Assembly (NCBI GenBank): GCA_938017795.1
Contig: CALIJZ010000086.1
Coordinates: 1 to 64,000, forward strand
Reading direction: 5' to 3'
DNA: 64,000 nt
DNA from: an uncultured Bacteriovoracaceae bacterium
GTDB lineage: Bacteria; Bdellovibrionota; Bacteriovoracia; Bacteriovoracales; Bacteriovoracaceae
The translations under genes and the position numbers were made by a program. The first letter of the stretch is position 1. Each line of letters starts with the position of its first letter. Of the stretch, positions 1 through 64,000 are shown piece after piece. The notes below the pieces were generated by a model. It saw only the letters and a program-made list of their open reading frames with translations, was not told where the DNA came from and did no database searches.

Positions 1-44
1 GTGACAAAGAATCTCTAAAAGATGACAATATTAGTGAAGTATGA
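1..44 (+). CDS. C-terminal tail of an upstream gene (partial)
   Basis: The frame starting at base 3 is open from the left edge and stops with TGA at 42-44. It would encode a short acidic tail ending DDNISEV. Only 13 codons are visible, so neither the gene nor the reading frame can be confirmed; the call rests on its position just before an independent ribosome site for the next gene. Confidence 0.3.
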   Translation, partial: DKESLKDDNISEV

Positions 45-88
45 ATTTCATATTTCAATAACATGGATGTTATCGGGAGTAAATTTCA

Positions 89-1852
89 TTGAAAAAAAAT
101 TCTACGAACTTATTTTTTTGTGCTTCAGTTTTTATTTTAACAGCAGCTCTTGCAGGAGTTGGTTATTTTTATAAATCTACTGAATCAACCATTAACACTT
201 TAAGTAATATCAGAAATGGTTCCCATATTTGTACTTCGAGGGTTTCTCAAAGTTTTATATCTTTTGCCGGTAGTGCATTATCTGCTTTAAGCCTGGAAAA
301 AAGATTCTTAAATGCAACCGATGATTGTTTTTCTGGTATTGACTCTAAAGTACTAGGGCTTTCGGCTTATTCTTTCGAAGGACTATCAACTACAATGCTT
401 GATGAGTATATGAGATTTAAAAATCTTGTACGAAATACAGATACTCAAGTGAGCTCTGTTCAAAAATCTTTCTACAAGATTAACGATACTAAGTTCAATT
501 TAGGTGTAAAACTGAATAAAACGATTAGAAGCCTTGATTCTAGAAAGCAGTTTCTAAAGTATGCCTTCCTTGGATTATTAACTTTGTTAACGGTGTTAGC
601 AGTTATGTTTTTGATTGCATGGCAGACAATGAAATCTAAAATTGGATCAATTGAAGAAGAGGCTAGATTTATCGTTGATGACTTTGAAAACAACGGTCCT
701 AGACTTGAGCGTCTAGTCGAAAAAGCTCTTGATTTTGTAAATGTTCCTGTGTTGAAAAACGTATTTCTTGATTACCACACATATGTAACTGAAACTCGTT
801 CCCTAGAAGCTTTGAAGCAATCTGATTATAAAAAAGTTGGATTTGGATCGACAAACTTTGAAGATGATTATGTTGTGCAAGTTTTCTCTGAAGAAGAAGC
901 GACAGCGATTGCAATGGAACAATTAGCTGGTTCAAAAGATCAAAGAAATTTAAATGATCCAGTATTTGATTCTACTGAGGACATTTCACACCTTAACAAT
1001 GAACTTTCTGAATCGATAGAGGTTGAACAAAACCTTCCAACAATTGAACTTAGTAATTTAGAACAAACCTTGCCTGAGAGGCCTTTGGAATTTAATGCTG
1101 AAAATAGCTTGGCTGAAGTTAGTGAACTTGACCAAGATCAAGACAATAAACAAGTAACTTTAGCTGATATTGCTAGAAAAGCTGAAGAGTTAGATTCTTC
1201 TCCTGCCAAGGAAGAAATAGGTGTTATAGGAAATTCCAATAGCCTTCAAGAACAAGCAGTTATAAATGAATTTAAAAAAATCTTAAGTAAAGTTACCAGA
1301 GCATTTTTAAGAAATACAACTGATTCGGCACTTACTTGGGAATTTGATAGTACATATATAGATTTTACTATGATGAAAAACTCAGAAGAGTTAGTTCATA
1401 TCCTTCATGCATTAGTGACCAGATACCATAAGGGCTTTTGTGATTCTGAAACGAGTCCAGTTAGTAGAATTATAAAAGTCAGTAGAAGTATCATAGATGG
1501 AGATGTTGTAGTTGAATTTAAGGGACGCAATCTTGTTTTTAATACAGCTGAATTAGAATATTTTAATACATCTGATCCAAGCTTAAAGAAGCTTGTTGAT
1601 GTTAATTTCATCATGCTTCATAAATTGTCTCTAGATATTAAAGGTGACATTGAAGTCAGAAACGAATTCAACGAAAATGGAGAAAGAGAGGCTATAGTTA
1701 AAATTTATTTACCTCTGATCATGACTAATATTTCTCCTGGATCTGAAATCGAATCTAGCAAGTCTCATCAAAACGAAAAGTTTTTCTCAAGAGTGCTAAA
1801 AGGTACTAAGAAGCAATTAAACAAGCGATTAAAGAAAGAAACCACTGTTTAA
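89..1852 (+). CDS. two-pass membrane protein with degenerate histidine-kinase ATPase-like domain
   Basis: 587 residues from a TTG start preceded by GGGAG at 75-79. Transmembrane segments at about 8-28 and 157-178 enclose a roughly 130-residue periplasmic helical region, followed by a cytoplasmic part: an acidic low-complexity linker (about 260-390) and a globular domain (about 400-550). That domain has the strand/helix pattern of a HATPase_c fold (LVHILHALVTR where an N-box would be, terminal VKIYLPL strand), but the N-box Asn and the DxGxG and GxG boxes are missing and there is no phospho-acceptor His box. I infer a sensor-like membrane protein that cannot bind ATP in the usual way. The fold assignment is tentative; membrane topology is solid. 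Confidence 0.6.
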   Translation: MKKNSTNLFFCASVFILTAALAGVGYFYKSTESTINTLSNIRNGSHICTSRVSQSFISFAGSALSALSLEKRFLNATDDCFSGIDSKVLGLSAYSFEGLSTTMLDEYMRFKNLVRNTDTQVSSVQKSFYKINDTKFNLGVKLNKTIRSLDSRKQFLKYAFLGLLTLLTVLAVMFLIAWQTMKSKIGSIEEEARFIVDDFENNGPRLERLVEKALDFVNVPVLKNVFLDYHTYVTETRSLEALKQSDYKKVGFGSTNFEDDYVVQVFSEEEATAIAMEQLAGSKDQRNLNDPVFDSTEDISHLNNELSESIEVEQNLPTIELSNLEQTLPERPLEFNAENSLAEVSELDQDQDNKQVTLADIARKAEELDSSPAKEEIGVIGNSNSLQEQAVINEFKKILSKVTRAFLRNTTDSALTWEFDSTYIDFTMMKNSEELVHILHALVTRYHKGFCDSETSPVSRIIKVSRSIIDGDVVVEFKGRNLVFNTAELEYFNTSDPSLKKLVDVNFIMLHKLSLDIKGDIEVRNEFNENGEREAIVKIYLPLIMTNISPGSEIESSKSHQNEKFFSRVLKGTKKQLNKRLKKETTV

Positions 1853-1993
1853 TACAGACTCAATTATACCTAAATATAATTTCTTAAAATTCATAACTTA
1901 CACGGTTTGAATAATGACAAAAACCAACCAGAACAATACAATATTATTCTAGTTCAAACTTTCTAAAAACGAATTAAAATTTTGGAGAAACTG

Positions 1994-4789
1994 TTGAGAA
2001 AAAGGAATTTTGCAGCGTCATCTTGGCTACAAAAGAATGCAATTGATAAGGCCTTATCAACGATACAAACTCGTCCAGAAGAACCAGGTGTATTGCCTTC
2101 TTTTGAATCAATAAATGGATCTGTACTAAATGAAACAAGCAATTCTAAGTTTCCTATAAAAAACTTAGACCTTGAATGGCTTTCTGAAAACTTAAATTCT
2201 AAATCTGGGTACGTTTTTACTCAATCTCTAAATGAGCTCTCGAAAGAAGTACAATTTTATATCTCTAATAATCAAAACTTATTATTAATCTTAAAGGATT
2301 CTTTATATAATGAATTTTTATCTTATTGTGATCAAAAAGCATTAAATATTACATTAAATAATAGCGATGAGTTTTTATCTCACATAAAAAACCTTAAACA
2401 GTCTAAATACATCGAGCAATTAACAAAATTTTTAGGGACTTATTCTTTTAAAGTTGCAAGTTTTTATCTTTTGAAACTTCGTTTATTAAGAGTTATTACT
2501 CTTCAGGATAGAGAAGCAATTTTGCCCTCAGAATTATTATCGGTAAACAATCTTTTTTTGAAGTATTTCAAGAAAAACAGTAGTGTCGAGTTTAAATCCT
2601 CATTTCTAAAATCAAATTTATATAGTTGGTACAGTCCAAGTAACAAGGTTTTAAGTTCTTTAACTCAATACTTTAATACATGTGAGAAACTTTCTTTGCA
2701 CGAAATTTTAAATATTTTAAATTCTAAATTAGAATACAAATCCCTTGAATCTCAAGCAATAAGTCATAAAAACTTTGGCCTGCTTTTAAACTCAATTTTA
2801 ATTAACTTCACAGACTGGTTAGACAATAAGCAGTCTAAGAAAAAAGAAAATGAATTAAATATTTTAAGTACAAAATTTATTGGTGATAACTTAGAAGAAC
2901 TTTCTCATGCTTTTTGGCAGGCTCAATATAATAATAGTTATTTCAAATGGGATGACTTGTTATGTCCTCTGTTTGAGACTCTTAGAAAAGATGATTTCTT
3001 TTTCAAACTAATCAATGAAATTGAGTTTTATTCATTTTTAGTTAAGATCTCAACTTTTTACTCTAAGTCTTCTAAGAAATTCTTGAGTAAATGTGCTTCA
3101 GATTTTACTTTTAATACTAATGAAGACTTCTCTTCTCAAAAGTCTTTTGTTTTTGAAGAGACCTTAAGTGTAAGGCCCACATATAATCGAATTGTTTTAT
3201 CTTTAATAAAGCAACCAAAGAAAAACCCATGGTTTTACCTTAGCTCTAAGATTAAAAGCACGATCAAGGATCTAAAAGATCAAGGTTATATGATCGTACT
3301 CTCAAATCAATCCTTATTTGTACCTAGTCAGAAAGAGAAATTAAAACTACTTCTCAATGAAGTTAATATTGAATGTGTCTTTAATTTCAATGAAGTTAAA
3401 GGAAAGGGTGAAGTCCCTAGTTATATTTACGTGGTTTCAAAAAAGAAAATAATGGATCAACAAATAAAAAGAAGAGTTTGTTATAACCTAAGATTTAATT
3501 CAAGATTAGATTCAATGATTTCTTTTGGGAAACTTACTAATGAGATGAATACTTTTTTTGAAGAAAACTTCGATGTTGTGCCTCCTGTTTACCAAAGGAA
3601 AGGGCAAGGTTATATTTTTCAGTTTTTTCAAAATGCCATAATTAATGGTCAAATCATACAAACAGATGATGATGAAACAAGAATTACCCACCCTAGTTTT
3701 TTAAATAATATGATTAAGTCGTGTAAACCTTTTCATCAATACTTTCATTTAAGTTCGTTGGATTTAGATGATGACCATGAAGATAACTTGCAGGCTAACT
3801 TTAATTTACATTCAAAATTTTCTCTAACACCTGAATCTCAAGAGTATGTTTTAATTTATAACTTTAATAATGAAGAAGAGATCTATGTTGAGATTATTTC
3901 AAAAAGTATTTTAAACTCCAAAGTTCAAAGATATGGAAAGGCCAGGTGTTATTATTATCACCTAGTTCCGAAGATCTCAAACCTGAATATAAACTTATAC
4001 CAAGACTATTTTAGATCTACTTTAGGGAAGCAATTATCTCAATTCTCGATTATAGGTAGTTATCATAAAGCAAAATCAAAAGTTGAAAACATCTTAGTTC
4101 CAGAGAGCTTGAGTCAAAATTTAAATGAAGATACTGAGTTACAAAACCTGCTTGATTTCATGGTTGATTCCGAAGCGAACTTATTAGAAACTTGTTCTCA
4201 AAAATTATTACAAAGGTATCAGCAAGCAAAAACTTTTTTCGACTTATATCTTAACTCTCAAAAAGGTGCAGGTATATTAGCTTACTTGAGCTATTTTAGA
4301 AAGACATTGCTTAATATCGATACAAAGATTTCGATTCTTGAGACGGATATATCGAAGTTTGATTTCTCCAATCCTTTATTAAAAGAAAAACTATTAAGCT
4401 TTGAACTAATGAATATATATCCAAGTAATAATGAGGTGTATATTTCTTTTTATGGAGAGAATCATAAAGATATTTTCAAGACATTTACAAAGTCGATTGT
4501 TACTTTTGATGGCCATAAGAGCAAAGTCGATATTTTTTCTGATGATTCATTAATTATTTCAATCCATAGTGAAAAGTATATAGGTGCTTTCATAAACTTT
4601 TGTTTAAAGAATGTTAAAAATATTAAAATTTCTGATTTAATTAAATCTTTAAAAGTTCCCTCGAATGAAGCTTTAAAAGATCTCAGCTGTCAGTTTCTAA
4701 ATAAAAAGTCCGATTTTCAAGATTTGTTTAAAGATGTTGAAGAAATAATGAATTCAATCTTTAGAAAGCTTGTATCCAAACAATCTTAA
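1994..4789 (+). CDS. large protein with N6-adenine-methylase-like core, catalytic motif not seen
   Basis: The likely start is TTG at 1994, six bases after GGAG (1984-1987); an in-frame TTG at 1982 would add four residues but has no ribosome site. The product is about 931 residues, with no signal peptide or membrane segment. Residues about 405-500 resemble the late part of the HsdM-type N-6 DNA methylase fold: a helix, a short turn, MIVLSNQSLF, a helix, IECVFNFNEVKG and PSYIYVVSKKK, matching the order of the HsdM motif around VLPNG...LF and the LF-T-IP-IL-L segment. I find no NPPY/F motif and no glycine-rich SAM loop, so it is probably not an active methyltransferase. The rest (helical N terminus, C-terminal region similar in layout to target-recognition segments) is unassigned. 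The next gene follows 15 bases downstream. Confidence 0.6.
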   Translation: MRKRNFAASSWLQKNAIDKALSTIQTRPEEPGVLPSFESINGSVLNETSNSKFPIKNLDLEWLSENLNSKSGYVFTQSLNELSKEVQFYISNNQNLLLILKDSLYNEFLSYCDQKALNITLNNSDEFLSHIKNLKQSKYIEQLTKFLGTYSFKVASFYLLKLRLLRVITLQDREAILPSELLSVNNLFLKYFKKNSSVEFKSSFLKSNLYSWYSPSNKVLSSLTQYFNTCEKLSLHEILNILNSKLEYKSLESQAISHKNFGLLLNSILINFTDWLDNKQSKKKENELNILSTKFIGDNLEELSHAFWQAQYNNSYFKWDDLLCPLFETLRKDDFFFKLINEIEFYSFLVKISTFYSKSSKKFLSKCASDFTFNTNEDFSSQKSFVFEETLSVRPTYNRIVLSLIKQPKKNPWFYLSSKIKSTIKDLKDQGYMIVLSNQSLFVPSQKEKLKLLLNEVNIECVFNFNEVKGKGEVPSYIYVVSKKKIMDQQIKRRVCYNLRFNSRLDSMISFGKLTNEMNTFFEENFDVVPPVYQRKGQGYIFQFFQNAIINGQIIQTDDDETRITHPSFLNNMIKSCKPFHQYFHLSSLDLDDDHEDNLQANFNLHSKFSLTPESQEYVLIYNFNNEEEIYVEIISKSILNSKVQRYGKARCYYYHLVPKISNLNINLYQDYFRSTLGKQLSQFSIIGSYHKAKSKVENILVPESLSQNLNEDTELQNLLDFMVDSEANLLETCSQKLLQRYQQAKTFFDLYLNSQKGAGILAYLSYFRKTLLNIDTKISILETDISKFDFSNPLLKEKLLSFELMNIYPSNNEVYISFYGENHKDIFKTFTKSIVTFDGHKSKVDIFSDDSLIISIHSEKYIGAFINFCLKNVKNIKISDLIKSLKVPSNEALKDLSCQFLNKKSDFQDLFKDVEEIMNSIFRKLVSKQS

Positions 4790-4804
4790 TCATACCATTT
4801 CAAT

Positions 4805-6388
4805 ATGAGTTCTTTTTACGAGCATCATAAAAAAATTTTTGAATTTATGAAGTCCAAGGCCTTGTCATATGAGACGGAAGTGGATGGAAATTCTTTATTA
4901 AAAGATTTTGAAGAAAATCTATATAATCATTCCGTTCGGGACTTTACATCTTCTTCGTTAGAAGAGTTATTTAATAAAATTGCGGAGTCTCAGGTTATTT
5001 ATGTTGGAGATTTCCACACATTTGATCAAAGTGTAAAGAATCTTATACGTTTCATGAAGGTTCTCCATAAGAAGGAAACAGATCTTCTGATTGGGCTTGA
5101 AATGATTAACTATGATCATCATGAAGTTCTTGAAGGCTTTATGGATTCTGTTCTTACAGAGCGAGAGTTTCTAGAAGGAATTAATTATTCAGAGTCATGG
5201 AGATTTCCATGGTCTCATTATAAAGAGATATTTAAGTTCGCCAAACATAATAAGATCAAAGTGATCCCTCTGAATTCAAATGGAGATCTCGAAAGTCGTG
5301 AACTATTTGCTGCTCAAATCTTAGAAGCTGAAATTAAGAAAAACTCAGAGTCTTCTGTACTTGTTTTATTTGGTGAGATGCATATTACCCCCAATAAATT
5401 ACCGAAAAAACTAAAACAAAAATGTGAAAAAGAAATAAATCAAACGATTATTTATCAGAGCTTAGATGAGGTATATTGGAATTCGATTTTAGAAAAAGAT
5501 AAGATTGATGATTTTCAAGTTGTTAAATTTACTGATGATGAATATTGTATGATTTCTTCACCTCCCTGGATGAAATATGAAAGTTTATGTTATTGGTATG
5601 AAGGTTTAATTTCTGATCCCGAGTTTGATATTCATGAATATCTTATTACAAACGGTTACAAGATATTCTCCGAAGATCCCGCCGATTCCTATGTTGAGAC
5701 TCGAAATATTTTAAGGAACTTTCTGGAACTAGAATTAGGAGAAATTGACTTTACTATCTATGATCATCAAAAATCCACCTATCTTAAACAAAGAATGTCT
5801 ACGGAGCTATTTCATAAATATTATATTCAACATTTAGAGCTCAATAAGTCCTTTATTTCATATGATAAGAAAATTATTTATTGTTCTAATTATTCTGTTA
5901 ATGAACTTGCAGCTCTTGCTTCTAAGGAATATCTTTTTACTAAGATAAACCATCATTTAAAACAAGAGATTTTCGGCGACAAAGAACATTTTTTTCTCTT
6001 GAAGGCTTATATTTATAGTATTACAAATCTTTTTGTGAAAATACTCAATCCCTTTTTTAAGACTGACCTGTATCTTGATTTCTCAAAGGAAGTAAATAAA
6101 GATAAAAAATATAAGTTTGCCAAGGAATTTATCGATATCAAGAAAATCCCTTCTGATCTTTTAAATTCTAATTATTTTGAAATAGAAGCTGTCGCTAAAC
6201 TTCTAGGAGGAATTGTGGCTTTTAATATTTATGAAGAGTCTAAGATTGATTCAGCTTCATTTAATTTAGCTAAATTCAAGAAGAAGTTTTTGAATATAGC
6301 ATATAGCAAAAAAGAAATGTTGGATTTTTCACGTCACTATTTATTTGAAAATGATGCAATTAAAGATCAAGAAAAAAGGATTTTTTAA
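4805..6388 (+). CDS. ChaN/Tiki-superfamily domain protein with long C-terminal extension
   Basis: 527 residues. Residues about 60-220 carry the pattern of the ChaN-like (haem-binding uptake, TIKI/TraB-related) family: VIYVGDFHTFDQ, then GLEM, a W...Y..I..FAK segment with IKVIPLN, and VLFGEMHITPNKLP near 187. The conserved acidic and histidine residues of the presumed metal/active site (D/E in GDFH, E in LEM, E and H in GEMH) are present. ChaN proteins are usually lipoproteins of about 300 residues; this one has no signal peptide and about 300 extra residues of unrecognised sequence, so it is probably cytoplasmic. It sits between the methylase-like gene and dtd, overlapping dtd as TAATG. The domain call is good; the biochemical role is unknown. 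Confidence 0.65.
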   Translation: MSSFYEHHKKIFEFMKSKALSYETEVDGNSLLKDFEENLYNHSVRDFTSSSLEELFNKIAESQVIYVGDFHTFDQSVKNLIRFMKVLHKKETDLLIGLEMINYDHHEVLEGFMDSVLTEREFLEGINYSESWRFPWSHYKEIFKFAKHNKIKVIPLNSNGDLESRELFAAQILEAEIKKNSESSVLVLFGEMHITPNKLPKKLKQKCEKEINQTIIYQSLDEVYWNSILEKDKIDDFQVVKFTDDEYCMISSPPWMKYESLCYWYEGLISDPEFDIHEYLITNGYKIFSEDPADSYVETRNILRNFLELELGEIDFTIYDHQKSTYLKQRMSTELFHKYYIQHLELNKSFISYDKKIIYCSNYSVNELAALASKEYLFTKINHHLKQEIFGDKEHFFLLKAYIYSITNLFVKILNPFFKTDLYLDFSKEVNKDKKYKFAKEFIDIKKIPSDLLNSNYFEIEAVAKLLGGIVAFNIYEESKIDSASFNLAKFKKKFLNIAYSKKEMLDFSRHYLFENDAIKDQEKRIF

Positions 6389-6822
6389 TGAAATGTGTTT
6401 TGCAAAGAGTTTTGGAAGCAAAATGTGTAGTTGATGAAAAACTTATCTCAGAGATCTCTCATGGGTTTTTATTGCTAACTTGTTTTGAAAAGGATGATGA
6501 TGCTAAAACGATTGAAAGGGCCGTTTATAAAATTATAAATTTGAGAATCTTTGATGATGAAAATGGAAAAATGAATTTAAATATTTTAGATGTTGGTGGA
6601 CAGATACTAAATATTAGTCAATTTACCTTGTCGTGGGATGGGAGTAAAGGTCATCGACCCAGCTTTGAAAAATCCATGAATGCTCAAAGTGCTAATTTGA
6701 ACTTTGAAGTCATGACAAGGACTTTAAATCAAAGTCTACAATGTAAAAAAGGTATCTTTGGAGCAGATATGAAAATATCATTAATTAATGATGGTCCAGT
6801 AACCTTTCATTTGGATTTTTAA
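6388..6822 (+). CDS. dtd: D-aminoacyl-tRNA deacylase
   Basis: 144 residues, the usual length for Dtd. It hydrolyses D-amino acids (and mischarged Gly on tRNA-Ala) from tRNA in the cytoplasm. Both family signatures are visible: SQFTL (about residue 78) and the Gly-cisPro motif NDGPVTF near the C terminus. The common SQFTLYAD is SQFTLSWD here. The start overlaps the preceding stop (TAATG) and its own stop overlaps the rsmD start in the same way, so the three genes are translationally coupled. Confidence 0.93.
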   Translation: MKCVLQRVLEAKCVVDEKLISEISHGFLLLTCFEKDDDAKTIERAVYKIINLRIFDDENGKMNLNILDVGGQILNISQFTLSWDGSKGHRPSFEKSMNAQSANLNFEVMTRTLNQSLQCKKGIFGADMKISLINDGPVTFHLDF

Positions 6823-7403
6823 TGAGTATTCGATTGTTGGGTGGGATTGCTCAAAACTTTGAAATAAAAACACCAAAAAACTTTTCAACAAGACCAACTC
6901 TTAGTTTATTAAAACGAAAGATTTTTGATAGGTTTCAAGATTGGAGTCAGTTTAGAATGTATGATTTATTTGGTGGTACAGGATCAATTAGCTTTGAAGC
7001 TGCTTCTAGAGGGTGTAAGTCTATAAATATTTACGAGATTAACCCTAAAGCCTATAAATACTTGATTGAAAATAAAAGACGACTGCTCGCTCAGTATGAA
7101 CTAGGTGAGATTAATATTTATTCTCAATCATGCCTAAAGGAGAAAAATATTATCTATTCTAATGATTTTGATAATATCTTCTATATTGACCCGCCATTTG
7201 ATAGGCCAGAGCTTTATCCCGCCATTTTCAACCAACTAATTCAAGAAAAAGGAATACTTATGATTGAAGGAGACAACAATCTTACTGGTTCTCCGGATCA
7301 CTTAATCGCTAATTATGACTTTCTCAAAAGCTCAATGGTTAAGGTTTATCAAAAGGGAAGTCATTATATCATTGTATGTAAGCCTGAGCATAAGAGTCGG
7401 TAA
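6822..7403 (+). CDS. rsmD: 16S rRNA (guanine966-N2)-methyltransferase
   Basis: 193 residues. Shows the RsmD layout: RLLGG near the N terminus, the RPT segment before the Rossmann domain (TRPTLSLLKRKIFD), SAM-binding motif I as YDLFGGTGSISFEAASRG, motif II acidic residue in YEIN, and the catalytic DPPF (YIDPPFD, about residue 125). It methylates G966 of 16S rRNA in the small-subunit head. Overlaps dtd by one base (TAATG). All hallmarks are intact. Confidence 0.92.
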   Translation: MSIRLLGGIAQNFEIKTPKNFSTRPTLSLLKRKIFDRFQDWSQFRMYDLFGGTGSISFEAASRGCKSINIYEINPKAYKYLIENKRRLLAQYELGEINIYSQSCLKEKNIIYSNDFDNIFYIDPPFDRPELYPAIFNQLIQEKGILMIEGDNNLTGSPDHLIANYDFLKSSMVKVYQKGSHYIIVCKPEHKSR

Positions 7404-7469
7404 AGTTTTTCAACTGCCATCTGATCATTTAAAATTAAGTAGTACCAAAAAGCTTAAGGAGGAGTTTTT

Positions 7470-8786
7470 TTGAATAAAACTTTTGTTCTCGATACCAATG
7501 TGCTTCTTTTTGATCCCCGCTCTATTTTTAAATTTGATGATAACGAGGTTCATATTCCTCTTATCGTTGTTGAAGAATTAGATCGTTTCAAGAAAGATCA
7601 AAGTGAAAATGGACGTAATGCTAGAGAGTTTTCTCGAATTGTTGATAAGCTAAGAGCTCAAGGTTCACTTGGTGAAGGTGTTCCAATGGAACACGGAGGA
7701 AAACTATTCATAAGAATTACTGAAGATGTAAATATAGAAACTGATTGGGGAATTGATTTAAATATTAACGATAATATTATTTTAAAAGATGCCCTTTCCT
7801 TAAAGAAAAAAGGTAAGGAGGTTAGATTAATTTCAAAAGACATAAACCTTCGTCTTAAATCAGATGCTCTAGGAATAGAGAGCGAGGATTATGAATCAAC
7901 CAGTGTTACCTTTGATGAACTCTATACAGGTCAAAGAGTTGTAGGAGTTAGTGGGGATGAAATTATTTCATTTCAGGATAAAAGATTCTTAGCAAAAGAA
8001 GATAGTGATGGACAGCCTCTTCATCCAAATGAATATATTTATCTGACGAATAAAGATAATGAACATCAAAGAAAGCTTGGTAGATATTGCAAAGAAAAAT
8101 CTGGAATTGTTCCACTTATTAATAAGCGCGATGGGGTATGGGGAATATTTCCTAAAAATCAAGAACAACAATTCGCCTTGGATGCTCTGATGAATGATAA
8201 AGTAAATCTTGTAAGCCTAATGGGTAAAGCTGGAACAGGTAAAACATTGATGGCCATTGCAGCGGGATTAGAAGCTACTATTAATTCTCAAACATATACG
8301 AGAGTCCTTGTCTCGAGACCAATCATTCCTATGGGAAGAGATTTAGGCTTCTTGCCAGGAGATATTAACGAAAAGCTTGGACCATGGATGCAACCCATCT
8401 TTGATAATATTGATTTTTTATTTGGTAATAAAAAAGGAGAGTTAGACTCTGTTTCTTGGGAGGAGCTCATTAATCAAGGACTTTTACATGTTGAGCCACT
8501 TACATATATTAGAGGTCGAAGTTTACCTGGACAATATATGATAGTTGATGAGGCACAAAACCTCTCACCACATGAGATTAAAACAATTATTACTAGGGCA
8601 GGAGAAGGAACAAAAATTGTTCTAACAGGAGACTGTGAACAAATTGATTCTCCTTATTTGGATTCAATTAACAATGGGTTAAGCCATTGTATTGAAAGAC
8701 TAAAAGATGAAGAGATTGTAGCTCACACATTTCTGAAATCTGGTGAAAGATCTCTCTTATCTGAAATAGCTAGTCTTAAGCTCTAG
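7470..8786 (+). CDS. phoH2: PIN domain-PhoH family ATPase (PhoH2 type)
   Basis: 438 residues from a TTG start with a strong AAGGAGGAG (7456-7464). The N-terminal PIN ribonuclease domain (about 4-140) starts FVLDTNVLLFDP and keeps the acidic cluster (D8, E35/E36, D101/D107). The C-terminal PhoH helicase domain has Walker A GKAGTGKT (252-259) and Walker B with DEAQ (360-363), followed by the GEGTKIVLTGD sensor region. PIN-PhoH proteins are RNA helicase/RNases. Length and domain order match YlaK/PhoH2 proteins. The 3' end overlaps the convergent membrane-protein gene by 11 bases. Confidence 0.92.
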   Translation: MNKTFVLDTNVLLFDPRSIFKFDDNEVHIPLIVVEELDRFKKDQSENGRNAREFSRIVDKLRAQGSLGEGVPMEHGGKLFIRITEDVNIETDWGIDLNINDNIILKDALSLKKKGKEVRLISKDINLRLKSDALGIESEDYESTSVTFDELYTGQRVVGVSGDEIISFQDKRFLAKEDSDGQPLHPNEYIYLTNKDNEHQRKLGRYCKEKSGIVPLINKRDGVWGIFPKNQEQQFALDALMNDKVNLVSLMGKAGTGKTLMAIAAGLEATINSQTYTRVLVSRPIIPMGRDLGFLPGDINEKLGPWMQPIFDNIDFLFGNKKGELDSVSWEELINQGLLHVEPLTYIRGRSLPGQYMIVDEAQNLSPHEIKTIITRAGEGTKIVLTGDCEQIDSPYLDSINNGLSHCIERLKDEEIVAHTFLKSGERSLLSEIASLKL

Positions 8787-9285
8787 ATTCAAACTTTAAT
8801 GAATACTTAGTTAAGCAGTATAAAGATAAGATTATACCAATTAAGAATAATCCTCCCATATAACCAAAAAAACAGAATTTTTCCTTAGCTGCATTTCGTC
8901 CTATAATAGGGCCATATTCAGCAGCTAATAACCAAATGAAAGGATAAAGAAATCCTCCAACTGAGAGTAAGTATTTACTAGTTAGAGTTATTTTCTTTGG
9001 TGCTAACGAGAAACTAAGAAGTATAAGTAGACCTAGGGTCATTGTGCTAATGCCCGTTGAGTGAAAATGGAACCTTTGATAATAGCGCCAGTTTTTATCT
9101 TTTTCTTTTTTATAGTATTTAGACTGATCTTCAGGTGTTTCCAGTGCAAGATATGTTGGGTTTTGTTTTATGGCTGAAGTAATTTTGTCTTTAAAGTATC
9201 CTTCATTAATCCCAAATAAAATTGCAATAAAAACTCCAAGCATCATAGAGGAGACAGTAATTATAAATGGTAAACGGTTTTTCAT
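8776..9285 (-). CDS. four-helix inner-membrane protein, unknown
   Basis: 169 residues with hydrophobic segments at about 6-26, 78-95, 103-122 and 137-158. Between helices 1 and 2 lies a charged loop ending RYYQRFHFHSTGIS, where an HxH pair enters helix 2; this could ligate haem or metal, but that is only a guess. I do not recognise the family. It follows the alkB homologue on the same strand (11 bases away) and may be cotranscribed with it. Its last 11 bases overlap the end of the PIN-PhoH gene. Confidence 0.7.
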   Translation of the reverse strand: MKNRLPFIITVSSMMLGVFIAILFGINEGYFKDKITSAIKQNPTYLALETPEDQSKYYKKEKDKNWRYYQRFHFHSTGISTMTLGLLILLSFSLAPKKITLTSKYLLSVGGFLYPFIWLLAAEYGPIIGRNAAKEKFCFFGYMGGLFLIGIILSLYCLTKYSLKFESRA

Positions 9286-9296
9286 AGTATCCTTTT

Positions 9297-9884
9297 TTAT
9301 GTGAGAATATTTCGGAATGTTAAATTAATACGGCCTTCAGCGTGTGCACATTTCATGATGGCATGTTTATAATTATCTTGAAACCTTCCTTTCATAATAA
9401 GTAGAGATCTACCACTTAGTTTTATTGAGCATGTATGATCTTTCTTATACTTAAAAACTCTTGTAGCCCCAAAACTTAATGAAGCAATCGTTGGTTCAGG
9501 GCCCAGTTCTTTTTCATTATCGCTATGCCATCCCATAGAATCTTGACCGTTACGATAGTAATTTAATAAACAGCAATTAAAACTCAGATTTATTTTCTCT
9601 TTTAGTACTTGTTTGATTCCCAATAATGACTGGCTCCACTTTGAAGCGATATATTTTTTATTACTATAGGAGTAATGTATTCCTTCATCTCCTTGAAAAC
9701 TTAGAAGTCTGGGTTGTAAGAAGGTTTTTCCAAAAAGTGAAATACTCTCTTCTCGCCAAGAGATCTCGTCTTGAAGTATTGAGTAGTAGTCTGTAGTGAT
9801 GAAGTCTTCATAATATTCGACCACTCCAGAGGAGTCATTTAAAAGATAAGTTTTACTATTTAAGAAGTTGGTTTGAGTAGTCAT
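9297..9884 (-). CDS. AlkB-family 2-oxoglutarate/Fe(II) dioxygenase
   Basis: 195 residues, the size of ALKBH2/3-type DNA dealkylases. Substrate-side motif QPRLLSFQGDEGIHYSYS (58-74) and NYYRNGQDSMGWHSDNE are typical. Iron ligands H120, D122 and H174 and the 2-oxoglutarate-binding arginine in RINLTFR (R185/R191) are all present. Expected reaction: oxidative removal of methyl groups from 1-methyladenine/3-methylcytosine. An AAGAGA ribosome site lies before the ATG. Its 5' end overlaps the upstream HisKA-like mini-gene by 29 bases. Confidence 0.9.
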   Translation of the reverse strand: MTTQTNFLNSKTYLLNDSSGVVEYYEDFITTDYYSILQDEISWREESISLFGKTFLQPRLLSFQGDEGIHYSYSNKKYIASKWSQSLLGIKQVLKEKINLSFNCCLLNYYRNGQDSMGWHSDNEKELGPEPTIASLSFGATRVFKYKKDHTCSIKLSGRSLLIMKGRFQDNYKHAIMKCAHAEGRINLTFRNILT

Positions 9885-10053
9885 TTATCTCTTTTAAGGT
9901 TAATTGTAGATCTTTTGAAAGTTCTTCTTTAGAAAATGGAGAATCGGTTGGATTTAAAAGGATTTCAAAAATCGTTTCAATTCTAAGAAGAGAGTTTTTT
10001 AGATCATGTTTGATTTTTGAATTTATATCATGAGTATCCATAGGCTTTAGCAT
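9856..10053 (-). CDS. 65-residue HisKA-like (DHp helix) mini-protein
   Basis: A small ORF whose sequence is almost all helix and includes HDLKNSLLRIETIFEILLN, resembling the phospho-acceptor helix of histidine kinases (HD/E-L-[RKN]-N-x-L). No ATPase domain follows: the gene ends inside the alkB homologue, overlapping it by 29 bases in another frame. An in-frame ATG at 10041 is an alternative start; neither has a clear ribosome site. It could be a stand-alone phosphotransfer protein or a relic of a kinase. Confidence 0.5.
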   Translation of the reverse strand: MLKPMDTHDINSKIKHDLKNSLLRIETIFEILLNPTDSPFSKEELSKDLQLTLKEINDYSNQLLK

Positions 10054-10217
10054 AATACATTTTTTGAACTACCAAAAGATTTGGGCGCTAAATATGAACA
10101 GTTTTTTTGGCATTTTACCTTTTATTCGGTTGAGTTAAAAAAATTGGAAACCTCTTTGTAACTAATGGATCTCCCAGTATCATAGATTAGACAAATACTT
10201 TAGAGTTAGGAGGAAAA

Positions 10218-10493
10218 GTGTACGTATATGAAGTTAATATTACAATTGAATCAGAGCTTGAAAATAAATACTATAAATGGTTGAAGGTACATGTTGAACA
10301 TATGCTAGAGTTTAAAGGCTTTCTTTTTGCTGAAATATTTAAAAATGATCAAATCTTAGTTCGATATATGCTTGATAGTGAGCAAAGTTATAAAGATTAT
10401 ATTAATAATCAAGCTCATAAAATGAGAGGTGAAGTCCCTCCAGAATTTATCGGTCAATTTGAGATTACACGTAAAGATTATCAATTACCTTAA
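10218..10493 (+). CDS. DUF4286 family protein
   Basis: 91 residues from GTG with a perfect AGGAGGA (10208-10214). The pattern VYEVNITIES...YYKWLKVHVEHMLEFKGF...AEIFK matches DUF4286, small ferredoxin-fold (dimeric alpha/beta barrel-like) cytoplasmic proteins with no established function. A single-gene unit. Its TAA is interlocked with the stop of the convergent hemY-like gene in a shared TTAA. Confidence 0.75.
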   Translation: MYVYEVNITIESELENKYYKWLKVHVEHMLEFKGFLFAEIFKNDQILVRYMLDSEQSYKDYINNQAHKMRGEVPPEFIGQFEITRKDYQLP

Positions 10494-11620
10494 AGAGTCT
10501 GCTCTATTAATGATCTGAGACTAATTCCGGAGGTATAATTTCCAAAATATGCATACTCTTTTAGGTTGAGAGTCCTAATCTTATCTTGCCTTGAGTGGTT
10601 ATAAAGAGGGAGACCAGATGGCCATTGAGAAACTTGATAATGAGAGATTGATATATTTTGCTTGAAAAGCTGACTTAGTATTTTTGTAAGCTCTGGCTTA
10701 CTCAAAAGAACTTTACTCATAATTGTATAAGATGGGTCTTGATTAAAGGAAAAAATTTGATGATTACAAAGAATACCGAGTATATTTTTCCTTCCAGAAA
10801 ATAAAATCCCATATGAACCATTTAATCTCTGAATGGAAGTCGACATAATAGAATGAGAATAGATATCAGCATTTCCATTTTTGAGAATGTTTGATGAATC
10901 GATACATATTAAAGAATTTGGTGGAAAAGAAACTTGTTCATTATTGAGAGAAATATGGTCTTTTAATATCGATCCTAACTTAATAGGCAATTGCTCCATT
11001 CCCGCTTCAAAGCTAACACTTTTCACATCATTCATTTTTGATTTTAAAAACTTCAAATATGTGAAATAGTTCTGATCTTTAAATGAAAAGTCGGTATTAA
11101 AGACGTCACTAAATTTTAGCTGCTCACATGGGGTAGCATAAATTCCATTGAGAATAGGAGTTAAAATATTAGAACAGTTTTTTTCTCCAAGAAGTGGAGT
11201 CCAAAAATCTTTTACAGACATGGCCTCAATATTAGTAGGACATTTTTTTAATAACTTAAAAACTAAACCAGGTAATTCAAATTTATTCAAAAAAGGAAAA
11301 GAGACAATCGTATCATTCTTGTAAATAAACCTTTTTAAGTTTTTATTTGTAGCGATAGGAGTTAGTTCTAATTCACTAAAAAACTGCTTAAGTTTTGGAG
11401 TCATGACAATACTGTTCGCGGCAGCTTCTAAGATATTATTACCTACTTTATTTGATTGAAGTTTACCGCCGATACGATCAGATTTTTCGAAGATTTCAAA
11501 ATTAATATTATTTTTTTTACAATAATATCCTGCTAAAAGGCCAGATATCCCAGCACCTATAATATTTACTTTCTTTGTTGTATCTAGATGACCAAGCCAA
11601 AATGGATTTTTTTTAGTCAG
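10490..11620 (-). CDS. hemY: protoporphyrinogen oxidase-like flavoprotein, apparent CTG start
   Basis: The conventional first ATG (11404) falls inside the protein. Reading upstream in frame, 72 more codons without a stop encode the FAD-binding N terminus: VNIIGAGISGLLAG (GxGxxG at 22-27), FEIFEKSDRIGGKLQS and LEAAANS, the typical PPO beginning. This extension contains no ATG, GTG or TTG. The only suitable start is CTG at 11620-11618, six bases after AAAGGAG (11627-11633), and an in-frame TGA lies upstream at 11633-11635. The total is 376 residues, somewhat short for HemY (about 450). The C terminus YAYFGNYTSGISL fits the PPO ending. It would oxidise protoporphyrinogen IX in haem synthesis; another FAD-dependent amine-oxidase-type role is possible. 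Confidence 0.75.
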   Translation of the reverse strand: MTKKNPFWLGHLDTTKKVNIIGAGISGLLAGYYCKKNNINFEIFEKSDRIGGKLQSNKVGNNILEAAANSIVMTPKLKQFFSELELTPIATNKNLKRFIYKNDTIVSFPFLNKFELPGLVFKLLKKCPTNIEAMSVKDFWTPLLGEKNCSNILTPILNGIYATPCEQLKFSDVFNTDFSFKDQNYFTYLKFLKSKMNDVKSVSFEAGMEQLPIKLGSILKDHISLNNEQVSFPPNSLICIDSSNILKNGNADIYSHSIMSTSIQRLNGSYGILFSGRKNILGILCNHQIFSFNQDPSYTIMSKVLLSKPELTKILSQLFKQNISISHYQVSQWPSGLPLYNHSRQDKIRTLNLKEYAYFGNYTSGISLRSLIEQTL

Positions 11621-11626
11621 TGAGCA

Positions 11627-11633
11627 CTCCTTT
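11627..11633 (-). promoter_or_regulatory. Shine-Dalgarno site deciding the CTG start
   Basis: On the minus strand, AAAGGAG lies six bases before the CTG at 11620. The next in-frame codon set upstream is closed by TGA, so no other initiator can serve this site. GTG at 11626 overlaps it but is in another frame that stops after four codons. Confidence 0.65.
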
Positions 11634-11746
11634 CATTTCATTTTAGTCATTTTGAAAGGAAATGAAAGGCTATCGAGAATCTAATATCTATTGAATAACC
11701 TGATTTTGATATATAAGCTTTTATTGTTCATATCAAAGGAGATTTT

Positions 11747-12121
11747 ATGAATTTAATTTTTAAAGTATTATTACTTTCTGTAACACTTTTTAGCTGTAAT
11801 CGAATTGATAAATTATATGAAAAATATGATTTAGATCAATCTTCATTTTTAGAGTTTAACGAACACAGAACCTTATTTACTGATAAGGCTAAAAGCTATG
11901 ATCATTGTGTTAAGTCATCAGTATTTAATATCATCCCGCAACAATTTAAATTTAAAGCTTATTTAGCAATTATCGATGGAGATGTAGAACAAGGTGATAA
12001 TATTATATCAGTTATTAGAAGAGTGATCGGTAAAAACTATAAATCGATCAAGACATCTAAGCAACAAATGAAAGATGGCTTAAAGATTTTAGAGAGTTTT
12101 TGTAAAATGGATAAGTATTAA
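11747..12121 (+). CDS. small lipoprotein, unknown
   Basis: 124 residues with a good AAAGGAG site before the ATG. Signal peptide MNLIFKVLLLSVTLFSC ends in a lipobox (LFSC, Cys17). The mature part is about 108 residues, soluble, with two further cysteines (YDHCVKS and ESFCKMD). No family recognised. It stands alone, its stop interlocked with that of convergent grxD in TTAA. Confidence 0.75.
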   Translation: MNLIFKVLLLSVTLFSCNRIDKLYEKYDLDQSSFLEFNEHRTLFTDKAKSYDHCVKSSVFNIIPQQFKFKAYLAIIDGDVEQGDNIISVIRRVIGKNYKSIKTSKQQMKDGLKILESFCKMDKY

Positions 12122-12513
12122 CTTAAAACTTTAGCCAAATCACCAGATTGATACATTTCAGTAACAATATCATTTCCACCGATGAGTTTACCTTTTAGGT
12201 AAACTTGTGGGAATGTTGGCCAGTTTGAATATTCTTTAATGGCCTGTCTTAATTCTGGGTCTTGTAAAATATCATATGTTTTAAAGTCAGCTTTTAATTG
12301 AGTTAACATTCCAACTGTATTAGCTGAAAAACCACATTGTGGAAAAAAAGCATTCCCTTTCATAAAAACAATAACACTATTTGAGTTAATGATTTTTTCA
12401 ATTCTCTTCATTGTATCGGGTTCATCAAAACCACTTTGAATTTCTGTAGAAGCTTGCTTAGCATGACTTTCATCAACTTTTGGATTTATAATTTTAAAAG
12501 GATTCTCACTCAT
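12118..12513 (-). CDS. grxD: monothiol glutaredoxin, Grx4 family
   Basis: 131 residues: a 30-residue N-terminal extension and a class II glutaredoxin domain with the active site CGFS (60-63), preceded by VIVFMKGN and followed by WPTFPQVYLKGKLIGGNDI (GSH-binding TFPQ and GG). Such proteins ligate [2Fe-2S] clusters with glutathione and hand them on; they do not act as ordinary disulfide reductases. bolA, the known partner, lies 25 bases upstream on the same strand, so a Grx4-BolA iron-sulfur unit is likely. Confidence 0.93.
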   Translation of the reverse strand: MSENPFKIINPKVDESHAKQASTEIQSGFDEPDTMKRIEKIINSNSVIVFMKGNAFFPQCGFSANTVGMLTQLKADFKTYDILQDPELRQAIKEYSNWPTFPQVYLKGKLIGGNDIVTEMYQSGDLAKVLS

Positions 12514-12538
12514 TTTTCTCTCCTGTTTTTTGCAAATA

Positions 12539-12772
12539 TTATGCAGATACTTTTGTTTTAATTTTCACAGCATGAAGGGCGTCTTTAAACTCTTCTTTTA
12601 AAAGATCCATCACCATTTGGTGTTGCTCTAAAAGCATAAGACCTTCAAATTTTTTTGATGTAACGATAATCTCAAGATGATCATCACTGGCCCCACGCAT
12701 AGGCCCTACCTGTACTTGATCTCCTGGAAATCCGATTTTTAATATTTCATGTATTTTATCTGTAATTTTCAT
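12539..12772 (-). CDS. bolA: BolA family protein
   Basis: 77 residues, full BolA length, with GASDDHLEIIVTSKKFEG and the helix containing HQMVMDLLKEE, plus LHAVKIKTK at the end; the conserved His near the C terminus is present. BolA proteins bind monothiol glutaredoxins through a shared [2Fe-2S] cluster. It starts four bases after the upstream membrane-protein gene ends and precedes grxD. The AAGGTAGC ribosome site is reasonable. Subtype (BolA vs IbaG) cannot be decided by eye. Confidence 0.88.
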   Translation of the reverse strand: MKITDKIHEILKIGFPGDQVQVGPMRGASDDHLEIIVTSKKFEGLMLLEQHQMVMDLLKEEFKDALHAVKIKTKVSA

Positions 12773-12776
12773 AAAG

Positions 12777-13169
12777 CTACCTTATCACAATGAAATAACT
12801 TGTTACATAGGTTGCTATTCTTAAGACAAAAGTAATCAGTCCTACTTTAAGGTGTAGAGGTTTTATTGAACGGTCGCCTTTAATTAGCTTCCTTCCAGAA
12901 TAGAGCATAAAGAAATATAAAATGACTGTAGAGATGGCTAAAGTAACGTGTATATTCATGATCATCGTATTTGTAGCGACTTTTGATGCCTTGGCGATGG
13001 CACCTCGCGTAAGTTCAATCTGCAAAACTAGAATAATATCCCAGAAAATGACCAGTAACATCATAGGAACATGCTTTCTTCGATCTTTTCTTAAAGAGAT
13101 TCCTATGACCATTAATAAAACAATGATTGTTGATTGAATTTGAAAGGCTGCTTGAGTCATAGCAGCCAC
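12777..13169 (-). CDS. four-helix membrane protein, DUF420-like
   Basis: 130 residues with four hydrophobic helices (about 10-25, 36-53, 72-90, 107-128). Histidines sit at helix ends (RKH near 33, NIH near 74, PLH near 105), and the second half (IHVTLAIST, then a short loop with KGDRSIKPLH, then a C-terminal helix) recalls DUF420/CtaM-like proteins involved in cytochrome oxidase maturation. The resemblance is of pattern only. First gene of a three-gene unit with bolA and grxD. Confidence 0.55.
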   Translation of the reverse strand: MAAMTQAAFQIQSTIIVLLMVIGISLRKDRRKHVPMMLLVIFWDIILVLQIELTRGAIAKASKVATNTMIMNIHVTLAISTVILYFFMLYSGRKLIKGDRSIKPLHLKVGLITFVLRIATYVTSYFIVIR

Positions 13170-13205
13170 TATAAAGAACTATCCTAAATCTGTCACACTG
13201 ATTAG

Positions 13206-13211
13206 TATTAG
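13206..13211 (+). promoter_or_regulatory. -10-like TATTAG directly before dinG
   Basis: TATTAG lies six bases before the ATG at 13218, with no Shine-Dalgarno sequence between. If it is the -10 box, transcription would begin at the start codon (leaderless). No good -35 hexamer is seen at the expected distance, so confidence is low. Confidence 0.35.
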
Positions 13212-13217
13212 ACACTT

Positions 13218-16046
13218 ATGGAATTAGGAAAATGGTCACTTTTAGATATTGAAACAACTGGGATTAACTCTGAAACTGATGAGATCATAGATCTTGGGTA
13301 TCTAAGCTTTGATGGCACGAAGTTAGTAAAGAAATACTCAAGTTTAGTCTGGACTGATAAACAGATAACTCCGTTTATTACTCACTTGACTGGCATCACT
13401 GCTGACATGGTAAAGAATGCTCCCAAACTCGAAAAAGTTGAAGAGTCTTTATATGAATTACAAGACCATATATGTATTGCTCATAATGCAGCTTTTGAGA
13501 GTTCTTTTTTAGAATACACTTTAGAAGATTTAGATATTAACTTTAAACAATCTCCAATGCGAAGATCTTTTATCGATAGTATGTTTTATCTTATCTTACT
13601 ACACCCTGGTCGAAGTCGATTTAATTTAGAATCATTTATTATTGATTATAATATTGCTGATGTTGAAATCCATAGAGGTTATGAAGATTCAAGAGATTTA
13701 CTAAAAGTTCTTCTTGCGGCAACTTTTAAAGTTAAGAAAGATAAGGTTTTAAATAATGTTATTGAAAAGAAAATTTCAGAAATTCCAAACTTTTGGTTTA
13801 AGAATTTTTATCACTTAAGTTTTGAGCAATTAAAAGAAATAGCAAGCCAAATTGAATTTGACTTAGAATCGGTTCAAGAAAAAAATCAAATACTTGTTAA
13901 TTCTCCTAGAAAGAAAAACATTAAGTTTTCCGGAGAAGAGATAAGTAACGTCTTTCAAGATGAAGAGTCAGTTCAAGAAACACTGCCAGGTTATAAACAC
14001 CGAGAACAACAAGAACAGATGGCTTTAAAGATAGGGCAATCTTTTTCAAATGGAATCCATTCCATGGTTCAAGCTCCAACTGGAACTGGAAAAACTCTAG
14101 GGTATTTAGTCCCTTCTTTGTTGTTTGCAAAAGATAAAAATAAAAAGGTTTTAATCTCTACTGGAACAAAACTTTTACAATCTCAATTGATAGAAAAAGA
14201 TTTAAATGTTGCTCAAAGTATTTTAGGAAGTAACTCAAAAGTTACTAAGTTGATTGGAACTCAAAATCACTATTGTCGAGCAAAATTTGAACACTCCAAA
14301 GGTCCTCAGGGCGATCTTTTCTCTTCCCAGAACTTTGAAGAAAAATTCTTAGAAGCATTTTATGAAATTATGTTTCACTCTAACGCTTCAAGATCTTATG
14401 AAGAAATGATCACTGCTGAAGATAGACCTGGGATTCTGAGCCGCATGATGGATGGATTTCAAGATTATGAAAAAGAATTAAAGCTTGATTTTAAAACCTG
14501 TATTGGAGCAAAGTGTCCTTATATAAAAGATTGCTCATATTTTATTGGTCATGATGAGGCCAAGAAAGCAGATGTTATTATTGGTAATCATGCACTTACT
14601 TTTTTATGGCCAAGCTCAATTGATAGACCAGAGTATATTATTTTTGATGAGGCCCATAAGATAGAAGAGACAGCTACTGATGCTTTTTCTATTGTTTTGG
14701 ACTTAAATCGATTAGCAAATTTTTTTAAAACCTCAGATGGAGTGAGTTCCAATATTGGAGCTTTATTTTATTTGATAGAATTTACTGAGAAAAATGTTGA
14801 TATTCCAAAGCTTAAAAAAGATTTTCAAAATATTTTTAATGAAGTTAGAAATCACCTTTCTGGTCTTAAATTAATTATTGAAAAAATTGTAAAAGAAACC
14901 TCTAGATATACTGATGAATATTGGAATGAAGTAGCTTTTAGAAAAGAGGGGAACTCGCTGGAAGTTTCATTGGCAAACGAATTAGCTTCACTTGGAGCTT
15001 ATATAGAAGCCATGCATACTTTAGTTAAACCTCATATTGATGATTTTGAAGATAGAAACTTTGAAGATATGCATGCTATTACTGCTTGGTCTTATGTGAA
15101 AGCTCTTGGTGTTCAAATAGAAGAATTTTGGAGCACATTAGGAACTTTCTTAGGAGATGATCCTGAGTATTGCAGAAGCATTTTTTATCATAATGATTAC
15201 GGTATTGAACTAAAGGCCATTCCTATAAATATTGGAGCAACAGTTCATGAAAAAGTGATTGAAAATACTAACTCTGTTGTTTTTACCTCGGCAACTCTTG
15301 GGAGTATGGATGGAAAGAAAGGTCATTTAAACGCTGAGTGGTTAACTGGGTATCATTTTTGTGAAAGTCAGAAAAGATTTAAAAGTGGACTCTTTTTAGA
15401 TCCTGTTTTTGATTATAAAAACAATGCTAAAGTTTTTCTCACTTCTGATCATCCTCCAATTTATCAAAATGAATATGTAGAATCTATTTTAGAAAAAGTG
15501 ATTCCTATTCTAAAAAAACTCAAAGGTAGAAGCTTGCTCCTTTTTTCTTCTTATAAAAGATTTGAACTTGCTAGAGAGATTCTATTAATGAAGCTTGGAA
15601 ATGAGTTGGAAGTTTTCTTTCAAGGTAAAAATAAAAAAATTATTGAAGATTTTAAAAAGTCTAAGCACGCTGTTTTAGTTGGTCTAGAGAGTTTTGGAGA
15701 AGGAATAGATATTCCAGGAGAGAGTCTCTCTTTTGTTTATATAGATAAAATCCCTGATCAACATAGAAGCTTAGTAGTGGAGAGCAGAAAACAATTCTTT
15801 GATCAAAACTTGGGAAATTCTTTTAGTGAGTATTTTATGGCCACGAGAGCACGAAAGCTTACTCAAAAGCTAGGAAGATTAATTAGAACTCCAAATGATA
15901 AGGGAGTGATTCTTATTACTGATCCACGTGTTGGTCGATGGAAAAGTCGAACGATTAAACAATTTTGTGAATACCTAAGTCCTTATCAAATACAAAGTAC
16001 AACTTTAGATGAAGCCACAAAAGCCATAAGAGAGTCTATAGAGTGA
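13218..16046 (+). CDS. dinG: DnaQ-like exonuclease-DinG helicase fusion
   Basis: 942 residues. The N-terminal DEDDh 3'-5' exonuclease (about 1-180) begins LLDIETTGI (D10, E12) and has AHNAAFE. The XPD-like superfamily 2 helicase follows: Walker A APTGTGKT (286-293), four iron-sulfur cysteines C353, C428, C433, C439, DEAH 477-480, and C-terminal motifs LFSSYKRFE, LVGLESFGEGIDIPG and LGRLIRT. Fusion of epsilon-type exonuclease to DinG is common in Firmicutes and Bdellovibrionota. Likely role: unwinding and processing of damaged or stalled DNA structures. First gene of a four-gene chain linked by stop/start overlaps. Confidence 0.93.
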   Translation: MELGKWSLLDIETTGINSETDEIIDLGYLSFDGTKLVKKYSSLVWTDKQITPFITHLTGITADMVKNAPKLEKVEESLYELQDHICIAHNAAFESSFLEYTLEDLDINFKQSPMRRSFIDSMFYLILLHPGRSRFNLESFIIDYNIADVEIHRGYEDSRDLLKVLLAATFKVKKDKVLNNVIEKKISEIPNFWFKNFYHLSFEQLKEIASQIEFDLESVQEKNQILVNSPRKKNIKFSGEEISNVFQDEESVQETLPGYKHREQQEQMALKIGQSFSNGIHSMVQAPTGTGKTLGYLVPSLLFAKDKNKKVLISTGTKLLQSQLIEKDLNVAQSILGSNSKVTKLIGTQNHYCRAKFEHSKGPQGDLFSSQNFEEKFLEAFYEIMFHSNASRSYEEMITAEDRPGILSRMMDGFQDYEKELKLDFKTCIGAKCPYIKDCSYFIGHDEAKKADVIIGNHALTFLWPSSIDRPEYIIFDEAHKIEETATDAFSIVLDLNRLANFFKTSDGVSSNIGALFYLIEFTEKNVDIPKLKKDFQNIFNEVRNHLSGLKLIIEKIVKETSRYTDEYWNEVAFRKEGNSLEVSLANELASLGAYIEAMHTLVKPHIDDFEDRNFEDMHAITAWSYVKALGVQIEEFWSTLGTFLGDDPEYCRSIFYHNDYGIELKAIPINIGATVHEKVIENTNSVVFTSATLGSMDGKKGHLNAEWLTGYHFCESQKRFKSGLFLDPVFDYKNNAKVFLTSDHPPIYQNEYVESILEKVIPILKKLKGRSLLLFSSYKRFELAREILLMKLGNELEVFFQGKNKKIIEDFKKSKHAVLVGLESFGEGIDIPGESLSFVYIDKIPDQHRSLVVESRKQFFDQNLGNSFSEYFMATRARKLTQKLGRLIRTPNDKGVILITDPRVGRWKSRTIKQFCEYLSPYQIQSTTLDEATKAIRESIE

Positions 16047-16318
16047 GTTTAAGAGAAAAACTAAAAACAGAACTTGATACCTGTACTTGGATCCTTCTTG
16101 ATAAAAATATAGAAAGAGGGGCAGTTTTATTAATAGATGACTTAGACATAGTTGATGTGGCAGTTGCTATCGCGCAAGACCAAGTTCAAACGATAGCTAA
16201 TTGGTTAACAAGTAAAAAAATCATAAAAATTGAACCTGAACAAAGTAAAGAAGATAGAGATGGAATGTTTGAATATATAATTATTCAACCTTATGTGATT
16301 GTAAAAGCAGTGATATGA
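16043..16318 (+). CDS. DUF2288 family protein
   Basis: 91 residues, starting with GTG that overlaps the dinG stop (GTGA). The layout LREKLKTELDTCTWILLDKN, then LIDDLDIVDVAVAIAQDQ and ANWLTSKKI matches DUF2288, a small helical protein family of unknown function whose members usually have W..L and W near the end. Next gene overlaps by ATGA. Confidence 0.75.
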   Translation: MSLREKLKTELDTCTWILLDKNIERGAVLLIDDLDIVDVAVAIAQDQVQTIANWLTSKKIIKIEPEQSKEDRDGMFEYIIIQPYVIVKAVI

Positions 16319-17184
16319 AATTTGCTCTCCCATTAGTCTTTGGATTATTACTTGGAGGAGGCCTTGTTTCCTTCTTTCAAGTTTCTGATTCTTCAACTTC
16401 ATCTAATGATGGAATTAAAAACACTAGTCAAGAAAATCAGTGTTCGATCAATTGTCGATCCCTGGAAGTTCTAAAAGATCATGATCGAAAATATAATGAA
16501 AATAAAGAATTTATACCTAAAGCAATTTTAGCCTATCTTGCTGCGATAGGAATAAACCTGAGTAGTCACAACGCTGAAGTTTTAGATAAAGTTATAAATG
16601 AGCCCGATAGCTATAAAAAGGCGATTGCTCAGATTAGCGAAACCGAAAAAGACAATGACTTTTCTCCAAAAAACTCACGGATGCAAAAAGAAACTGTAAC
16701 AACTCTTCCATTAATTCAAAGCAATCAGAATGAATCAAAAGAAGTTAATGCTAAAAAGAATATTTTCAAATTAAGTAATACGCAACTCCTCCAAATTTCT
16801 CGAATGAGCAACCTCATGACAAGTATGAAGATGATAAGGCGAGTAAATGGTTTCTATGAGGGATATTTGAAACACACAAGAGGAAAATTAAAAAATAAAC
16901 ATAGAAAAGTCTTTATGGATTTAAATTTTTATCAAAAAGGTAAAGATAAGGTTTCCGGTGATTATGAAATAAATATTGAAGACTCTTCATCGAGTTCTGG
17001 AAATGGTGGAAATAGAAGTATAAGAGTTGATGATCAATCAAGATTAGTCTTAATCGAAATCAATCGAGATTCTTATTTCTTATTTAATTCTCTCAATACT
17101 TTTAAAAAAAATAATTTCCAAGGATTATACTTTAAAGAAGGCAAAAAAGTTGGAAGAGTCTTTTTAACGAGGAAAACTAGATGA
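16315..17184 (+). CDS. secreted or membrane-anchored protein, unknown
   Basis: 289 residues. The N-terminal hydrophobic segment (2-22, with GLLLGGG) is an uncleaved anchor or signal. A Ser/Asn-rich linker follows with a pair of cysteines (QCSINC), then a helical region and a C-terminal beta-rich part from about 180 with a Ser/Gly loop (SSSSSGNGGN). No family recognised. Overlaps DUF2288 (ATGA) and the acetyltransferase gene (ATGA), so it belongs to the dinG unit. Confidence 0.65.
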   Translation: MKFALPLVFGLLLGGGLVSFFQVSDSSTSSNDGIKNTSQENQCSINCRSLEVLKDHDRKYNENKEFIPKAILAYLAAIGINLSSHNAEVLDKVINEPDSYKKAIAQISETEKDNDFSPKNSRMQKETVTTLPLIQSNQNESKEVNAKKNIFKLSNTQLLQISRMSNLMTSMKMIRRVNGFYEGYLKHTRGKLKNKHRKVFMDLNFYQKGKDKVSGDYEINIEDSSSSSGNGGNRSIRVDDQSRLVLIEINRDSYFLFNSLNTFKKNNFQGLYFKEGKKVGRVFLTRKTR

Positions 17185-17732
17185 GCCAAATTAGCAAAGA
17201 TAATTTAGAAGTTGAAACTAGAATAACTCAGTTCGGAACATCCAAAGAGTATTTGCTTAAACCAATATCTTTAATTCATGAAAGCCCTGATAGATTTAGA
17301 GAAATTTGTGAGTCTTGTTCTCAAGATCAAATATATAAATGGTTATTTACTAAAAGGTTTCCTGAAGGTTATGGCCTAGAAAATGCTAAAGAGTTTTTCT
17401 TGTGGGCCCAAGATGGCTGGAAATATGGAACTCATTTTGTTTACTTACTGACAACCCAAGCTGGAGAGATTGTTGGGAGTATTGATATTCGCTCTAATAA
17501 AGATCTAGCTGAAAGTGGATATTGGGTTAACTCAAACCATGCAGGCCTTGCAACAAATGCTCTTAGCAAAGTAGCACAATTAGCAAGTAATGCTGGTTAT
17601 AAGACACTTTTTGCTCAAGTTGAAAGCAAAAACACTCGATCTATAAAGGTTTTAGAAAGAAATGGATTCATACGAGATGATAAGTTTAAAGTTAATGAAA
17701 ACTGTGATTATGCTTACAAAAAAATGCTCTAA
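17181..17732 (+). CDS. GNAT acetyltransferase (RimJ/RimL-like)
   Basis: 183 residues. The sequence follows the RimJ/RimL acetyltransferase pattern: LLKPISL..., then YLLTTQAGEIVGSIDIR (strands 4-5), SGYWVNSNHAGLATNALSK (acetyl-CoA-binding region, with SNHAGLA in place of the usual RGxGxA/G) and ESKNTRSIKVLERNGF (the N-x-x-S-x-x-x-x-E-x-x-G-F signature). Substrate unknown; protein N-terminal or small-molecule amine acetylation are both possible. Last gene of the dinG chain. Confidence 0.85.
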   Translation: MSQISKDNLEVETRITQFGTSKEYLLKPISLIHESPDRFREICESCSQDQIYKWLFTKRFPEGYGLENAKEFFLWAQDGWKYGTHFVYLLTTQAGEIVGSIDIRSNKDLAESGYWVNSNHAGLATNALSKVAQLASNAGYKTLFAQVESKNTRSIKVLERNGFIRDDKFKVNENCDYAYKKML

Positions 17733-17826
17733 TTTCTTGGATAATCCAAGGTAAATAAAATAAATGTAATCAACTTAATAATCTCTAGATAGATACTCAA
17801 AATCATTTAAGAATCGCTCTCATTAT

Positions 17827-17832
17827 TATAAT
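17827..17832 (+). promoter_or_regulatory. probable -10 box of the nqr operon
   Basis: A consensus TATAAT stands 37 bases before the nqrA ATG, in the 137-base gap after the acetyltransferase gene. The -35 region (around 17803-17810, CATTTAA) is poor. AGAGG before the ATG is the ribosome site. Confidence 0.45.
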
Positions 17833-17869
17833 CTTTAACATATTCAAAAATGTTTAATTAGAGGCCACT

Positions 17870-19219
17870 ATGATCACTATTAAAAGAGGATTGGATCTTC
17901 CAATCAATGGAGCACCTTCAAGCACCCAAGATGTTCTTCCAACAAAACCAACAAGACTAGCAGTAGTAGGTTTTGATTTTGTTGGAATGAAACCAACAAT
18001 GAGAGTGAAAGTCGGAGATACTGTTAAAAAAGGTGATATTCTTTTTACTTGTAAAAAAACAAATGGCGTGATTTATACATCACCGGCCAACGGAAAAGTT
18101 TTAGAAGTAAACAGAGGCGCAAAAAGAATTTTTCAATCAGTAGTCATTGAAAACTCTGGAGATGAACATATTACTTTTTCTAGTTATAAAAATAGTGATG
18201 CTAGTTCTTACTCTCTTGAGGAGATGAAAAACCTTTTAGTAGAATCAGGCGAATGGAGTGCTTTAAGAGTAAGACCTTTTTCAAAGGTTGCTGATCCGGC
18301 ACATTTGCCTAGTTCTATTTTTATAACAGCTACTGATACTAATCCACTTGCCGGAGATGTTAATACCATTTTAGCAATTGAGAATAATGAAGAGTTATTC
18401 AACGCGGGAATTAATGGCCTTGCTAGACTTGGAGTTCAAATACATTTATGTGTAGGAAAAGGATTTAAGGCAAAAAGTAATAATGAACTAGTTAAAGAAC
18501 ATGTTTTTGCGGGAGTACATCCGGCCGGAAACGTGGGGACTCATATTCATCATATTGATCCAGTCTCAGCTAAAAAGCATGTTTGGCATATAGGTTATCA
18601 AGATGTCATTGCTATTGGTGGATTAATAAAAAGTGGAAAGCTTCATACTGATCGATATATTTCTCTTGGGGGTCCAAGAGTTAGAAATCCTAGGATCTTT
18701 AAAGCAACTCGTGGAATGAACTTAAGAGATGTCTTTGAAAAAGAAGTTTACGATTACGCTGATCTTAGATTTATATCTGGATCTGTTTTAAATGGAAGAA
18801 CGGCTATGGGACCATTTGATTATCTAGGAAGATTTCATAATCAAGTCTCAGTAATCGAAGATAGTGCTAAAAGAGAGTTTCTAGGTTGGCATATGCCAGG
18901 AGCAAAAAAGTTTTCTCTTTCACGAGCGTTCCTATCTGGGTTTTTACCAAAGAAAAAATATGATTTTACGACAAATGCTAATGGCTCACATAGGGCCTTA
19001 TTATCAATTGGGAATTTTCAAAAAGTAATGCCACTTGATATTGAGCCAACGTTTTTATTAAGAGCATTGCTTGGCGGAGATACAAATAGGGCCCAGGAAC
19101 TTGGAATCCTAGAGTTAGACGAAGAGGATGTTGCACTACTTAGTTTTGTGGATACTGGAAAAAATGAGTTTGGATCTCTATTAAGAAAAAATTTAGCTGT
19201 AATTGAGAAGGAAGGGTAA
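17870..19219 (+). CDS. nqrA: Na+-translocating NADH:quinone reductase subunit A
   Basis: 449 residues, full length. Starts MITIKRGLDLPINGAPS and continues RLAVVGFDFVGMKPTM and VKVGDTVKKGDILF, characteristic of NqrA, with AGVHPAGNVGTHIHHIDPV in the middle. NqrA is the peripheral cytoplasmic subunit that participates in quinone binding. First gene of the nqrABCDEF operon; its stop overlaps the nqrB start (TAATG). Confidence 0.97.
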   Translation: MITIKRGLDLPINGAPSSTQDVLPTKPTRLAVVGFDFVGMKPTMRVKVGDTVKKGDILFTCKKTNGVIYTSPANGKVLEVNRGAKRIFQSVVIENSGDEHITFSSYKNSDASSYSLEEMKNLLVESGEWSALRVRPFSKVADPAHLPSSIFITATDTNPLAGDVNTILAIENNEELFNAGINGLARLGVQIHLCVGKGFKAKSNNELVKEHVFAGVHPAGNVGTHIHHIDPVSAKKHVWHIGYQDVIAIGGLIKSGKLHTDRYISLGGPRVRNPRIFKATRGMNLRDVFEKEVYDYADLRFISGSVLNGRTAMGPFDYLGRFHNQVSVIEDSAKREFLGWHMPGAKKFSLSRAFLSGFLPKKKYDFTTNANGSHRALLSIGNFQKVMPLDIEPTFLLRALLGGDTNRAQELGILELDEEDVALLSFVDTGKNEFGSLLRKNLAVIEKEG

Positions 19220-20460
19220 TGAGAGTTTTTGAGAATTTTTTTGATAAACTAAAACCTAAATTTGAAAAAGGTGGAAAGTTAGAAAAGTTTTATGCGTTTT
19301 ATGAAGCGGCAGATACTTTTATTTTAACACCTTCTGATAAAACCAAAAAGAATGTCCATATCGCTGATTCTCTTGATTTTAAAAGAACAATGATTATGGT
19401 TGCTTGGGCCCTCTTACCATGTGTCTTTATGGCCATGTATAATTCTGGTTATCAAGCAAACCTTGTTCTTCATAATGGAGGGCTAGAAGCAACTGGTTGG
19501 AGAGCTGGCATTATGAGTTTTCTAACAAGCTCAAGCCTTATTGGAACCGTCCTTGGATGGTTTGGAACAAGTATTGAAATGCATCCAAGTTCATTTCTAG
19601 GAAACTTAATCTATGGAATGCTTTTTTTCCTACCAGCTTATATTGTCACTATGACAGTCGGTGGTTTATGGGAAGCTCTTTTTGCAGCAGTTCGAGGTCA
19701 TGAGATCAATGAAGGTTTTGTTGTTTCAGGATTATTATTCCCACTTATTTTACCTCCATCAATTCCTCTTTGGCAGATTGCTGTCGGAATTAGTTTTGGA
19801 GTTGTAATTGGAAAAGAAGTTTTTGGTGGAACAGGAAAAAATATTTTTAACCCAGCTCTAACAGCAAGGGTCTTTTTATTCTTTGCTTATCCAGCTCAAA
19901 TTTCTGGAGATGCTGTTTGGACTGCCGTTGATGGATACACAGGAGCAACTGCTCTAAGTGAACTCGTTAGTGGAGGAGTCGCATCTCTTAGTACTTCTTG
20001 GTCTGATGCTTTTTGGGGCTTTATTCCAGGATCAATGGGCGAAACATCGACTCTTGCTTGTTTATTTGGTGCTGCAGTTTTAATCGCTACAGGGATTGGG
20101 TCATGGAGAATCATGCTCTCGTGTACTATCGGAATGATAGCAACAACGATGCTTTTAAACTCTATTGGCAGTGAAACTAATATGATGATGAATGTTCCTT
20201 GGTCTTGGCATTTTGTTTTAGGATCATTTGCTTTTGCAACAGTCTTTATGGCCACTGACCCAGTAAGTGCTGCCCAAACCACAACAGGTAAATGGGTGTA
20301 TGGGTTTTTAATTGGAGCTCTTGGGCTCTTAGTTAGAGCAATAAACCCTGCTTATCCAGAAGGGTGGATGCTTGCCATTTTATTTATGAATGCGTTTGCA
20401 CCACTTATTGATTGGTTTGTATTAAATAGTAACGTTAAACGTAGACAAAGGAGAGCGTAA
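19219..20460 (+). CDS. nqrB: Na+-NQR subunit B (covalent FMN)
   Basis: 413 residues with about ten membrane helices. The covalent FMN site is DGYTGATALSE: T244 within TGAT corresponds to the flavinylated threonine of NqrB. GKNIFNPALTARVFLFFAYP and FMATDPVSAAQTTTGKW are conserved core segments. It also binds riboflavin and forms part of the Na+ pathway. Overlaps nqrA by one base; nqrC begins one base after its stop. Confidence 0.97.
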   Translation: MRVFENFFDKLKPKFEKGGKLEKFYAFYEAADTFILTPSDKTKKNVHIADSLDFKRTMIMVAWALLPCVFMAMYNSGYQANLVLHNGGLEATGWRAGIMSFLTSSSLIGTVLGWFGTSIEMHPSSFLGNLIYGMLFFLPAYIVTMTVGGLWEALFAAVRGHEINEGFVVSGLLFPLILPPSIPLWQIAVGISFGVVIGKEVFGGTGKNIFNPALTARVFLFFAYPAQISGDAVWTAVDGYTGATALSELVSGGVASLSTSWSDAFWGFIPGSMGETSTLACLFGAAVLIATGIGSWRIMLSCTIGMIATTMLLNSIGSETNMMMNVPWSWHFVLGSFAFATVFMATDPVSAAQTTTGKWVYGFLIGALGLLVRAINPAYPEGWMLAILFMNAFAPLIDWFVLNSNVKRRQRRA

Positions 20461-20461
20461 G

Positions 20462-21181
20462 ATGAAAACGATTTTAGTAGCATTTATTCTTTGCTTGTTT
20501 TGTTCTGCCATTGTGTCGACAACAGCTGTAACTTTAAGGCCGATGCAAGAGATGAATGTTGAAATAGATAAAAAGAAAAATGTTTTAAGAGCTTCTGGAG
20601 AAGTCTTTAGTGAAACAGATAATATAATAGATGTTTTTAATAATATTATAACGACTGTTCAGATTGATATGGATACAGGTTCTGTCGTAAGTGAGCTTAG
20701 TAAGGATGATTCAAAAATCGAAGTAGAAATCCCAAGAGAGCTAGATGTTGGAAGTTTAAGTACTAGAAAAAAATATGTTGAGATTTATTTGAAAAAAGAT
20801 TCATCGGGCAAAATTCAAAATATCATTCTGCCAATAGCCTCTAAAGGTCTTTGGTCTACAATGCTTGGCTTTATTGCTCTTGAGAGTGATGCAAAAACGG
20901 TAACAGGATTTTCCTATTATAAACATGGTGAGACTCCTGGATTAGGTGGTGAAGTTGATAACCCTAAATGGAAAGCTCAATGGATTGGTAAAAAAGTTTT
21001 TGATGAGAATGGAAACCCTAAAATTGATGTAACTAAAAACAATACCGGGTCAGTTCACGAAATTGATGCCTTAAGTGGTGCAACCATTACAGGTGATGGA
21101 GTCGAAAATTCCATGATGTATTGGTTAAGTGCTCATGGTTATGGAAAATTTTTAGATAAAGTAAAACAAGGAGTTTTATAA
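20462..21181 (+). CDS. nqrC: Na+-NQR subunit C (covalent FMN)
   Basis: 239 residues: one N-terminal membrane helix (about 3-25) and a periplasmic domain. Conserved [15 protein letters not shown] and [15 protein letters not shown] are present; T208 of SGAT is the expected FMN-phosphoester site, filled by ApbE, whose gene lies downstream at 24802. A little shorter than the Vibrio protein (about 257). AAAGGAGAG precedes the ATG; the stop overlaps nqrD. Confidence 0.96.
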
Positions 21182-21801
21182 TGAAAGTAAAAGAATTACT
21201 CTTTGATCCCATTTTAAAAAATAATCCGATTGCATTACAAATTCTTGGTGTTTGTTCAGCACTTGCAGTAACGGTTCAACTAAATCAAGTTTTAATAATG
21301 TGCCTTGCACTCACCTTTGTTTGTGCTTTCTCATCTTTGTTTGTTTCAATTATTCGAAACCATGTTCCGAGCTCTATTAGAATTATTATTCAAATGACAA
21401 TTATTGCCTCTATGGTTATTCTTGTTAATGAGTTTTTAAAGGCCTTTGCCTATGATGTTTCTAAATCAATGGCGGTCTATGTTGGATTAATTATTACAAA
21501 CTGTATTGTTATGGGAAGAACAGAAGGCTTTGCCATGAAAAACGGTCCTATCTCTTCTTTTTTAGATGGTATCGGAAATGGATTAGGGTATTCATTTATT
21601 TTAATTGTAGTCGGTGTTTTTAGAGAACTATTAGGTTCTGGAAAGCTTATGGGTTTTACAATTCTACCACTTGTTAGAGATGGAGGGTGGTATCCATCAA
21701 ATGGTTTAATGGTTTTATCGCCTAGTGCATTTTTTATTATCGGTTTTATCATCTGGGGAATTAGAGTGTATTACCCAGATCAAATGGAAGAGAGTAATTA
21801 G
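21181..21801 (+). CDS. nqrD: Na+-NQR subunit D
   Basis: 206 residues with about six membrane helices. [23 protein letters not shown] at the N terminus, the [12 protein letters not shown] segment and [11 protein letters not shown] are NqrD hallmarks. NqrD and NqrE form an inverted-topology pair that holds a membrane iron-sulfur centre through conserved cysteines; C112 (in NCIV) and the early C are the likely ligands. The operon continues into nqrE one base after the stop. Confidence 0.95.
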
Positions 21802-21802
21802 T

Positions 21803-22411
21803 ATGGAAAATTATATAAATATTTTTGTAAAAGCCGTTTTTATTGAAAACCTTGCTTTAACTTTCTTTTTAGGAATGTGTACGTTTTTAGCCGTATCGAA
21901 AAAGGTTAGTACCTCTATTGGTTTAGGGATTGCTCTCATTGCAGTTCAAACAATTACGATACCAGCAAATAATTTAATCTATACATATTTTTTAAAACCA
22001 GGAGCTCTAGCTTGGGCAGGTTATCCTGACCTGGATTTATCTTTCCTAGGTCTTATTTGTTATATCGGAGTTATTGCAGCGATTGTGCAAATACTAGAGA
22101 TGTTTTTAGATAAATACGTACCAGCTCTTTATAATACACTTGGAATCTTCCTTCCTCTTATCACTGTAAACTGTGCCATTTTAGGTGGATCACTTTTTAT
22201 GGTTGAGAGAAATTATAATTTTGCTGAATCGGTAACATACGGTCTTGGTTCTGGAGTAGGTTGGGCATTAGCGATCATGGCACTTGCTGGAATAAGAGAA
22301 AAACTTAGCTATAGTGACGTCCCAGAAGGACTTAGAGGTTTAGGAATAACATTTATTACGGTTGGTTTAATGGCAATCGTATTTATGTGTTTTGGTGGAA
22401 TACAATTATAA
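21803..22411 (+). CDS. nqrE: Na+-NQR subunit E
   Basis: 202 residues, exactly the family length, if the start is the ATG at 21803 ([26 protein letters not shown] shortened here). An in-frame ATG at 21725 lies within nqrD and would add a soluble 26-residue stretch that the family lacks; I reject it. Six membrane helices, with the NCAILGG cysteine segment mirroring NqrD. Partner of NqrD in the pump core. Confidence 0.95.
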
Positions 22412-22447
22412 ATAGCTCTTTAAGAGTTAATCTTTTCGGAGAAGAAT

Positions 22448-23680
22448 ATGGATATAACGATTGTTTTAGGTGTTTTTATGTTTACGGCTATTATCTTAGC
22501 CCTTGTTGCTATTATTTTAGTAGCAAGAAAAGGTCTAGTTAATACTGGAGATATCAACATAAAGATTAATCATGATGATGATAAAACATTAACTATTCCA
22601 GCTGGAGCAAAACTGTTAAACGCTTTAGCTGATCAGAAAATCTTTTTAGGTTCAGCTTGTGGTGGTGGTGGAACTTGTGCTCAGTGCAAAGTTAAAATCT
22701 TTGAAGGGGGAGGAGATATTCTGCCTACAGAGAAAGCTCACATTAATAACAAAGAAGCTAAAGAAGGTTGGAGACTTTCTTGTCAGGTTACTTGTAAGCA
22801 AAACATGAGTATTGAAGTGGAGCCAGAATTTTTTGGTGTAAAAAAATGGCAGTGTAAAGTCAGATCTAATAATAATGTTGCAACTTTTATTAAAGAATTA
22901 GTCTTGGAGCTACCGGCTGGAGAGTCAGTTCCATTTAGAGCAGGTGGGTATATTCAAATCGAATGTCCTCCACATGTAGCAGATTATAAAAACTTTGATA
23001 TCGATGAAGAATATAGAGGATCATGGGATCACTTTAAAATGTGGCAATATAAATCAGTTGTTAAAGAAGATGTTATTAGGGCCTATTCTATGGCCAATTA
23101 CCCTGAAGAAGCTGGAATTATAATGTTAAATGTTAGGATTGCCTCTCCTCCTCCAAGAGGACCTGCTGGGATTCCTCCAGGACAAATGAGCTCGTACATC
23201 TTTGATTTAAAGCCAGGAGATGATGTTACTATCTCTGGTCCATATGGAGAGTTCTTCGCTAAAGAAACAAAAAATGAAATGATATTTGTTGGTGGTGGAG
23301 CGGGAATGGCCCCAATGAGATCACATATTTTTGATCAATTTAGAAGAATCAAAACTGATAGAAAGGTAAGTTTTTGGTATGGAGCTCGTTCTGTTAAAGA
23401 GATGTTCTATGTTAATGACTTCGATACTATCGATAAAGAAAATGAAAACTTCTCATGGCACGTTGCGCTTTCAGATAAGCAACCAGAAGATGACTGGAAA
23501 GGATATGAAGGGTTTATTCATAATGTTCTTTTTGAAGAGTATTTAAAAGATCATCCAGCACCTGAGGATTGTGAGTACTATCTTTGTGGACCTCCGATAA
23601 TGAATAAGTGTGTGATTGATATGCTTATTGATTTAGGTGTAGAGAGAGAAAGTATTGCCCTCGATGACTTCGGTGGTTAG
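22448..23680 (+). CDS. nqrF: Na+-NQR subunit F (NADH dehydrogenase, 2Fe-2S, FAD)
   Basis: 410 residues. N-terminal membrane helix (about 4-26), then a ferredoxin domain with cluster ligands C71, C77, C80 and C112, then FAD-binding [11 protein letters not shown] (RxYS) and [12 protein letters not shown], and an NAD-binding C terminus ending in [17 protein letters not shown] and DDFGG. It takes electrons from NADH into the pump. A 36-base gap separates it from nqrE; it ends at a clear terminator. Confidence 0.97.
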
Positions 23681-23716
23681 AGATTAGTGGATTCTTAACT
23701 GTACTATAGATCTAGG

Positions 23717-23747
23717 AGAGACTAGAGCTTTACTCCAGTCTCTTTTT
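23717..23747 (+). terminator. intrinsic terminator of the nqr operon
   Basis: AGAGACT (23717-23723) pairs with AGTCTCT (23737-23743), with extra pairing inside (AGAG/CTC) and a following T-run (23743-23747). It lies 37 bases after the nqrF stop and is the only terminator seen between convergent genes in the window. Confidence 0.8.
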
Positions 23748-23759
23748 AAATATTGAAAA

Positions 23760-24098
23760 TTAGAATTTAGATAATTTTCCTAATTTTTCAGCAATTAAGT
23801 AATAAAATAAAGCTCTATGCTTATGTCTATTAGATTTTCCAATCTTTTTTATCGCATACTCAATAGCAGCATCAGCTTTGTCACCTTTTACTTTTAATTT
23901 TCCACCAACAAAGTTTTTCTTAATTGTTGCAATTTCTTTTTTATCAGTTGCAGCAACCCATCTTGCATCTGCTTTATACAGACTTGGACCTAAGCTTTTG
24001 CAGACTCCTGCAAATTTTTTGTCATTTACTTTTAGTCTTCTTCTCTTTGCTGCACCTTGAGCATTTTTTAATGCATGATCAAATTTTGAAACGGCCAT
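23760..24098 (-). CDS. DUF2853 family protein
   Basis: 112 residues, strongly basic. The order SKFDHALKNA, then KSLGPSLYKADARWVA, ATIKKNFVGGKLKV and GKSNRHKHRALFYYLIAEKLG matches DUF2853, a small alpha-helical cytoplasmic family of unknown function. The many lysines suggested a histone-like protein at first, but the GPS-Y-DA and NR-K-RA-FYYL signatures identify the family. Single gene with its own AGGAGG-like site (ggaggt on the minus strand before the ATG). Confidence 0.85.
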   Translation of the reverse strand: MAVSKFDHALKNAQGAAKRRRLKVNDKKFAGVCKSLGPSLYKADARWVAATDKKEIATIKKNFVGGKLKVKGDKADAAIEYAIKKIGKSNRHKHRALFYYLIAEKLGKLSKF

Positions 24099-24190
24099 AT
24101 AACCTCCATTGTTAAGCTTGCCTAATTTTTATACTTAAATTGTACAAAGAATTTATTTTTAATTGCAAGAAAAAGATTTAGACTAGGATA

Positions 24191-24802
24191 ATGATAAAGA
24201 TTCTTGGATTAGTATTTTTAGTTAGTTGCTCATCTTTAGATGCAAATGGATTAACTCTTTATCCTATATTTGACAGGGGGACTCCGTTTATTTGCACAAA
24301 AGGAGCTAAGGCAGGACCAGGTCGATCTCATAACTCTAAAACTTCAAAATATGCTGTAGACTTGCAACTAAAAGGAGTTAGTGATCTTCTTAGTGTTTTT
24401 GATGGAACCGTCATTGCTGTCACAAATTGTAAAAATAGAAAAAGTAGCTGCGGGTCCGGATATGGCAACTTTGTAAAAATTTTGTCCAAGTCCGGGTATA
24501 TTGCATTTTATTCTCACCTTAATAAAGTTTTTGTTAGAAACGGTCAACGAGTCAAAGTAGGGCAAAGAATTGGGAGCCAGGGAAAGTCCGGCCATGCCAG
24601 TGGACCACATACTCATTTTACTATTAATTATTCTTGGATTGATAAAGGAATGCGTGCCCATAAAAAATCAAAAACTCTTCTTCCTAGATCGATTGATTAT
24701 AATTTTAATGTATGTGCTAACAAGCAATGCACAAGTCGGTCTATTATTAAAGCTTCAAAATTAACTTGTCGTACCAAGAGATTAAAAATATATAAGTTCT
24801 AA
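24191..24802 (+). CDS. M23 family metallopeptidase lipoprotein
   Basis: 203 residues. Signal sequence MIKILGLVFLVSC gives a lipobox (LVSC, Cys13). The LytM/M23 domain shows KYAVDLQL (first metal motif, with Asp but no usual preceding His), YGNFVKI, HLNKVFVRNGQRVKVGQRIGSQGKSGHASGPHTHF with the HxH pair. M23 enzymes cleave peptidoglycan cross-links; in this subfamily the first ligand set often reads yAiDf, so activity is plausible. The next gene, apbE, overlaps by TAATG. Confidence 0.82.
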   Translation: MIKILGLVFLVSCSSLDANGLTLYPIFDRGTPFICTKGAKAGPGRSHNSKTSKYAVDLQLKGVSDLLSVFDGTVIAVTNCKNRKSSCGSGYGNFVKILSKSGYIAFYSHLNKVFVRNGQRVKVGQRIGSQGKSGHASGPHTHFTINYSWIDKGMRAHKKSKTLLPRSIDYNFNVCANKQCTSRSIIKASKLTCRTKRLKIYKF

Positions 24803-25719
24803 TGATTAAGTTATTTTTTATACTTCTTATTTCTTGTTCTGAGAGTTCAATAGAAACACTCAAGGGAAAGACTATGGGAACTAGTTATCTCATAAAGGTC
24901 CAAAGAAAAGATAAAAGTGCTAATTTAAAAAATGGTATTGATGAGATTTTTTTAAATATCAATAAACAGATGTCTACCTATTTAGCGGATTCAGAAATAA
25001 CTCGTTTCAATAATCATCGATCAACTGAACCTTTTAAGATCTCAGATGATTTTTTATTTGTATTAACTGAATCCAAGAAAATTTTTGAACTGACAAACGG
25101 GGCCTTTGATCCAAGTGTAATGCCATTAGTTAATCTGTGGGGATTTGGACCAAAGGAAATCTCAGATCCACCAAGTACTAAAGATCTAGAAAAAACGCTT
25201 ACTTTTGTTGGGTTAAGTAAATTAATCATAGGACAATTAAAGATTCAAAAGCGGCATCCATTCCTGGAACTAGACTTATCAGCAATAGCTAAAGGATATG
25301 CTATCGATAAGGTGGTAAATTATTTAGACCTTCATTCTGAAAACTTTCTAATAGAACTAGGGGGGGAAGTTTTTGCACGAGGATTTAAAGATGAGAGCAA
25401 AAAGCTCGCGTGGAAGATAGGTATTGAAAAGCCTCTCAAAGATAATAGACAGGCAAAGGAAGTCTTGGCCTTGAGGGATGAATGTGTAGCAACAAGTGGA
25501 GATTATCGGAACTTCAAAGAGAACTCAAATAATGAAAGTTATTCCCATCTCATTGACCTGAAGACTGGAAAATCTAAGGATAATGACTATGTCTCGGTCT
25601 CTGTGGTCGCTCCTAACTGTCTATATGCAGATGCTTTAGCTACGGCCTTCCTCGCTTCGGGCAAAATTATTGAAATAGACAAAATTAAGAGCATTGTAAT
25701 AAAAAGATCTGATTTATAG
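24802..25719 (+). CDS. apbE: FAD:protein FMN transferase
   Basis: 305 residues; a lipoprotein by its N terminus (MIKLFFILLISC). ApbE motifs: GKTMGTSYLIKV, FDPSVMPLVNLWGFG, the FAD-binding LDLSAIAKGYAID and LIELGGEVFARG, then TSGDYRN and the metal-binding DALATAFLASG. It transfers FMN from FAD to Thr in (S/T)GAT motifs of exported flavoproteins; nqrB and nqrC, just upstream, are the obvious clients. The C-terminal tail after DALATAF is short. Confidence 0.94.
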   Translation: MIKLFFILLISCSESSIETLKGKTMGTSYLIKVQRKDKSANLKNGIDEIFLNINKQMSTYLADSEITRFNNHRSTEPFKISDDFLFVLTESKKIFELTNGAFDPSVMPLVNLWGFGPKEISDPPSTKDLEKTLTFVGLSKLIIGQLKIQKRHPFLELDLSAIAKGYAIDKVVNYLDLHSENFLIELGGEVFARGFKDESKKLAWKIGIEKPLKDNRQAKEVLALRDECVATSGDYRNFKENSNNESYSHLIDLKTGKSKDNDYVSVSVVAPNCLYADALATAFLASGKIIEIDKIKSIVIKRSDL

Positions 25720-25887
25720 TAATAGGCTTCTAGTCTGGCTTTATCGATTTAAATATAAGTTGTTTTCACCTGAAAATAAAGTTTGTCACGAAGGCATTAC
25801 CTACTAGCTAATCCGATCGATCTTGATTACATTTAGGTTATTGTAAAATATTGGTTAAGTTTAAATAAACTAAAAAAGGAGAAATCA

Positions 25888-26994
25888 ATGATAAAGAAAA
25901 CTTTTACTATTCTCGTAGGATTAGTAATGCTTGTGGCTTGTGGAAGTAACGAGACAGAAACTGTAGCGACAGCTCCAGCACCTTCTGTAAATACTTCAAC
26001 TTCAGTAAATACTGATACTGGATCTTACTCAGCACCGACAGTTACTAATAATTCAAGTGCTGGTTATAGTGCAGCATCAAATGTGGGATCTAATGGTTCT
26101 TCAAACCCTATTCTTGGAAATGCAAGACCAGGTGAGTGTTATGCTCAAATTGTTAGACCACCAAAGTATAAAACTTCTTCAGACAAAATTTTAGCTACTG
26201 CTGAGAGTTTTAAAATTAAAACTATTCCGGCTACTTACAAGACAATCACTAAGACGATTGTAAGCAAAGAAGCTGGTACTAAGTTAAAAGTTATCCCTGC
26301 TACTTATAAGACAGTTACTGAAACTGTTGTTGTTAAGCCTGCTGGTGAGAAGCTAGTTGCAGTTCCTGCAAAGTATAAAACTGTTACAAAGAAAATCGAA
26401 ATTTCTCCAGCATCTCAAGTTTGGAAAAAAGGTACTAACGGAGATTCAGGAGCAAGAGCTGCTGGTCAAGGTGGATTCGGAGCTGGTTCTAAAACTGGTG
26501 CTGTTCAAAATGACATTCTTTGTTTAGTTACTATTCCTGCTAAGTACAAGACAGTTAGTGAGAAAATTGTAGTAAGTCCTGCAACAACTCGATCGGTTCC
26601 AATTCCAGCTGTTACTAAGAAAGTAACAAGAAGAGTAATTGATCAGCCTGCTAGAACGACTTCAGTTCCAGTTCCAGCTGTTACAAAAACTATTAAGATT
26701 AAAGAATTAGCTACTCCAGCTAGAGAAGTTAAGACTGCTATTCCAGCAACTTATAAGACTATCACTAAAAAAGTTATGGTTGATGCTGGTCAAACAACTT
26801 GGGGAAGAATTCTTTGTAAAACGAACTCTGACGTAAATGTTATCAAGTCTGTTCAATCTAAAGTTGGTGTTTCTTCTGATGGTAATTTAGGTCCTAATAC
26901 TTATAGAGCTGTTAGAAAGTACCAAGAAAGAAATGGTCTTGCTGTTGGTGGGATCACTTATGAGACTTTAGGTCACATGGGAATCAATATGTAA
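25888..26994 (+). CDS. lipoprotein with duplicated 23-residue repeats and a peptidoglycan-binding domain
   Basis: 368 residues with a strong AAGGAG site. Lipobox LVAC (Cys18), a Ser/Thr/Asn-rich linker to about 80, then eight repeats of the type IPAxYKTVTxxxVxxPAxxx starting at residues 90, 113, 136, 159 and 216, 239, 262, 285: two blocks of four with an exact 23-residue period. Each block follows a Cys (C84, C212) and ends with a W (QVW at 179, TTW at 305). The C-terminal part (about 312-368, VIKSVQSKVGVSSDGNLGPNTYRAV in shortened form) is a PG_binding_1 domain. Probably an envelope protein tethering lipid membrane to murein. A terminator follows. Confidence 0.8.
   Translation: MIKKTFTILVGLVMLVACGSNETETVATAPAPSVNTSTSVNTDTGSYSAPTVTNNSSAGYSAASNVGSNGSSNPILGNARPGECYAQIVRPPKYKTSSDKILATAESFKIKTIPATYKTITKTIVSKEAGTKLKVIPATYKTVTETVVVKPAGEKLVAVPAKYKTVTKKIEISPASQVWKKGTNGDSGARAAGQGGFGAGSKTGAVQNDILCLVTIPAKYKTVSEKIVVSPATTRSVPIPAVTKKVTRRVIDQPARTTSVPVPAVTKTIKIKELATPAREVKTAIPATYKTITKKVMVDAGQTTWGRILCKTNSDVNVIKSVQSKVGVSSDGNLGPNTYRAVRKYQERNGLAVGGITYETLGHMGINM
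26155..26808 (+). repeat. eight 69-bp coding repeats in two blocks of four
   Basis: Protein-level repeats of 23 residues (core IPA-YKTVT) in the lipoprotein at 25888-26994. Units start at 26155, 26224, 26293, 26362 and 26533, 26602, 26671, 26740. Blocks are offset by 126 codons, so a unit amplified to four and the block then duplicated. DNA identity is moderate, so the duplication is old. Confidence 0.75.
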
Positions 26995-27032
26995 TTTAAT
27001 TTTAAGCTCATTTGAACTTAAATATAGAAAGA

Positions 27033-27059
27033 GGGACTCGTAAGAGTCCCTTTTTTTTT
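27033..27059 (+). terminator. intrinsic terminator after the repeat lipoprotein gene
   Basis: GGGACTC (27033-27039), a four-base loop GTAA, GAGTCCC (27044-27050), then nine T (27051-27059). A textbook hairpin, only 15 bases before the nqrM start. Confidence 0.9.
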
Positions 27060-27073
27060 GTATATTCTTGAAT

Positions 27074-27259
27074 ATGTTTCAAACAATACTTATCAGCTTT
27101 GCCTTTTTTTGCTTTATCTTTTTTATAATGAGCCTAGGCTATTTGTTGAATAATAAATGCATTACAGGAAGCTGTGGAGGATTAAACCTTCTTTTTGGTA
27201 AGGGAAGTTGCGAGGTATGCACAAAAAAAGATGATTGTTCCGATAAAATTAAAAAATGA
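27074..27259 (+). CDS. nqrM: Na+-NQR maturation protein NqrM
   Basis: 61 residues from ATG 27074 (an in-frame TTG at 27068 would add two). One membrane helix (about 5-27), then MSLGYLLNNKCITGSCGGLN and three more cysteines (SCEVCTKKDDC). This is the NqrM/DUF539 layout: GSCGGL followed by C-x2-C-x4/5-C. NqrM delivers the iron of the NqrD-NqrE centre. It sits 3.4 kb after nqrF, separated from it by apbE, and overlaps the TlpA-like gene by ATGA. No Shine-Dalgarno site; TATATT at 27061-27066 is seven bases before the ATG. Confidence 0.88.
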   Translation: MFQTILISFAFFCFIFFIMSLGYLLNNKCITGSCGGLNLLFGKGSCEVCTKKDDCSDKIKK

Positions 27260-28440
27260 AATACTTACTCTTAATAATATTTATAATGTTAGCTTGTAAT
27301 AAAAAAATCGAAAAAATTGATGGTTCTTGGAAAGTGATTATGGATGTCCAAGGCCAATGCTTACCATTTTTGATGGATATCAAGGGTGAGAAAGTAAAAC
27401 TTATTAATTCAGATGAGAGCTTTGATTTAGACTTAAAGAGTGTCGGACATGGAATATATATCGTACCTCTTAGTTTTGATGAGAACTATTTAGAATTTAA
27501 ATATAATGGAAGTTCAATCGATGGATTTTATTATAAAAAGAAAAAAGACAAAATAACTAGTGAGATGAAAATTTCCGGTAAACGAACCCAAGAGAAATTT
27601 AGATCAATTGAAAAAGGCAATGAAACCTCACTTGCTGGAAAGTGGAAAGTGAGTTTTTTTGATAAAGAAAATAAATTAGAAAAAACTGCTCTGGCGATCT
27701 TTGAAGCTAATTCCGAAAAAGTTATTAAAGGTAGTATTCTTACTAAGACTGGTGACTATAGGTTCTTAGAAGGGGTAGGTAAGACGAGTAAGTTTCAGTT
27801 GTTTGGTTTTGATGGACAGATGAACTTTGTTTTTGATGTTTTGGTAAAAGGAAATAAATTTGAAGGATATATTTATAGTGGTAATGAATGGAAAAGAAAA
27901 GTTGAAGGCTTAAGAGATGAAAACTTCTCATTGGAAGATCCTAACTCCTTAACTAAAGCAAAGTCTCAAAATATAAAATTTAACGCCAAGAATCTAGATG
28001 GGTCAGAGTTTAATTTTGATGAAAAAACTTATGAAGGTAAACCCGTTATCTTGCAAATTTTTGGATCTTGGTGTCCAAATTGTTTGGATGAGTCTAAGTT
28101 TTTAAAGCAGTGGATGAAAACAGGAGATGCTATTGATGTAATAGCCATTTCTTTTGAAAGGGCCAGTAGTTTAAAAAAGGCTGCTTACCAAGTAGAAAGG
28201 CTGAAAAAGAGTTTAGGATTAGATTATAAATTTGTTATTGGTAGTATTGATAAAGATGAAGTCAAAGTCTTAGATGTCTTGCCCTTTTTAGAAAATCATA
28301 TGTCATACCCGACAATGATTTTTTTAACTAAAGAGAAAAAAATTCACTCGATCCATACTGGGTTTTCTGGACCAGCGACAGGTATAGCTTATCAAGAATT
28401 TATTACTAAGTTTAATAAAACAATCGCTGAAATTAAGTGA
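27256..28440 (+). CDS. thioredoxin-like (TlpA/ResA type) lipoprotein with N-terminal beta domain
   Basis: 394 residues. Signal MKYLLLIIFIMLAC with lipobox MLAC (Cys14). Residues about 20-220 are beta-rich, with two GSWKV/GKWKV modules (lipocalin-like halves), and residues about 235-394 form a thioredoxin fold with the redox motif FGSWCPNCLDE (WCPNC) and a cis-Pro-type segment YPTMIFLT. TlpA-like proteins reduce or peroxide-scavenge in the periplasm. It overlaps nqrM, so it may take part in keeping NQR cysteines reduced; that link is inference from position. Confidence 0.8.
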   Translation: MKYLLLIIFIMLACNKKIEKIDGSWKVIMDVQGQCLPFLMDIKGEKVKLINSDESFDLDLKSVGHGIYIVPLSFDENYLEFKYNGSSIDGFYYKKKKDKITSEMKISGKRTQEKFRSIEKGNETSLAGKWKVSFFDKENKLEKTALAIFEANSEKVIKGSILTKTGDYRFLEGVGKTSKFQLFGFDGQMNFVFDVLVKGNKFEGYIYSGNEWKRKVEGLRDENFSLEDPNSLTKAKSQNIKFNAKNLDGSEFNFDEKTYEGKPVILQIFGSWCPNCLDESKFLKQWMKTGDAIDVIAISFERASSLKKAAYQVERLKKSLGLDYKFVIGSIDKDEVKVLDVLPFLENHMSYPTMIFLTKEKKIHSIHTGFSGPATGIAYQEFITKFNKTIAEIK

Positions 28441-28443
28441 TTA

Positions 28444-29403
28444 CTAAGATCGAACTTGTTTAAAAAGAATAATACATAATAGAAGAAAAATTCCAGTAAA
28501 GAAATAATATACGATAGGTGAAGAGTTTTTTTCTTCTTCAACACTGTCAATCTCTCGTTTGTTTTCTTTGAGGTTAGAAGCAATGTCTCTGTTTACTTCT
28601 CCTTTTCTTTGAGAGGGAGGGGTCTGGTCTTGAACGCTTGCTACTGCTATCGCTTTGCTTTGATCATTACTGTTTCTTGCATACTTTCTAAGGTCAAAAA
28701 CTTTTTGTCCTATATTTTTATAGGCCTTAAGAAAAGCTTCGTCCTTAGAAATATCTTTGATGTTTTGATAACTTTCCTTAAGCTTTTTAGCACTATAGAG
28801 TACAGCCTCTCTCCATTGACCTTTCTTGCTATAATAGGCTGAAGAAATTCGAGGTTTATATGCTTTAATATGAGAGTTATCTAATCTAGGATCAACTGGA
28901 AGATTACCAGCTCCTTCTAATAAAGTTCCTATGTTTCGAGCAATAGTATAAGAAGTCGCAGGATCATCAAAAGTATGATCTAGGGAGTTAGCTAATGTTG
29001 TTAAAGAATCAGGTGTTGCTGCATTTTGAAGACCATAATAATATGAAAGAGCGAGCGAGCCTGTAGGATCTCTTTGGACTTGTTCTTCAATTTTTTTAAA
29101 AAGACCAGAGTCTTGATCAGCCATTTTCCCATTTTCTGTAATATCTACAAAGTGACCAAATTCTCCAACAGCATTAGAGATGATATCTGGTACTAATTCT
29201 GATTTAAAATTAAATTCAGTAGGATCAATTTTTTTATTGATGATATCAGAAAGGATTGTTTTAATTTCAGTTTTATCGTTATCTGAATTGATTAAAGCAT
29301 TCCAATCAGAACCATGAATATTCATTAGTTGATTCAAGACAGATAAAGTGTCTATTGAAAAACAATAGGTTGATAAAAAAATAGAAATAAGAATAAGCTT
29401 CAT
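28444..29403 (-). CDS. secreted, C-terminally membrane-anchored protein, unknown
   Basis: 319 residues. Cleavable signal (MKLILISIFLSTYCFS), an Asp/Lys-rich helical periplasmic region, and a single C-terminal membrane helix (SPIVYYFFTGIFLLLCIILF) followed by KQVRS. No family recognised. Its ATG directly abuts the stop of the metzincin gene upstream (TAAATG), so the two are translationally coupled, and a role in presenting or restraining that protease is conceivable. Confidence 0.65.
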   Translation of the reverse strand: MKLILISIFLSTYCFSIDTLSVLNQLMNIHGSDWNALINSDNDKTEIKTILSDIINKKIDPTEFNFKSELVPDIISNAVGEFGHFVDITENGKMADQDSGLFKKIEEQVQRDPTGSLALSYYYGLQNAATPDSLTTLANSLDHTFDDPATSYTIARNIGTLLEGAGNLPVDPRLDNSHIKAYKPRISSAYYSKKGQWREAVLYSAKKLKESYQNIKDISKDEAFLKAYKNIGQKVFDLRKYARNSNDQSKAIAVASVQDQTPPSQRKGEVNRDIASNLKENKREIDSVEEEKNSSPIVYYFFTGIFLLLCIILFKQVRS

Positions 29404-30288
29404 TTAAAAATCCTTCTTAGCAAAGTCATACCAACAATCAAAGACCCAACTACTTCCATAATCATATCCTTCAGTAAAAAAGCCTGCGTCGACTTTATCT
29501 CCAAAGAATGGATACATCGTATTATGATAGGGGTTCCAATTAAGATTAGATGCCCTTGAGGAAGTACTTGCTTCATTTTTATCTATAAAAAAAATTGAAT
29601 CATTTTGGCATCTTCTCTCACTTCTTCCAGATGCAATCCAGTGATTAATGGAATGAGCTCCGTATTCATTAACATCAGTCGCATAATAATTTGAAGTATG
29701 TGGTAATCCAAAACTATGAGCAAATTCATGCACAACTGGAGTAAAGTCATTTAATACAAATGGGTAATCATACTCTGCAAGAGTAATAGAGTTCTTATCC
29801 TTTGGAAAAACCCATAGCCAAGATACACCCGCACAAGATCCTACTAGATCATTGGCAAAAATCATGACCATAGAATCAGTACTTCCATATCTATCTGAAA
29901 GAGCATCCATTGTTGCTCCATCACAACTTGAATTATGAAAAGCATTATCTTCAACTTCATAAACCTCTTTGAGTTTAAACTTCAAGTAATCATGAGAATT
30001 ATGAGAGAATTTTTCATTCATAATTTCTAGAGTTTTATTTGCATCATCATTTATATCCTGAGAAAGTCTCTTGTTTTTTGAATTCAAAAAAACAAGTGTT
30101 AATGGAATAAGCTCTCCATTACCACAATGACCACCATAAGAAATATTTCCCACCGAATGCGGAGCATCGTTACAAGTATCTGTCCCAGGAAGTTCATTGG
30201 GACTTAGTGAATTTACATCACTAGATCCAATCAAGTTTGGCTTCAAACAAGAGTGGAAGATTAGAATACTAAGAATTATAAGTTTCAT
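29404..30288 (-). CDS. metzincin-type zinc metalloprotease lipoprotein
   Basis: 294 residues. Lipobox FHSC (Cys14). The zinc motif HEFAHSFGLPH (187-197) is the full metzincin HExxHxxGxxH, and HNTMYP (Met258) about 60 residues later is a good Met-turn. Several cysteines (39, 55, 122, 152, 228) suggest disulfides. A surface or periplasmic protease; substrate unknown. In a predatory bacterium, degradation of prey proteins would be one plausible job, but nothing here shows it. Confidence 0.85.
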   Translation of the reverse strand: MKLIILSILIFHSCLKPNLIGSSDVNSLSPNELPGTDTCNDAPHSVGNISYGGHCGNGELIPLTLVFLNSKNKRLSQDINDDANKTLEIMNEKFSHNSHDYLKFKLKEVYEVEDNAFHNSSCDGATMDALSDRYGSTDSMVMIFANDLVGSCAGVSWLWVFPKDKNSITLAEYDYPFVLNDFTPVVHEFAHSFGLPHTSNYYATDVNEYGAHSINHWIASGRSERRCQNDSIFFIDKNEASTSSRASNLNWNPYHNTMYPFFGDKVDAGFFTEGYDYGSSWVFDCWYDFAKKDF

Positions 30289-30381
30289 AAGTTTAGCCTT
30301 ATTAGACTTTTCGGCTAAGCTTAGAGCAACATTGATTTAATTTAGAGGTTGGAAACTATTTCCGTGGAAAAATTTCATAGT

Positions 30382-30591
30382 TTATTCTAGAGGGTCTGAA
30401 CCGCCCTTAGAGAAAGGATTACACCTTATAATTCTTGAAATACTTAAGTAAGTTGCTTTGAATAATCCATATTTTTCAAAGGCCTCTATTGTGTATTGAG
30501 AACAAGTTGGATCAAATCTACAATTTGCTCCTAACAATGGAGAAATGAGCCACTGATAAGATTTAATTAAGAAAATTACAATTTTTTTCAC
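30382..30591 (-). CDS. yidD: membrane protein insertion efficiency factor YidD
   Basis: 69 residues from [37 protein letters not shown] and [16 protein letters not shown] match the whole YidD family (shown shortened: the key set is P-C-R-F-x-P-T-C-S-x-Y). It assists YidC-dependent insertion of inner-membrane proteins. Unusually it is alone here, away from rpmH-rnpA-yidC. Confidence 0.93.
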
Positions 30592-30641
30592 AACCTTAAC
30601 TTATATCTTTTTTGAGAATATTTCAGTACATTATTGTCATT

Positions 30642-31439
30642 ATGAAAGGCACAGTTTTAAAAATGAGATCTGAAATTAAAAGATCTAAGGTTATCTATTC
30701 ACTCCCTTTAGGAGAGCTCAATATTGAGTTGAATCCACTCATTGGAAAAGAAATCAAGCTCGAACACTCTGGTAATATTTTTTGTATTGAAACTGGTAAA
30801 AGTATAACTAAAACCTATAACAGCGGATATTCCTACGAGGCGTTTATTTCAAAAGCCTCTTGCGATACATGTATTGTTCAGCCTGAGAAGTGCCACTATC
30901 ACCTTGGGTCATGTAGAGAGCCAAAGTGGGGCGAAAATCATTGTATGAGACCTCATATAGTGTATTTATCAGTAACCTCAGGCGTGAAAGTAGGCATTAC
31001 TCGTAAAACTCAAGTTCCTACACGCTGGATAGATCAGGGAGCAGTTTTAGCCAGGAGTATTTATGAGGTTCCAAATAGGTTGGCAGCAGGACTGGTGGAG
31101 ACTGATTTAAAAAATGAATTTGCTGATAAGACAAACTGGCGAAAGATGTTGTCTGGGCAACCTGATGGTCAAGATCTTGAAAAAATTGCAAAAGAAATTG
31201 ATAAAAATTATAGTGAAAACTTCAAGCAATACCAAGCCGTTTTTCTAGAAGATAAAGCGAGTGAAATAAAATTTCCGATTGAGAATTATCCAGAGAAAAT
31301 TAAGAGCTTAAATTTTGATAAACAAGCGTGCATCGAAGGTGTCCTCCATGGCATTAAAGGTCAATACTTATATATTGGAGAACATGTGTTAAATATTCGA
31401 AGACACCAAGGTTATGAAGTTACGCTTTCACACTCTTAA
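30642..31439 (+). CDS. DUF2797 family protein
   Basis: 265 residues from ATG 30642 (an in-frame TTG at 30612 would add ten hydrophobic residues that the family lacks). Matches DUF2797: an N-terminal GxVxKM-like start, a zinc-binding stretch with CDTCIVQPEKCHYHLGSCR and HCMRPH, then YLSVTSGVKVGITR and TRWIDQGA, which is reminiscent of a GIY-YIG core. Function not established. The last 20 bases overlap the convergent DUF218 gene. Confidence 0.82.
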   Translation: MKGTVLKMRSEIKRSKVIYSLPLGELNIELNPLIGKEIKLEHSGNIFCIETGKSITKTYNSGYSYEAFISKASCDTCIVQPEKCHYHLGSCREPKWGENHCMRPHIVYLSVTSGVKVGITRKTQVPTRWIDQGAVLARSIYEVPNRLAAGLVETDLKNEFADKTNWRKMLSGQPDGQDLEKIAKEIDKNYSENFKQYQAVFLEDKASEIKFPIENYPEKIKSLNFDKQACIEGVLHGIKGQYLYIGEHVLNIRRHQGYEVTLSHS

Positions 31440-32052
31440 TTGGAATATAATAATTAATAATCTTTAGATGCTCTTTGAAAATATTTAAAAAATAATTAAA
31501 ACTAAATTTAGATTCAATCGCTTGGTAATAAAAATTAAAACTTTTTGTACTGGCTCCATTGATAATTATTTGAATCCTTGGAAGATGGTAATCACTTGAG
31601 ATGATCAAGATGTTTTTCATGTTTTGATCTTTACGTAAATACTTAAGTGTTTCATCAACATTTTGTGATGTATTGAGTGCTTCAAGGTCTAAGTCAATAA
31701 TTCTAGAGAAGTGATCTTTAAACTTATCTGTCTTAGAAGTATTATGCCTAAGAATTCGTTGCAGATTATTTCTATAATATACTCCCGAGATTAAAACTTT
31801 ACTTGAGAGATATTTCTTAGATAGCTCGAGAGCTTTTGCAATTCTTCCTTTATCACCAGTGAAAACAACAATACAATCTGGATCTTGATTAAAAAACTCT
31901 TGTTGGGATTGCTGAATAAGTTTTTCTGTATACGAGAAGTGTAATAATGGAAATGATATGAAGATCAGTGTTAAAATAATAATTCTTTTAATTCTTTTAT
32001 ACTTCTTTTTTTTATAAATAGTGTCTTCTGTTTCGAATAAATACTTTTTCAT
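31420..32052 (-). CDS. DUF218 (YdcF/ElyC/SanA-like) membrane protein
   Basis: 210 residues. One membrane helix (about 22-40), then DCIVVFTGDKGRIAKALEL, KVLISGVYY and the DUF218 core ILIISSDYHLPRIQ. Relatives act in envelope polysaccharide or lipid-carrier metabolism. Its start overlaps the ridA stop (TAATG): last gene of a maeB-ridA-DUF218 operon. Confidence 0.78.
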   Translation of the reverse strand: MKKYLFETEDTIYKKKKYKRIKRIIILTLIFISFPLLHFSYTEKLIQQSQQEFFNQDPDCIVVFTGDKGRIAKALELSKKYLSSKVLISGVYYRNNLQRILRHNTSKTDKFKDHFSRIIDLDLEALNTSQNVDETLKYLRKDQNMKNILIISSDYHLPRIQIIINGASTKSFNFYYQAIESKFSFNYFLNIFKEHLKIINYYIPIKSVKA

Positions 32053-32429
32053 TATTTATGAGCAAGGACCTCGATTTCAACTAAGGCATCCTTGGGTAGT
32101 CGACTGACTTCCACACAAGATCTTGCAGGATAAGGTAGTGAAAAAAACTTTGTATAAGCTTCATTAACTAATGAGAAGTTTTTTAAATCAGTTAAAAAAA
32201 TAGTAGTCTTAAAAATATTTTCTCTAGTTAAATCACAACCTTTTAATAAATGATCAATGTTCTTAAGGATTTGTTCTAATTCATGTTTAAATCCAGTTGA
32301 GACCATTTGAGATGTTTCAGGGTTGATACCAATTTGCCCAGAGAAGTAAAAGGTTCCATTGATCTCTACACCTTGGGAGTAAGTTCCAACTGCTTTGGGT
32401 GCTTGAGTATCATTAATAATTTTCTTCAT
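32052..32429 (-). CDS. ridA: RidA family enamine/imine deaminase
   Basis: 125 residues. AVGTYSQGVEINGTFYFSGQIG and PARSCVEVSRLPKDALVEIEV (shown in parts) with the essential Arg of the active site in PARS match RidA. It hydrolyses reactive 2-aminoacrylate from PLP enzymes. Begins inside the last 17 bases of maeB. Confidence 0.92.
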   Translation of the reverse strand: MKKIINDTQAPKAVGTYSQGVEINGTFYFSGQIGINPETSQMVSTGFKHELEQILKNIDHLLKGCDLTRENIFKTTIFLTDLKNFSLVNEAYTKFFSLPYPARSCVEVSRLPKDALVEIEVLAHK

Positions 32430-34719
32430 ATAAATGCTCCATTTTCTTTGAACTCGTTATTGCTGTTAAGTGAGTGATACTGATGATCTCCTCTATACTT
32501 GCTGTTCTTTGTAGAATATTAATCGGATATTGAATAGGTGTGATCACTGGACCTATAGGAGTGGCTCCACCTAATTGAGCCAGTAGTTTATAAGAAATAT
32601 TAGCGGCACTTAAATTTGGAAAAATTAGGATGTCAGCAGATTTATCTAGTTTTGAAAAGTTAAATAAATTAGATGAGAGTTGGTGATTGACAGCAATGTC
32701 GGCTTGCATTTCTCCATCAACAATCATTTCAGGATATTCATTTTGTAGAGTCTCTACAGCTTTATTAATTTTTATAGATTCCTCTGATTTATTAGATCCA
32801 AAGTTTGAGTAACTTAAGAAGGCAATCCGAGGATTTCTATTAAGAAGACTTTTATAAAGCTCATAAGTATTGAGTGCAATTTGAACTAAGTCTTCACTTG
32901 ATGGATTAATCTGTAGAGTACAATCTGCCAGGAAAACTACTTTATGCTTAAAGTTCATTATCATAACACCTGAGGCTTTTTTGTTCTCAGAGCCAATGAC
33001 TCTTATAACTGGTTTAAAAGCTTTGGCGTAACTAAGACCCATACCAGTGATCATTCCATCAGCGTCACCTTTTTTTACCATCATAGAACCAAAGTATGAT
33101 GATCTTCTCATCGTCGCTTTTGCATATCCTATAGAGACTCCTTTTCTTTGTCTCATTTGATAAAACGTATCTACATATTCAGAAAATTTAGGATGTTCAC
33201 TTGGATAAATAATCTCTAGGTCATTTAGATTAGGAATATTATTTTCTTTGATTATTAATTCAATTTCTGATTTTCGTCCAAATACAATAGGCTCAATAAT
33301 TCCTTCGTCTTTTAAAATCGATACAGCTTCTAGTATTTTTTGATTTGCTCCTTCAGTAAACAAAATTTTACTTTTAGTTTTTTTAGGTAGCCTTGATCTA
33401 ATATCATTTAAGAAGCCAGATGCATTTCCTAGACGCTCATCTAATAGTAACGCGTATTGAGTTAAATCTTCAATAGGGTTTTGTGCAACATTAGAATCCA
33501 TTGCTGCTTTTGCAACTGCTGGAGCAACTTTAGTTAATACTCTTCTATCAAAAGGTTTTGGAATTAAATATTCTGGACCAAAAGCAAAGTGCTGATTCCC
33601 ATAAGCCATTCTAACATCTTCAGTAACTGGATCTCTGGCAAGTTCAGCAATAGCATAAACTGCAGCTAACTTCATTTCTTCATTAATTGTAGTTGCTCTA
33701 ACATCGAGAGCTCCTCGGAAAATAAATGGAAAGCCTAGTACATTATTTACTTGATTAGGATAATCACTTCTCCCAGTTGCCATAATAGCATCATCACGGA
33801 CTGCCTTAACATCTTCAGGGAGAATTTCTGGATCAGGGTTAGCCATCGCAAAAATAATAGGGTTTTTATTCATTGTTTTTACCATCTCTTTAGTTAAAAC
33901 ACCCTTCATAGATAACCCTATAAAAGCATCAGCACCATCAATAGCATCAGCTAAAGACCGAGCTTTAGTTTTAATGGCAAATTGTTCTTTATATTTATTC
34001 ATCCTTTCGGCTCGGCCTTCATAGATAACTCCTTTTGAGTCACACATATAAAGATTTTCTTTTTTTACACCCATTTTTAAAAATAATTTTGCACAAGCAA
34101 TAGATGCTGCGCCTGCACCACTGTAAACAACTTTAACATCACTGATTTTCTTGCCAGAGATTTCAATTGCATTGATAAAAGCGGCACTGCAAATAATAGC
34201 TGTTCCATGTTGATCATCATGAAAGACAGGTATATTCATTTCTTTTTTTAAAATTTTTTCAAGCTCAAAACATTCAGGAGATTTAATATCTTCTAAATTT
34301 ATTCCACCAAATGTAGGTTCTAAAGCTTTGATTGTAGAAGTCATCTCCTCGACGCTACTTTGGTTGATTTCAATATCAAAGACATCAATGTCAGCAAACT
34401 TTTTAAATAACACTCCCTTTCCTTCCATGACTGGTTTACCGGCTAGGGCCCCAATATTTCCTAGTCCAAGTACAGCTGAACCATTTGAGATAACTGCGAC
34501 TAAATTTCCTCTATTAGTATATTTATAAGCAAGCTCTGGGTTATCAGCGATTTCTCTACAAGGCCAAGCAACCCCGGGTGAATAAGCATTTGCGAGATCT
34601 CGAGCACTTGAGCAAGGCTTAGTGGGAACGACCTCTGATTTACCTGGTTTACCTTTAGAGTGATAATTTAGTGCTTCTTTTTTTCTTTCTTGTCTTAGAT
34701 CGTACTTCGATTGGCTCAT
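32413..34719 (-). CDS. maeB: NADP-dependent malic enzyme with phosphotransacetylase-like domain
   Basis: 768 residues, the length of MaeB. The malic-enzyme part (about 1-430) has AYSPGVAWPC, VISNGSAVLGLGNIGALAG, PVFHDDQHGTAI and the NAD(P) Rossmann VVYSGAGAASIACAKL; the C-terminal part (about 430-768) is the PTA_PTB-like regulatory domain (ILFTEGANQKILEA, ADGMITGM, ADILIFPNLSAANI). Converts malate to pyruvate and CO2, supplying NADPH; the PTA part is a regulatory, non-catalytic domain in known MaeB. First gene of the operon with ridA. Confidence 0.95.
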   Translation of the reverse strand: MSQSKYDLRQERKKEALNYHSKGKPGKSEVVPTKPCSSARDLANAYSPGVAWPCREIADNPELAYKYTNRGNLVAVISNGSAVLGLGNIGALAGKPVMEGKGVLFKKFADIDVFDIEINQSSVEEMTSTIKALEPTFGGINLEDIKSPECFELEKILKKEMNIPVFHDDQHGTAIICSAAFINAIEISGKKISDVKVVYSGAGAASIACAKLFLKMGVKKENLYMCDSKGVIYEGRAERMNKYKEQFAIKTKARSLADAIDGADAFIGLSMKGVLTKEMVKTMNKNPIIFAMANPDPEILPEDVKAVRDDAIMATGRSDYPNQVNNVLGFPFIFRGALDVRATTINEEMKLAAVYAIAELARDPVTEDVRMAYGNQHFAFGPEYLIPKPFDRRVLTKVAPAVAKAAMDSNVAQNPIEDLTQYALLLDERLGNASGFLNDIRSRLPKKTKSKILFTEGANQKILEAVSILKDEGIIEPIVFGRKSEIELIIKENNIPNLNDLEIIYPSEHPKFSEYVDTFYQMRQRKGVSIGYAKATMRRSSYFGSMMVKKGDADGMITGMGLSYAKAFKPVIRVIGSENKKASGVMIMNFKHKVVFLADCTLQINPSSEDLVQIALNTYELYKSLLNRNPRIAFLSYSNFGSNKSEESIKINKAVETLQNEYPEMIVDGEMQADIAVNHQLSSNLFNFSKLDKSADILIFPNLSAANISYKLLAQLGGATPIGPVITPIQYPINILQRTASIEEIISITHLTAITSSKKMEHLYEENY

Positions 34720-34781
34720 TGATATTCCTTAAAATTTAATGCCCCATTGTAACTTTCTGCCTTTCAAGTGACAATGAAGGT

Positions 34782-35789
34782 ATGGATAAGTTCTTGATCT
34801 TGGCATGGGCCAAGGAATATATTCAAATAGATCCAAAACTAGGCGCTCAGGTGGGGTTTTACTCAGATGGCAAGGTTGAGATTCATAGCTTTGGGAGTGC
34901 TAATAATGAGAGCCTCTTTGATATTGCTTCTGTGTCTAAAGCATTTATGACTAGTTATTTGTGTATGATTGCTGTTGAAAAGAACTTGCTGACCCTTGGT
35001 TCGAAAGTATCAGAATTCTTCCCCTGCTCTAAAGATGTAGGAAGAATTACTATTGAGCAAATTCTTTCTCATACAAGTGGTCTTATTGCATGGCTGCCAA
35101 TGTATGGATTGGTTGATTCAAAAGAGCAAGCAAGGGAATATCTTTTTAATCTTTCAATTGATGAGTCTTTAAAAGGAAAAAGAGTCTATAGTGATATAGG
35201 TTTCATGATATTGGGATTTATTCTGGAAGAAGTATTTAAAGAAAGTATTGATGAAGTTTTTCAAAAATATATATTAATTCCTCTAGATTTAAAAAATACA
35301 TACTTTGAAAGTACTTTGACAAAAGACTCGTTGCCAACTTCAAATGGAAACCCTTTTGAAAAACAATTAATTCAAGATCGAAATATTGCAACGAAAAAAA
35401 AGATAGATTGGAGAGAACGCCTATTAATTAAAGAAGTTAATGATTTTAATTGCTCATCTGTTTTTAAAGGTAGTTCAGGTCATTGTGGTTTGTTTTCCAA
35501 TTCACTTGATCTTTTAGAACTATCAAGATCTTTGATTGATAATAGGATTGTTTCAAAAAAGACTCGAGATAGTTTTCTTGAAAGGATTCTTGAAAAGAAT
35601 TCATTGGGTTTTTTGGCAGATCCTCATCTTTTAAAATTTAATCTCTCTAAGCTGTGGCGAGGTCATCACGGCTTTACTGGATGTTCAACATTTTTTAACA
35701 CAAAGACATCTACGGCTTTTTCATTTTTATCTAATAGGCAAGTAGCAGGATTAAATGGGAAGAAATATCACAATTGGAAATTAACTTAG
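34782..35789 (+). CDS. serine beta-lactamase-fold hydrolase (class C-like esterase family)
   Basis: 335 residues, no signal peptide, so cytoplasmic. Catalytic S50-x-x-K53 in IASVSKAF, Y136-S-D138 in the YxN position and HHGFTG (HxG) near 305 complete the family triad; EQILSHTSGL is the classical following motif. Cytoplasmic location argues for an esterase or peptide hydrolase rather than antibiotic resistance. The TAG stop is interlocked with that of the next convergent gene. Confidence 0.85.
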   Translation: MDKFLILAWAKEYIQIDPKLGAQVGFYSDGKVEIHSFGSANNESLFDIASVSKAFMTSYLCMIAVEKNLLTLGSKVSEFFPCSKDVGRITIEQILSHTSGLIAWLPMYGLVDSKEQAREYLFNLSIDESLKGKRVYSDIGFMILGFILEEVFKESIDEVFQKYILIPLDLKNTYFESTLTKDSLPTSNGNPFEKQLIQDRNIATKKKIDWRERLLIKEVNDFNCSSVFKGSSGHCGLFSNSLDLLELSRSLIDNRIVSKKTRDSFLERILEKNSLGFLADPHLLKFNLSKLWRGHHGFTGCSTFFNTKTSTAFSFLSNRQVAGLNGKKYHNWKLT

Positions 35790-36562
35790 TATTGCTTCAT
35801 ACTTGAAGTTTCCATTTGATAGAAGAAGGTTTGATCTGGTTTAAAAGAATGATAATTGGTTCTTTTACAAATTCTTTTCATTTCGGAAATTTTATATTTT
35901 GAAATAAGGTTTTCTTTTTCTAAATCTGAAGCGAGAGATCGTCTATTAAAACTTGATGTCTTAAAATCACTAATAATTGGATACGGGTAATTCATATAAG
36001 GTTTTGCTATACCAAGAATATTCATATATTGAGCATTTTTGCGAGCAACTTCTTCAGTGTCTCTAATAAGTAATTTAAACTTTTCAGAGTCTTCATTATT
36101 TTTCTTTAATGCCTTGCAAATAGATTTATTGATAGTCATGCAATTATAAGTGACATTGTATTTTAAAAATCCATCTAAAGAGTTAATTAAATTTGCTAGA
36201 AAAGTATTGTTCTCATTTTCTTGTATTTTTTCTTTTGTATTAGAATGACATTTTGTAATTGAATCTAAGTATCCCTCTTTATTTATACTGATCAATTCAT
36301 AAATTCCTTGATCCTTATTTTTCTGAAATATTTTTGTTCCGATAAATTTTTGAAGAGAATTTTGTTCTGCAAATTTCTTAATAGTTAAAACTTTCTCAAA
36401 TTGATCATTTTCAATTTTATAATATTCTAGAGGATCTAAAGGTTGAGATGATTTTTGGATTTCACTATCTACTTTAAAATTTTTAAAGTCTTTAGATAGA
36501 TAATTCTCAAATTGAGAAAATAGGGCCAAAGGCCATAAAACAATGATAAACAGTGTTTTCAT
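35786..36562 (-). CDS. secreted protein, unknown
   Basis: 258 residues with a signal peptide (MKTLFIIVLWPLALFS, cut near 16). Mature region is lysine-rich and helical with five cysteines (KCHSN, YNCMTINKSICKAL, KRICKRTN). No family recognised. Single gene, no clear ribosome site read. Confidence 0.6.
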   Translation of the reverse strand: MKTLFIIVLWPLALFSQFENYLSKDFKNFKVDSEIQKSSQPLDPLEYYKIENDQFEKVLTIKKFAEQNSLQKFIGTKIFQKNKDQGIYELISINKEGYLDSITKCHSNTKEKIQENENNTFLANLINSLDGFLKYNVTYNCMTINKSICKALKKNNEDSEKFKLLIRDTEEVARKNAQYMNILGIAKPYMNYPYPIISDFKTSSFNRRSLASDLEKENLISKYKISEMKRICKRTNYHSFKPDQTFFYQMETSSMKQY

Positions 36563-36629
36563 TATAGATTAATCGGCTCTTGAGTGAAAAAGTTTAATGA
36601 TTGCGATCTGTGAAGAGTAAAACAGTCAG

Positions 36630-36661
36630 AAAAATGAGTAGGAGGCTTAAATCCTACTCAT
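36630..36661 (-). terminator. intrinsic terminator of agcS
   Basis: On the minus strand ATGAGTAGGA (36661-36652) pairs with TCCTACTCAT (36643-36634), loop of eight bases, then TTTTT (36634-36630). Located 20 bases after the agcS stop. Confidence 0.85.
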
Positions 36662-36680
36662 TTGATATAGGAAAAATAGT

Positions 36681-38297
36681 CTATATTTTATATTTTTTCT
36701 TATACTCCTTGAATGCTTTAGCCAGAATAGGGAGTAAAAGGAAGTTAGCTAGCAAGTTTGGATAAGCAAGCATTCCAAAGAATGCATCAACAATCCTTAA
36801 TACATCTTCAGCATTGATCTGGGTTCCTAGAAATGTAACAAATACGAATGTGATTCTATAAACAAGAATCCCCATTTTATTATATCCGAATAGATAAACA
36901 ATTCCTTGCTCTCCATAGTATGACCAAGAAATAATTGTCGAGAAGGCAAACATTAAGACAATGATTGCTAGTACTTTCCCACCTATAGGACCAAAGACAC
37001 TACTGAAAGCAAAAGCTGTCATGTCTGAACCTGCTCCTGCTGCTGGGTCGGCCCAGGCTCCAGTAATTAAAATAACTAAGGCTGTCATCGTACAAACTAC
37101 TAATGTATCGATAAATGGTCCTAATAACCCAACAAATCCTTCTTGAATAGGATCTGACTTTGCAGCAGTGTGAGCAATTGCAGCTGAACCCATACCTGCT
37201 TCGTTTGAAAAAACCCCTCTTTGAAGACCTTGCTTTAAAACTGTAGCAACTGTTGCTCCAACAAATCCACCCATCGCACCAGCAGGTGTAAAGGCTCCAG
37301 CAAAAATACTTCCAAAGATATGTCCAACTTGATCAAAGTTACTAAGAATAATAAATAATGAACCACCAAAATAAATCACTACCATTGCTGGAACTAGTTT
37401 TTCAGCAACTTTACCGATTGATTTAATACCACCAACTAGAACTGCAAAAGCTAGGGCGGCAAATACAAGTCCAGTAATCCAAGTAGGCATACCAAAGTAG
37501 TTATTTACAATTCCAGCCATTTGATTTGATTGAAACATATTTCCAGCTCCAAAAGAGCTTAAAGTAACAAAGATTGCATATAGAGAAGCTAGAAATAAGA
37601 AAACATTTTTTGAGGCCCAGTGAAGAAGATCATCTTTGTCTGTTTCATGAGCATAACTAGTTTTGTTCATCCAAAATACTATTGCCGCAGAAATAAGAGC
37701 TGCAACGAAAAATGCAATTGTTCCACTTAGGAAATAACTCATTCCAAAGCTTAAAACACCAGTTAGTAATCCCCAAATAACTACACTTGCAGCGTTAGTA
37801 TATTCTCTATAGTTATCAGCTAGACCTTTTTTAATAGTATACATTGGTCCACCATGAACCTCAGCTCCTGATTCGTCTCTATGAAGTAGAGATAATGAGA
37901 TTGAAGTGAACTTTGTAGACATTCCTAAAAAACCTGCAACCCACATCCAAAAAACGGCCCCTGGTCCACCAGCAGCAACAGCAAAAGCAACTCCGGCAAT
38001 ATTCCCAAGACCGATAGTTGCTGATAAGGCAGCACATAAAGCTTGAAAGTGAGTAATCTCTCCGGGTTTATTGGGGTCATCGTAATCACCTTTGGTGATT
38101 TTTATAGCATGCCAAAAATATCTCAATTGAGGGAAACCAAAAAATAATGTGAAGATGACTCCACAAAGAACAAGTAAAATTGCAATAACAGGAATCTGAG
38201 TAAATCCCCACTCAGCAGGAAGACCCCACCAAGAGTTTAGACTTCCCCAAACTACGTTTTCAATCCACTTTGAAAATACATGTAATAATTCTGACAT
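36681..38297 (-). CDS. agcS: sodium:alanine symporter family protein
   Basis: 538 residues, about eleven membrane helices. AgcS signatures: FFGFPQLRYFWHAIK, LSATIGLGNIAGVA, GGPGAVFWMWVAGFLGM, GGPMYTIKKGL and LQRGVFSNEAGMGSA. Na+-coupled uptake of alanine or glycine. In a cell with a Na+-pumping NQR this carrier would draw on the sodium gradient. Monocistronic, with its own terminator. Confidence 0.94.
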   Translation of the reverse strand: MSELLHVFSKWIENVVWGSLNSWWGLPAEWGFTQIPVIAILLVLCGVIFTLFFGFPQLRYFWHAIKITKGDYDDPNKPGEITHFQALCAALSATIGLGNIAGVAFAVAAGGPGAVFWMWVAGFLGMSTKFTSISLSLLHRDESGAEVHGGPMYTIKKGLADNYREYTNAASVVIWGLLTGVLSFGMSYFLSGTIAFFVAALISAAIVFWMNKTSYAHETDKDDLLHWASKNVFLFLASLYAIFVTLSSFGAGNMFQSNQMAGIVNNYFGMPTWITGLVFAALAFAVLVGGIKSIGKVAEKLVPAMVVIYFGGSLFIILSNFDQVGHIFGSIFAGAFTPAGAMGGFVGATVATVLKQGLQRGVFSNEAGMGSAAIAHTAAKSDPIQEGFVGLLGPFIDTLVVCTMTALVILITGAWADPAAGAGSDMTAFAFSSVFGPIGGKVLAIIVLMFAFSTIISWSYYGEQGIVYLFGYNKMGILVYRITFVFVTFLGTQINAEDVLRIVDAFFGMLAYPNLLANFLLLPILAKAFKEYKKKYKI

Positions 38298-38358
38298 GAA
38301 ATATATCCTTATTTAAAAATTAAATCTTTTTTAACTATAGGCCTTCAGAAATCAAGAT

Positions 38359-39309
38359 TCAATGAATTGAGTCGATTGTTTTGAAAAAAGTTTTTAAATC
38401 TAATGATCTCAGGCAGGTGCGTTTTAGCACTTCATCGTTAGGAAGATCGTCAAAAATATAACGGACTAGACCTTTAAGGAATCTAAGAATCTTATCATTA
38501 GGCATATTATTTAGAGAATAAACATCATGAATCTTATAAAGATATCTTTTGATTTCCTTGATTCTTAAATCATCTGTTTCTTTTAAATTTTGATAATAAT
38601 GAGTAGCAAGCCAAGGTCTTTTCAATGCTCCACGAGCAATCATTAGAGAAGTATTATTAGTATAAGAAAAACAACTGGCAATATCATTGAGGGTCCAGAT
38701 ATCTCCATTGCCAATAATAGGAATATCTAACATCTCGGAAGCTTGTTTAAGATAATCCCAATTTGCTTTTCCTTTATATAGTTCTTCTCTGGTTCGACCA
38801 TGGATTGTTATGGCATCAACTTTATGTTTTTCAAAAAGTCGTAAATTGTCCTCAAAGACAGAGTCATCTTCAAATCCAACTCGAATTTTAACACTAAAAA
38901 ATCCTTCATAAGTCTCCCGGATCTCACCTAGTATTCGATCAAGAATTTGAGGAGCTTTTAATAGAAAAGAACCACCTTTATTTTTTACAACTGTCTTGGA
39001 TGGACACCCAAGGTTTAAATCAATCCACTTAAAACCTAGTTCTTTTAGATCCTTAAAAGTTTCTTTTGTTTTTCCATTTTCTGAAGTGAGGACCTGGAAA
39101 ATTGTTTTATCTTTAGTCGGACTATCAAAATGTTTTTTTCCAAAGTGTTTAAGTAAATGTTTTCTTGGATAAGCAACTGTTGTAGGTATTCTTAAAAAAT
39201 CACAAGCAAAATAATCCCACTCAGGGTAAAGCTCTGTGACTACTTCTCTATAAAGAGAGTTGGTTACACCTTCCATGGGAGCAAACAATAATTGTCCCTC
39301 AGATATCAT
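38359..39309 (-). CDS. dus: tRNA-dihydrouridine synthase
   Basis: 316 residues. FMN-binding TIM barrel: LLFAPMEGVTNSLYR, WIDLNLGCPSKTVVKNKGGS with the catalytic Cys, VKIRVG, ITIHGRTREELYKGKANW and PIIGNGDI. Reduces uridine to dihydrouridine in the tRNA D loop. Length is close to DusC; the subfamily is not certain. It follows bfr by ten bases. Confidence 0.92.
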   Translation of the reverse strand: MISEGQLLFAPMEGVTNSLYREVVTELYPEWDYFACDFLRIPTTVAYPRKHLLKHFGKKHFDSPTKDKTIFQVLTSENGKTKETFKDLKELGFKWIDLNLGCPSKTVVKNKGGSFLLKAPQILDRILGEIRETYEGFFSVKIRVGFEDDSVFEDNLRLFEKHKVDAITIHGRTREELYKGKANWDYLKQASEMLDIPIIGNGDIWTLNDIASCFSYTNNTSLMIARGALKRPWLATHYYQNLKETDDLRIKEIKRYLYKIHDVYSLNNMPNDKILRFLKGLVRYIFDDLPNDEVLKRTCLRSLDLKTFFKTIDSIH

Positions 39310-39319
39310 TTATTGCTTT

Positions 39320-39808
39320 TTAAGCAGGTGCTTGGTCAGCCATTGATATTTGAGTTTGAATATAATTTTTTAATCCTACAGATTTGATTAAACTCTGTTG
39401 AGTTTCAAGCCAATCAACATGTTCCTCTTCAGACTTTAGTATCATTAATAATAAGTCTCTACTTGCATAATCACTTTCTACTTCAGCAGTTTTAATTCCA
39501 GCTTTTAGAATTTTTAAAGCTGTATATTCAATCGCAAGGTCTGAAGCAATAATTTCTTCGATATCTTGACCAATTTTTATTTGTTCAAGTTTTTGAACGT
39601 TTGGTAGGCCTTCAAGAAATAATATTCTTTTAATTAATTCATCAGCATGTTTCATTTCATCTATTGAGGCTTCGTATTCTAGCTTTCCAAGTTCAAACAT
39701 TCCCCAATCTTGCAAAATTCTTGCATGTAGAAAATATTGATTAATTGCAGTTAGTTCACCTGTTAATACTTTATTTAAAGCAGTGATGACTTTTTTATTA
39801 CCTTTCAT
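39320..39808 (-). CDS. bfr: bacterioferritin
   Basis: 162 residues. Starts MKGNKKVITALNKVLTGELTA (family-typical, given partly) with ferroxidase residues E18, E51, H54, E94, E127, H130 in the usual contexts (GELTAINQY, SIDEMKHADE, EEEHVDWLE) and the haem-ligand M52. Stores iron in a 24-mer. A good AGGAG site precedes the ATG. bfd, its release partner, lies just upstream. Confidence 0.96.
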   Translation of the reverse strand: MKGNKKVITALNKVLTGELTAINQYFLHARILQDWGMFELGKLEYEASIDEMKHADELIKRILFLEGLPNVQKLEQIKIGQDIEEIIASDLAIEYTALKILKAGIKTAEVESDYASRDLLLMILKSEEEHVDWLETQQSLIKSVGLKNYIQTQISMADQAPA

Positions 39809-39862
39809 TTAGAGCTCCTAAAAAAATTGATAAATTAAACTTAATGTATTGTAGAGAATTAG

Positions 39863-40057
39863 TTAAGAGATAATATTAGATTTTTGGCATTTTGCAGCTA
39901 AGTCTAAGTCGATATCATGGTTTTGAAATAAGCAGGTTCCACAATCTGAACCTAGTCCCATTATTTGAAGTAGTTTCTCTTCTGAAAGCTTTGGATGCTT
40001 AAGTTTAAGTTCTTTCACATCAGTATCAGAAATTTGGTTACATATACACAAATACAT
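39863..40057 (-). CDS. bfd: bacterioferritin-associated ferredoxin
   Basis: 64 residues from ATG 40057 (MYLCIC...); an in-frame TTG at 40075 would add six residues not found in the family. Cluster cysteines C4, C6, C39, C42 (CxC and CxxC) are those of Bfd. It reduces the iron core of bacterioferritin for release. A separate unit from bfr, with its own promoter placed so that the transcript would begin at the ATG. Confidence 0.92.
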   Translation of the reverse strand: MYLCICNQISDTDVKELKLKHPKLSEEKLLQIMGLGSDCGTCLFQNHDIDLDLAAKCQKSNIIS

Positions 40058-40063
40058 ATATAG

Positions 40064-40091
40064 AGTGTAACACAAATGTTTGGCATGTCAA
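40064..40091 (-). promoter_or_regulatory. bfd promoter, leaderless geometry
   Basis: Minus strand: TTGACA (40091-40086), 16-base spacer, TACACT (40069-40064), six bases, then the ATG at 40057. With transcription starting seven bases after the -10 box the mRNA would begin at the A of ATG. No Shine-Dalgarno sequence is present. Confidence 0.6.
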
Positions 40092-40108
40092 ACTAAATTA
40101 AGCCAGGG

Positions 40109-41281
40109 CTAACTTCCTGTTATTAAAGGAAACAATACTGCAAAGATTACCGGTATTATGAAAAAGACCATACCAACATAGAAAAAACCATATCTTCTTT
40201 TTTCTTCACATAACTCTGCTAATTTCTTTGCGAGCTTTAAAGGAACTTGTCTCGTAGTATTTGGAATAAACCAAATAAGCATTCCAAGTATATTAAAGAA
40301 AAAGTGTACAAGGGCAATAGTCAAACCGTGAACATTTCCAGTTAGAGATGCTAGTAAAGCAGTGGTCGTGGTTCCAATATTAGCTCCAACGGTAACTGGA
40401 AATATACTTTCAATAGATAACATCCCTGCTGCAGCAACTGGTACTAATAAGGAAGTTGTTATGGAGCTTGATTGAACTGCAAAGGTTAAAACTGCTCCAA
40501 AGAAAATTGTAAAAACAATATTTTTAGATAAAAGATTTTCTAAGATTTCACCTTTGGTACTTTCAACAATTTTCTTAGTTGTTTTAACAATTAAGAATAA
40601 GGTAATTAAGATTAACCCAATCGATATTACACATAATGCAATTGCGGCAGCATTGGCTTCAAAACCTAAAATATTTGTAACAAACCCTTTAAGCCCTTTT
40701 ACAAAAGGTTTAATTGCTGTTTTTAACGGACTTTTGAATTGAACATTTGACCCAACACCATATATTAGACCAGACATAGTCTGAGCAGATGAAGCTAAAA
40801 AGCCTGTTGCTAACTCAAATGGAAGTATTATGGCGACACTTAAAATATTAAAAATATCATGAATTGACCCTGCGGCAAAAGCTCTAGAGAAATCTTTTTT
40901 ATTACCAACAAATCCTAAGGAGACAAGAGTATTTGTGATGCTAGTTCCAAGGTTTGCACCCATTATAAGAGGGACAGCAGCTGCAACTCCTAAAGCCCCA
41001 CTTGAGACAAGGCCAACAATAATGGATGTTGTTACTGATGAGCTTTGAACTAATACTGTTGCAAGCATCCCGCTCATTAAGGCCATAAATGGATTACTTG
41101 TTGCTGATAAAAGCCCTTCAGCAAAACCCGCTCCCATCATTTTAAAAGAAGTGGATAAACTCTTAATTCCAACTAGAAATAAAAATAGAAGAAGTAATAC
41201 AGGAAGGTAGTCAATGACTAGCTTCATACCTATATTATTCTTTGATAATTTCGAATTTAACTTTCCCATAATTTTTTCCAT
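40109..41281 (-). CDS. Na+/phosphate symporter family protein
   Basis: 390 residues from ATG 41281, six bases after GGAG; an in-frame TTG at 41293 overlaps that ribosome site and is rejected. Two inverted repeats each bear the QSSS motif of Na/Pi (PF02690) carriers: VLVQSSSVTTSIIVGLVSSG and FAVQSSSITTSLLVPVAAAG. About nine membrane helices. No PhoU tail. Probable Na+-driven phosphate movement. Confidence 0.9.
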   Translation of the reverse strand: MEKIMGKLNSKLSKNNIGMKLVIDYLPVLLLLFLFLVGIKSLSTSFKMMGAGFAEGLLSATSNPFMALMSGMLATVLVQSSSVTTSIIVGLVSSGALGVAAAVPLIMGANLGTSITNTLVSLGFVGNKKDFSRAFAAGSIHDIFNILSVAIILPFELATGFLASSAQTMSGLIYGVGSNVQFKSPLKTAIKPFVKGLKGFVTNILGFEANAAAIALCVISIGLILITLFLIVKTTKKIVESTKGEILENLLSKNIVFTIFFGAVLTFAVQSSSITTSLLVPVAAAGMLSIESIFPVTVGANIGTTTTALLASLTGNVHGLTIALVHFFFNILGMLIWFIPNTTRQVPLKLAKKLAELCEEKRRYGFFYVGMVFFIIPVIFAVLFPLITGS

Positions 41282-41421
41282 ACTATTCTCCAAAACTTTT
41301 ATGTCCAGGGCATTTTTGTGATTATAGTAATAATTACTTGGAATTTTCTAGCTCTAAAGCTAGGTATTTATGATCTTAATAAAATCTTAATATAACTACT
41401 AAGGAAGAACAGTATTTATGT

Positions 41422-42756
41422 CTATAAGCGTTGAAGTTTCTTAAGTGATTTTAGCTGCTTATCAGTAACCTTCATGACTTTTTTATATTGGGTTTTAAGT
41501 TTAGAAAAAGAGTTTTTATCTAGACTCTTAGAATCGAACTTATCAATAGTATCAACTGAGATTTGGCCAATTTGCTCTGCAATATTTGTAAGCTTTGAGT
41601 AGTGTTTAGTAAAAGGTGATAACTTCGACCTGTTCTCAGGTAATTTTTTATTTTTATAAATTTGTTTGTTCTCCACAACGAAAGCAGTGAAAAAAGATCC
41701 AAATTCATTATGATATTTTTTTACAAATTTTTCTTTAATCTTCTTTTTGGCAGACTTCTTTGAAAAGTCTAAGTTATCAATATAACTCGTGATTTGGCTG
41801 GCGATATTATTGAGAGTTTTATATTTCATTTCAATATCTTGAATTTCTGTAAAGTTAGCCTTTACTGTTTTTTTATAAAACTTCTTAAGATCTTTTATAA
41901 AAGCTTTCTTGGATGGAGAGCCAATCAAAATTTTAGTTTCATAGATATTTTTTGCTTTAAACTCAGGTAAAAACAACTTATCAAAAACGGAGAGTTCTCT
42001 ATCTAGCAAAGTGATAGTTGCTTTATATAAACCAGGAGCAAACTTATCACTTTTGTTAAATGTCCATTCCTTAATTTCTTGTGTGTTTGAGTAGAGCTTA
42101 ACTTGAGTTTCAGCATGGATTGGTTTATGGCTAAGAACCTTTTGAGCAATGCTTTGAAATGAAACATGAGCTATATGATTTCCTGGCAAGCTGGAAGCAA
42201 TCCAAGACTGTTTGAGATCATTAGATAATAAAAACTTCCATTTATGTTCTTTTTTATTATAACTGTCTTTCAATGTTTCAGTGAGTTTTTTAAAAGAAGC
42301 ATACTTTATAAAGTTTGGTTTTGTTGTATTGAATGCTTGTTTAATATAAATTGTTTTGAATGCAAAAAAACTAATCATTAATATAAATGGAATAAAAATT
42401 AATTTATAATATTTTATAGATGAAAAAGAATCTGTTAGTGAGAGAATCGCTTCTTCTGCACCTCGTCTAGCAGTATATAGTGTAGAGACAGTTGCATTTG
42501 TATTTACTTGATAAGGAAATTCTTGAGCACCATCTTGAGTAGTTGGAAGAGCAACAGTGGGAACCGGCTGAAGTTTTACTTTCTTTGGAGTAACTGTACT
42601 TTTTATAAAATGAGACAAGGGAAGAAAGTCTGAGTTTCCCAATCTTTTTACAAGAGTTTCTGAGTCAATTTGCTTGTTTTTAAACATAGCATTCAGAGTA
42701 GTCTCTTCATAAGGGCCAAACACATCTACATTCATTTTTATAAAATATTTTTTCAT
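41422..42756 (-). CDS. GYF_2 domain membrane protein
   Basis: 444 residues from ATG 42756 (GTG just before it at 42759 is the alternative). Residues 1-55 form a GYF_2 domain (YFIKMNVDVFGPYEE, QIDSETLVKRLGNSDFLPLS) as found in many proteins bearing a tail membrane anchor. One membrane helix (about 118-136). The rest is a Lys-rich, coiled-coil-like extracytoplasmic region with no recognised domain. A consensus TATAAT lies seven bases before the ATG. Confidence 0.7.
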   Translation of the reverse strand: MKKYFIKMNVDVFGPYEETTLNAMFKNKQIDSETLVKRLGNSDFLPLSHFIKSTVTPKKVKLQPVPTVALPTTQDGAQEFPYQVNTNATVSTLYTARRGAEEAILSLTDSFSSIKYYKLIFIPFILMISFFAFKTIYIKQAFNTTKPNFIKYASFKKLTETLKDSYNKKEHKWKFLLSNDLKQSWIASSLPGNHIAHVSFQSIAQKVLSHKPIHAETQVKLYSNTQEIKEWTFNKSDKFAPGLYKATITLLDRELSVFDKLFLPEFKAKNIYETKILIGSPSKKAFIKDLKKFYKKTVKANFTEIQDIEMKYKTLNNIASQITSYIDNLDFSKKSAKKKIKEKFVKKYHNEFGSFFTAFVVENKQIYKNKKLPENRSKLSPFTKHYSKLTNIAEQIGQISVDTIDKFDSKSLDKNSFSKLKTQYKKVMKVTDKQLKSLKKLQRL

Positions 42757-42763
42757 CACTATA

Positions 42764-42769
42764 ATTATA
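42764..42769 (-). promoter_or_regulatory. consensus -10 box seven bases before the GYF_2 gene
   Basis: TATAAT on the minus strand, then TATAGTG, then ATG at 42756. No Shine-Dalgarno sequence fits between; a start point at or next to the ATG would make the mRNA leaderless. The -35 region is not recognisable. Confidence 0.5.
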
Positions 42770-42850
42770 CGATAGGTTTGAAAATTTACCAGTAAGCCTG
42801 ATCTTTCCTAGCTGATATTTAGTCGACAGTAGCACTCGTGTATATTCGTG

Positions 42851-42878
42851 AAAAAAAAAGGCTTCAAAAAATGAAGCC
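42851..42878 (-). terminator. intrinsic terminator of the repeat lipoprotein gene
   Basis: Minus strand GGCTTCA (42878-42872), five-base loop, TGAAGCC (42866-42860), then nine T (42859-42851). It lies 32 bases beyond the stop of the 624-residue lipoprotein gene. Confidence 0.88.
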
Positions 42879-42909
42879 TCTTACAAATTAAAAGAAAATA
42901 TTATTTTTA

Positions 42910-44784
42910 TTATTTTGCGTGAACAACGTAGAGCTCTAAGTAATCCAGGATAGAGTCATCTTCGTATACAAATTTTAGGTGTTTTGTTTTATTTAACGCC
43001 TTCATTGTACGCTTCTTGTTCATACTTAAAAATTTAATGAATACCTTTTCAGTTGAATCCATCCAGTCATAATCACTAAGAGTTTTAGTGCTGTAGTGCA
43101 TTGAAGGGGCAAGCTTGACCTTATTGAAGTCATTTTCTCCTGCTTCAGAAGCGTATAATGCGATTGTATCTGTATTCCACCATTGATCAATTTGCTTGCC
43201 TTTAACCTTGGCAACCACACATTGAATATTATTAAAACTAGTAAGATCAAATTGTGAAAATGTAATCATTTCATTTTTTGCAACTTGTTTATCAAATTGA
43301 CCTTGCACATATTCATAACCAAACTTTTTCTTCATAAATTTAATTGTTGAACTTATAAACTCAGCGTGAGCGTTAAACTCACTTGTGCTTTTTGAACCGG
43401 TGAATTTATCGTCTCCACCAGCATTTAGTTTTGAAATTTTCATCGTCTTACTATTAAAGCCTGGGCAGTTAAAATAATCTTGAGGTAAAAGCATACCACC
43501 TTTTAAGATGACTGCTTTAGGTTCAGAATCTTTTAGAGAAATTATGATTGCAGCTTTATCACTATCTTTCTTTGACTTAATTCCAAGTCTTGCAGCGGTA
43601 TCTCCTTCAGCTACATCGAAAACAATCTCTTGAGATAATCCATTGGCATTATTATAGACTACTTTTTTACATTGCTTACCAACACAAAGATTTCCAGTTG
43701 ATGGCTCGTTAGCAGTAGAGATAATCGTTACTTTGTCGCCTTGGATTTGTTTAACTCTAAGCTCAGTAATTTTAAGTGTAGGTGTATGAGGAGCATCCTT
43801 TAGCTTTACTTTTGTATTAGCTTTCGCAGTTCCATTTTCGCTATCTAGTACTAGTCTTAAATTATATACTTTTCCAGCATTAAGATTATCAATAGTAACT
43901 ATTTGAGTATTACTAGTTTCATCTTTAAGTGAAACTGGAACTTTTTTTTCAACACCGTTTTGAGTGTAATAAATATATCCTTCAGAAGCTTGGTTGGCCT
44001 TCACTTTTATCATGGTTGAAGAATCTGTTGTCTTTCCTGGAACTGTTTTAAATTTTTCTATTTTTAGAGTTGGAACAGGAGTATCAGCGTCTTTTATTTT
44101 TACAACAGAATCATCTTTGGCAACTCCATTAACATTTTCGAGCTCAACTCTTAAGTCATAAACTTTTCCAGCTTCTAAATTTTCTAATTTAACTAGTTGA
44201 ATATTGTTATTTTCATTTGTCAGGGAAACTGGCACTTTTTCTTCTGTGCCATTTTGAGTGTAATAAATAAAACCTTCTGAAGCCTGATTAGCTCTTACTT
44301 TAATAATCGCAGAGGAATCAGTGATTTTCCCTGGAATTGGATCAAAAGCTGTTATCTTTAAAGGAGTAATTGTTGGTTCATCTTCGATGTTTATAGTTAA
44401 TTCATCAGTTGCTACTCCGTTTTCATTTTTTAAATCTAGTGAGATGTCATAAGCACCAGGAGGTAGTTGTATTGTTTGTACAGAAGCTTCTAAACTATCA
44501 TCTATATCAACTGGAATAATTTCAGTCTCTCCATCAACTGTATAAGTTATAACTCCACTTGCTGCTTGATTAGTATTAATTACTAAAGTAGCAACACCAT
44601 TATCAGCTCCTTGGATAAAGAAATCGGTAATCTCTAGGTCAGTTATAATAGGAACTGGATTTGAAGCAGGATTTCCGGCATTTTGGTTAGAAGTTTTGAC
44701 CTTGGCAATTGGGTCATAAAGTCGAGAATTAAAATTACACGAAACTAAAATAGAAACGCTTAATAATAATAAGATGTTTTTCAT
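42910..44784 (-). CDS. lipoprotein with tandem FN3-like repeats
   Basis: 624 residues. Lipobox LVSC (Cys16). Four tandem beta domains of about 95 residues begin near 48, 141, 239 and 336; the second and third are nearly identical in plan (LKI..F...PGK.TDSS..IKV.ANQASEG.IYYTQNG). The C-terminal 200 residues form a different domain, with CPGFNSKTMKISKLNAGGDD shortened here and YDWMDSTEKVFIKFLSM. Probably a cell-surface structural or adhesive protein; target unknown. Monocistronic with a strong terminator. Confidence 0.78.
   Translation of the reverse strand: MKNILLLLSVSILVSCNFNSRLYDPIAKVKTSNQNAGNPASNPVPIITDLEITDFFIQGADNGVATLVINTNQAASGVITYTVDGETEIIPVDIDDSLEASVQTIQLPPGAYDISLDLKNENGVATDELTINIEDEPTITPLKITAFDPIPGKITDSSAIIKVRANQASEGFIYYTQNGTEEKVPVSLTNENNNIQLVKLENLEAGKVYDLRVELENVNGVAKDDSVVKIKDADTPVPTLKIEKFKTVPGKTTDSSTMIKVKANQASEGYIYYTQNGVEKKVPVSLKDETSNTQIVTIDNLNAGKVYNLRLVLDSENGTAKANTKVKLKDAPHTPTLKITELRVKQIQGDKVTIISTANEPSTGNLCVGKQCKKVVYNNANGLSQEIVFDVAEGDTAARLGIKSKKDSDKAAIIISLKDSEPKAVILKGGMLLPQDYFNCPGFNSKTMKISKLNAGGDDKFTGSKSTSEFNAHAEFISSTIKFMKKKFGYEYVQGQFDKQVAKNEMITFSQFDLTSFNNIQCVVAKVKGKQIDQWWNTDTIALYASEAGENDFNKVKLAPSMHYSTKTLSDYDWMDSTEKVFIKFLSMNKKRTMKALNKTKHLKFVYEDDSILDYLELYVVHAK
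43792..44643 (-). repeat. three FN3-like coding repeats of about 285 bp
   Basis: Domains 1-3 of the lipoprotein, each about 95 codons; domains 2 and 3 share long stretches including ANQASEG and YYTQNG and are clearly recent relatives, while domain 1 is more diverged. Confidence 0.65.
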
Positions 44785-44867
44785 TTGATAATCCTTTTAA
44801 AGTAAATACATTTTAAGGGTTTATACATGAAGAAAATGAAGATACAAACTACAAATGTTAAATATGA

Positions 44868-45530
44868 CTATTGTGATTTCAGGTAGTTATATAAGAAGTC
44901 AGTAGAAAAAAGGTCCTTTAAGGATTTTTCATTATGATGCCAAATCTCCAGTAGACTAAGCTCATTAGAAATCTTTGGATACTGGATCTCTACTAAAGGA
45001 GATGAAAACCTTGTACTTAGGATTTTTGGTAAAGATAGGCTTAGTTTATTTGCCATCATTTCTGCTTCGATTTGAACTAATTCATAAAAATTGAACTTTG
45101 AAATAAAACTAGCAATATGTTTTCCACCTTCTGTAAATTGTATTTTAGGAGGGTTTTTACTACCAAAATGAATGACGGCCTTGGGCGGATACTTTTTTAG
45201 AGTATCAAGAAAAAAAGATATCTCAGGTGCTTTTGTTAAGTCTTCTTGGCTAAAGTTTTCAATCAGTTTAATGCCATTTGAGTTTTCAGATGTTTGATTT
45301 GTATAACCATCGATATTTAAGGTTGGCATTATAATTAAAGGAATATCTTGCATATTATGATTACTTCTAAGCCAAGAAAATAATTTATCAAGAATGAACA
45401 TTCCTTCAATTTTATTTCCAAATATTCCAGCAATTAAATAAATATATTTTTTTGCATTTGTATCAGATTTATAAAGAATAATTTCTTTTTTCTCTACGCT
45501 TTTTCCAGATTTGAGTTCTTCGAAAATCAT
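44868..45530 (-). CDS. M14 carboxypeptidase-like protein lacking metal ligands
   Basis: 220 residues, no signal peptide. The order YIYLIAGIFGNKIEGM, LIIMPTLNIDGYTNQ, NSNGIKLIENF, AVIHFG and SSPLVEIQYP copies the MpaA-type zinc carboxypeptidase/amidase fold, where the same places read G-HGDE-EG, P-NPDG, N-NGVDLNRNF, -H- and -E-. Here the first His and Glu ligands have become F and K, and the substrate Arg of NRNF is lost, so zinc-dependent catalysis looks impossible. Its ATG overlaps the stop of the PTPS-family gene upstream (TAATG). Perhaps a binding protein derived from an amidase. Confidence 0.55.
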   Translation of the reverse strand: MIFEELKSGKSVEKKEIILYKSDTNAKKYIYLIAGIFGNKIEGMFILDKLFSWLRSNHNMQDIPLIIMPTLNIDGYTNQTSENSNGIKLIENFSQEDLTKAPEISFFLDTLKKYPPKAVIHFGSKNPPKIQFTEGGKHIASFISKFNFYELVQIEAEMMANKLSLSLPKILSTRFSSPLVEIQYPKISNELSLLEIWHHNEKSLKDLFSTDFLYNYLKSQ

Positions 45531-46030
45531 TAAGTCTTACTCTCTACTTCTCTATAGACTGCAGATTGACCCGGAGTCTCTTCAACTTCTATTTCTAACG
45601 TTGAAAATTTAAATTTATATTTTTCGAAAACAATTTTTTTAATTTCTCCACACAAGTAGATGGCCAATCTTTCGGCACTAGTATTTTCTAGGGGTAAGAA
45701 AATAATATCTTCTTTAGGAATAATCATCATTTTATCATCTGGTAATACTAGTTTCCAATATGGATCTTCATCATAAGTCTTTAAATGAATATTATTCTTT
45801 GGGAGTAATAATCTATGATCTAGAGAGTCACATACTTGGCGAACTATTGGTTTTATATCAAGGAAATCAAATACCATGTCCGCTTTGAGTGCCGGAGCCT
45901 CACCTTGAACCATGACTCTATAATTATGACCATGAAGTGGTTCTCTTGATCCGTCTTCAAATATAAGAAAGTGAGAACTCGCAAAATTGAAGTACTGTTT
46001 ATAGACTTTAATGGAATAATTGACGCTCAA
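45530..46030 (-). CDS. 6-pyruvoyl-tetrahydropterin synthase/QueD family protein
   Basis: 166 residues from TTG 46030, which has GAGG six bases before it; an ATG at 46069 adds 13 unlikely residues. Zinc ligands H20, H33 and H35 (SSHF, LHGHNY) and the later DHRLLLP with the catalytic His are present, but the catalytic Cys that precedes HGH in QueD and PTPS is missing: the stretch reads EDGSREPLHGH, with Glu residues instead, as in PTPS-III enzymes. Could make 6-carboxy- or 6-hydroxymethyl-pterin. Coupled to the M14-like gene. Confidence 0.75.
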   Translation of the reverse strand: MSVNYSIKVYKQYFNFASSHFLIFEDGSREPLHGHNYRVMVQGEAPALKADMVFDFLDIKPIVRQVCDSLDHRLLLPKNNIHLKTYDEDPYWKLVLPDDKMMIIPKEDIIFLPLENTSAERLAIYLCGEIKKIVFEKYKFKFSTLEIEVEETPGQSAVYREVESKT

Positions 46031-46101
46031 ACTCACCCTCAAGTAGTATTTAATGAGAGATACTGTCATTTTTTGTGTTTAATGACAATCATGGAGAAGC
46101 T

Positions 46102-47361
46102 TTGGAAATAGAAAAAATTATCAATGAAAGAAAGCTCGAATTTGAGGCAGCAGTTATATCTGAGGCCAAAAAGCAGTTGAAATCATTAGAGTTTAAAACT
46201 CTTGAGATTACTCCGCGAGATGAGTTTATAGTGATGCTTTTAAAATCTTTAAAAAATAATACACCTTTGAGAGTAAAATGCGGTATTGATCCTACGGGCA
46301 GCGACGTACACCTTGGCCATACGATTCCATATAGAAAAATGAGACAATTCCAAGACCTTGGCCATACAGGTGTTGTTATCATTGGTGATTATACTGCTCA
46401 GATTGGAGACCCAACTGGCAAGGTTGAAAGTAGACCGGCCTTGACTTCTGAAGAGACTAAAAAAAATGCTCAAAGTTATCTTGAGCAAGTTTCAAGTGTT
46501 TTAAATATGGATAAAACTGAAATTCGTCACCAAAGTGAATGGTTTAATTCTGTTACTTTATTAGATGTAATGAATTGGGCGAACCAGACGACTGTTGCAA
46601 AACTAGTAAGTCATGACACTTTTAAGAAACGTTTAGAAGAAGGGCATTCCCTTGGTTTACATGAATTATTTTATCCAGTGCTTCAAGGTATTGATTCAGT
46701 TTTTATTAATGCTGATGTAGAGCTTGGGGGAAGTGATCAAAAATTTAATGTTCTAATGGGTAGAGATTATCAAAAATGGAAAGGGAAGAGACCACAGGTT
46801 GCAATGTTACTTCCAATTATACAAGGAACGTGTGGAACTCAAAAGATGAGTAAGTCTTTAAATAATTATATTGGAGTTTTAGATAAGCCTTTTGATAAAT
46901 TTGGAAAAGTGATGAGTATTCCAGATAAACTTATGGTGGAGTACGCTCAGTATGCTAGCAGTATGAACGAGAGTGAATTCTTAGAATTTAAGAATTCTTT
47001 AGAATCTGGATCTATTCATCCTAATATTGCTAAAAAATCTTTGGCTTCTAATATCGTTGCAGTTTTTCATGGAGAAGAAGTTGGAAATGAGATGAAGGTT
47101 CAATTTGAACAAGTCTTTAAAAAGAAAAATGTTCCAGATGAAATTCCTGAATTTAAATTTGAAAGAGGAGCTAACGTTACAAGTGTAATACTTGGAGCAA
47201 AGCTTTTAAAATCAAGCAGTGAGGTAAGACGAATGGTCACTCAAAATGCAATTGGAATTGTTGATGGAGATAAAATTACAGATCATAATTTTATAATTGA
47301 TGAGAACCTTGAAGGGAAAGTTTTAAAAATAGGGAAAAGAAAATTTTTAAAGTTAATATAA
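46102..47361 (+). CDS. tyrS: tyrosyl-tRNA synthetase
   Basis: 419 residues from TTG 46102, five bases after GGAG (46093-46096); the upstream in-frame GTG at 46075 has no ribosome site. HIGH-like HLGH in GIDPTGSDVHLGHTIPYRKM, GGSDQKFN and KMSKS (QKMSKSLNNY) are intact, and a C-terminal S4 RNA-binding domain (SSEVRRMVTQNAIGIVDG) is present. The insertions and length are of the TyrZ-like clade. Downstream rnhA overlaps by one base. Confidence 0.95.
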   Translation: MEIEKIINERKLEFEAAVISEAKKQLKSLEFKTLEITPRDEFIVMLLKSLKNNTPLRVKCGIDPTGSDVHLGHTIPYRKMRQFQDLGHTGVVIIGDYTAQIGDPTGKVESRPALTSEETKKNAQSYLEQVSSVLNMDKTEIRHQSEWFNSVTLLDVMNWANQTTVAKLVSHDTFKKRLEEGHSLGLHELFYPVLQGIDSVFINADVELGGSDQKFNVLMGRDYQKWKGKRPQVAMLLPIIQGTCGTQKMSKSLNNYIGVLDKPFDKFGKVMSIPDKLMVEYAQYASSMNESEFLEFKNSLESGSIHPNIAKKSLASNIVAVFHGEEVGNEMKVQFEQVFKKKNVPDEIPEFKFERGANVTSVILGAKLLKSSSEVRRMVTQNAIGIVDGDKITDHNFIIDENLEGKVLKIGKRKFLKLI

Positions 47362-47978
47362 TGAATAAAAAGAAAATTAAAGCAAGCATTTTAGATTTAA
47401 AAAAAGGTTTGGGATCAAACAGTGATGCTCTTGAAATATTATCTAAACTTGAAAAAATAGTAAATGATTTACCCGATGAAGTATCACAAAACTTTTCACC
47501 CGAAGAAAAAGTTGATTTTTATCTCTATAGTGATGGAGCTTGTCGAGGTAACCCTGGAATAGGTTCTTGGGCCAGTATTGCTCTTAATGCAAAAGGGGAA
47601 ACTCTTTTTGAAGCTTGTTCTTTAGATGATCATACTACAAATAATAAAATGGAATTAACTGGAGCTTTGAAAGCAATGGAGCTGCTTTTAGATTATGCCA
47701 AAGATGAAAAAATTAGTGATTTTAGTGCCGCTTTGTATACGGACTCAAAATATGTTTCGGAAGGAATGAATTCTTGGCGTCATAATTGGAAGAAAAGAGG
47801 TTGGAAAAAATCTGATGGGGGAGCTGTTCAAAACCTTGAGCTATGGAAAAGCTTAGATGAAGTTAGTCAGAATTTTTCAAGTTTAAAGTTTAATTGGGTA
47901 AAGGGGCATAATAACCATCCACAAAATGAAAGGTGTGATGAATTGTGTAATGAAGTTTTAGATAGGAGTTCTTATTAA
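47361..47978 (+). CDS. rnhA: ribonuclease HI with N-terminal extension
   Basis: 205 residues: a charged 45-residue N-terminal helix pair and the RNase H domain. Catalytic acids: D in YSDGACRGNPG, E in NNKMELTGALKAME, D in YTDSKYV, D in ERCDELC. The KRGWKKSDGG handle segment is typical of type I enzymes. Degrades RNA of RNA-DNA hybrids. Starts overlapping the tyrS stop (TAATG). Confidence 0.94.
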   Translation: MNKKKIKASILDLKKGLGSNSDALEILSKLEKIVNDLPDEVSQNFSPEEKVDFYLYSDGACRGNPGIGSWASIALNAKGETLFEACSLDDHTTNNKMELTGALKAMELLLDYAKDEKISDFSAALYTDSKYVSEGMNSWRHNWKKRGWKKSDGGAVQNLELWKSLDEVSQNFSSLKFNWVKGHNNHPQNERCDELCNEVLDRSSY

Positions 47979-48825
47979 ATTTTTATTTTTTTTGATCATT
48001 TTTTCTTTTCAGTCATTTTCTAAGTGTAAACTAAATAGAGATATAGTTTCTCTTTCAGGTCCTTTAAGTTTTTACCTCTTAGAATTAGGATTGATTGATG
48101 ATCCAAAGCTAAGGGCCGTTTCTCTTTACCATGATTTCTTGCACAAAAAGTTTAAAGGTCGCTGGATAGGTGGAGGGATTTACTTATCTCCAAAAGAGTT
48201 TAAAAAAATTTCTGGAGAGTATGAGATTTTTCTAGATGAGAGTTTAGAGATGAAAAAGAGAATTGATAAACTAAAAAAGAAGGTGCCAGCAGTACGGTCA
48301 GCGCAGTGGATTAAAACTCGAGGAAAAAGTGCTCTTGCTATCGTTGATGAATTAAATTTTCTTATTAAAGAAAATACTGATGGGTGTGATGAAAAAATTG
48401 CAATAATTAAAAAGAAGATCTCTGAAACTCTTACGCGACTAATGAATTTTAAATTTCTTCCCATGACGCATTTATTTTATTTAGGAGTTGTAAAAGATTT
48501 TAAAAATAAAAAAATCATGGTTGCCAATGATTTATTTCTAGTTAATTTAAAGAAAAATATTTCTTTTAAATCTTATCCAACTTCTCTGGAATATCTAAGT
48601 CCATCATCAAAAATTTTAAAGTCAATGCAAGGCAAATCAATTGTCTTTGGATTAAACTCTAATAAAAAAAAGAAATTTGAATTTATAAATAGTAAAAAGA
48701 ATATCTATAATATGTTCTCGTTTGGATTACTCTCTCCAGGATTATCTCAAATTTATTTTATCTCTGAGTTTTTGGATTTTTACGAAGTTGCCTTGAAATC
48801 AAAAGACCCAACAAAATCCAAGTAA
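47974..48825 (+). CDS. BtuF-like periplasmic binding protein, apparent ATT start
   Basis: 283 residues if it begins with ATT at 47974, five bases after AGGAG (47964-47968) and overlapping the rnhA stop (ATTAA). This gives the signal peptide MKFLFFLIIFSFQSFS. The next standard initiator, TTG 47992, has no ribosome site and would remove the Lys and half of the hydrophobic core. The mature protein (IVSLSGPLSFYLLELGLID, RWIGGGIYLSPKEFKKI, EIFLDES) follows BtuF-type binding proteins in order and spacing, but conservation is weak. An ATPase-permease pair of the matching type lies 2.4 kb downstream. The end overlaps the NTT-like gene by 68 bases. Confidence 0.5.
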   Translation: MKFLFFLIIFSFQSFSKCKLNRDIVSLSGPLSFYLLELGLIDDPKLRAVSLYHDFLHKKFKGRWIGGGIYLSPKEFKKISGEYEIFLDESLEMKKRIDKLKKKVPAVRSAQWIKTRGKSALAIVDELNFLIKENTDGCDEKIAIIKKKISETLTRLMNFKFLPMTHLFYLGVVKDFKNKKIMVANDLFLVNLKKNISFKSYPTSLEYLSPSSKILKSMQGKSIVFGLNSNKKKKFEFINSKKNIYNMFSFGLLSPGLSQIYFISEFLDFYEVALKSKDPTKSK

Positions 48826-49981
48826 TACTAGATAAAATGGGAGTATAGCTATAGGCAAAGTCCCAGATCGATTGTGCCCAATTACCATCCATTCTAAATG
48901 GTTTGATAAAAGCAAAAAATGCTGCAAATCCACCTGTTCCTAATCTATATCCAAAAACATCAATAAACTGCTTTGTTCGATACTTAATCTCTGTTGATAG
49001 AGGAACGTAAATCAGCTCTTTGGCTCCTTTAAACATTGAGTAATCGATAGCTTTAAAAGTAAGCAGAGATAACATAACTGATTGAAGCCCAGGATTGATT
49101 AAGATAAAACAAGCAAAAAGAAAATTAATAATTGGAATAACTATATGAATATAACCGAGGAAAACTTTGGAAAGAACAATTGGCATTAGTGCAAATTGAA
49201 TGACTGCAGCAAAAATATTTATATTAGAATAAAAACCTGCATAATAACTCGATCTATCATCAGTTAATGGAATTTCAAGACTTACTAAAGAATCAAATTG
49301 AAATTGAGTAATTCCTGTAAAGACTTGTGATAGAAGAATAATAAAAAACAAGGCATAAAGAGTAGGTCTAGACTTTAATTCTTTTATTCCCATACTTTGA
49401 ATCTTGTTTTTAGATTTTATTTTAATTCCTCTTAAGAGATAGAACATAATAAAAGAAGCGGGAATTAAAAAGAGTGATCCAATTAATAAGGCATTCAAAG
49501 TACCTATTTCCTTAACATTAAACTGTAGAAATTTTCCAGACAGAATTGTTGCAATAGAGACAATTCCCATAAGCCAGCCAGCATAAATTTTTGCAGTATC
49601 TAGATTATTTACCGTGTTAAAATAGGCCCAAACTTGTTCAATCAACATCATGACGTAGATAGGTCTAAGGACATATAGTGAAAACCTTGCCTCTTTAACT
49701 CCAGCTGTAATTAAGAAGTAGTGAAGAATAAATAATAATATCCAACCAATATTTAAAAATTGAAAAGTGAGTTGAGCACCAAATTTACTTAAAGTTTTAT
49801 TATATAAATATAAAAGAGGAACAATTGAAACGATCATGAGGGTTGTCGCTAAAGGAATTAAATCTTTCTCGTAATACTCTAGAAATAATGGAGTAGTTAT
49901 AATTCTAATCCAATCATAGGACATGATAATAGATGAAGCCGCTAAGGCTGGTAAAATAAGTTGTTTGAATATTGGTGGCAT
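48758..49981 (-). CDS. NTT-like (ATP/ADP translocase superfamily) transporter
   Basis: 407 residues, eleven or twelve membrane helices, no signal peptide. The segment FKGAKELIYVPLSTEIKYRT followed by KQFIDVFGYRLG matches the most conserved stretch of nucleotide transporters (F-x-x-x-KE-x-x-Y-x-PL, then K-x-x-ID-x-x-x-x-R-G). The family exchanges ATP/ADP or imports nucleotides in intracellular bacteria and is known from Bdellovibrionota; distant relatives exist in free-living Bacteroidetes. Shorter than classical NTTs (about 500). Substrate cannot be read from sequence. Confidence 0.7.
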   Translation of the reverse strand: MPPIFKQLILPALAASSIIMSYDWIRIITTPLFLEYYEKDLIPLATTLMIVSIVPLLYLYNKTLSKFGAQLTFQFLNIGWILLFILHYFLITAGVKEARFSLYVLRPIYVMMLIEQVWAYFNTVNNLDTAKIYAGWLMGIVSIATILSGKFLQFNVKEIGTLNALLIGSLFLIPASFIMFYLLRGIKIKSKNKIQSMGIKELKSRPTLYALFFIILLSQVFTGITQFQFDSLVSLEIPLTDDRSSYYAGFYSNINIFAAVIQFALMPIVLSKVFLGYIHIVIPIINFLFACFILINPGLQSVMLSLLTFKAIDYSMFKGAKELIYVPLSTEIKYRTKQFIDVFGYRLGTGGFAAFFAFIKPFRMDGNWAQSIWDFAYSYTPILSSITWILLGLLISRQLRKNPKTQR

Positions 49982-50027
49982 TAGAACTCGCTCTTAAGTA
50001 ATTAATCTCAAGAGCGAGTGTATAGTG

Positions 50028-51101
50028 TTATGATCTTTTTGAAAACGCTGCTTTTAAATTTTGAAATTCTCTAGAAGTAATTTGAGCTCCGCTGCTTGCT
50101 CTTTGTGCTGCTGCCATCTCTTGCATCTGAGATACTCTTTGATGACTCGGTGGGTGAGTACTAAGAGCATCACCAAAAATCGTTGAGATAGGATTTCCAG
50201 CTCCACCTGCTTTGGCCTGTTGTTCCATTTCTAAAAGTTTATTATAAAACCTTCCAACATGGTCTTTATGATAACCGGCCTTAACTGCAGTCCTAAAAGA
50301 AATTCTATCAGCTTCCATTTCATCTTCTCTTGAATGGGCCATGAATGCGTAACGGGAAATAAGTGCTCCTGCACCACCTCCGGCCATAAGACCAATATTT
50401 CTTGCTCTGCTTAAGCAATCTTTATAATTTTTAGATCTTTTATTACACATCGACTTTGCTAAAACTGCTCCACCTAAACCACCAATGACAGCTCCTCCAA
50501 TTGTATATAATAACGATTTTGTTTGAGTTTTCTTTTGAGCTTCCATTCTCTCAGCAGTATGCCTTGCCATTACGTGACCAATCTCATGACCTACAACTCC
50601 GGCAAGTTCTGCTTCACTTTCAGCTGCCGCAAGCAAAGGAGCAGTTACCATTACTTCACCAGCTGGCATAGCAAAAGCGTTTATTGATTTACCCTCTACA
50701 AGAGTAAAATTATAATTATAAGGTTTTCCTCTTAAATTATTTGCAGAAACTATTTTTTGTCCAAGACCTTGAATATAATTTTGAGCTGCTTGGGATCTGA
50801 CTGCAGGATATTGTTTTCTAAGATCAGCAATATGTTGCTTTGTCATTTGTTGTTCTTGGGCAACAGTTAAAGAAGATTTTTGTCCAGTGTTATCACCTTC
50901 TCTATGTCTTGTTTGAGGAACTGTAGCACAAGCAGTAAGAAGAAATGGAACGGCATTTAAAAATGCTCTTCTTCCCATAGGAGTTTTATTTAAGTAGATT
51001 AATTCTTTTTCAAGAGCTTCGAGAGCATTTAATTCCTCTTGAGTTTTGATGAGCTTCTGTGCTTGTTCAATGGGTGTAAACTTTGGTTCTAAATCTATCA
51101 T
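50028..51101 (-). CDS. M48 family metalloprotease, lipoprotein
   Basis: 357 residues. A 40-residue charged cytoplasmic-like N terminus precedes a twin-arginine-like signal GRRAFLNAVPFLLTAC (R44, R45) with lipobox Cys58. Catalytic HEIGH at 172-176 and the third ligand in REDEMEAD (about 250) define an M48 (BepA/YcaL-like) peptidase; two small hydrophobic Gly-rich segments (about 195-215) follow the active site. Envelope protein quality control is the usual role. A late signal peptide after 40 residues is unusual. Confidence 0.87.
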   Translation of the reverse strand: MIDLEPKFTPIEQAQKLIKTQEELNALEALEKELIYLNKTPMGRRAFLNAVPFLLTACATVPQTRHREGDNTGQKSSLTVAQEQQMTKQHIADLRKQYPAVRSQAAQNYIQGLGQKIVSANNLRGKPYNYNFTLVEGKSINAFAMPAGEVMVTAPLLAAAESEAELAGVVGHEIGHVMARHTAERMEAQKKTQTKSLLYTIGGAVIGGLGGAVLAKSMCNKRSKNYKDCLSRARNIGLMAGGGAGALISRYAFMAHSREDEMEADRISFRTAVKAGYHKDHVGRFYNKLLEMEQQAKAGGAGNPISTIFGDALSTHPPSHQRVSQMQEMAAAQRASSGAQITSREFQNLKAAFSKRS

Positions 51102-51219
51102 TTCTATCTCCTTGAGAATGTATTTTGTAATTGTACTATAAATATTGGATATTAAAATATTATCTATTAATATCTCTACTAAATAGAATTATTAGATGCT
51201 TTAGTTATTTTAGGCTAAT

Positions 51220-51885
51220 ATGTCTGAAAGTTTTGACACCAGTTTTATTGAGTTTGTTTATCAGACTTTTTACTTGGGAGATTTTTTGCACACTTATCAA
51301 TTAATTCACGAATCAGCAGATCTTGTTCATAGCAAGCTTGTTGGAAATTTTGAGATTCAAAGTAAATCTAAAGTTGCAATTATTGGGGAAAATGGTGTTG
51401 GAAAGACAAGTCTTTTAAAATACTTAAAGAGCAAGCAAGCAGAAATTTTTAAAACTCAATGTAGTATCTTGGATCAAATACGGATAAGGCCATTAGCCGA
51501 CTTAAAAGTCTTTGAGGTTTTTGAACTAGTTAATAAAGAGTTAAAAGATATTTTGAAACAGCCACTAGGCAAGGAAAATACACTCGTTAAAGAGTTTGAA
51601 TTTTTTGAACATTATCAAAAAAGTATTTCTAATTTATCTGGCGGAGAGAATCAGATATTAAAAATCATCCTCGCTCTCAATCTAAATGTAGAGATCTATA
51701 TCCTTGATGAACCATTTTCTAACTTAAGTTTAAAAAATAAAACTAAATTAAAAAGTCTCCTTCAAGAGATGGATAAAACTTTATTGATTATCGACCATGA
51801 CGTAACCACTTTATCAGAGATTTGTTCAAAGACATTGGAGCTTTATAAGGAACAATCAGTTTTAAAGATTCGAGAACTTAAATGA
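51220..51885 (+). CDS. ABC transporter ATP-binding protein
   Basis: 221 residues. Walker A GENGVGKT (56-63), signature LSGGE (138-142), Walker B YILDEP (159-164), H-loop in LLIIDHD. A 45-residue N-terminal stretch unusual for ABC ATPases precedes the beta domain. Overlaps the FecCD-type permease gene by ATGA, so the two make one importer for a metal chelate, haem or cobalamin; the substrate is unknown. Confidence 0.9.
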   Translation: MSESFDTSFIEFVYQTFYLGDFLHTYQLIHESADLVHSKLVGNFEIQSKSKVAIIGENGVGKTSLLKYLKSKQAEIFKTQCSILDQIRIRPLADLKVFEVFELVNKELKDILKQPLGKENTLVKEFEFFEHYQKSISNLSGGENQILKIILALNLNVEIYILDEPFSNLSLKNKTKLKSLLQEMDKTLLIIDHDVTTLSEICSKTLELYKEQSVLKIRELK

Positions 51886-52748
51886 TGGAAGAGATCTTAA
51901 GAATATTGGCAGCATTTATGATTGGCTTTATCTTAAGTAGCTCAGGGAGCTTTGCTCAACTTCTCACACAAAATCCTTTGGCCTCAGCTTCTACTTTAGG
52001 GATTCAAGCACTGGCCCTACTTGCTTTGATATTGGGGTTTGTAATAGAAGCTATGTTTAATGTAGGGGATTATATTTTTATTGGTTTAATTGTTTTCTTG
52101 GTCTTTGCGACAACCTTTTTTTGGCTTGCCTTTGGTCAAAAAAGAGTTGAGACAAGTTTTTTTAATAAATTAATTATTTACGGGATAGGAATAAATTTAC
52201 TAATTGGTGCCATCTATTCTCTATTACAATTTGTACTGATGAATATGGGGGTACAATTTCCAAGTGAATTATGGTTTGGAAGTTTAAAATTTGTAGATTT
52301 GAGAGAGTTCATCATTCTATTCATTGTATTTTTAATCTTCTTTTTACTAAGTCTTTTCAAGTCTAAGGAGTTGAGACTCTTCATGATAGGCAGGGATTTT
52401 GCTCTTAGTTTTAAGCATGATTTTGTATTTCTTGAGAAGAAAATCTTTTTTTTAATGCTTATTTGCGTTGGGGTGGTAACAGTCTTATTTGGGGTGTTTA
52501 GTTTTGTAGGACTTATTTTTCCACACCTGCTTAGAAGTTTTGGATTTTTTAAAAAAGATATTTTCCATGAGGTTTTCTACGGAGGGCTACTTTCAGGTGT
52601 AGTTTTTTTAATTCTTGATCAAATTTGCTACCACTTCCCTGTTTCAGGAGCAGAGATTCCGGTGGGAATGGTGATTTCAGTTTTAGGGCCTTTAATTTTT
52701 CTTAAAGTTTACTTAAAAAGTAAGGCTTCCATAAATTCTATTTATTGA
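51882..52748 (+). CDS. FecCD/BtuC-family permease
   Basis: 288 residues, about nine membrane helices; family members usually have 320-350. NPLASASTLGIQALALLA near the N terminus, SELWFGSL mid-way, FVGLIFPHLLRSF and the ending SGAEIPVGMVISVLGPLIFL are the BtuC/FecD landmarks. Forms the channel for the upstream ATPase. Two residues of the usual PHivR motif are changed (PHLLR). Confidence 0.88.
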   Translation: MMEEILRILAAFMIGFILSSSGSFAQLLTQNPLASASTLGIQALALLALILGFVIEAMFNVGDYIFIGLIVFLVFATTFFWLAFGQKRVETSFFNKLIIYGIGINLLIGAIYSLLQFVLMNMGVQFPSELWFGSLKFVDLREFIILFIVFLIFFLLSLFKSKELRLFMIGRDFALSFKHDFVFLEKKIFFLMLICVGVVTVLFGVFSFVGLIFPHLLRSFGFFKKDIFHEVFYGGLLSGVVFLILDQICYHFPVSGAEIPVGMVISVLGPLIFLKVYLKSKASINSIY

Positions 52749-52811
52749 TTTTATAAGTTCTTTCGCTATTCTAGGAGTCAAAATACTTAAACAAACGAAA
52801 AAGGAATATCT

Positions 52812-53582
52812 GTGAAATTTTTACTATTAAGTTCTCTAAGTCTTTTATTAACTGTTGGGTGTAATCCAAATAAAAAAGCCGGGAACGCAGTTTCAAAAGC
52901 AACTAGTGCAGTAAGTTTAAATACTGAAGAAGATAAGATTTTTTATTCAATGGGAGCAATGATGGGTCAATCATTAACTCGTTTGAAGTTAACAGATAAA
53001 GAGTTCGGAGCTCTTCAAAATGGTTTAGTTGACTCAGCTCATGGAAAAAAATTAGCTGTGAACCCATCAGAGCATCAAGCAAAAATTCAAGAAATGTTTA
53101 AATCAAGAATGGAAAAAATTGCTGCTCAACAAACTGAGCAAGGAAGTGGTTTTGTTGCTAACTTTTTAAAGAAACCAGGAGCTAAAAAAACTGCTTCAGG
53201 CTTAGCTTATGTTGTTGAAAAAGAAGGAACAGGGAAAAGTCCTAAAGAAACTGATACAGTTGAAGTTCATTACCATGGTACTTTAATGGATGGAACAGTT
53301 TTTGATTCATCTGTTGAAAGAAAGCAAACTGCTAAGTTTCCATTAAATAGAGTAATCAAAGGATGGACAGAGGGTCTTCAATTAATGAAAGAAGGTGGGA
53401 AAACTAAGTTTGTCATTCCATCAGAGCTTGCTTATGGAAAAATGGGTGCACCTCCTAAAATACCAGGTGGAGCGACTTTAGTATTTGATGTTGAATTAAT
53501 TAAAATTCATGATGCTGGTTCAGATGCAGCTAAAGCTGCGATGCCGGCTGGTCATTCTAAAGATGATGGTCATGGTCACTAA
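52812..53582 (+). CDS. fkpA: FKBP-type peptidyl-prolyl isomerase lipoprotein
   Basis: 256 residues from GTG with AAGGA six bases before. Lipobox TVGC (Cys17). Mip/FkpA design: an N-terminal helical dimerisation domain (about 35-125, YSMGAMMGQSL) and an FKBP domain (about 128-235) with VEVHYHGTLMDGTVFDSS, ViKGWTEGL and AYGKMGAPPKIPGGATLVFDVEL. Folding helper for outer-membrane and periplasmic proteins. A His/Gly-rich tail (GHSKDDGHGH) could bind metal. A terminator follows. Confidence 0.93.
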   Translation: MKFLLLSSLSLLLTVGCNPNKKAGNAVSKATSAVSLNTEEDKIFYSMGAMMGQSLTRLKLTDKEFGALQNGLVDSAHGKKLAVNPSEHQAKIQEMFKSRMEKIAAQQTEQGSGFVANFLKKPGAKKTASGLAYVVEKEGTGKSPKETDTVEVHYHGTLMDGTVFDSSVERKQTAKFPLNRVIKGWTEGLQLMKEGGKTKFVIPSELAYGKMGAPPKIPGGATLVFDVELIKIHDAGSDAAKAAMPAGHSKDDGHGH

Positions 53583-53620
53583 GATTTAAGTCTTAGTCTT
53601 AAAGAAATATTTAAATGTAT

Positions 53621-53651
53621 AAGCTACCTCTAAAGAGGTAGCTTTTTTTTT
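53621..53651 (+). terminator. intrinsic terminator after the FKBP gene
   Basis: AAGCTACCTC (53621-53630), loop TAAA, GAGGTAGCTT (53635-53644), then a run of T to 53651. The following gene begins within about ten bases of it. Confidence 0.9.
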
Positions 53652-53661
53652 GGGAAAAAAG

Positions 53662-54219
53662 ATGGATAAAAAAGAGAGTTTCTATTTTATTAGACATGGA
53701 GAAACGGAATGGAATAGAACTGGTTTTTTTCAAGGAACCAATGATATTCCTCTAAATAGAACTGGAGAGGTACAAGCTTTAAGAGCTTGTGAGAAATTAA
53801 AAAATTTATCTATCTCAAGTATCTTAACAAGTCCCTTAAAAAGAGCTGTTCAAACAGCTTCAATTATCCACAAAGAGTTAGAGTTGAGTATCCCTAATCA
53901 GATAGTTGATGAGCTAAAAGAGACTAATTCCATGGAAATTATTAAGTATTATATGAAACTTAAAGGAGTCAAAGATTTACCATCTTTTGAAAAACTGATT
54001 CATTCAGATGAAACAAAAGATGAATCAACACAGAAAATTTCTTCTTTTTTGCTGGGGCGGCAAAAGGAGTTCACTGAAGGTGAAATACTTATCGTTGGTC
54101 ATGGCTTTACATTTTCTACTTTAGTAGAATATTTAGACTTAGATCAAATATGGTTACCTAATTGTGGTCTAGTCAGGATTGAAATGAGTTCCGAGAAAAA
54201 CTCACTTGAGGTACTTTGA
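53662..54219 (+). CDS. histidine phosphatase superfamily protein (phosphoglycerate-mutase-like)
   Basis: 185 residues from ATG 53662; an in-frame TTG at 53650 falls in the T-run of the terminator. Catalytic FYFIRHGETEWNRTGFFQG (RHGE), then ILTSPLKRAVQTA and ILIVGHGFTFSTL with the second His complete the fold. Substrate is not predictable; many relatives are sugar- or cofactor-phosphatases. The end overlaps the out-of-frame start region of the following gene. Confidence 0.88.
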   Translation: MDKKESFYFIRHGETEWNRTGFFQGTNDIPLNRTGEVQALRACEKLKNLSISSILTSPLKRAVQTASIIHKELELSIPNQIVDELKETNSMEIIKYYMKLKGVKDLPSFEKLIHSDETKDESTQKISSFLLGRQKEFTEGEILIVGHGFTFSTLVEYLDLDQIWLPNCGLVRIEMSSEKNSLEVL

Positions 54220-54253
54220 AACATCGTTAGTCAATTTGTGCTATTATGAAATA

Positions 54254-55168
54254 ATGAGAATTCTGATATTTTATTTCTTACTTTTTAATTGTACTTCAAG
54301 CAGTACTTTTCATCACTCACGTGTCATTGCAAAAGATAATAGTGCTTACCAAGAAGCCCTCGCTTCTCTTAAAAAAGACATGCAAGTTCTTATGATTCAA
54401 ACCTCAAGAGAGCGTTGGGTATTTAATTATAATAAGAGAATAAATAAGTCTCAATATATGAAGGAAACATTAAAAGATGGTGGAGGACTTTCTCCTAATA
54501 ATCATTTTTTTATAGAAGGAGCGAAGTCTCAAGCCAGAAAGTTTTTTAATTACGATTCAACATCGACTCATCCAATTGCAGCTAGTGGACTATATTTTTA
54601 TATTGAACCTGTTCGCTTAGTAGAGGATTTTACTGACTGGAAGATACCTGTTGGAACAATATTGAAAATTCCTAAAGGTATAAACTTATATCCTATTTCA
54701 AAAAAAGGTTTTTTGTCTCAAAATACAATCAGTCTATTCAACTCCTTGGGGTATTACTCTTTATCAGAAAAATATGATCTTCCTATGCTAATCAATGATT
54801 TATCGGCTAAAGATATTCAAATTGTTTATGACGCGATTAAAGACTTGAAGATTGGTCTAGGCCTTTACCCGTATTATGATTCTGGTTTTCTTGAACTGGA
54901 AGCTGATACTTATAACACGGCTCTTATTTTATTGGATGATCAATTACTTACTAAGGAAAATACGACTATTTATGATAAGCATTCGTTGTCGCAATACCCT
55001 GAGGATAAAAATATACAAGTTCTTAAAAAGATAGCTTACTCTGAGCTTGGAAGTTTATTTGAAGAAATATTTTGGCCACGAGATGATAAGTCCGAAATGA
55101 CTGATCCGCGCGATCTTCAAAGAATTATAGACAAATATTTATTTAATAAATCTGAATTAAAGATTTAG
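54254..55168 (+). CDS. lipoprotein, unknown
   Basis: 304 residues from ATG 54254, which gives the clean lipoprotein signal MRILIFYFLLFNC (Cys13); an in-frame ATG at 54206 would bury it behind 16 residues and is rejected. The mature protein is mixed alpha/beta with no cysteines and no recognised domain. TATTAT (54242-54247) lies six bases before the ATG and no ribosome site is seen. The TAG stop is interlocked with that of hpd. Confidence 0.65.
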   Translation: MRILIFYFLLFNCTSSSTFHHSRVIAKDNSAYQEALASLKKDMQVLMIQTSRERWVFNYNKRINKSQYMKETLKDGGGLSPNNHFFIEGAKSQARKFFNYDSTSTHPIAASGLYFYIEPVRLVEDFTDWKIPVGTILKIPKGINLYPISKKGFLSQNTISLFNSLGYYSLSEKYDLPMLINDLSAKDIQIVYDAIKDLKIGLGLYPYYDSGFLELEADTYNTALILLDDQLLTKENTTIYDKHSLSQYPEDKNIQVLKKIAYSELGSLFEEIFWPRDDKSEMTDPRDLQRIIDKYLFNKSELKI

Positions 55169-56226
55169 AGATAACCACGTTTTGCTTGGTCTCGCTCGAT
55201 AGCATCAAAAAGGGCCTGGAAGTTTCCTTCACCAAAACCCCAATGCTTTTTTCTTTGAATAAACTCAAAAAATAATGGTCCAATATAAGTATCGGTAAAG
55301 ATTTGCAGAAGGTATCCTTCAGCATCACCATCAACTAAAATTGTATTCTTTTTAAGCTTTTCAATTTCTTCTGTAACATGGAACGGTCTTTCAGGAATGG
55401 CCTCATAATAAGTATCTGGCACATCTAGGAATTTAAACTCTCTTGATCGAAGATCAGCAACTGTTGAAATAATATCTGGAGTCATGAGAGCAATATGCTG
55501 AACACCGGCTCCATTATGCCTATCAAGATATTCTTGAATTTGAGATTTTCCATTTTCTTCAGCTGGTTCGTTTATAGGAACAATCACTGAGTTATCAGAA
55601 AGTTGAACAACTCTCGATTGAAGTCCTGTTTTTGATCCTTTGATATCAAAGTAGCGTGTTTCAACAAACCCATAAATTCTTTTATAAAAATCTGCCCAAT
55701 GATCCATCTCACCTTTTGGAACATTATTTGTGAAGTGATCAATTCTTGAAACTCTCGTTGCTAATGGGTTAGCTAGATCATCATTTAGTATGGGTTCAAG
55801 GTGTGATCTGAAAACTTCATTTGGTCTTTGAACAAATTCATTTAAGACATCACCAAAACCTTTGATTGATGCTCTTTTTATTTGCCCATATTTTGTTTCT
55901 TCAACTACTAACTCTTCTTTTAATTCGGCTCCACGTTCTAGAGCTGCGGCTAAAGATTTTTCAACATCATCTACTCTGAATGAAATTTTACAAACTCCTT
56001 CACCATGATCAGTAAAATATTTTCTAGCTTGTGAACTAGAATTAGAGTCAGCATTTATGACAAAGTTAATTTGACCCTGATTAAAATGAATTGAAGATTC
56101 GTTTCTATTTTTTCTTACAAAACCAAGGTTGCTAAAATGAGCAGCTGTTTTAGTTGTTAGTGAATCAGCACAAAACTCGAGGCAATCAACGCCTTTTAGG
56201 CCAATAGGGTTATTTTCTTTTATCAT
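55165..56226 (-). CDS. hpd: 4-hydroxyphenylpyruvate dioxygenase
   Basis: 353 residues. Iron ligands H164 (RIDHFTNNVP), H244 (GVQHIALMT) and E321 (FFEFIQRK) are intact; the C-terminal HWGFGEGNFQALFDAIE is the family gate helix region. Converts 4-hydroxyphenylpyruvate to homogentisate in tyrosine breakdown. No homogentisate dioxygenase gene is next to it. A tyrosine catabolism gene suits an organism living on amino acids. Confidence 0.95.
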   Translation of the reverse strand: MIKENNPIGLKGVDCLEFCADSLTTKTAAHFSNLGFVRKNRNESSIHFNQGQINFVINADSNSSSQARKYFTDHGEGVCKISFRVDDVEKSLAAALERGAELKEELVVEETKYGQIKRASIKGFGDVLNEFVQRPNEVFRSHLEPILNDDLANPLATRVSRIDHFTNNVPKGEMDHWADFYKRIYGFVETRYFDIKGSKTGLQSRVVQLSDNSVIVPINEPAEENGKSQIQEYLDRHNGAGVQHIALMTPDIISTVADLRSREFKFLDVPDTYYEAIPERPFHVTEEIEKLKKNTILVDGDAEGYLLQIFTDTYIGPLFFEFIQRKKHWGFGEGNFQALFDAIERDQAKRGYL

Positions 56227-56265
56227 TATCTATCCTTATTAATTTTAGATTATAGTAATGAATTT

Positions 56266-57063
56266 CTAGCCAATCGATAAGGAACTTTTCAGGTGGTTAA
56301 AGATATGTGTCGCCGCCATTTCAGGTTGATTGTGAGGAAGTCGTTTAGGCTTAATAAGATGGACTTCATTGTGAAGTTCCAGTTTTTTAGCTAAATTATC
56401 TGCTCCCTGAGGACCAATCACGACATCATCTTCACCAGAGATTAAACAAATTTTTTCGTTTTTATTATCAAGGAGTTGCTTTTGGTCTCTGATCCATTGA
56501 AAAACTATATCTGGATCAAGATGCTTACTGACGAGTTGTTTTCTAATATTAAGAGTTTTTCTAAAGAAGTCGGTTGCAAAAAAGTGTTTAGTATCTTGAT
56601 CATTCATCCCAAAGCCAACTAGAAATAAATATTTTTCGATATCAAAGAGTTTGGCAGCGTGCAGTGAAATAAGTGCACCTAAAGAATGGCCTCCTAGAAT
56701 GAGTTTATCAGGAGCTTGATTGAGTTGTTGGTTTTGAAATTCTTGGGCCTTAACAAAAAGCTTAGGAGCTTCATTAGTGAAAGTAGCAAAGTCTTGAAAA
56801 TCATTAAATCCTCCCAAGTAATGGCCGGGCAGATCAAAAATTGTAACCGGGATTCCTACTAAGCTTAATCGACTTGCCCAGCTTAGAATTGAGCTTTTAT
56901 GAGAGGTGTAACCATGGGTAAAGATCGCCCTCATATTTGGCTTTAATTTATCTTGAGCTGGAATGAAGGTTAAAGAATTAACATTTAGTCCATCGGTTTT
57001 GAGAGTGTGAGGAATTAGGTTTACATCTGATTCATCTATGGGAGGAGCGATATTAAGTTTCAT
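56266..57063 (-). CDS. alpha/beta hydrolase
   Basis: 265 residues, no signal. Oxyanion region RAIFTHGYTSHKS, nucleophile elbow GGHSLGAL (Ser in GxSxG), VTIFDLPGHYLGG, a later Asp in LISGEDDVVIG and catalytic His in RLPHNQPE. Belongs to the esterase/lipase-like hydrolases (serine aminopeptidase S33 type); substrate unknown. Precedes hpd on the same strand by 39 bases, so the two may be cotranscribed. Confidence 0.87.
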   Translation of the reverse strand: MKLNIAPPIDESDVNLIPHTLKTDGLNVNSLTFIPAQDKLKPNMRAIFTHGYTSHKSSILSWASRLSLVGIPVTIFDLPGHYLGGFNDFQDFATFTNEAPKLFVKAQEFQNQQLNQAPDKLILGGHSLGALISLHAAKLFDIEKYLFLVGFGMNDQDTKHFFATDFFRKTLNIRKQLVSKHLDPDIVFQWIRDQKQLLDNKNEKICLISGEDDVVIGPQGADNLAKKLELHNEVHLIKPKRLPHNQPEMAATHIFNHLKSSLSIG

Positions 57064-57091
57064 AACTTTATAGTAATGAGTTAGTTTTTAA

Positions 57092-57120
57092 TTGACTATC
57101 AAAGGGCAACACAATAATCT
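57092..57120 (+). promoter_or_regulatory. tRNA-Phe promoter
   Basis: TTGACT (57092-57097), 17-base spacer, TAATCT (57115-57120); the tRNA begins 20 bases further on. Spacing is ideal, and this sits in an otherwise gene-free 77-base gap. Confidence 0.6.
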
Positions 57121-57140
57121 TTTCGGACAGATGACATTGT

Positions 57141-57216
57141 GCCCTCTTAGCTCAGTTGGTAGAGCAAGGGACTGAAAATCCCTGTGTCCGTGGTTCGAGC
57201 CCGCGAGAGGGCACCA
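57141..57216 (+). tRNA. tRNA-Phe (GAA)
   Basis: 76 bases with CCA encoded. Acceptor GCCCTCT pairs with AGAGGGC; D arm GCTC..GAGC; anticodon stem AGGGA/TCCCT around loop CTGAAAA, anticodon GAA at 57174-57176; T arm CGTGG TTCGAGC CCGCG. All stems pair. The integrase gene of the neighbouring element ends 23 bases after it, so the 3' part is probably the integration site and has been preserved intact. Confidence 0.97.
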
Positions 57217-57239
57217 TTTGTCTGTAAATCCCAATAGAT

Positions 57240-58412
57240 TCAACTAGTTAGTAACCTTAAATACTTACGTGGGGATAAATTAGGGACATCGTTTTTTTGA
57301 TACTTTAAAAAACCTTTACCCATTCCCATGTATTTAGCAGTTCCTTGTAAGTGATTTGAAGAAAGATGAACATATCTCGTTGTTTCCTCAACTCTTGAAT
57401 GCCCAAGAATTTCTTTTAACTCATAAATATCTCCACCATTCATCATAAAATGAGATGCAAAAGTATGCCTTAAGTCATGATAAGTAATGATCTCACTCTC
57501 TTTTAGATTTGCTGACTGCTGATCTTTTTTGAAATATCTGTAGATTTTTTTAGGATCAATTAGATTTCCCTGGCAGTTTAAAACAATATACTCACTCTTA
57601 TTTTCAGCTTTAACTTTTAAGTCCGATAAATAAATCTCTAAGTCTGGCGGTAGAGGTATAATTCTTACTTTCTTAGATTTTGGTAAAGATGTTAAGAGCT
57701 CTCCCTCTTGTTTTTGCCTTTGTTGTTTGATTGTTATTTTTTTGTTTTTAAAGTCAATGTGCTTCCACTGTAATCCACAAACTTCTCCAAGTCGCATCCC
57801 TGTATAAATTGGAATCAAATACAAAGTCTTTCTAATATTATTTTCATGAAATCTTAAAAAACGTTCAACTACTTCTCTTTCCCAAAATGAATAACTTTGA
57901 TCATCTATTTTAAGCTTAGGGATTTTAGAAAAAGGTGAGAACTCTAGGTAGTCATCATCGACCGCATTATTTAAAAGAGCTTTAAAGGTTTGCATAATAC
58001 AGTTAATTCCACTGTCTTTATGATTACCTTTCAAAGAGTTTATAAAGTCTATTCCATCTTTTTTGGTTAACTCTCTAAGGTGTTTTTCTCCCAGAAAAGG
58101 TAAGACATGGATTCTAATATTAGATTCATACCTTGATAAAGTTTTTAAAGTAGTATTAGCTTTTTTCTGGTTAAGGAACTCTATAGAATATGCCTTTAAG
58201 GTTATTTTCTCTATTAACCTAGATGATTTAAGTCCTAATACTTCAATGTTTCTTTTTTCTATTTCAAGTTCAGCATGTTCTGTCTGTGCATCAGTTTTCC
58301 TGTCAGTCCATCTACCATAATGTTTTTTGCCATTAATATAGACGACAGGTCGATACTTTTTCTTTTTACCGTTAATTTGCCGTTTATTTTGTTGTTTTTC
58401 TTCAATACTCAT
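57240..58412 (-). CDS. int: tyrosine recombinase/integrase
   Basis: 390 residues. N-terminal AP2-like/Arm DNA-binding region (1-65), SAM-like core-binding domain (about 70-165), and catalytic domain with R207 (TGMRLGE), H312-x-x-R315 (HDLRHTF), H338 (LGHS) and nucleophile Y347 (TTRYVH). Phage-type integrase that inserts at tRNA genes. Its end lies 23 bases from tRNA-Phe. Last gene of the element operon after a 176-base gap. Confidence 0.95.
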   Translation of the reverse strand: MSIEEKQQNKRQINGKKKKYRPVVYINGKKHYGRWTDRKTDAQTEHAELEIEKRNIEVLGLKSSRLIEKITLKAYSIEFLNQKKANTTLKTLSRYESNIRIHVLPFLGEKHLRELTKKDGIDFINSLKGNHKDSGINCIMQTFKALLNNAVDDDYLEFSPFSKIPKLKIDDQSYSFWEREVVERFLRFHENNIRKTLYLIPIYTGMRLGEVCGLQWKHIDFKNKKITIKQQRQKQEGELLTSLPKSKKVRIIPLPPDLEIYLSDLKVKAENKSEYIVLNCQGNLIDPKKIYRYFKKDQQSANLKESEIITYHDLRHTFASHFMMNGGDIYELKEILGHSRVEETTRYVHLSSNHLQGTAKYMGMGKGFLKYQKNDVPNLSPRKYLRLLTS

Positions 58413-58417
58413 TGAGT
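58407..58417. promoter_or_regulatory. palindrome ACTCATTGAGT, copy 1 (int start)
   Basis: Eleven-base palindrome (five-base arms around one base) covering the integrase start codon and, with flanking T and A, thirteen bases long. A second copy lies at 58592-58602. Candidate binding site of an element regulator; could be chance. Confidence 0.3.
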
Positions 58418-58588
58418 AATCTCCTTTAAAGAGATCACTTTAATTCTCGTCTTGCTCCACAATATTTGAATGTCAAAGATCTGTATAAATTTAAACAATA
58501 CTTGCATTTTTTCTCCAATTTGTTAACTTGGAAAACAGGAAAGATGTACGGCTAAATAGATCTTCCCCGTTCTTTGTTAATTATCTAC

Positions 58589-60268
58589 TTAACTCATTGA
58601 GTGATTTTCCAATTTTTCAATCCCTATAGGAGGGTGGAATTTTGGAATTTCTATCTTGTAAACCTTAGGGTGAGATCCTAGAATTTGAACCCCATCCATC
58701 GAGGTTAAATCGTTCCTTATTGAGTTCTTTCCTCTTTCGGGAGAACCTGGGAATTTCGCATAATAAGAGATGATTTCCTTCACTGTTAAGCCCTGTGGGT
58801 GTTCTAGAAGGATATCCTTAATCACTTCCTTAGATTTATCTGTGGGCTTAGATGAGATTCCTGTATGTCTGAAAATCAAGCCATCTCTAGCAAGCTTTAT
58901 TTCATCAAAGCTTTCTCGATTTCTAAACTCAGATCTTAATTTGTATTCTTGATCATTAACTTTAACTAGCTGAATAGTTCCATCTACAGCATCGGCAAAG
59001 GCACTAGATCCTCTTATTTTATGGCCAACGCTAGAATTAGATCTTTCGCTTTCATTGGTCTTTCCTTCATGACAAATTAGAAGACATGCACACTTATTAT
59101 TTCTAATTATTTCAATGATATTACCTAGACATAATTTCATGTCTCTGTGATTCATCTCATCTCCACTAAAGAATTTATAAAATGGATCAACAATACAAAG
59201 ATCATATTCCTTAATTTTTAAAATCTTATCAAGAGTCTTGGTGTTGCTAGGCTTTAAGAAATCAAGCGTTTCTGAACATATATCGAAATCAAAATTTAGA
59301 GCTTCTAGTTCAAACACATTTTGAAGTCGATCTTGTAAGGCACCTTCACTAATCTCTCCATTTAAATACAAGATCTTGAGGTTCGTATTTGTTATCGAGA
59401 AAGTTGATAAGAAATCTTGATTTTCGGAAATACTCTTTATGATATTAAGTACAAAGCCACTCTTTCCAGTTTTGGCTTTTCCTGTTAGTGCTATTGTCTC
59501 TGTTCTGTGTATTAATCCAGATATGATGGGAGAGTTCTCGACAAACTCTTGTTTCATGAAGCTACCAAAACTCCAGATTTGAGGTAGATCTGCTTGCAAG
59601 TCATTTTGATATTGATAAATTATGCTATTGACTCCATCATGACTTTGGATAATATCATTATAATCTAAGGACTTTTTCTTTTTAGATATTTCTCCCATTG
59701 GATGATGGATATAAAGTTCCTTGGTATGCTTAATAAGCTTGTCTTTAAAATCTTCTCCAAACTTAAACCCAGCTTTGCTTAGATCTTTATCAGTCCATAA
59801 ATGAATGACTTTGTTTTTAATAAACTCAATTGGAGGGACATTTAATCCACACAGAGCATGAAAGCTAGCATCAATATTCAGTGATTGCATTACTGATGCA
59901 ATTGTTTCAAAACCTTCGGCAAAGTGAATTTCATTAGATTTGGATTGCTGTAATCGAATACTTCCACCTTTTATCTTGCCATGAGTTTTCTTGTTAAGAC
60001 GAATACAATTATTCTTTCTTCCAAAATCATCTAAGTAAGTGATTTGAATACCTACTAGCTTATCATGTTCGTATGATGTGATTTGTGCTACCATGCAAGG
60101 GAGATTGTTTCTTAGCTCACTGTTGTAAGCTAGTGCATTCTCTATGCAATATAGATTCTCTGGGGATCGAATAGATCTCTTTTTGAGATATTTGTATGTA
60201 TGGTCACCCTTAAAAATTTTTTCTGATTTCTCTATGTTTTTACATAGTTCTTTAAATTTAAAGTGCAT
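58589..60268 (-). CDS. Toprim primase-RepA-like helicase
   Basis: 559 residues. A Toprim domain (about 112-185) has E118/E121 in HFAEGFETIAS and D160, D162 in LWTDKDLS. An AAA_25/RepA-type hexameric helicase follows: Walker A GKAKTGKS (263-270), ILYLNGEIS, DLCIVDPFYKF (Walker B) and CLLICHEGK. The C-terminal 100 residues look like a winged helix. With the separate CHC2 protein upstream it forms a primase-helicase that would start replication of the element. Overlaps the CHC2 gene by 11 bases. Confidence 0.88.
   Translation of the reverse strand: MHFKFKELCKNIEKSEKIFKGDHTYKYLKKRSIRSPENLYCIENALAYNSELRNNLPCMVAQITSYEHDKLVGIQITYLDDFGRKNNCIRLNKKTHGKIKGGSIRLQQSKSNEIHFAEGFETIASVMQSLNIDASFHALCGLNVPPIEFIKNKVIHLWTDKDLSKAGFKFGEDFKDKLIKHTKELYIHHPMGEISKKKKSLDYNDIIQSHDGVNSIIYQYQNDLQADLPQIWSFGSFMKQEFVENSPIISGLIHRTETIALTGKAKTGKSGFVLNIIKSISENQDFLSTFSITNTNLKILYLNGEISEGALQDRLQNVFELEALNFDFDICSETLDFLKPSNTKTLDKILKIKEYDLCIVDPFYKFFSGDEMNHRDMKLCLGNIIEIIRNNKCACLLICHEGKTNESERSNSSVGHKIRGSSAFADAVDGTIQLVKVNDQEYKLRSEFRNRESFDEIKLARDGLIFRHTGISSKPTDKSKEVIKDILLEHPQGLTVKEIISYYAKFPGSPERGKNSIRNDLTSMDGVQILGSHPKVYKIEIPKFHPPIGIEKLENHSMS
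58592..58602. promoter_or_regulatory. palindrome ACTCATTGAGT, copy 2 (helicase 3' end)
   Basis: Identical to the sequence at the integrase start, here across the last codons of the helicase gene, 185 bases away. The 176-base gap between the two carries nothing else recognisable. Confidence 0.25.
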
Positions 60269-60491
60269 TAAATCCTCCTATTTGTATGTTGTTGTTGCGA
60301 CAAAATCTCATTAGTTCAGATTGGGAACATCCTGAATGGCAGTAGAAAAGTATCTTGTCATCGGTTAGAGAAATAGAGAGTGAAGGATTGCTGTCATCGT
60401 GACATGGACAAAAAGCGATTGCCTGATCACCTCTAGCAGAGCCTTGGGTTAATTCGATTAAGTTTTCATAGTTCTCAAATAGACTAATCAT
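60258..60491 (-). CDS. CHC2 zinc-finger protein (stand-alone primase finger)
   Basis: 77 residues. FCPCHDDSNPSLSI and LFYCHSGCSQSEL supply the CHC2 zinc ligands (C28, H31, C51, C55) used by DnaG-type primases to bind template DNA. In most phage primases this finger is fused to Toprim; here it is a separate gene overlapping the Toprim-helicase start by 11 bases and the HTH gene end by 8. Confidence 0.88.
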   Translation of the reverse strand: MISLFENYENLIELTQGSARGDQAIAFCPCHDDSNPSLSISLTDDKILFYCHSGCSQSELMRFCRNNNIQIGGFNAL

Positions 60492-60672
60492 TTTTAACCT
60501 CTCTTTTTTGACTTTCTATCCAATTGTAGATTTCGGTTTGATCAAACCTAATTGAACTTCCAAGTTTAATGTGAGGGATTTTTCGATTCAAAATCTTGCT
60601 TCTTACATTCGATTTCTTCAATTGAAGAAGTTGGCAAATTTGTTCAATTGTAATGAGTTTTAAGTCATTCAT
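60484..60672 (-). CDS. AlpA/excisionase-like HTH protein
   Basis: 62 residues, MerR-like HTH_17: LITIEQICQLLQLKKSNVRSK, then KIPHIKLGSSIRFDQTEIYNWIES (given in part), the standard excisionase/AlpA arrangement. Probably the excisionase or activator of the element. AAGGAA lies before the ATG. First gene of the four-gene operon. Confidence 0.85.
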   Translation of the reverse strand: MNDLKLITIEQICQLLQLKKSNVRSKILNRKIPHIKLGSSIRFDQTEIYNWIESQKREVKND

Positions 60673-60784
60673 ATCTTTATTCCTTCTTTAAAAGATCCAA
60701 AATTGGTCTTTATATTTCACTAATTGTCTTAATTTGTTCTTTTTCAGAAAAGAGGAGCGTTGTAGTTGAGTTGAGGCAAGATAA

Positions 60785-60813
60785 TTGATTTTAAGAACGA
60801 TTTTAAGTATTAG
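60785..60813 (+). promoter_or_regulatory. promoter of the 325-residue gene, leaderless geometry
   Basis: TTGATT (60785-60790), 17-base spacer, TATTAG (60808-60813), six bases, ATG at 60820. No Shine-Dalgarno site. The remaining 147-base gap between the divergent genes holds only T-rich sequence. Confidence 0.5.
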
Positions 60814-60819
60814 TTATTT

Positions 60820-61797
60820 ATGATTGACCTTCGAAACACTTTTAATCCTAAAATAAACACTCTGGAGTTAAATTTTATTCCATGGATCTTAAGCAGACTT
60901 TATACGAACGATATTTCTAAACTTTCTAAGAAAGATAGGAATAGACACCTTACTAGTACAAGAAAATTTCAGAGAGGAGTTCTTGCATTAATCAAAGGTG
61001 GAGCAATCTTACCTAGAAAAGGGAAGGAGCTTGGAACTGTTGCTGAAATTTTTAATGAAGAGAGAAAAAAATTAGAGAGTAGTAATGTGCATACTTTTAA
61101 CTATTTTTCAGAAGAAGTACTAACGCTCTATTCAAGAGTAGGTCAGCATATTAAAAATTTGGAAGCAAATGAAACTAAGGGACGAAGTAAATTTTTCATT
61201 TCTGAGATTTCACTCTTATGTTTTTTATTTTCCGAGATAAGCAGTATCGAAAAAATCAAGAGACTTAAGCTGCTATATAATAAGTTACTTAAACTTGAGG
61301 AAGGCAAAGTGTGGAAAGCAGGGTGCAGAATAACATATAGTAAGTTAAATGAGTTCTCCGCATCTAGGTTAGAAACATATGACATTAAGGAGAAGTCGGA
61401 AGTTTTGCATGAACCTCGTAGAAGATGCAAGTCAACTATTGTAAAAGAAATCATCGTTATAGCCAATAGAGATAATTCTTGTGAAGGCCAAGAAAATGAA
61501 AAAGATATTGAAAGATTAGAAAAATACCTGATGAAAGAATTGAGAGGTATGTGTTTACAGTTAAATCGAAAGTTAAAAGATAGAGAAGTTAGAGCAAAGA
61601 GTTATATTGAGATGATCTGTATGGAAGTACATGATTTACTTGTTATGTTGGCTGGCCTACATAGGGATAACTCTGTGTTGAGTAACTATATGAGAAAGGA
61701 GTCTTTTAGATCTGAAGAATCTATTAGTTATGAACTATTAGCTGACGTTAACTTAAGACTAGACTTTAACCTTCAAGTTAGAGCTAATCTTCTATAG
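60820..61797 (+). CDS. unknown element protein
   Basis: 325 residues, strongly basic (many R/K) and helical, no signal or membrane segment. RNRHLTSTRKFQRGVLALIKGG near the N terminus and a helix pair at 230-300 (RLEKYLMKELRGMCLQLNRK) suggest a nucleic-acid-binding or coiled-coil protein. I recognise no domain. Transcribed away from the replication operon; its last 14 bases overlap the convergent DUF5681-like gene. Confidence 0.6.
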   Translation: MIDLRNTFNPKINTLELNFIPWILSRLYTNDISKLSKKDRNRHLTSTRKFQRGVLALIKGGAILPRKGKELGTVAEIFNEERKKLESSNVHTFNYFSEEVLTLYSRVGQHIKNLEANETKGRSKFFISEISLLCFLFSEISSIEKIKRLKLLYNKLLKLEEGKVWKAGCRITYSKLNEFSASRLETYDIKEKSEVLHEPRRRCKSTIVKEIIVIANRDNSCEGQENEKDIERLEKYLMKELRGMCLQLNRKLKDREVRAKSYIEMICMEVHDLLVMLAGLHRDNSVLSNYMRKESFRSEESISYELLADVNLRLDFNLQVRANLL

Positions 61798-62116
61798 GAT
61801 CCAATGAGTATGCAAGTCGTATTACTTGACTAGAGTTTGAAACTTCTTCCGCTTGAGGTCTTGGTAAAAACCTTGCCATTATTTCCATTACAATTTTTCT
61901 ATCTCCTTTTTCGATAGCCTTATAAATTGTTTGCATTAAGAGGGATGCTTCGGGAGAAGTCATCATTTTCTTTGCCTCTTTGTGTGGTAGACTTATTGCT
62001 TCTATTACTATAGCGACTTCTTCTAAGCATTTTCTTCTTATATCTTTTGCAAGTGGGGAGAGTTTAGGTCTGCCTTTGCCAAATGTATTTCCTTTTTTAA
62101 ATTTAGTATCTTTCAT
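61784..62116 (-). CDS. DUF5681-like small protein
   Basis: 110 residues. The N terminus FKKGNTFGKGRPKLSPLAKD matches the DUF5681 start (FKKGxSGNPxGRPKG) found in phage and element proteins related to terminase small subunits. The helical rest has LLMQTIYKAIEKGDRKIVMEI. Could bind DNA; the AAGGAAT site before ATG is adequate. Confidence 0.7.
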   Translation of the reverse strand: MKDTKFKKGNTFGKGRPKLSPLAKDIRRKCLEEVAIVIEAISLPHKEAKKMMTSPEASLLMQTIYKAIEKGDRKIVMEIMARFLPRPQAEEVSNSSQVIRLAYSLDPIED

Positions 62117-62172
62117 CGTATTCCTTTACTTGTAGTACTCTAACTATTATCTCATTAGTAATGTTTTCTTAA

Positions 62173-62187
62173 AAGTAATGTTTACTT
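62173..62187. promoter_or_regulatory. palindrome in the divergent gap before the repeat-nuclease gene
   Basis: AAGTAA-TGT-TTACTT, a perfect six-base inverted repeat with a three-base centre, in the 144-base gap between the divergent DUF5681-like and nuclease genes. Candidate operator; AT-rich background makes chance possible. Confidence 0.3.
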
Positions 62188-62260
62188 ACTTTGAATTTTC
62201 TTCTTGAATGATTAATTAAAAATTATCTTGATCTTGCCAGGAGATAGAATCTAGAGATAC

Positions 62261-64000
62261 ATGAATTTAACAAAAAAAAATCAAGTTTCTTCTCGATTGT
62301 CCGATAAATATAATGTGAAAACACTTGATGAAAAACTAAAGTCGTTACAAGAAAAACTCGATTCTTCGCATCTGAAATTGGATGAAGAATTGTTGAAAAT
62401 AAATACAAAAATGAAAATCTTATGTGCCTGTAAGTATTGTGATGCAAAAATTATTACTAGTTTAGAAGAACTCACTGATTTTCTTAATTTAAAAGGCAAT
62501 GTGCCTAAATGTGAGAGTTGCAGAGTTGATTACATAATTAAAAATAAATATCCAAACTTTAAGGATTCTCCTCCTTGGACAAATTATAAAGTAATTATTA
62601 ATAATGAATTTTGGGATAGTGAGTATGTGCGAGATGAGTATCTCAGTTGGTTTATGCTCCAAAAAAGAATCAATAACTTAGATGGTCTATACAAAATAAG
62701 TGAGAAAGAAGTGCGAAATTTTCATGGTGCTACATTACTAATAAAGTATAGTGGTTGGGTGAATTTACTTAAAGCTTGTTTTCCGGACTTTGAGTGGCAA
62801 GAGTGGAAATTTAGTAGAACGCCTTCTCACTTCTATGGAGAGAAAGAAAATATTCTGAGATATCTTAATTGGCTAGGAGACAAACTCAATTATACGAAAA
62901 ACGAACATTGGTACCAGATTTCTGTTAAAGATTTAAGGGAGAATTATGGGCATGTACTTCTGAGAAGGTATAATAGTTCTCCAGCAAGTATAATATTAGA
63001 TAACTTAACAGAGCTAAATCTAATTCCTTGGAAATTTAAATCTCCATTGATGAATTATTTTAGGTCTCTTGATAATGTTAAGAAATCTCTTTTATGGCTC
63101 TTGGAAGAAGAAGATCTTCAGATGGAAGAATTAATTAACCTCACAAATCAAAAAATAGGAAAGATGATATCTCAACAAATATTTGTTTATCATGGAAGTA
63201 TTGATGAGGTATTGAAAAAGTGTTTTCCAGAAATTGATTGGATGGCTCTTCGTAGAAAACAAAAAGAGAAACCATCGGGTTACTTTGATTGTAAAAAGAA
63301 AAGAATTGAAGCAATTTCTGATTTGGAAATTAAAATTGGGATCAAGCAACCTGAGGATTGGTACCCTTTATTTTCTTTAAAATTACTGAAACATCATCAT
63401 CTTGGACGACTAGTGAAATATGTAAGAAAAAATACTGATCTTTTGAGAGAGAAATATCCTCAATATAAATTCTTAGATTGGAAGTTTAATAAAACAGAAA
63501 ATTGTTTCTGGGATAATCCGATAAATGTTAGAGAATATCTTGAATGGCTCCAGGATAAATTTGATATAAAATCTGTAGATGATTGGCATACTGTCTCTTA
63601 TTCTGAAATTAAAGCAAATTATGGGGCAGGTTTGTTGCATCGACGTGGTACAATCCTCGATGTTGTAAAGTTTGCATATCCAGGAGTACAGATAAATGAA
63701 AAACTATTTGGCCAAACCTATACACGTCAAAAAAAATTGTATTCGATCTTATGTATTATTTTTAATGAAGTTCTAGAGTCAGGTGGAGACATAATTTACG
63801 ATGACCAGAGTGTACATGGCCTTAGATATTCCAGATCGAATAAACTCCTTGAGCTAGACATTCACATACCTTCTTTAGGTCTTGCATTTGAATATCAAGG
63901 AGCACAGCATTTCCGTCCAATCAAAATTTGGGGAGGCAAGAGAGCTCTTAGAGAAATTCAAGCAAGAGATAAAGAAAAGAATGAACTATGTTTCAAAAAC
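62261..64000 (+). CDS. zinc-ribbon, W-rich repeat, Vsr-like endonuclease protein (partial at right edge)
   Basis: Open from ATG 62261 to the window end: 580 codons without a stop. Residues 1-53 form a charged coil; C55, C57, C60 and C84, C87 (CACKYC, CESC) a zinc ribbon. Five repeats of about 70 residues begin near 116, 191, 266, 341 and 416, built as Y/F-W-L-W ... W-Y-x-I/V-S-x-x-x-(L/I)-x-x-x-Y/H-G-x-x-L/L ... YPxxxWxxWKF; the third and fifth are degenerate. From about 490 a PD-(D/E)XK fold: LELDIHIPSLGLAFEYQGAQHF (D533, E544, Q546, H550) and RDKEKNELC (K571/K573), resembling very-short-patch-repair-like nucleases. No methylase is seen nearby. Confidence 0.75.
   Translation, partial: MNLTKKNQVSSRLSDKYNVKTLDEKLKSLQEKLDSSHLKLDEELLKINTKMKILCACKYCDAKIITSLEELTDFLNLKGNVPKCESCRVDYIIKNKYPNFKDSPPWTNYKVIINNEFWDSEYVRDEYLSWFMLQKRINNLDGLYKISEKEVRNFHGATLLIKYSGWVNLLKACFPDFEWQEWKFSRTPSHFYGEKENILRYLNWLGDKLNYTKNEHWYQISVKDLRENYGHVLLRRYNSSPASIILDNLTELNLIPWKFKSPLMNYFRSLDNVKKSLLWLLEEEDLQMEELINLTNQKIGKMISQQIFVYHGSIDEVLKKCFPEIDWMALRRKQKEKPSGYFDCKKKRIEAISDLEIKIGIKQPEDWYPLFSLKLLKHHHLGRLVKYVRKNTDLLREKYPQYKFLDWKFNKTENCFWDNPINVREYLEWLQDKFDIKSVDDWHTVSYSEIKANYGAGLLHRRGTILDVVKFAYPGVQINEKLFGQTYTRQKKLYSILCIIFNEVLESGGDIIYDDQSVHGLRYSRSNKLLELDIHIPSLGLAFEYQGAQHFRPIKIWGGKRALREIQARDKEKNELCFKN
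62606..63712 (+). repeat. five tandem coding repeats of about 75 codons
   Basis: Protein repeats 1-5 in the nuclease gene; units start at about 62606, 62831, 63056, 63281 and 63506. The clearest conserved parts are Y-L-x-W-L near the start of each unit and the YP/FPxxxWxxWKF near the end. DNA identity is low, so this is an old expansion. Confidence 0.65.

Follow-up and report, generated by a model that had tools for sequence, protein, structure and literature searches.

A gene at the right-hand end of the window, i.e., the whole 64,000-nucleotide stretch of DNA that was analyzed, encodes a protein in which a Vsr/EDxHD-type nuclease domain stands between two arrays of tandem repeats, and this gene belongs to a small island inserted at a tRNA-Phe gene. 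We put the chances at about even that the product is a DNA endonuclease whose two arrays of helical modules hold the substrate around the central nuclease domain, and that the island carries it as cargo that interferes with incoming or competing mobile DNA. In the mechanism that we propose, five W-rich repeats (W-repeats) before the nuclease and four integrase-type repeats after it would clamp duplex DNA on both sides, and the Vsr-type domain would cut the DNA so held. The gene, in an operon with a partner that combines an Mrr-type nuclease and an SF2 translocase, would thereby attack competing mobile DNA such as phages, helpers, or rival islands. The features are as follows, with positions in the window unless another contig is named.

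57141 to 57216, plus strand: tRNA-Phe(gaa), the integration target (ARAGORN)
57198 to 57227, plus strand: attL, AGCCCGCGAGAGGGCACCATTTGTCTGTAA, an exact repeat of attR at contig C42:3670-3699
57240 to 58412, minus strand: integrase of the island, a tyrosine recombinase of 390 aa (PF00589, E = 2e-28; phrog_1, E = 2.5e-63)
58589 to 60268, minus strand: replication protein of the primase-helicase type (Toprim-like plus AAA_25), 559 aa (PF13481, E = 2.2e-21; phrog_2597, DNA primase, E = 7e-17)
60258 to 60491, minus strand: small CHC2 zinc-finger protein, 77 aa (PF01807, E = 3.6e-6)
60484 to 60672, minus strand: HTH_17 regulator or excisionase-like protein, 62 aa (PF12728, E = 1.4e-9)
60820 to 61797, plus strand: 325-aa protein with no recognizable family (no significant match in Pfam, NCBIfam, PHROGs, or PADLOC)
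61784 to 62116, minus strand: 110-aa protein with sub-threshold resemblance to DUF5681 (PF18932, E = 0.0038, 18.2 bits against a cut-off of 27.5)
62261 to 64000, plus strand, continuing to contig position 64707 with its stop on C42: repeat-nuclease gene, about 885 aa in full (reading frame)
62423 to 62521, plus strand: N-terminal cysteine cluster (C55, C57, C60, C84, and C87), a putative zinc ribbon (from the sequence; model confidence is low here)
62609 to 62812, plus strand: W-repeat 1 (residues 117-184)
62831 to 63037, plus strand: W-repeat 2 (residues 191-259)
63056 to 63259, plus strand: W-repeat 3 (residues 266-333), which has diverged furthest of the five and is weak alone in an independent HMM
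63281 to 63487, plus strand: W-repeat 4 (residues 341-409)
63506 to 63709, plus strand: W-repeat 5 (residues 416-483)
63719 to 64000 (residue 580), plus strand, with the end of the domain near contig position 64078: Vsr/EDxHD-type nuclease domain (residues 487-606)
Residues about 632-857, outside the window: four integrase-type repeats, following the nuclease domain
C42:279-3497, outside the window, same strand as the repeat-nuclease gene: partner gene, Mrr nuclease plus SF2 helicase, 1072 aa

The repeat-nuclease frame begins at ATG 62261 and has met no stop codon by 64000, in agreement with the 580-codon open frame of the preliminary description. The window comprises the first 64,000 bases of a 64,707-base contig (C86), and past 64000 the frame runs on uninterrupted to the contig end at 64707, reaching 815 codons in all. 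Contig C42 starts with 20 bases matching the end of C86 (three tip bases differ), and the frame carries on into it as far as a stop codon. From this overlap, the shared frame, a further integrase-type repeat unit directly past the junction, and an att site 3.6 kb farther on, we infer a single protein of about 885 residues, the join being one by sequence overlap in a draft genome. Its domains are, in order, a CxxC/CxxC N terminus, five W-rich repeats of about 75 residues, the Vsr/EDxHD-type nuclease, and lastly four repeats of the integrase type, which resemble PF14882. The N-terminal cysteines already described are spaced C57xxC60...C84xxC87, as in zinc-binding sites, with C55 as an extra. The protein does not end near the nuclease, since the second repeat array lies behind it; this array is new relative to the preliminary description, as are the partner gene and the other end of the island. 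The two array regions have basic pI values (8.9 and 9.7), and both presumably bind DNA. A full-length structure model (overall pLDDT 62) was used solely for repeat periodicity and strand order. In this model, the helix pattern of the W-repeat unit appears five times with pLDDT mostly between 75 and 94, and the repeats are thus periodic in predicted structure as well.

The W-repeat units are five in number, each spanning 68 to 69 residues at a spacing of 75 residues. With leave-one-out HMMs, every unit outscored all 1,000 of its own shuffles, and an HMM built from the repeats of other organisms alone recovered the repeat-nuclease protein at E = 7e-50 (unit 3 being weak singly), so that the five units of the preliminary description are genuine. 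The same foreign-repeat HMM gave E = 1.8e-11 with a Flammeovirga plasmid protein. A degenerate DNA pattern taken from units 2 and 5 was run on 84,980 species genomes and matched 12 stretches, of which 10 loci were true tandem repeats and 2 were chance; since the scan requires exact pattern matches, this number of loci is a lower bound. W-repeats joined to the nuclease also occur in at least three other bacteria: in a Deltaproteobacteria MAG (L038, six units), in Bacterium UASB270 (L032, at least three units, with an assembly gap upstream), and in the Flammeovirga plasmid protein, and the layout is therefore not the singular one that it had seemed to be. The Planctomycetota loci contain three or four W-repeat units, and the nuclease is absent from them. 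At a locus of Planctomycetaceae (L059:1057-2280, minus strand, G373:C162), about 190 unrelated residues are followed by three W-repeats, and a possible integrase fragment (PF14659, sub-threshold) was seen at L068:13501-13863, close to the L038 repeat-nuclease gene. Similar proteins with W-repeats and a nuclease may also be present in some eukaryotes and giant viruses.

In the searches made, the W-repeat is rare and scattered. Convincing matches were limited to the own genome among 350 genomes of its phylum, and to 1 of 195 genomes of another phylum and 1 of 294 genomes of Planctomycetota. Other genomes of the same phylum did not yield the repeat, and the sample thus offers no sister islands for the comparison that the preliminary description had proposed. 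Scans of viral contigs, with the window repeats or the complete protein as the query, yielded either no match or none that was confirmed as a relative. Genome matches L016 to L025, L040, L041, and L062 were judged to be chance, L062 being a TPR-like protein, and sub-threshold Pfam matches to PHZA_PHZB and Ribosomal_L50 were dismissed. A model of two W-repeat units (from L038, with a 21-row alignment) reached a pLDDT of 95.6 and a pTM of 0.84, each unit being compact and made of five helices. Searched against PDB and BFVD, it found nothing at E <= 0.001 (best values of 3.8 and 0.5), yet a two-unit Foldseek query may overlook a small single-unit match and only these two libraries were covered, for which reasons we do not claim a new fold. 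A PDB match to AFG3L2 was dismissed (E = 0.098). Weak but recurring similarity was found to DUF4046 (PF13255) proteins, such as those of Priestia megaterium plasmids, which, unlike the window protein, come without the nuclease; it was seen by tblastn (about 1e-4), by hhalign (probability 86%, E = 5e-6), and by HMM (E = 5e-4), in each case with few sequences. The PF13255 Pfam model itself matched neither the window protein nor L038 nor L034, and it matched nothing in the own genome; no paper on DUF4046 was found in the literature searched. DUF4046 proteins at L154:3761-4537 and L155:3758-4534, on Priestia plasmids, adjoin spore-germination (ger) genes and look like distant W-repeat kin. Save for the weak DUF4046 link, the W-repeat is a genuine family that Pfam, NCBIfam, and PADLOC do not contain.

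The nuclease signature of the preliminary description was borne out by the conservation of its motif and by phage intron-encoded kin. D533, E544, G547, Q549, H550, and D570 are invariant in all 23 related domains, and position 573 is lysine in 22 of them and arginine in one; D533, E544, H550, and D570 make up the acid-acid-xH-D set that goes with a PD-(D/E)XK-like core. The spacing of D533 and H550 parallels that of D51 and H69, the catalytic pair of Vsr, which has its counterpart in I-Bth0305I (PMC11879112). An HMM of the 23 domains matched the window protein at E = 2e-37, a value that is partly circular because the set includes that protein; independent PHROG matches were to phrog_9084 (homing endonuclease, E = 1e-9) and phrog_559 (E = 1.4e-14), two of the matched families bearing endonuclease names. 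By tblastn, the phage matches included intron-encoded (I-MsaI) and HNH-annotated proteins, and the nuclease profile found I-MsaI at E = 2e-16, although the I-MsaI record itself is annotated “function unknown.” No solved nuclease in the PDB, Vsr (1VSR) and I-Bth0305I (3R3P) included, was matched by sequence, profile, or fold. The predicted order of secondary structure (helix, three strands, helix, strand) fits a nuclease fold, at low confidence given a pLDDT of 41 to 68 in this part; with the repeats periodic as well, neither of the two refuting outcomes named in the preliminary description was observed. By motif and profile matches, the C-terminal signature belongs to the Vsr/EDxHD-type nuclease class common to phage intron-encoded proteins, and the enzyme probably cuts. 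A scan of viral contigs for the nuclease returned 80 loci, none of which had W-repeats. At four loci of the same phylum (L005, L007, L008, and L010), zinc-ribbon repeats flank the same nuclease class on both sides.

One residue departs from the motif. The window protein, L032, and one phage protein have glutamine at position 490, as against glutamate in the other 20 of the 23 domains, and since Q490 replaces the helix acid, activity could be altered. This replacement, together with the Planctomycetes proteins that have repeats and no nuclease, would suit a catalytically dead DNA-binding protein acting as a regulator or decoy. However, every other conserved catalytic-type residue is retained, and L032 has the same glutamine and keeps the rest of the motif, so that we hold such a loss of catalysis to be very unlikely. 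The full D/E/H/D/K set of the window domain also bears on whether the substrate could be RNA, with helical arrays binding RNA and a Vsr-like domain that cleaves it or merely clamps it, as in RAP and FASTK proteins. RAP domains have a Vsr-type cavity and sit behind helical or RNA-binding regions, and FASTKD4 binds RNA without cleaving it (PMC11879112); the OPR/FASTK-RAP organelle proteins likewise have a helical or RNA-binding stretch in front of their Vsr-type domain. They differ in binding RNA, in their unrelated repeat sequence, and, for FASTKD4, in the asparagine that replaces the catalytic histidine. Moreover, the kin of the window domain are DNA homing-type proteins, and the repeats C-terminal to it also occur in a recombinase and in a DNA translocase of the Type ISP-like kind. 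We consider action on RNA improbable and action on DNA by an active nuclease the better reading.

Among characterized proteins, the closest kin of the nuclease are intron-encoded phage proteins, which raises the alternative of a homing-type selfish enzyme that would cut the empty tRNA-Phe site or the site of a rival element and spread the island, or its own gene, by repair or co-infection. EDxHD enzymes join nuclease domains to extended DNA-binding modules and can contact very long sites, nearly 60 bp in I-Bth0305I (PMC3943268). The EDxHD homing-type enzymes I-Bth0305I and I-MsaI have the same nuclease motif order as the window protein and an N-terminal array of small modules, in I-MsaI zinc ribbons, whose cysteine pairs precede the nuclease in the sequence. 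Small modules joined to a Vsr-type nuclease are thus an existing design, of which the W-repeat version is new. In contrast to those enzymes, the window protein has W-repeats before the nuclease and integrase-type repeats after it, the helix glutamate is a glutamine, and the surroundings of the gene show no evident intron. W-repeat nucleases also occur off islands, since L032 is surrounded by chromosomal genes, none of them recognized as an integrase, and the family is therefore not tied to islands. For the present island, on the other hand, movement is already served by its own integrase, and we know of no homing system with a partner translocase-nuclease. Homing is, in our judgment, unlikely as the explanation here, and interference with competing DNA remains the reading that we prefer.

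The four units of the second array were detected with an HMM built without the window protein (E = 1.8e-20; score of 83, where the best shuffle reached 15), and Pfam INT_rpt (PF14882) matched one fragment of it at 25.9 bits, against a curated threshold of 26.5. The same repeat stands N-terminal of the putative recombinase domain (PF13009) in VPA1269/GmtZ proteins, which points to DNA. The partner gene starts 44 bp downstream of the repeat-nuclease gene on the same strand, and the two probably form one operon and may act together. The partner comprises Mrr_cat_2, ResIII, and Helicase_C domains (motifs D79...QVK, GTGKT, and DEAH) and then six integrase-type repeats, and over residues 17-616 it is 30 to 32% identical to Type ISP enzymes. 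Like LlaBIII and LlaGI, it has an Mrr-type nuclease and an SF2 ATPase; unlike them, it shows neither a methyltransferase nor a recognition domain, and the six repeats stand in their place. In PADLOC, the nuclease protein matched nothing and the partner matched only the nuclease-helicase part of restriction-modification models; neither protein as a whole matches a known defense system, and the pairing of the two genes was not seen elsewhere in our searches. A 678-aa protein of the same phylum (L163:1513-3546, minus strand, G098:C217) has a Vsr-type nuclease of the same class between two sets of zinc ribbons, together with three integrase-type repeats, a combination that suggests an exchange of reader modules around the nuclease. 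Their occurrence in the nuclease, the partner, the recombinase, and L163 shows that the repeats are passed among enzymes acting on DNA, in which they occupy the position expected of a recognition domain; the arrays may confer specificity. In G214 (L164:826-2520 and L165:1027-2778, minus strand), arrays of seven and of eight integrase-type repeats follow a hydrophobic N terminus, possibly an export signal.

The preliminary description had assigned the gene to a tRNA-integrated element, of which both ends have now been located. The tRNA-Phe 3′ end, searched for in the genome, has a second, partial copy at C42:3668-3688, and the longest stretch common to attL and attR is the 30 bp AGCCCGCGAGAGGGCACCATTTGTCTGTAA, attL being the end of the tRNA-Phe gene. 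The island is thereby closed at about 11.2 kb and contains the integrase, primase-helicase, CHC2, HTH_17, 325-aa, 110-aa, repeat-nuclease, and 1072-aa proteins; its GC content (0.32) is not distinct from that of the flanks (0.33). With 11.2 kb between 30-bp att repeats, tRNA insertion, an integrase, a primase-helicase, and an HTH_17 protein, it has the anatomy of a small satellite-type island (P4/PICI-like); as to packaging interference or dependence on a helper phage, its genes offer just the sub-threshold DUF5681 resemblance at 61784 to 62116. Such islands often bear anti-phage cargo (e.g., PMC10121019 and PMC11846896). A methyltransferase is absent from the island and a self-protection gene is not evident, so self-DNA would have to escape in another way: it may lack the site, cutting may depend on modified DNA, or a trigger may be needed. 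In a genome of the same genus, a primase-helicase with 35% identity (L174, G228:C46:3494-4510) perhaps marks a related island with other cargo.

The adjoining replication genes, and the tandem repeat of about 55 residues that the protein shares with VPA1269/GmtZ (PF14882 plus PF13009), would also be compatible with an accessory to the life cycle of the island, in excision, initiation of replication, or transfer, like GmtZ of the gamma-mobile-trio elements. The window protein, however, has no PF13009 match and carries its repeats C-terminal to a nuclease; an orthologue of GmtZ was rejected because the integrase domain is missing. The island genes examined included neither GmtX nor GmtY, the integrase of the island is complete, and nuclease-plus-array proteins elsewhere come without these replication genes. 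We regard island housekeeping as a rather improbable function. Among the alternatives to interference, homing ranks first in likelihood, followed by RNA action, island housekeeping, and loss of catalysis.

Taken together, the analysis defines a tandem-repeat family for which the libraries searched offer neither an annotation nor a matching fold, joined here to a nuclease class that homing enzymes use. It also shows that, on mobile DNA, repeat modules pass between nucleases, recombinases, and a translocase of the Type ISP-like kind. In a broader and more speculative reading, to which we give a small chance, W-repeats and integrase-type repeats would be two modular families of DNA readers, each unit reading a short stretch, that mobile elements mix around different cutters (Vsr-like nuclease, Mrr-helicase, or recombinase), thereby obtaining nucleases that are targeted by protein and can do without protective methylation. 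If this is true, column variability would mark the specificity residues, foremost position 36 in helix 3, the most variable column (3.67 bits). The partner without a methyltransferase raises the question of how self-DNA is spared, and if the arrays do read DNA, they would represent a protein-only targeting principle beyond zinc fingers, TAL repeats, and LAGLIDADG enzymes.
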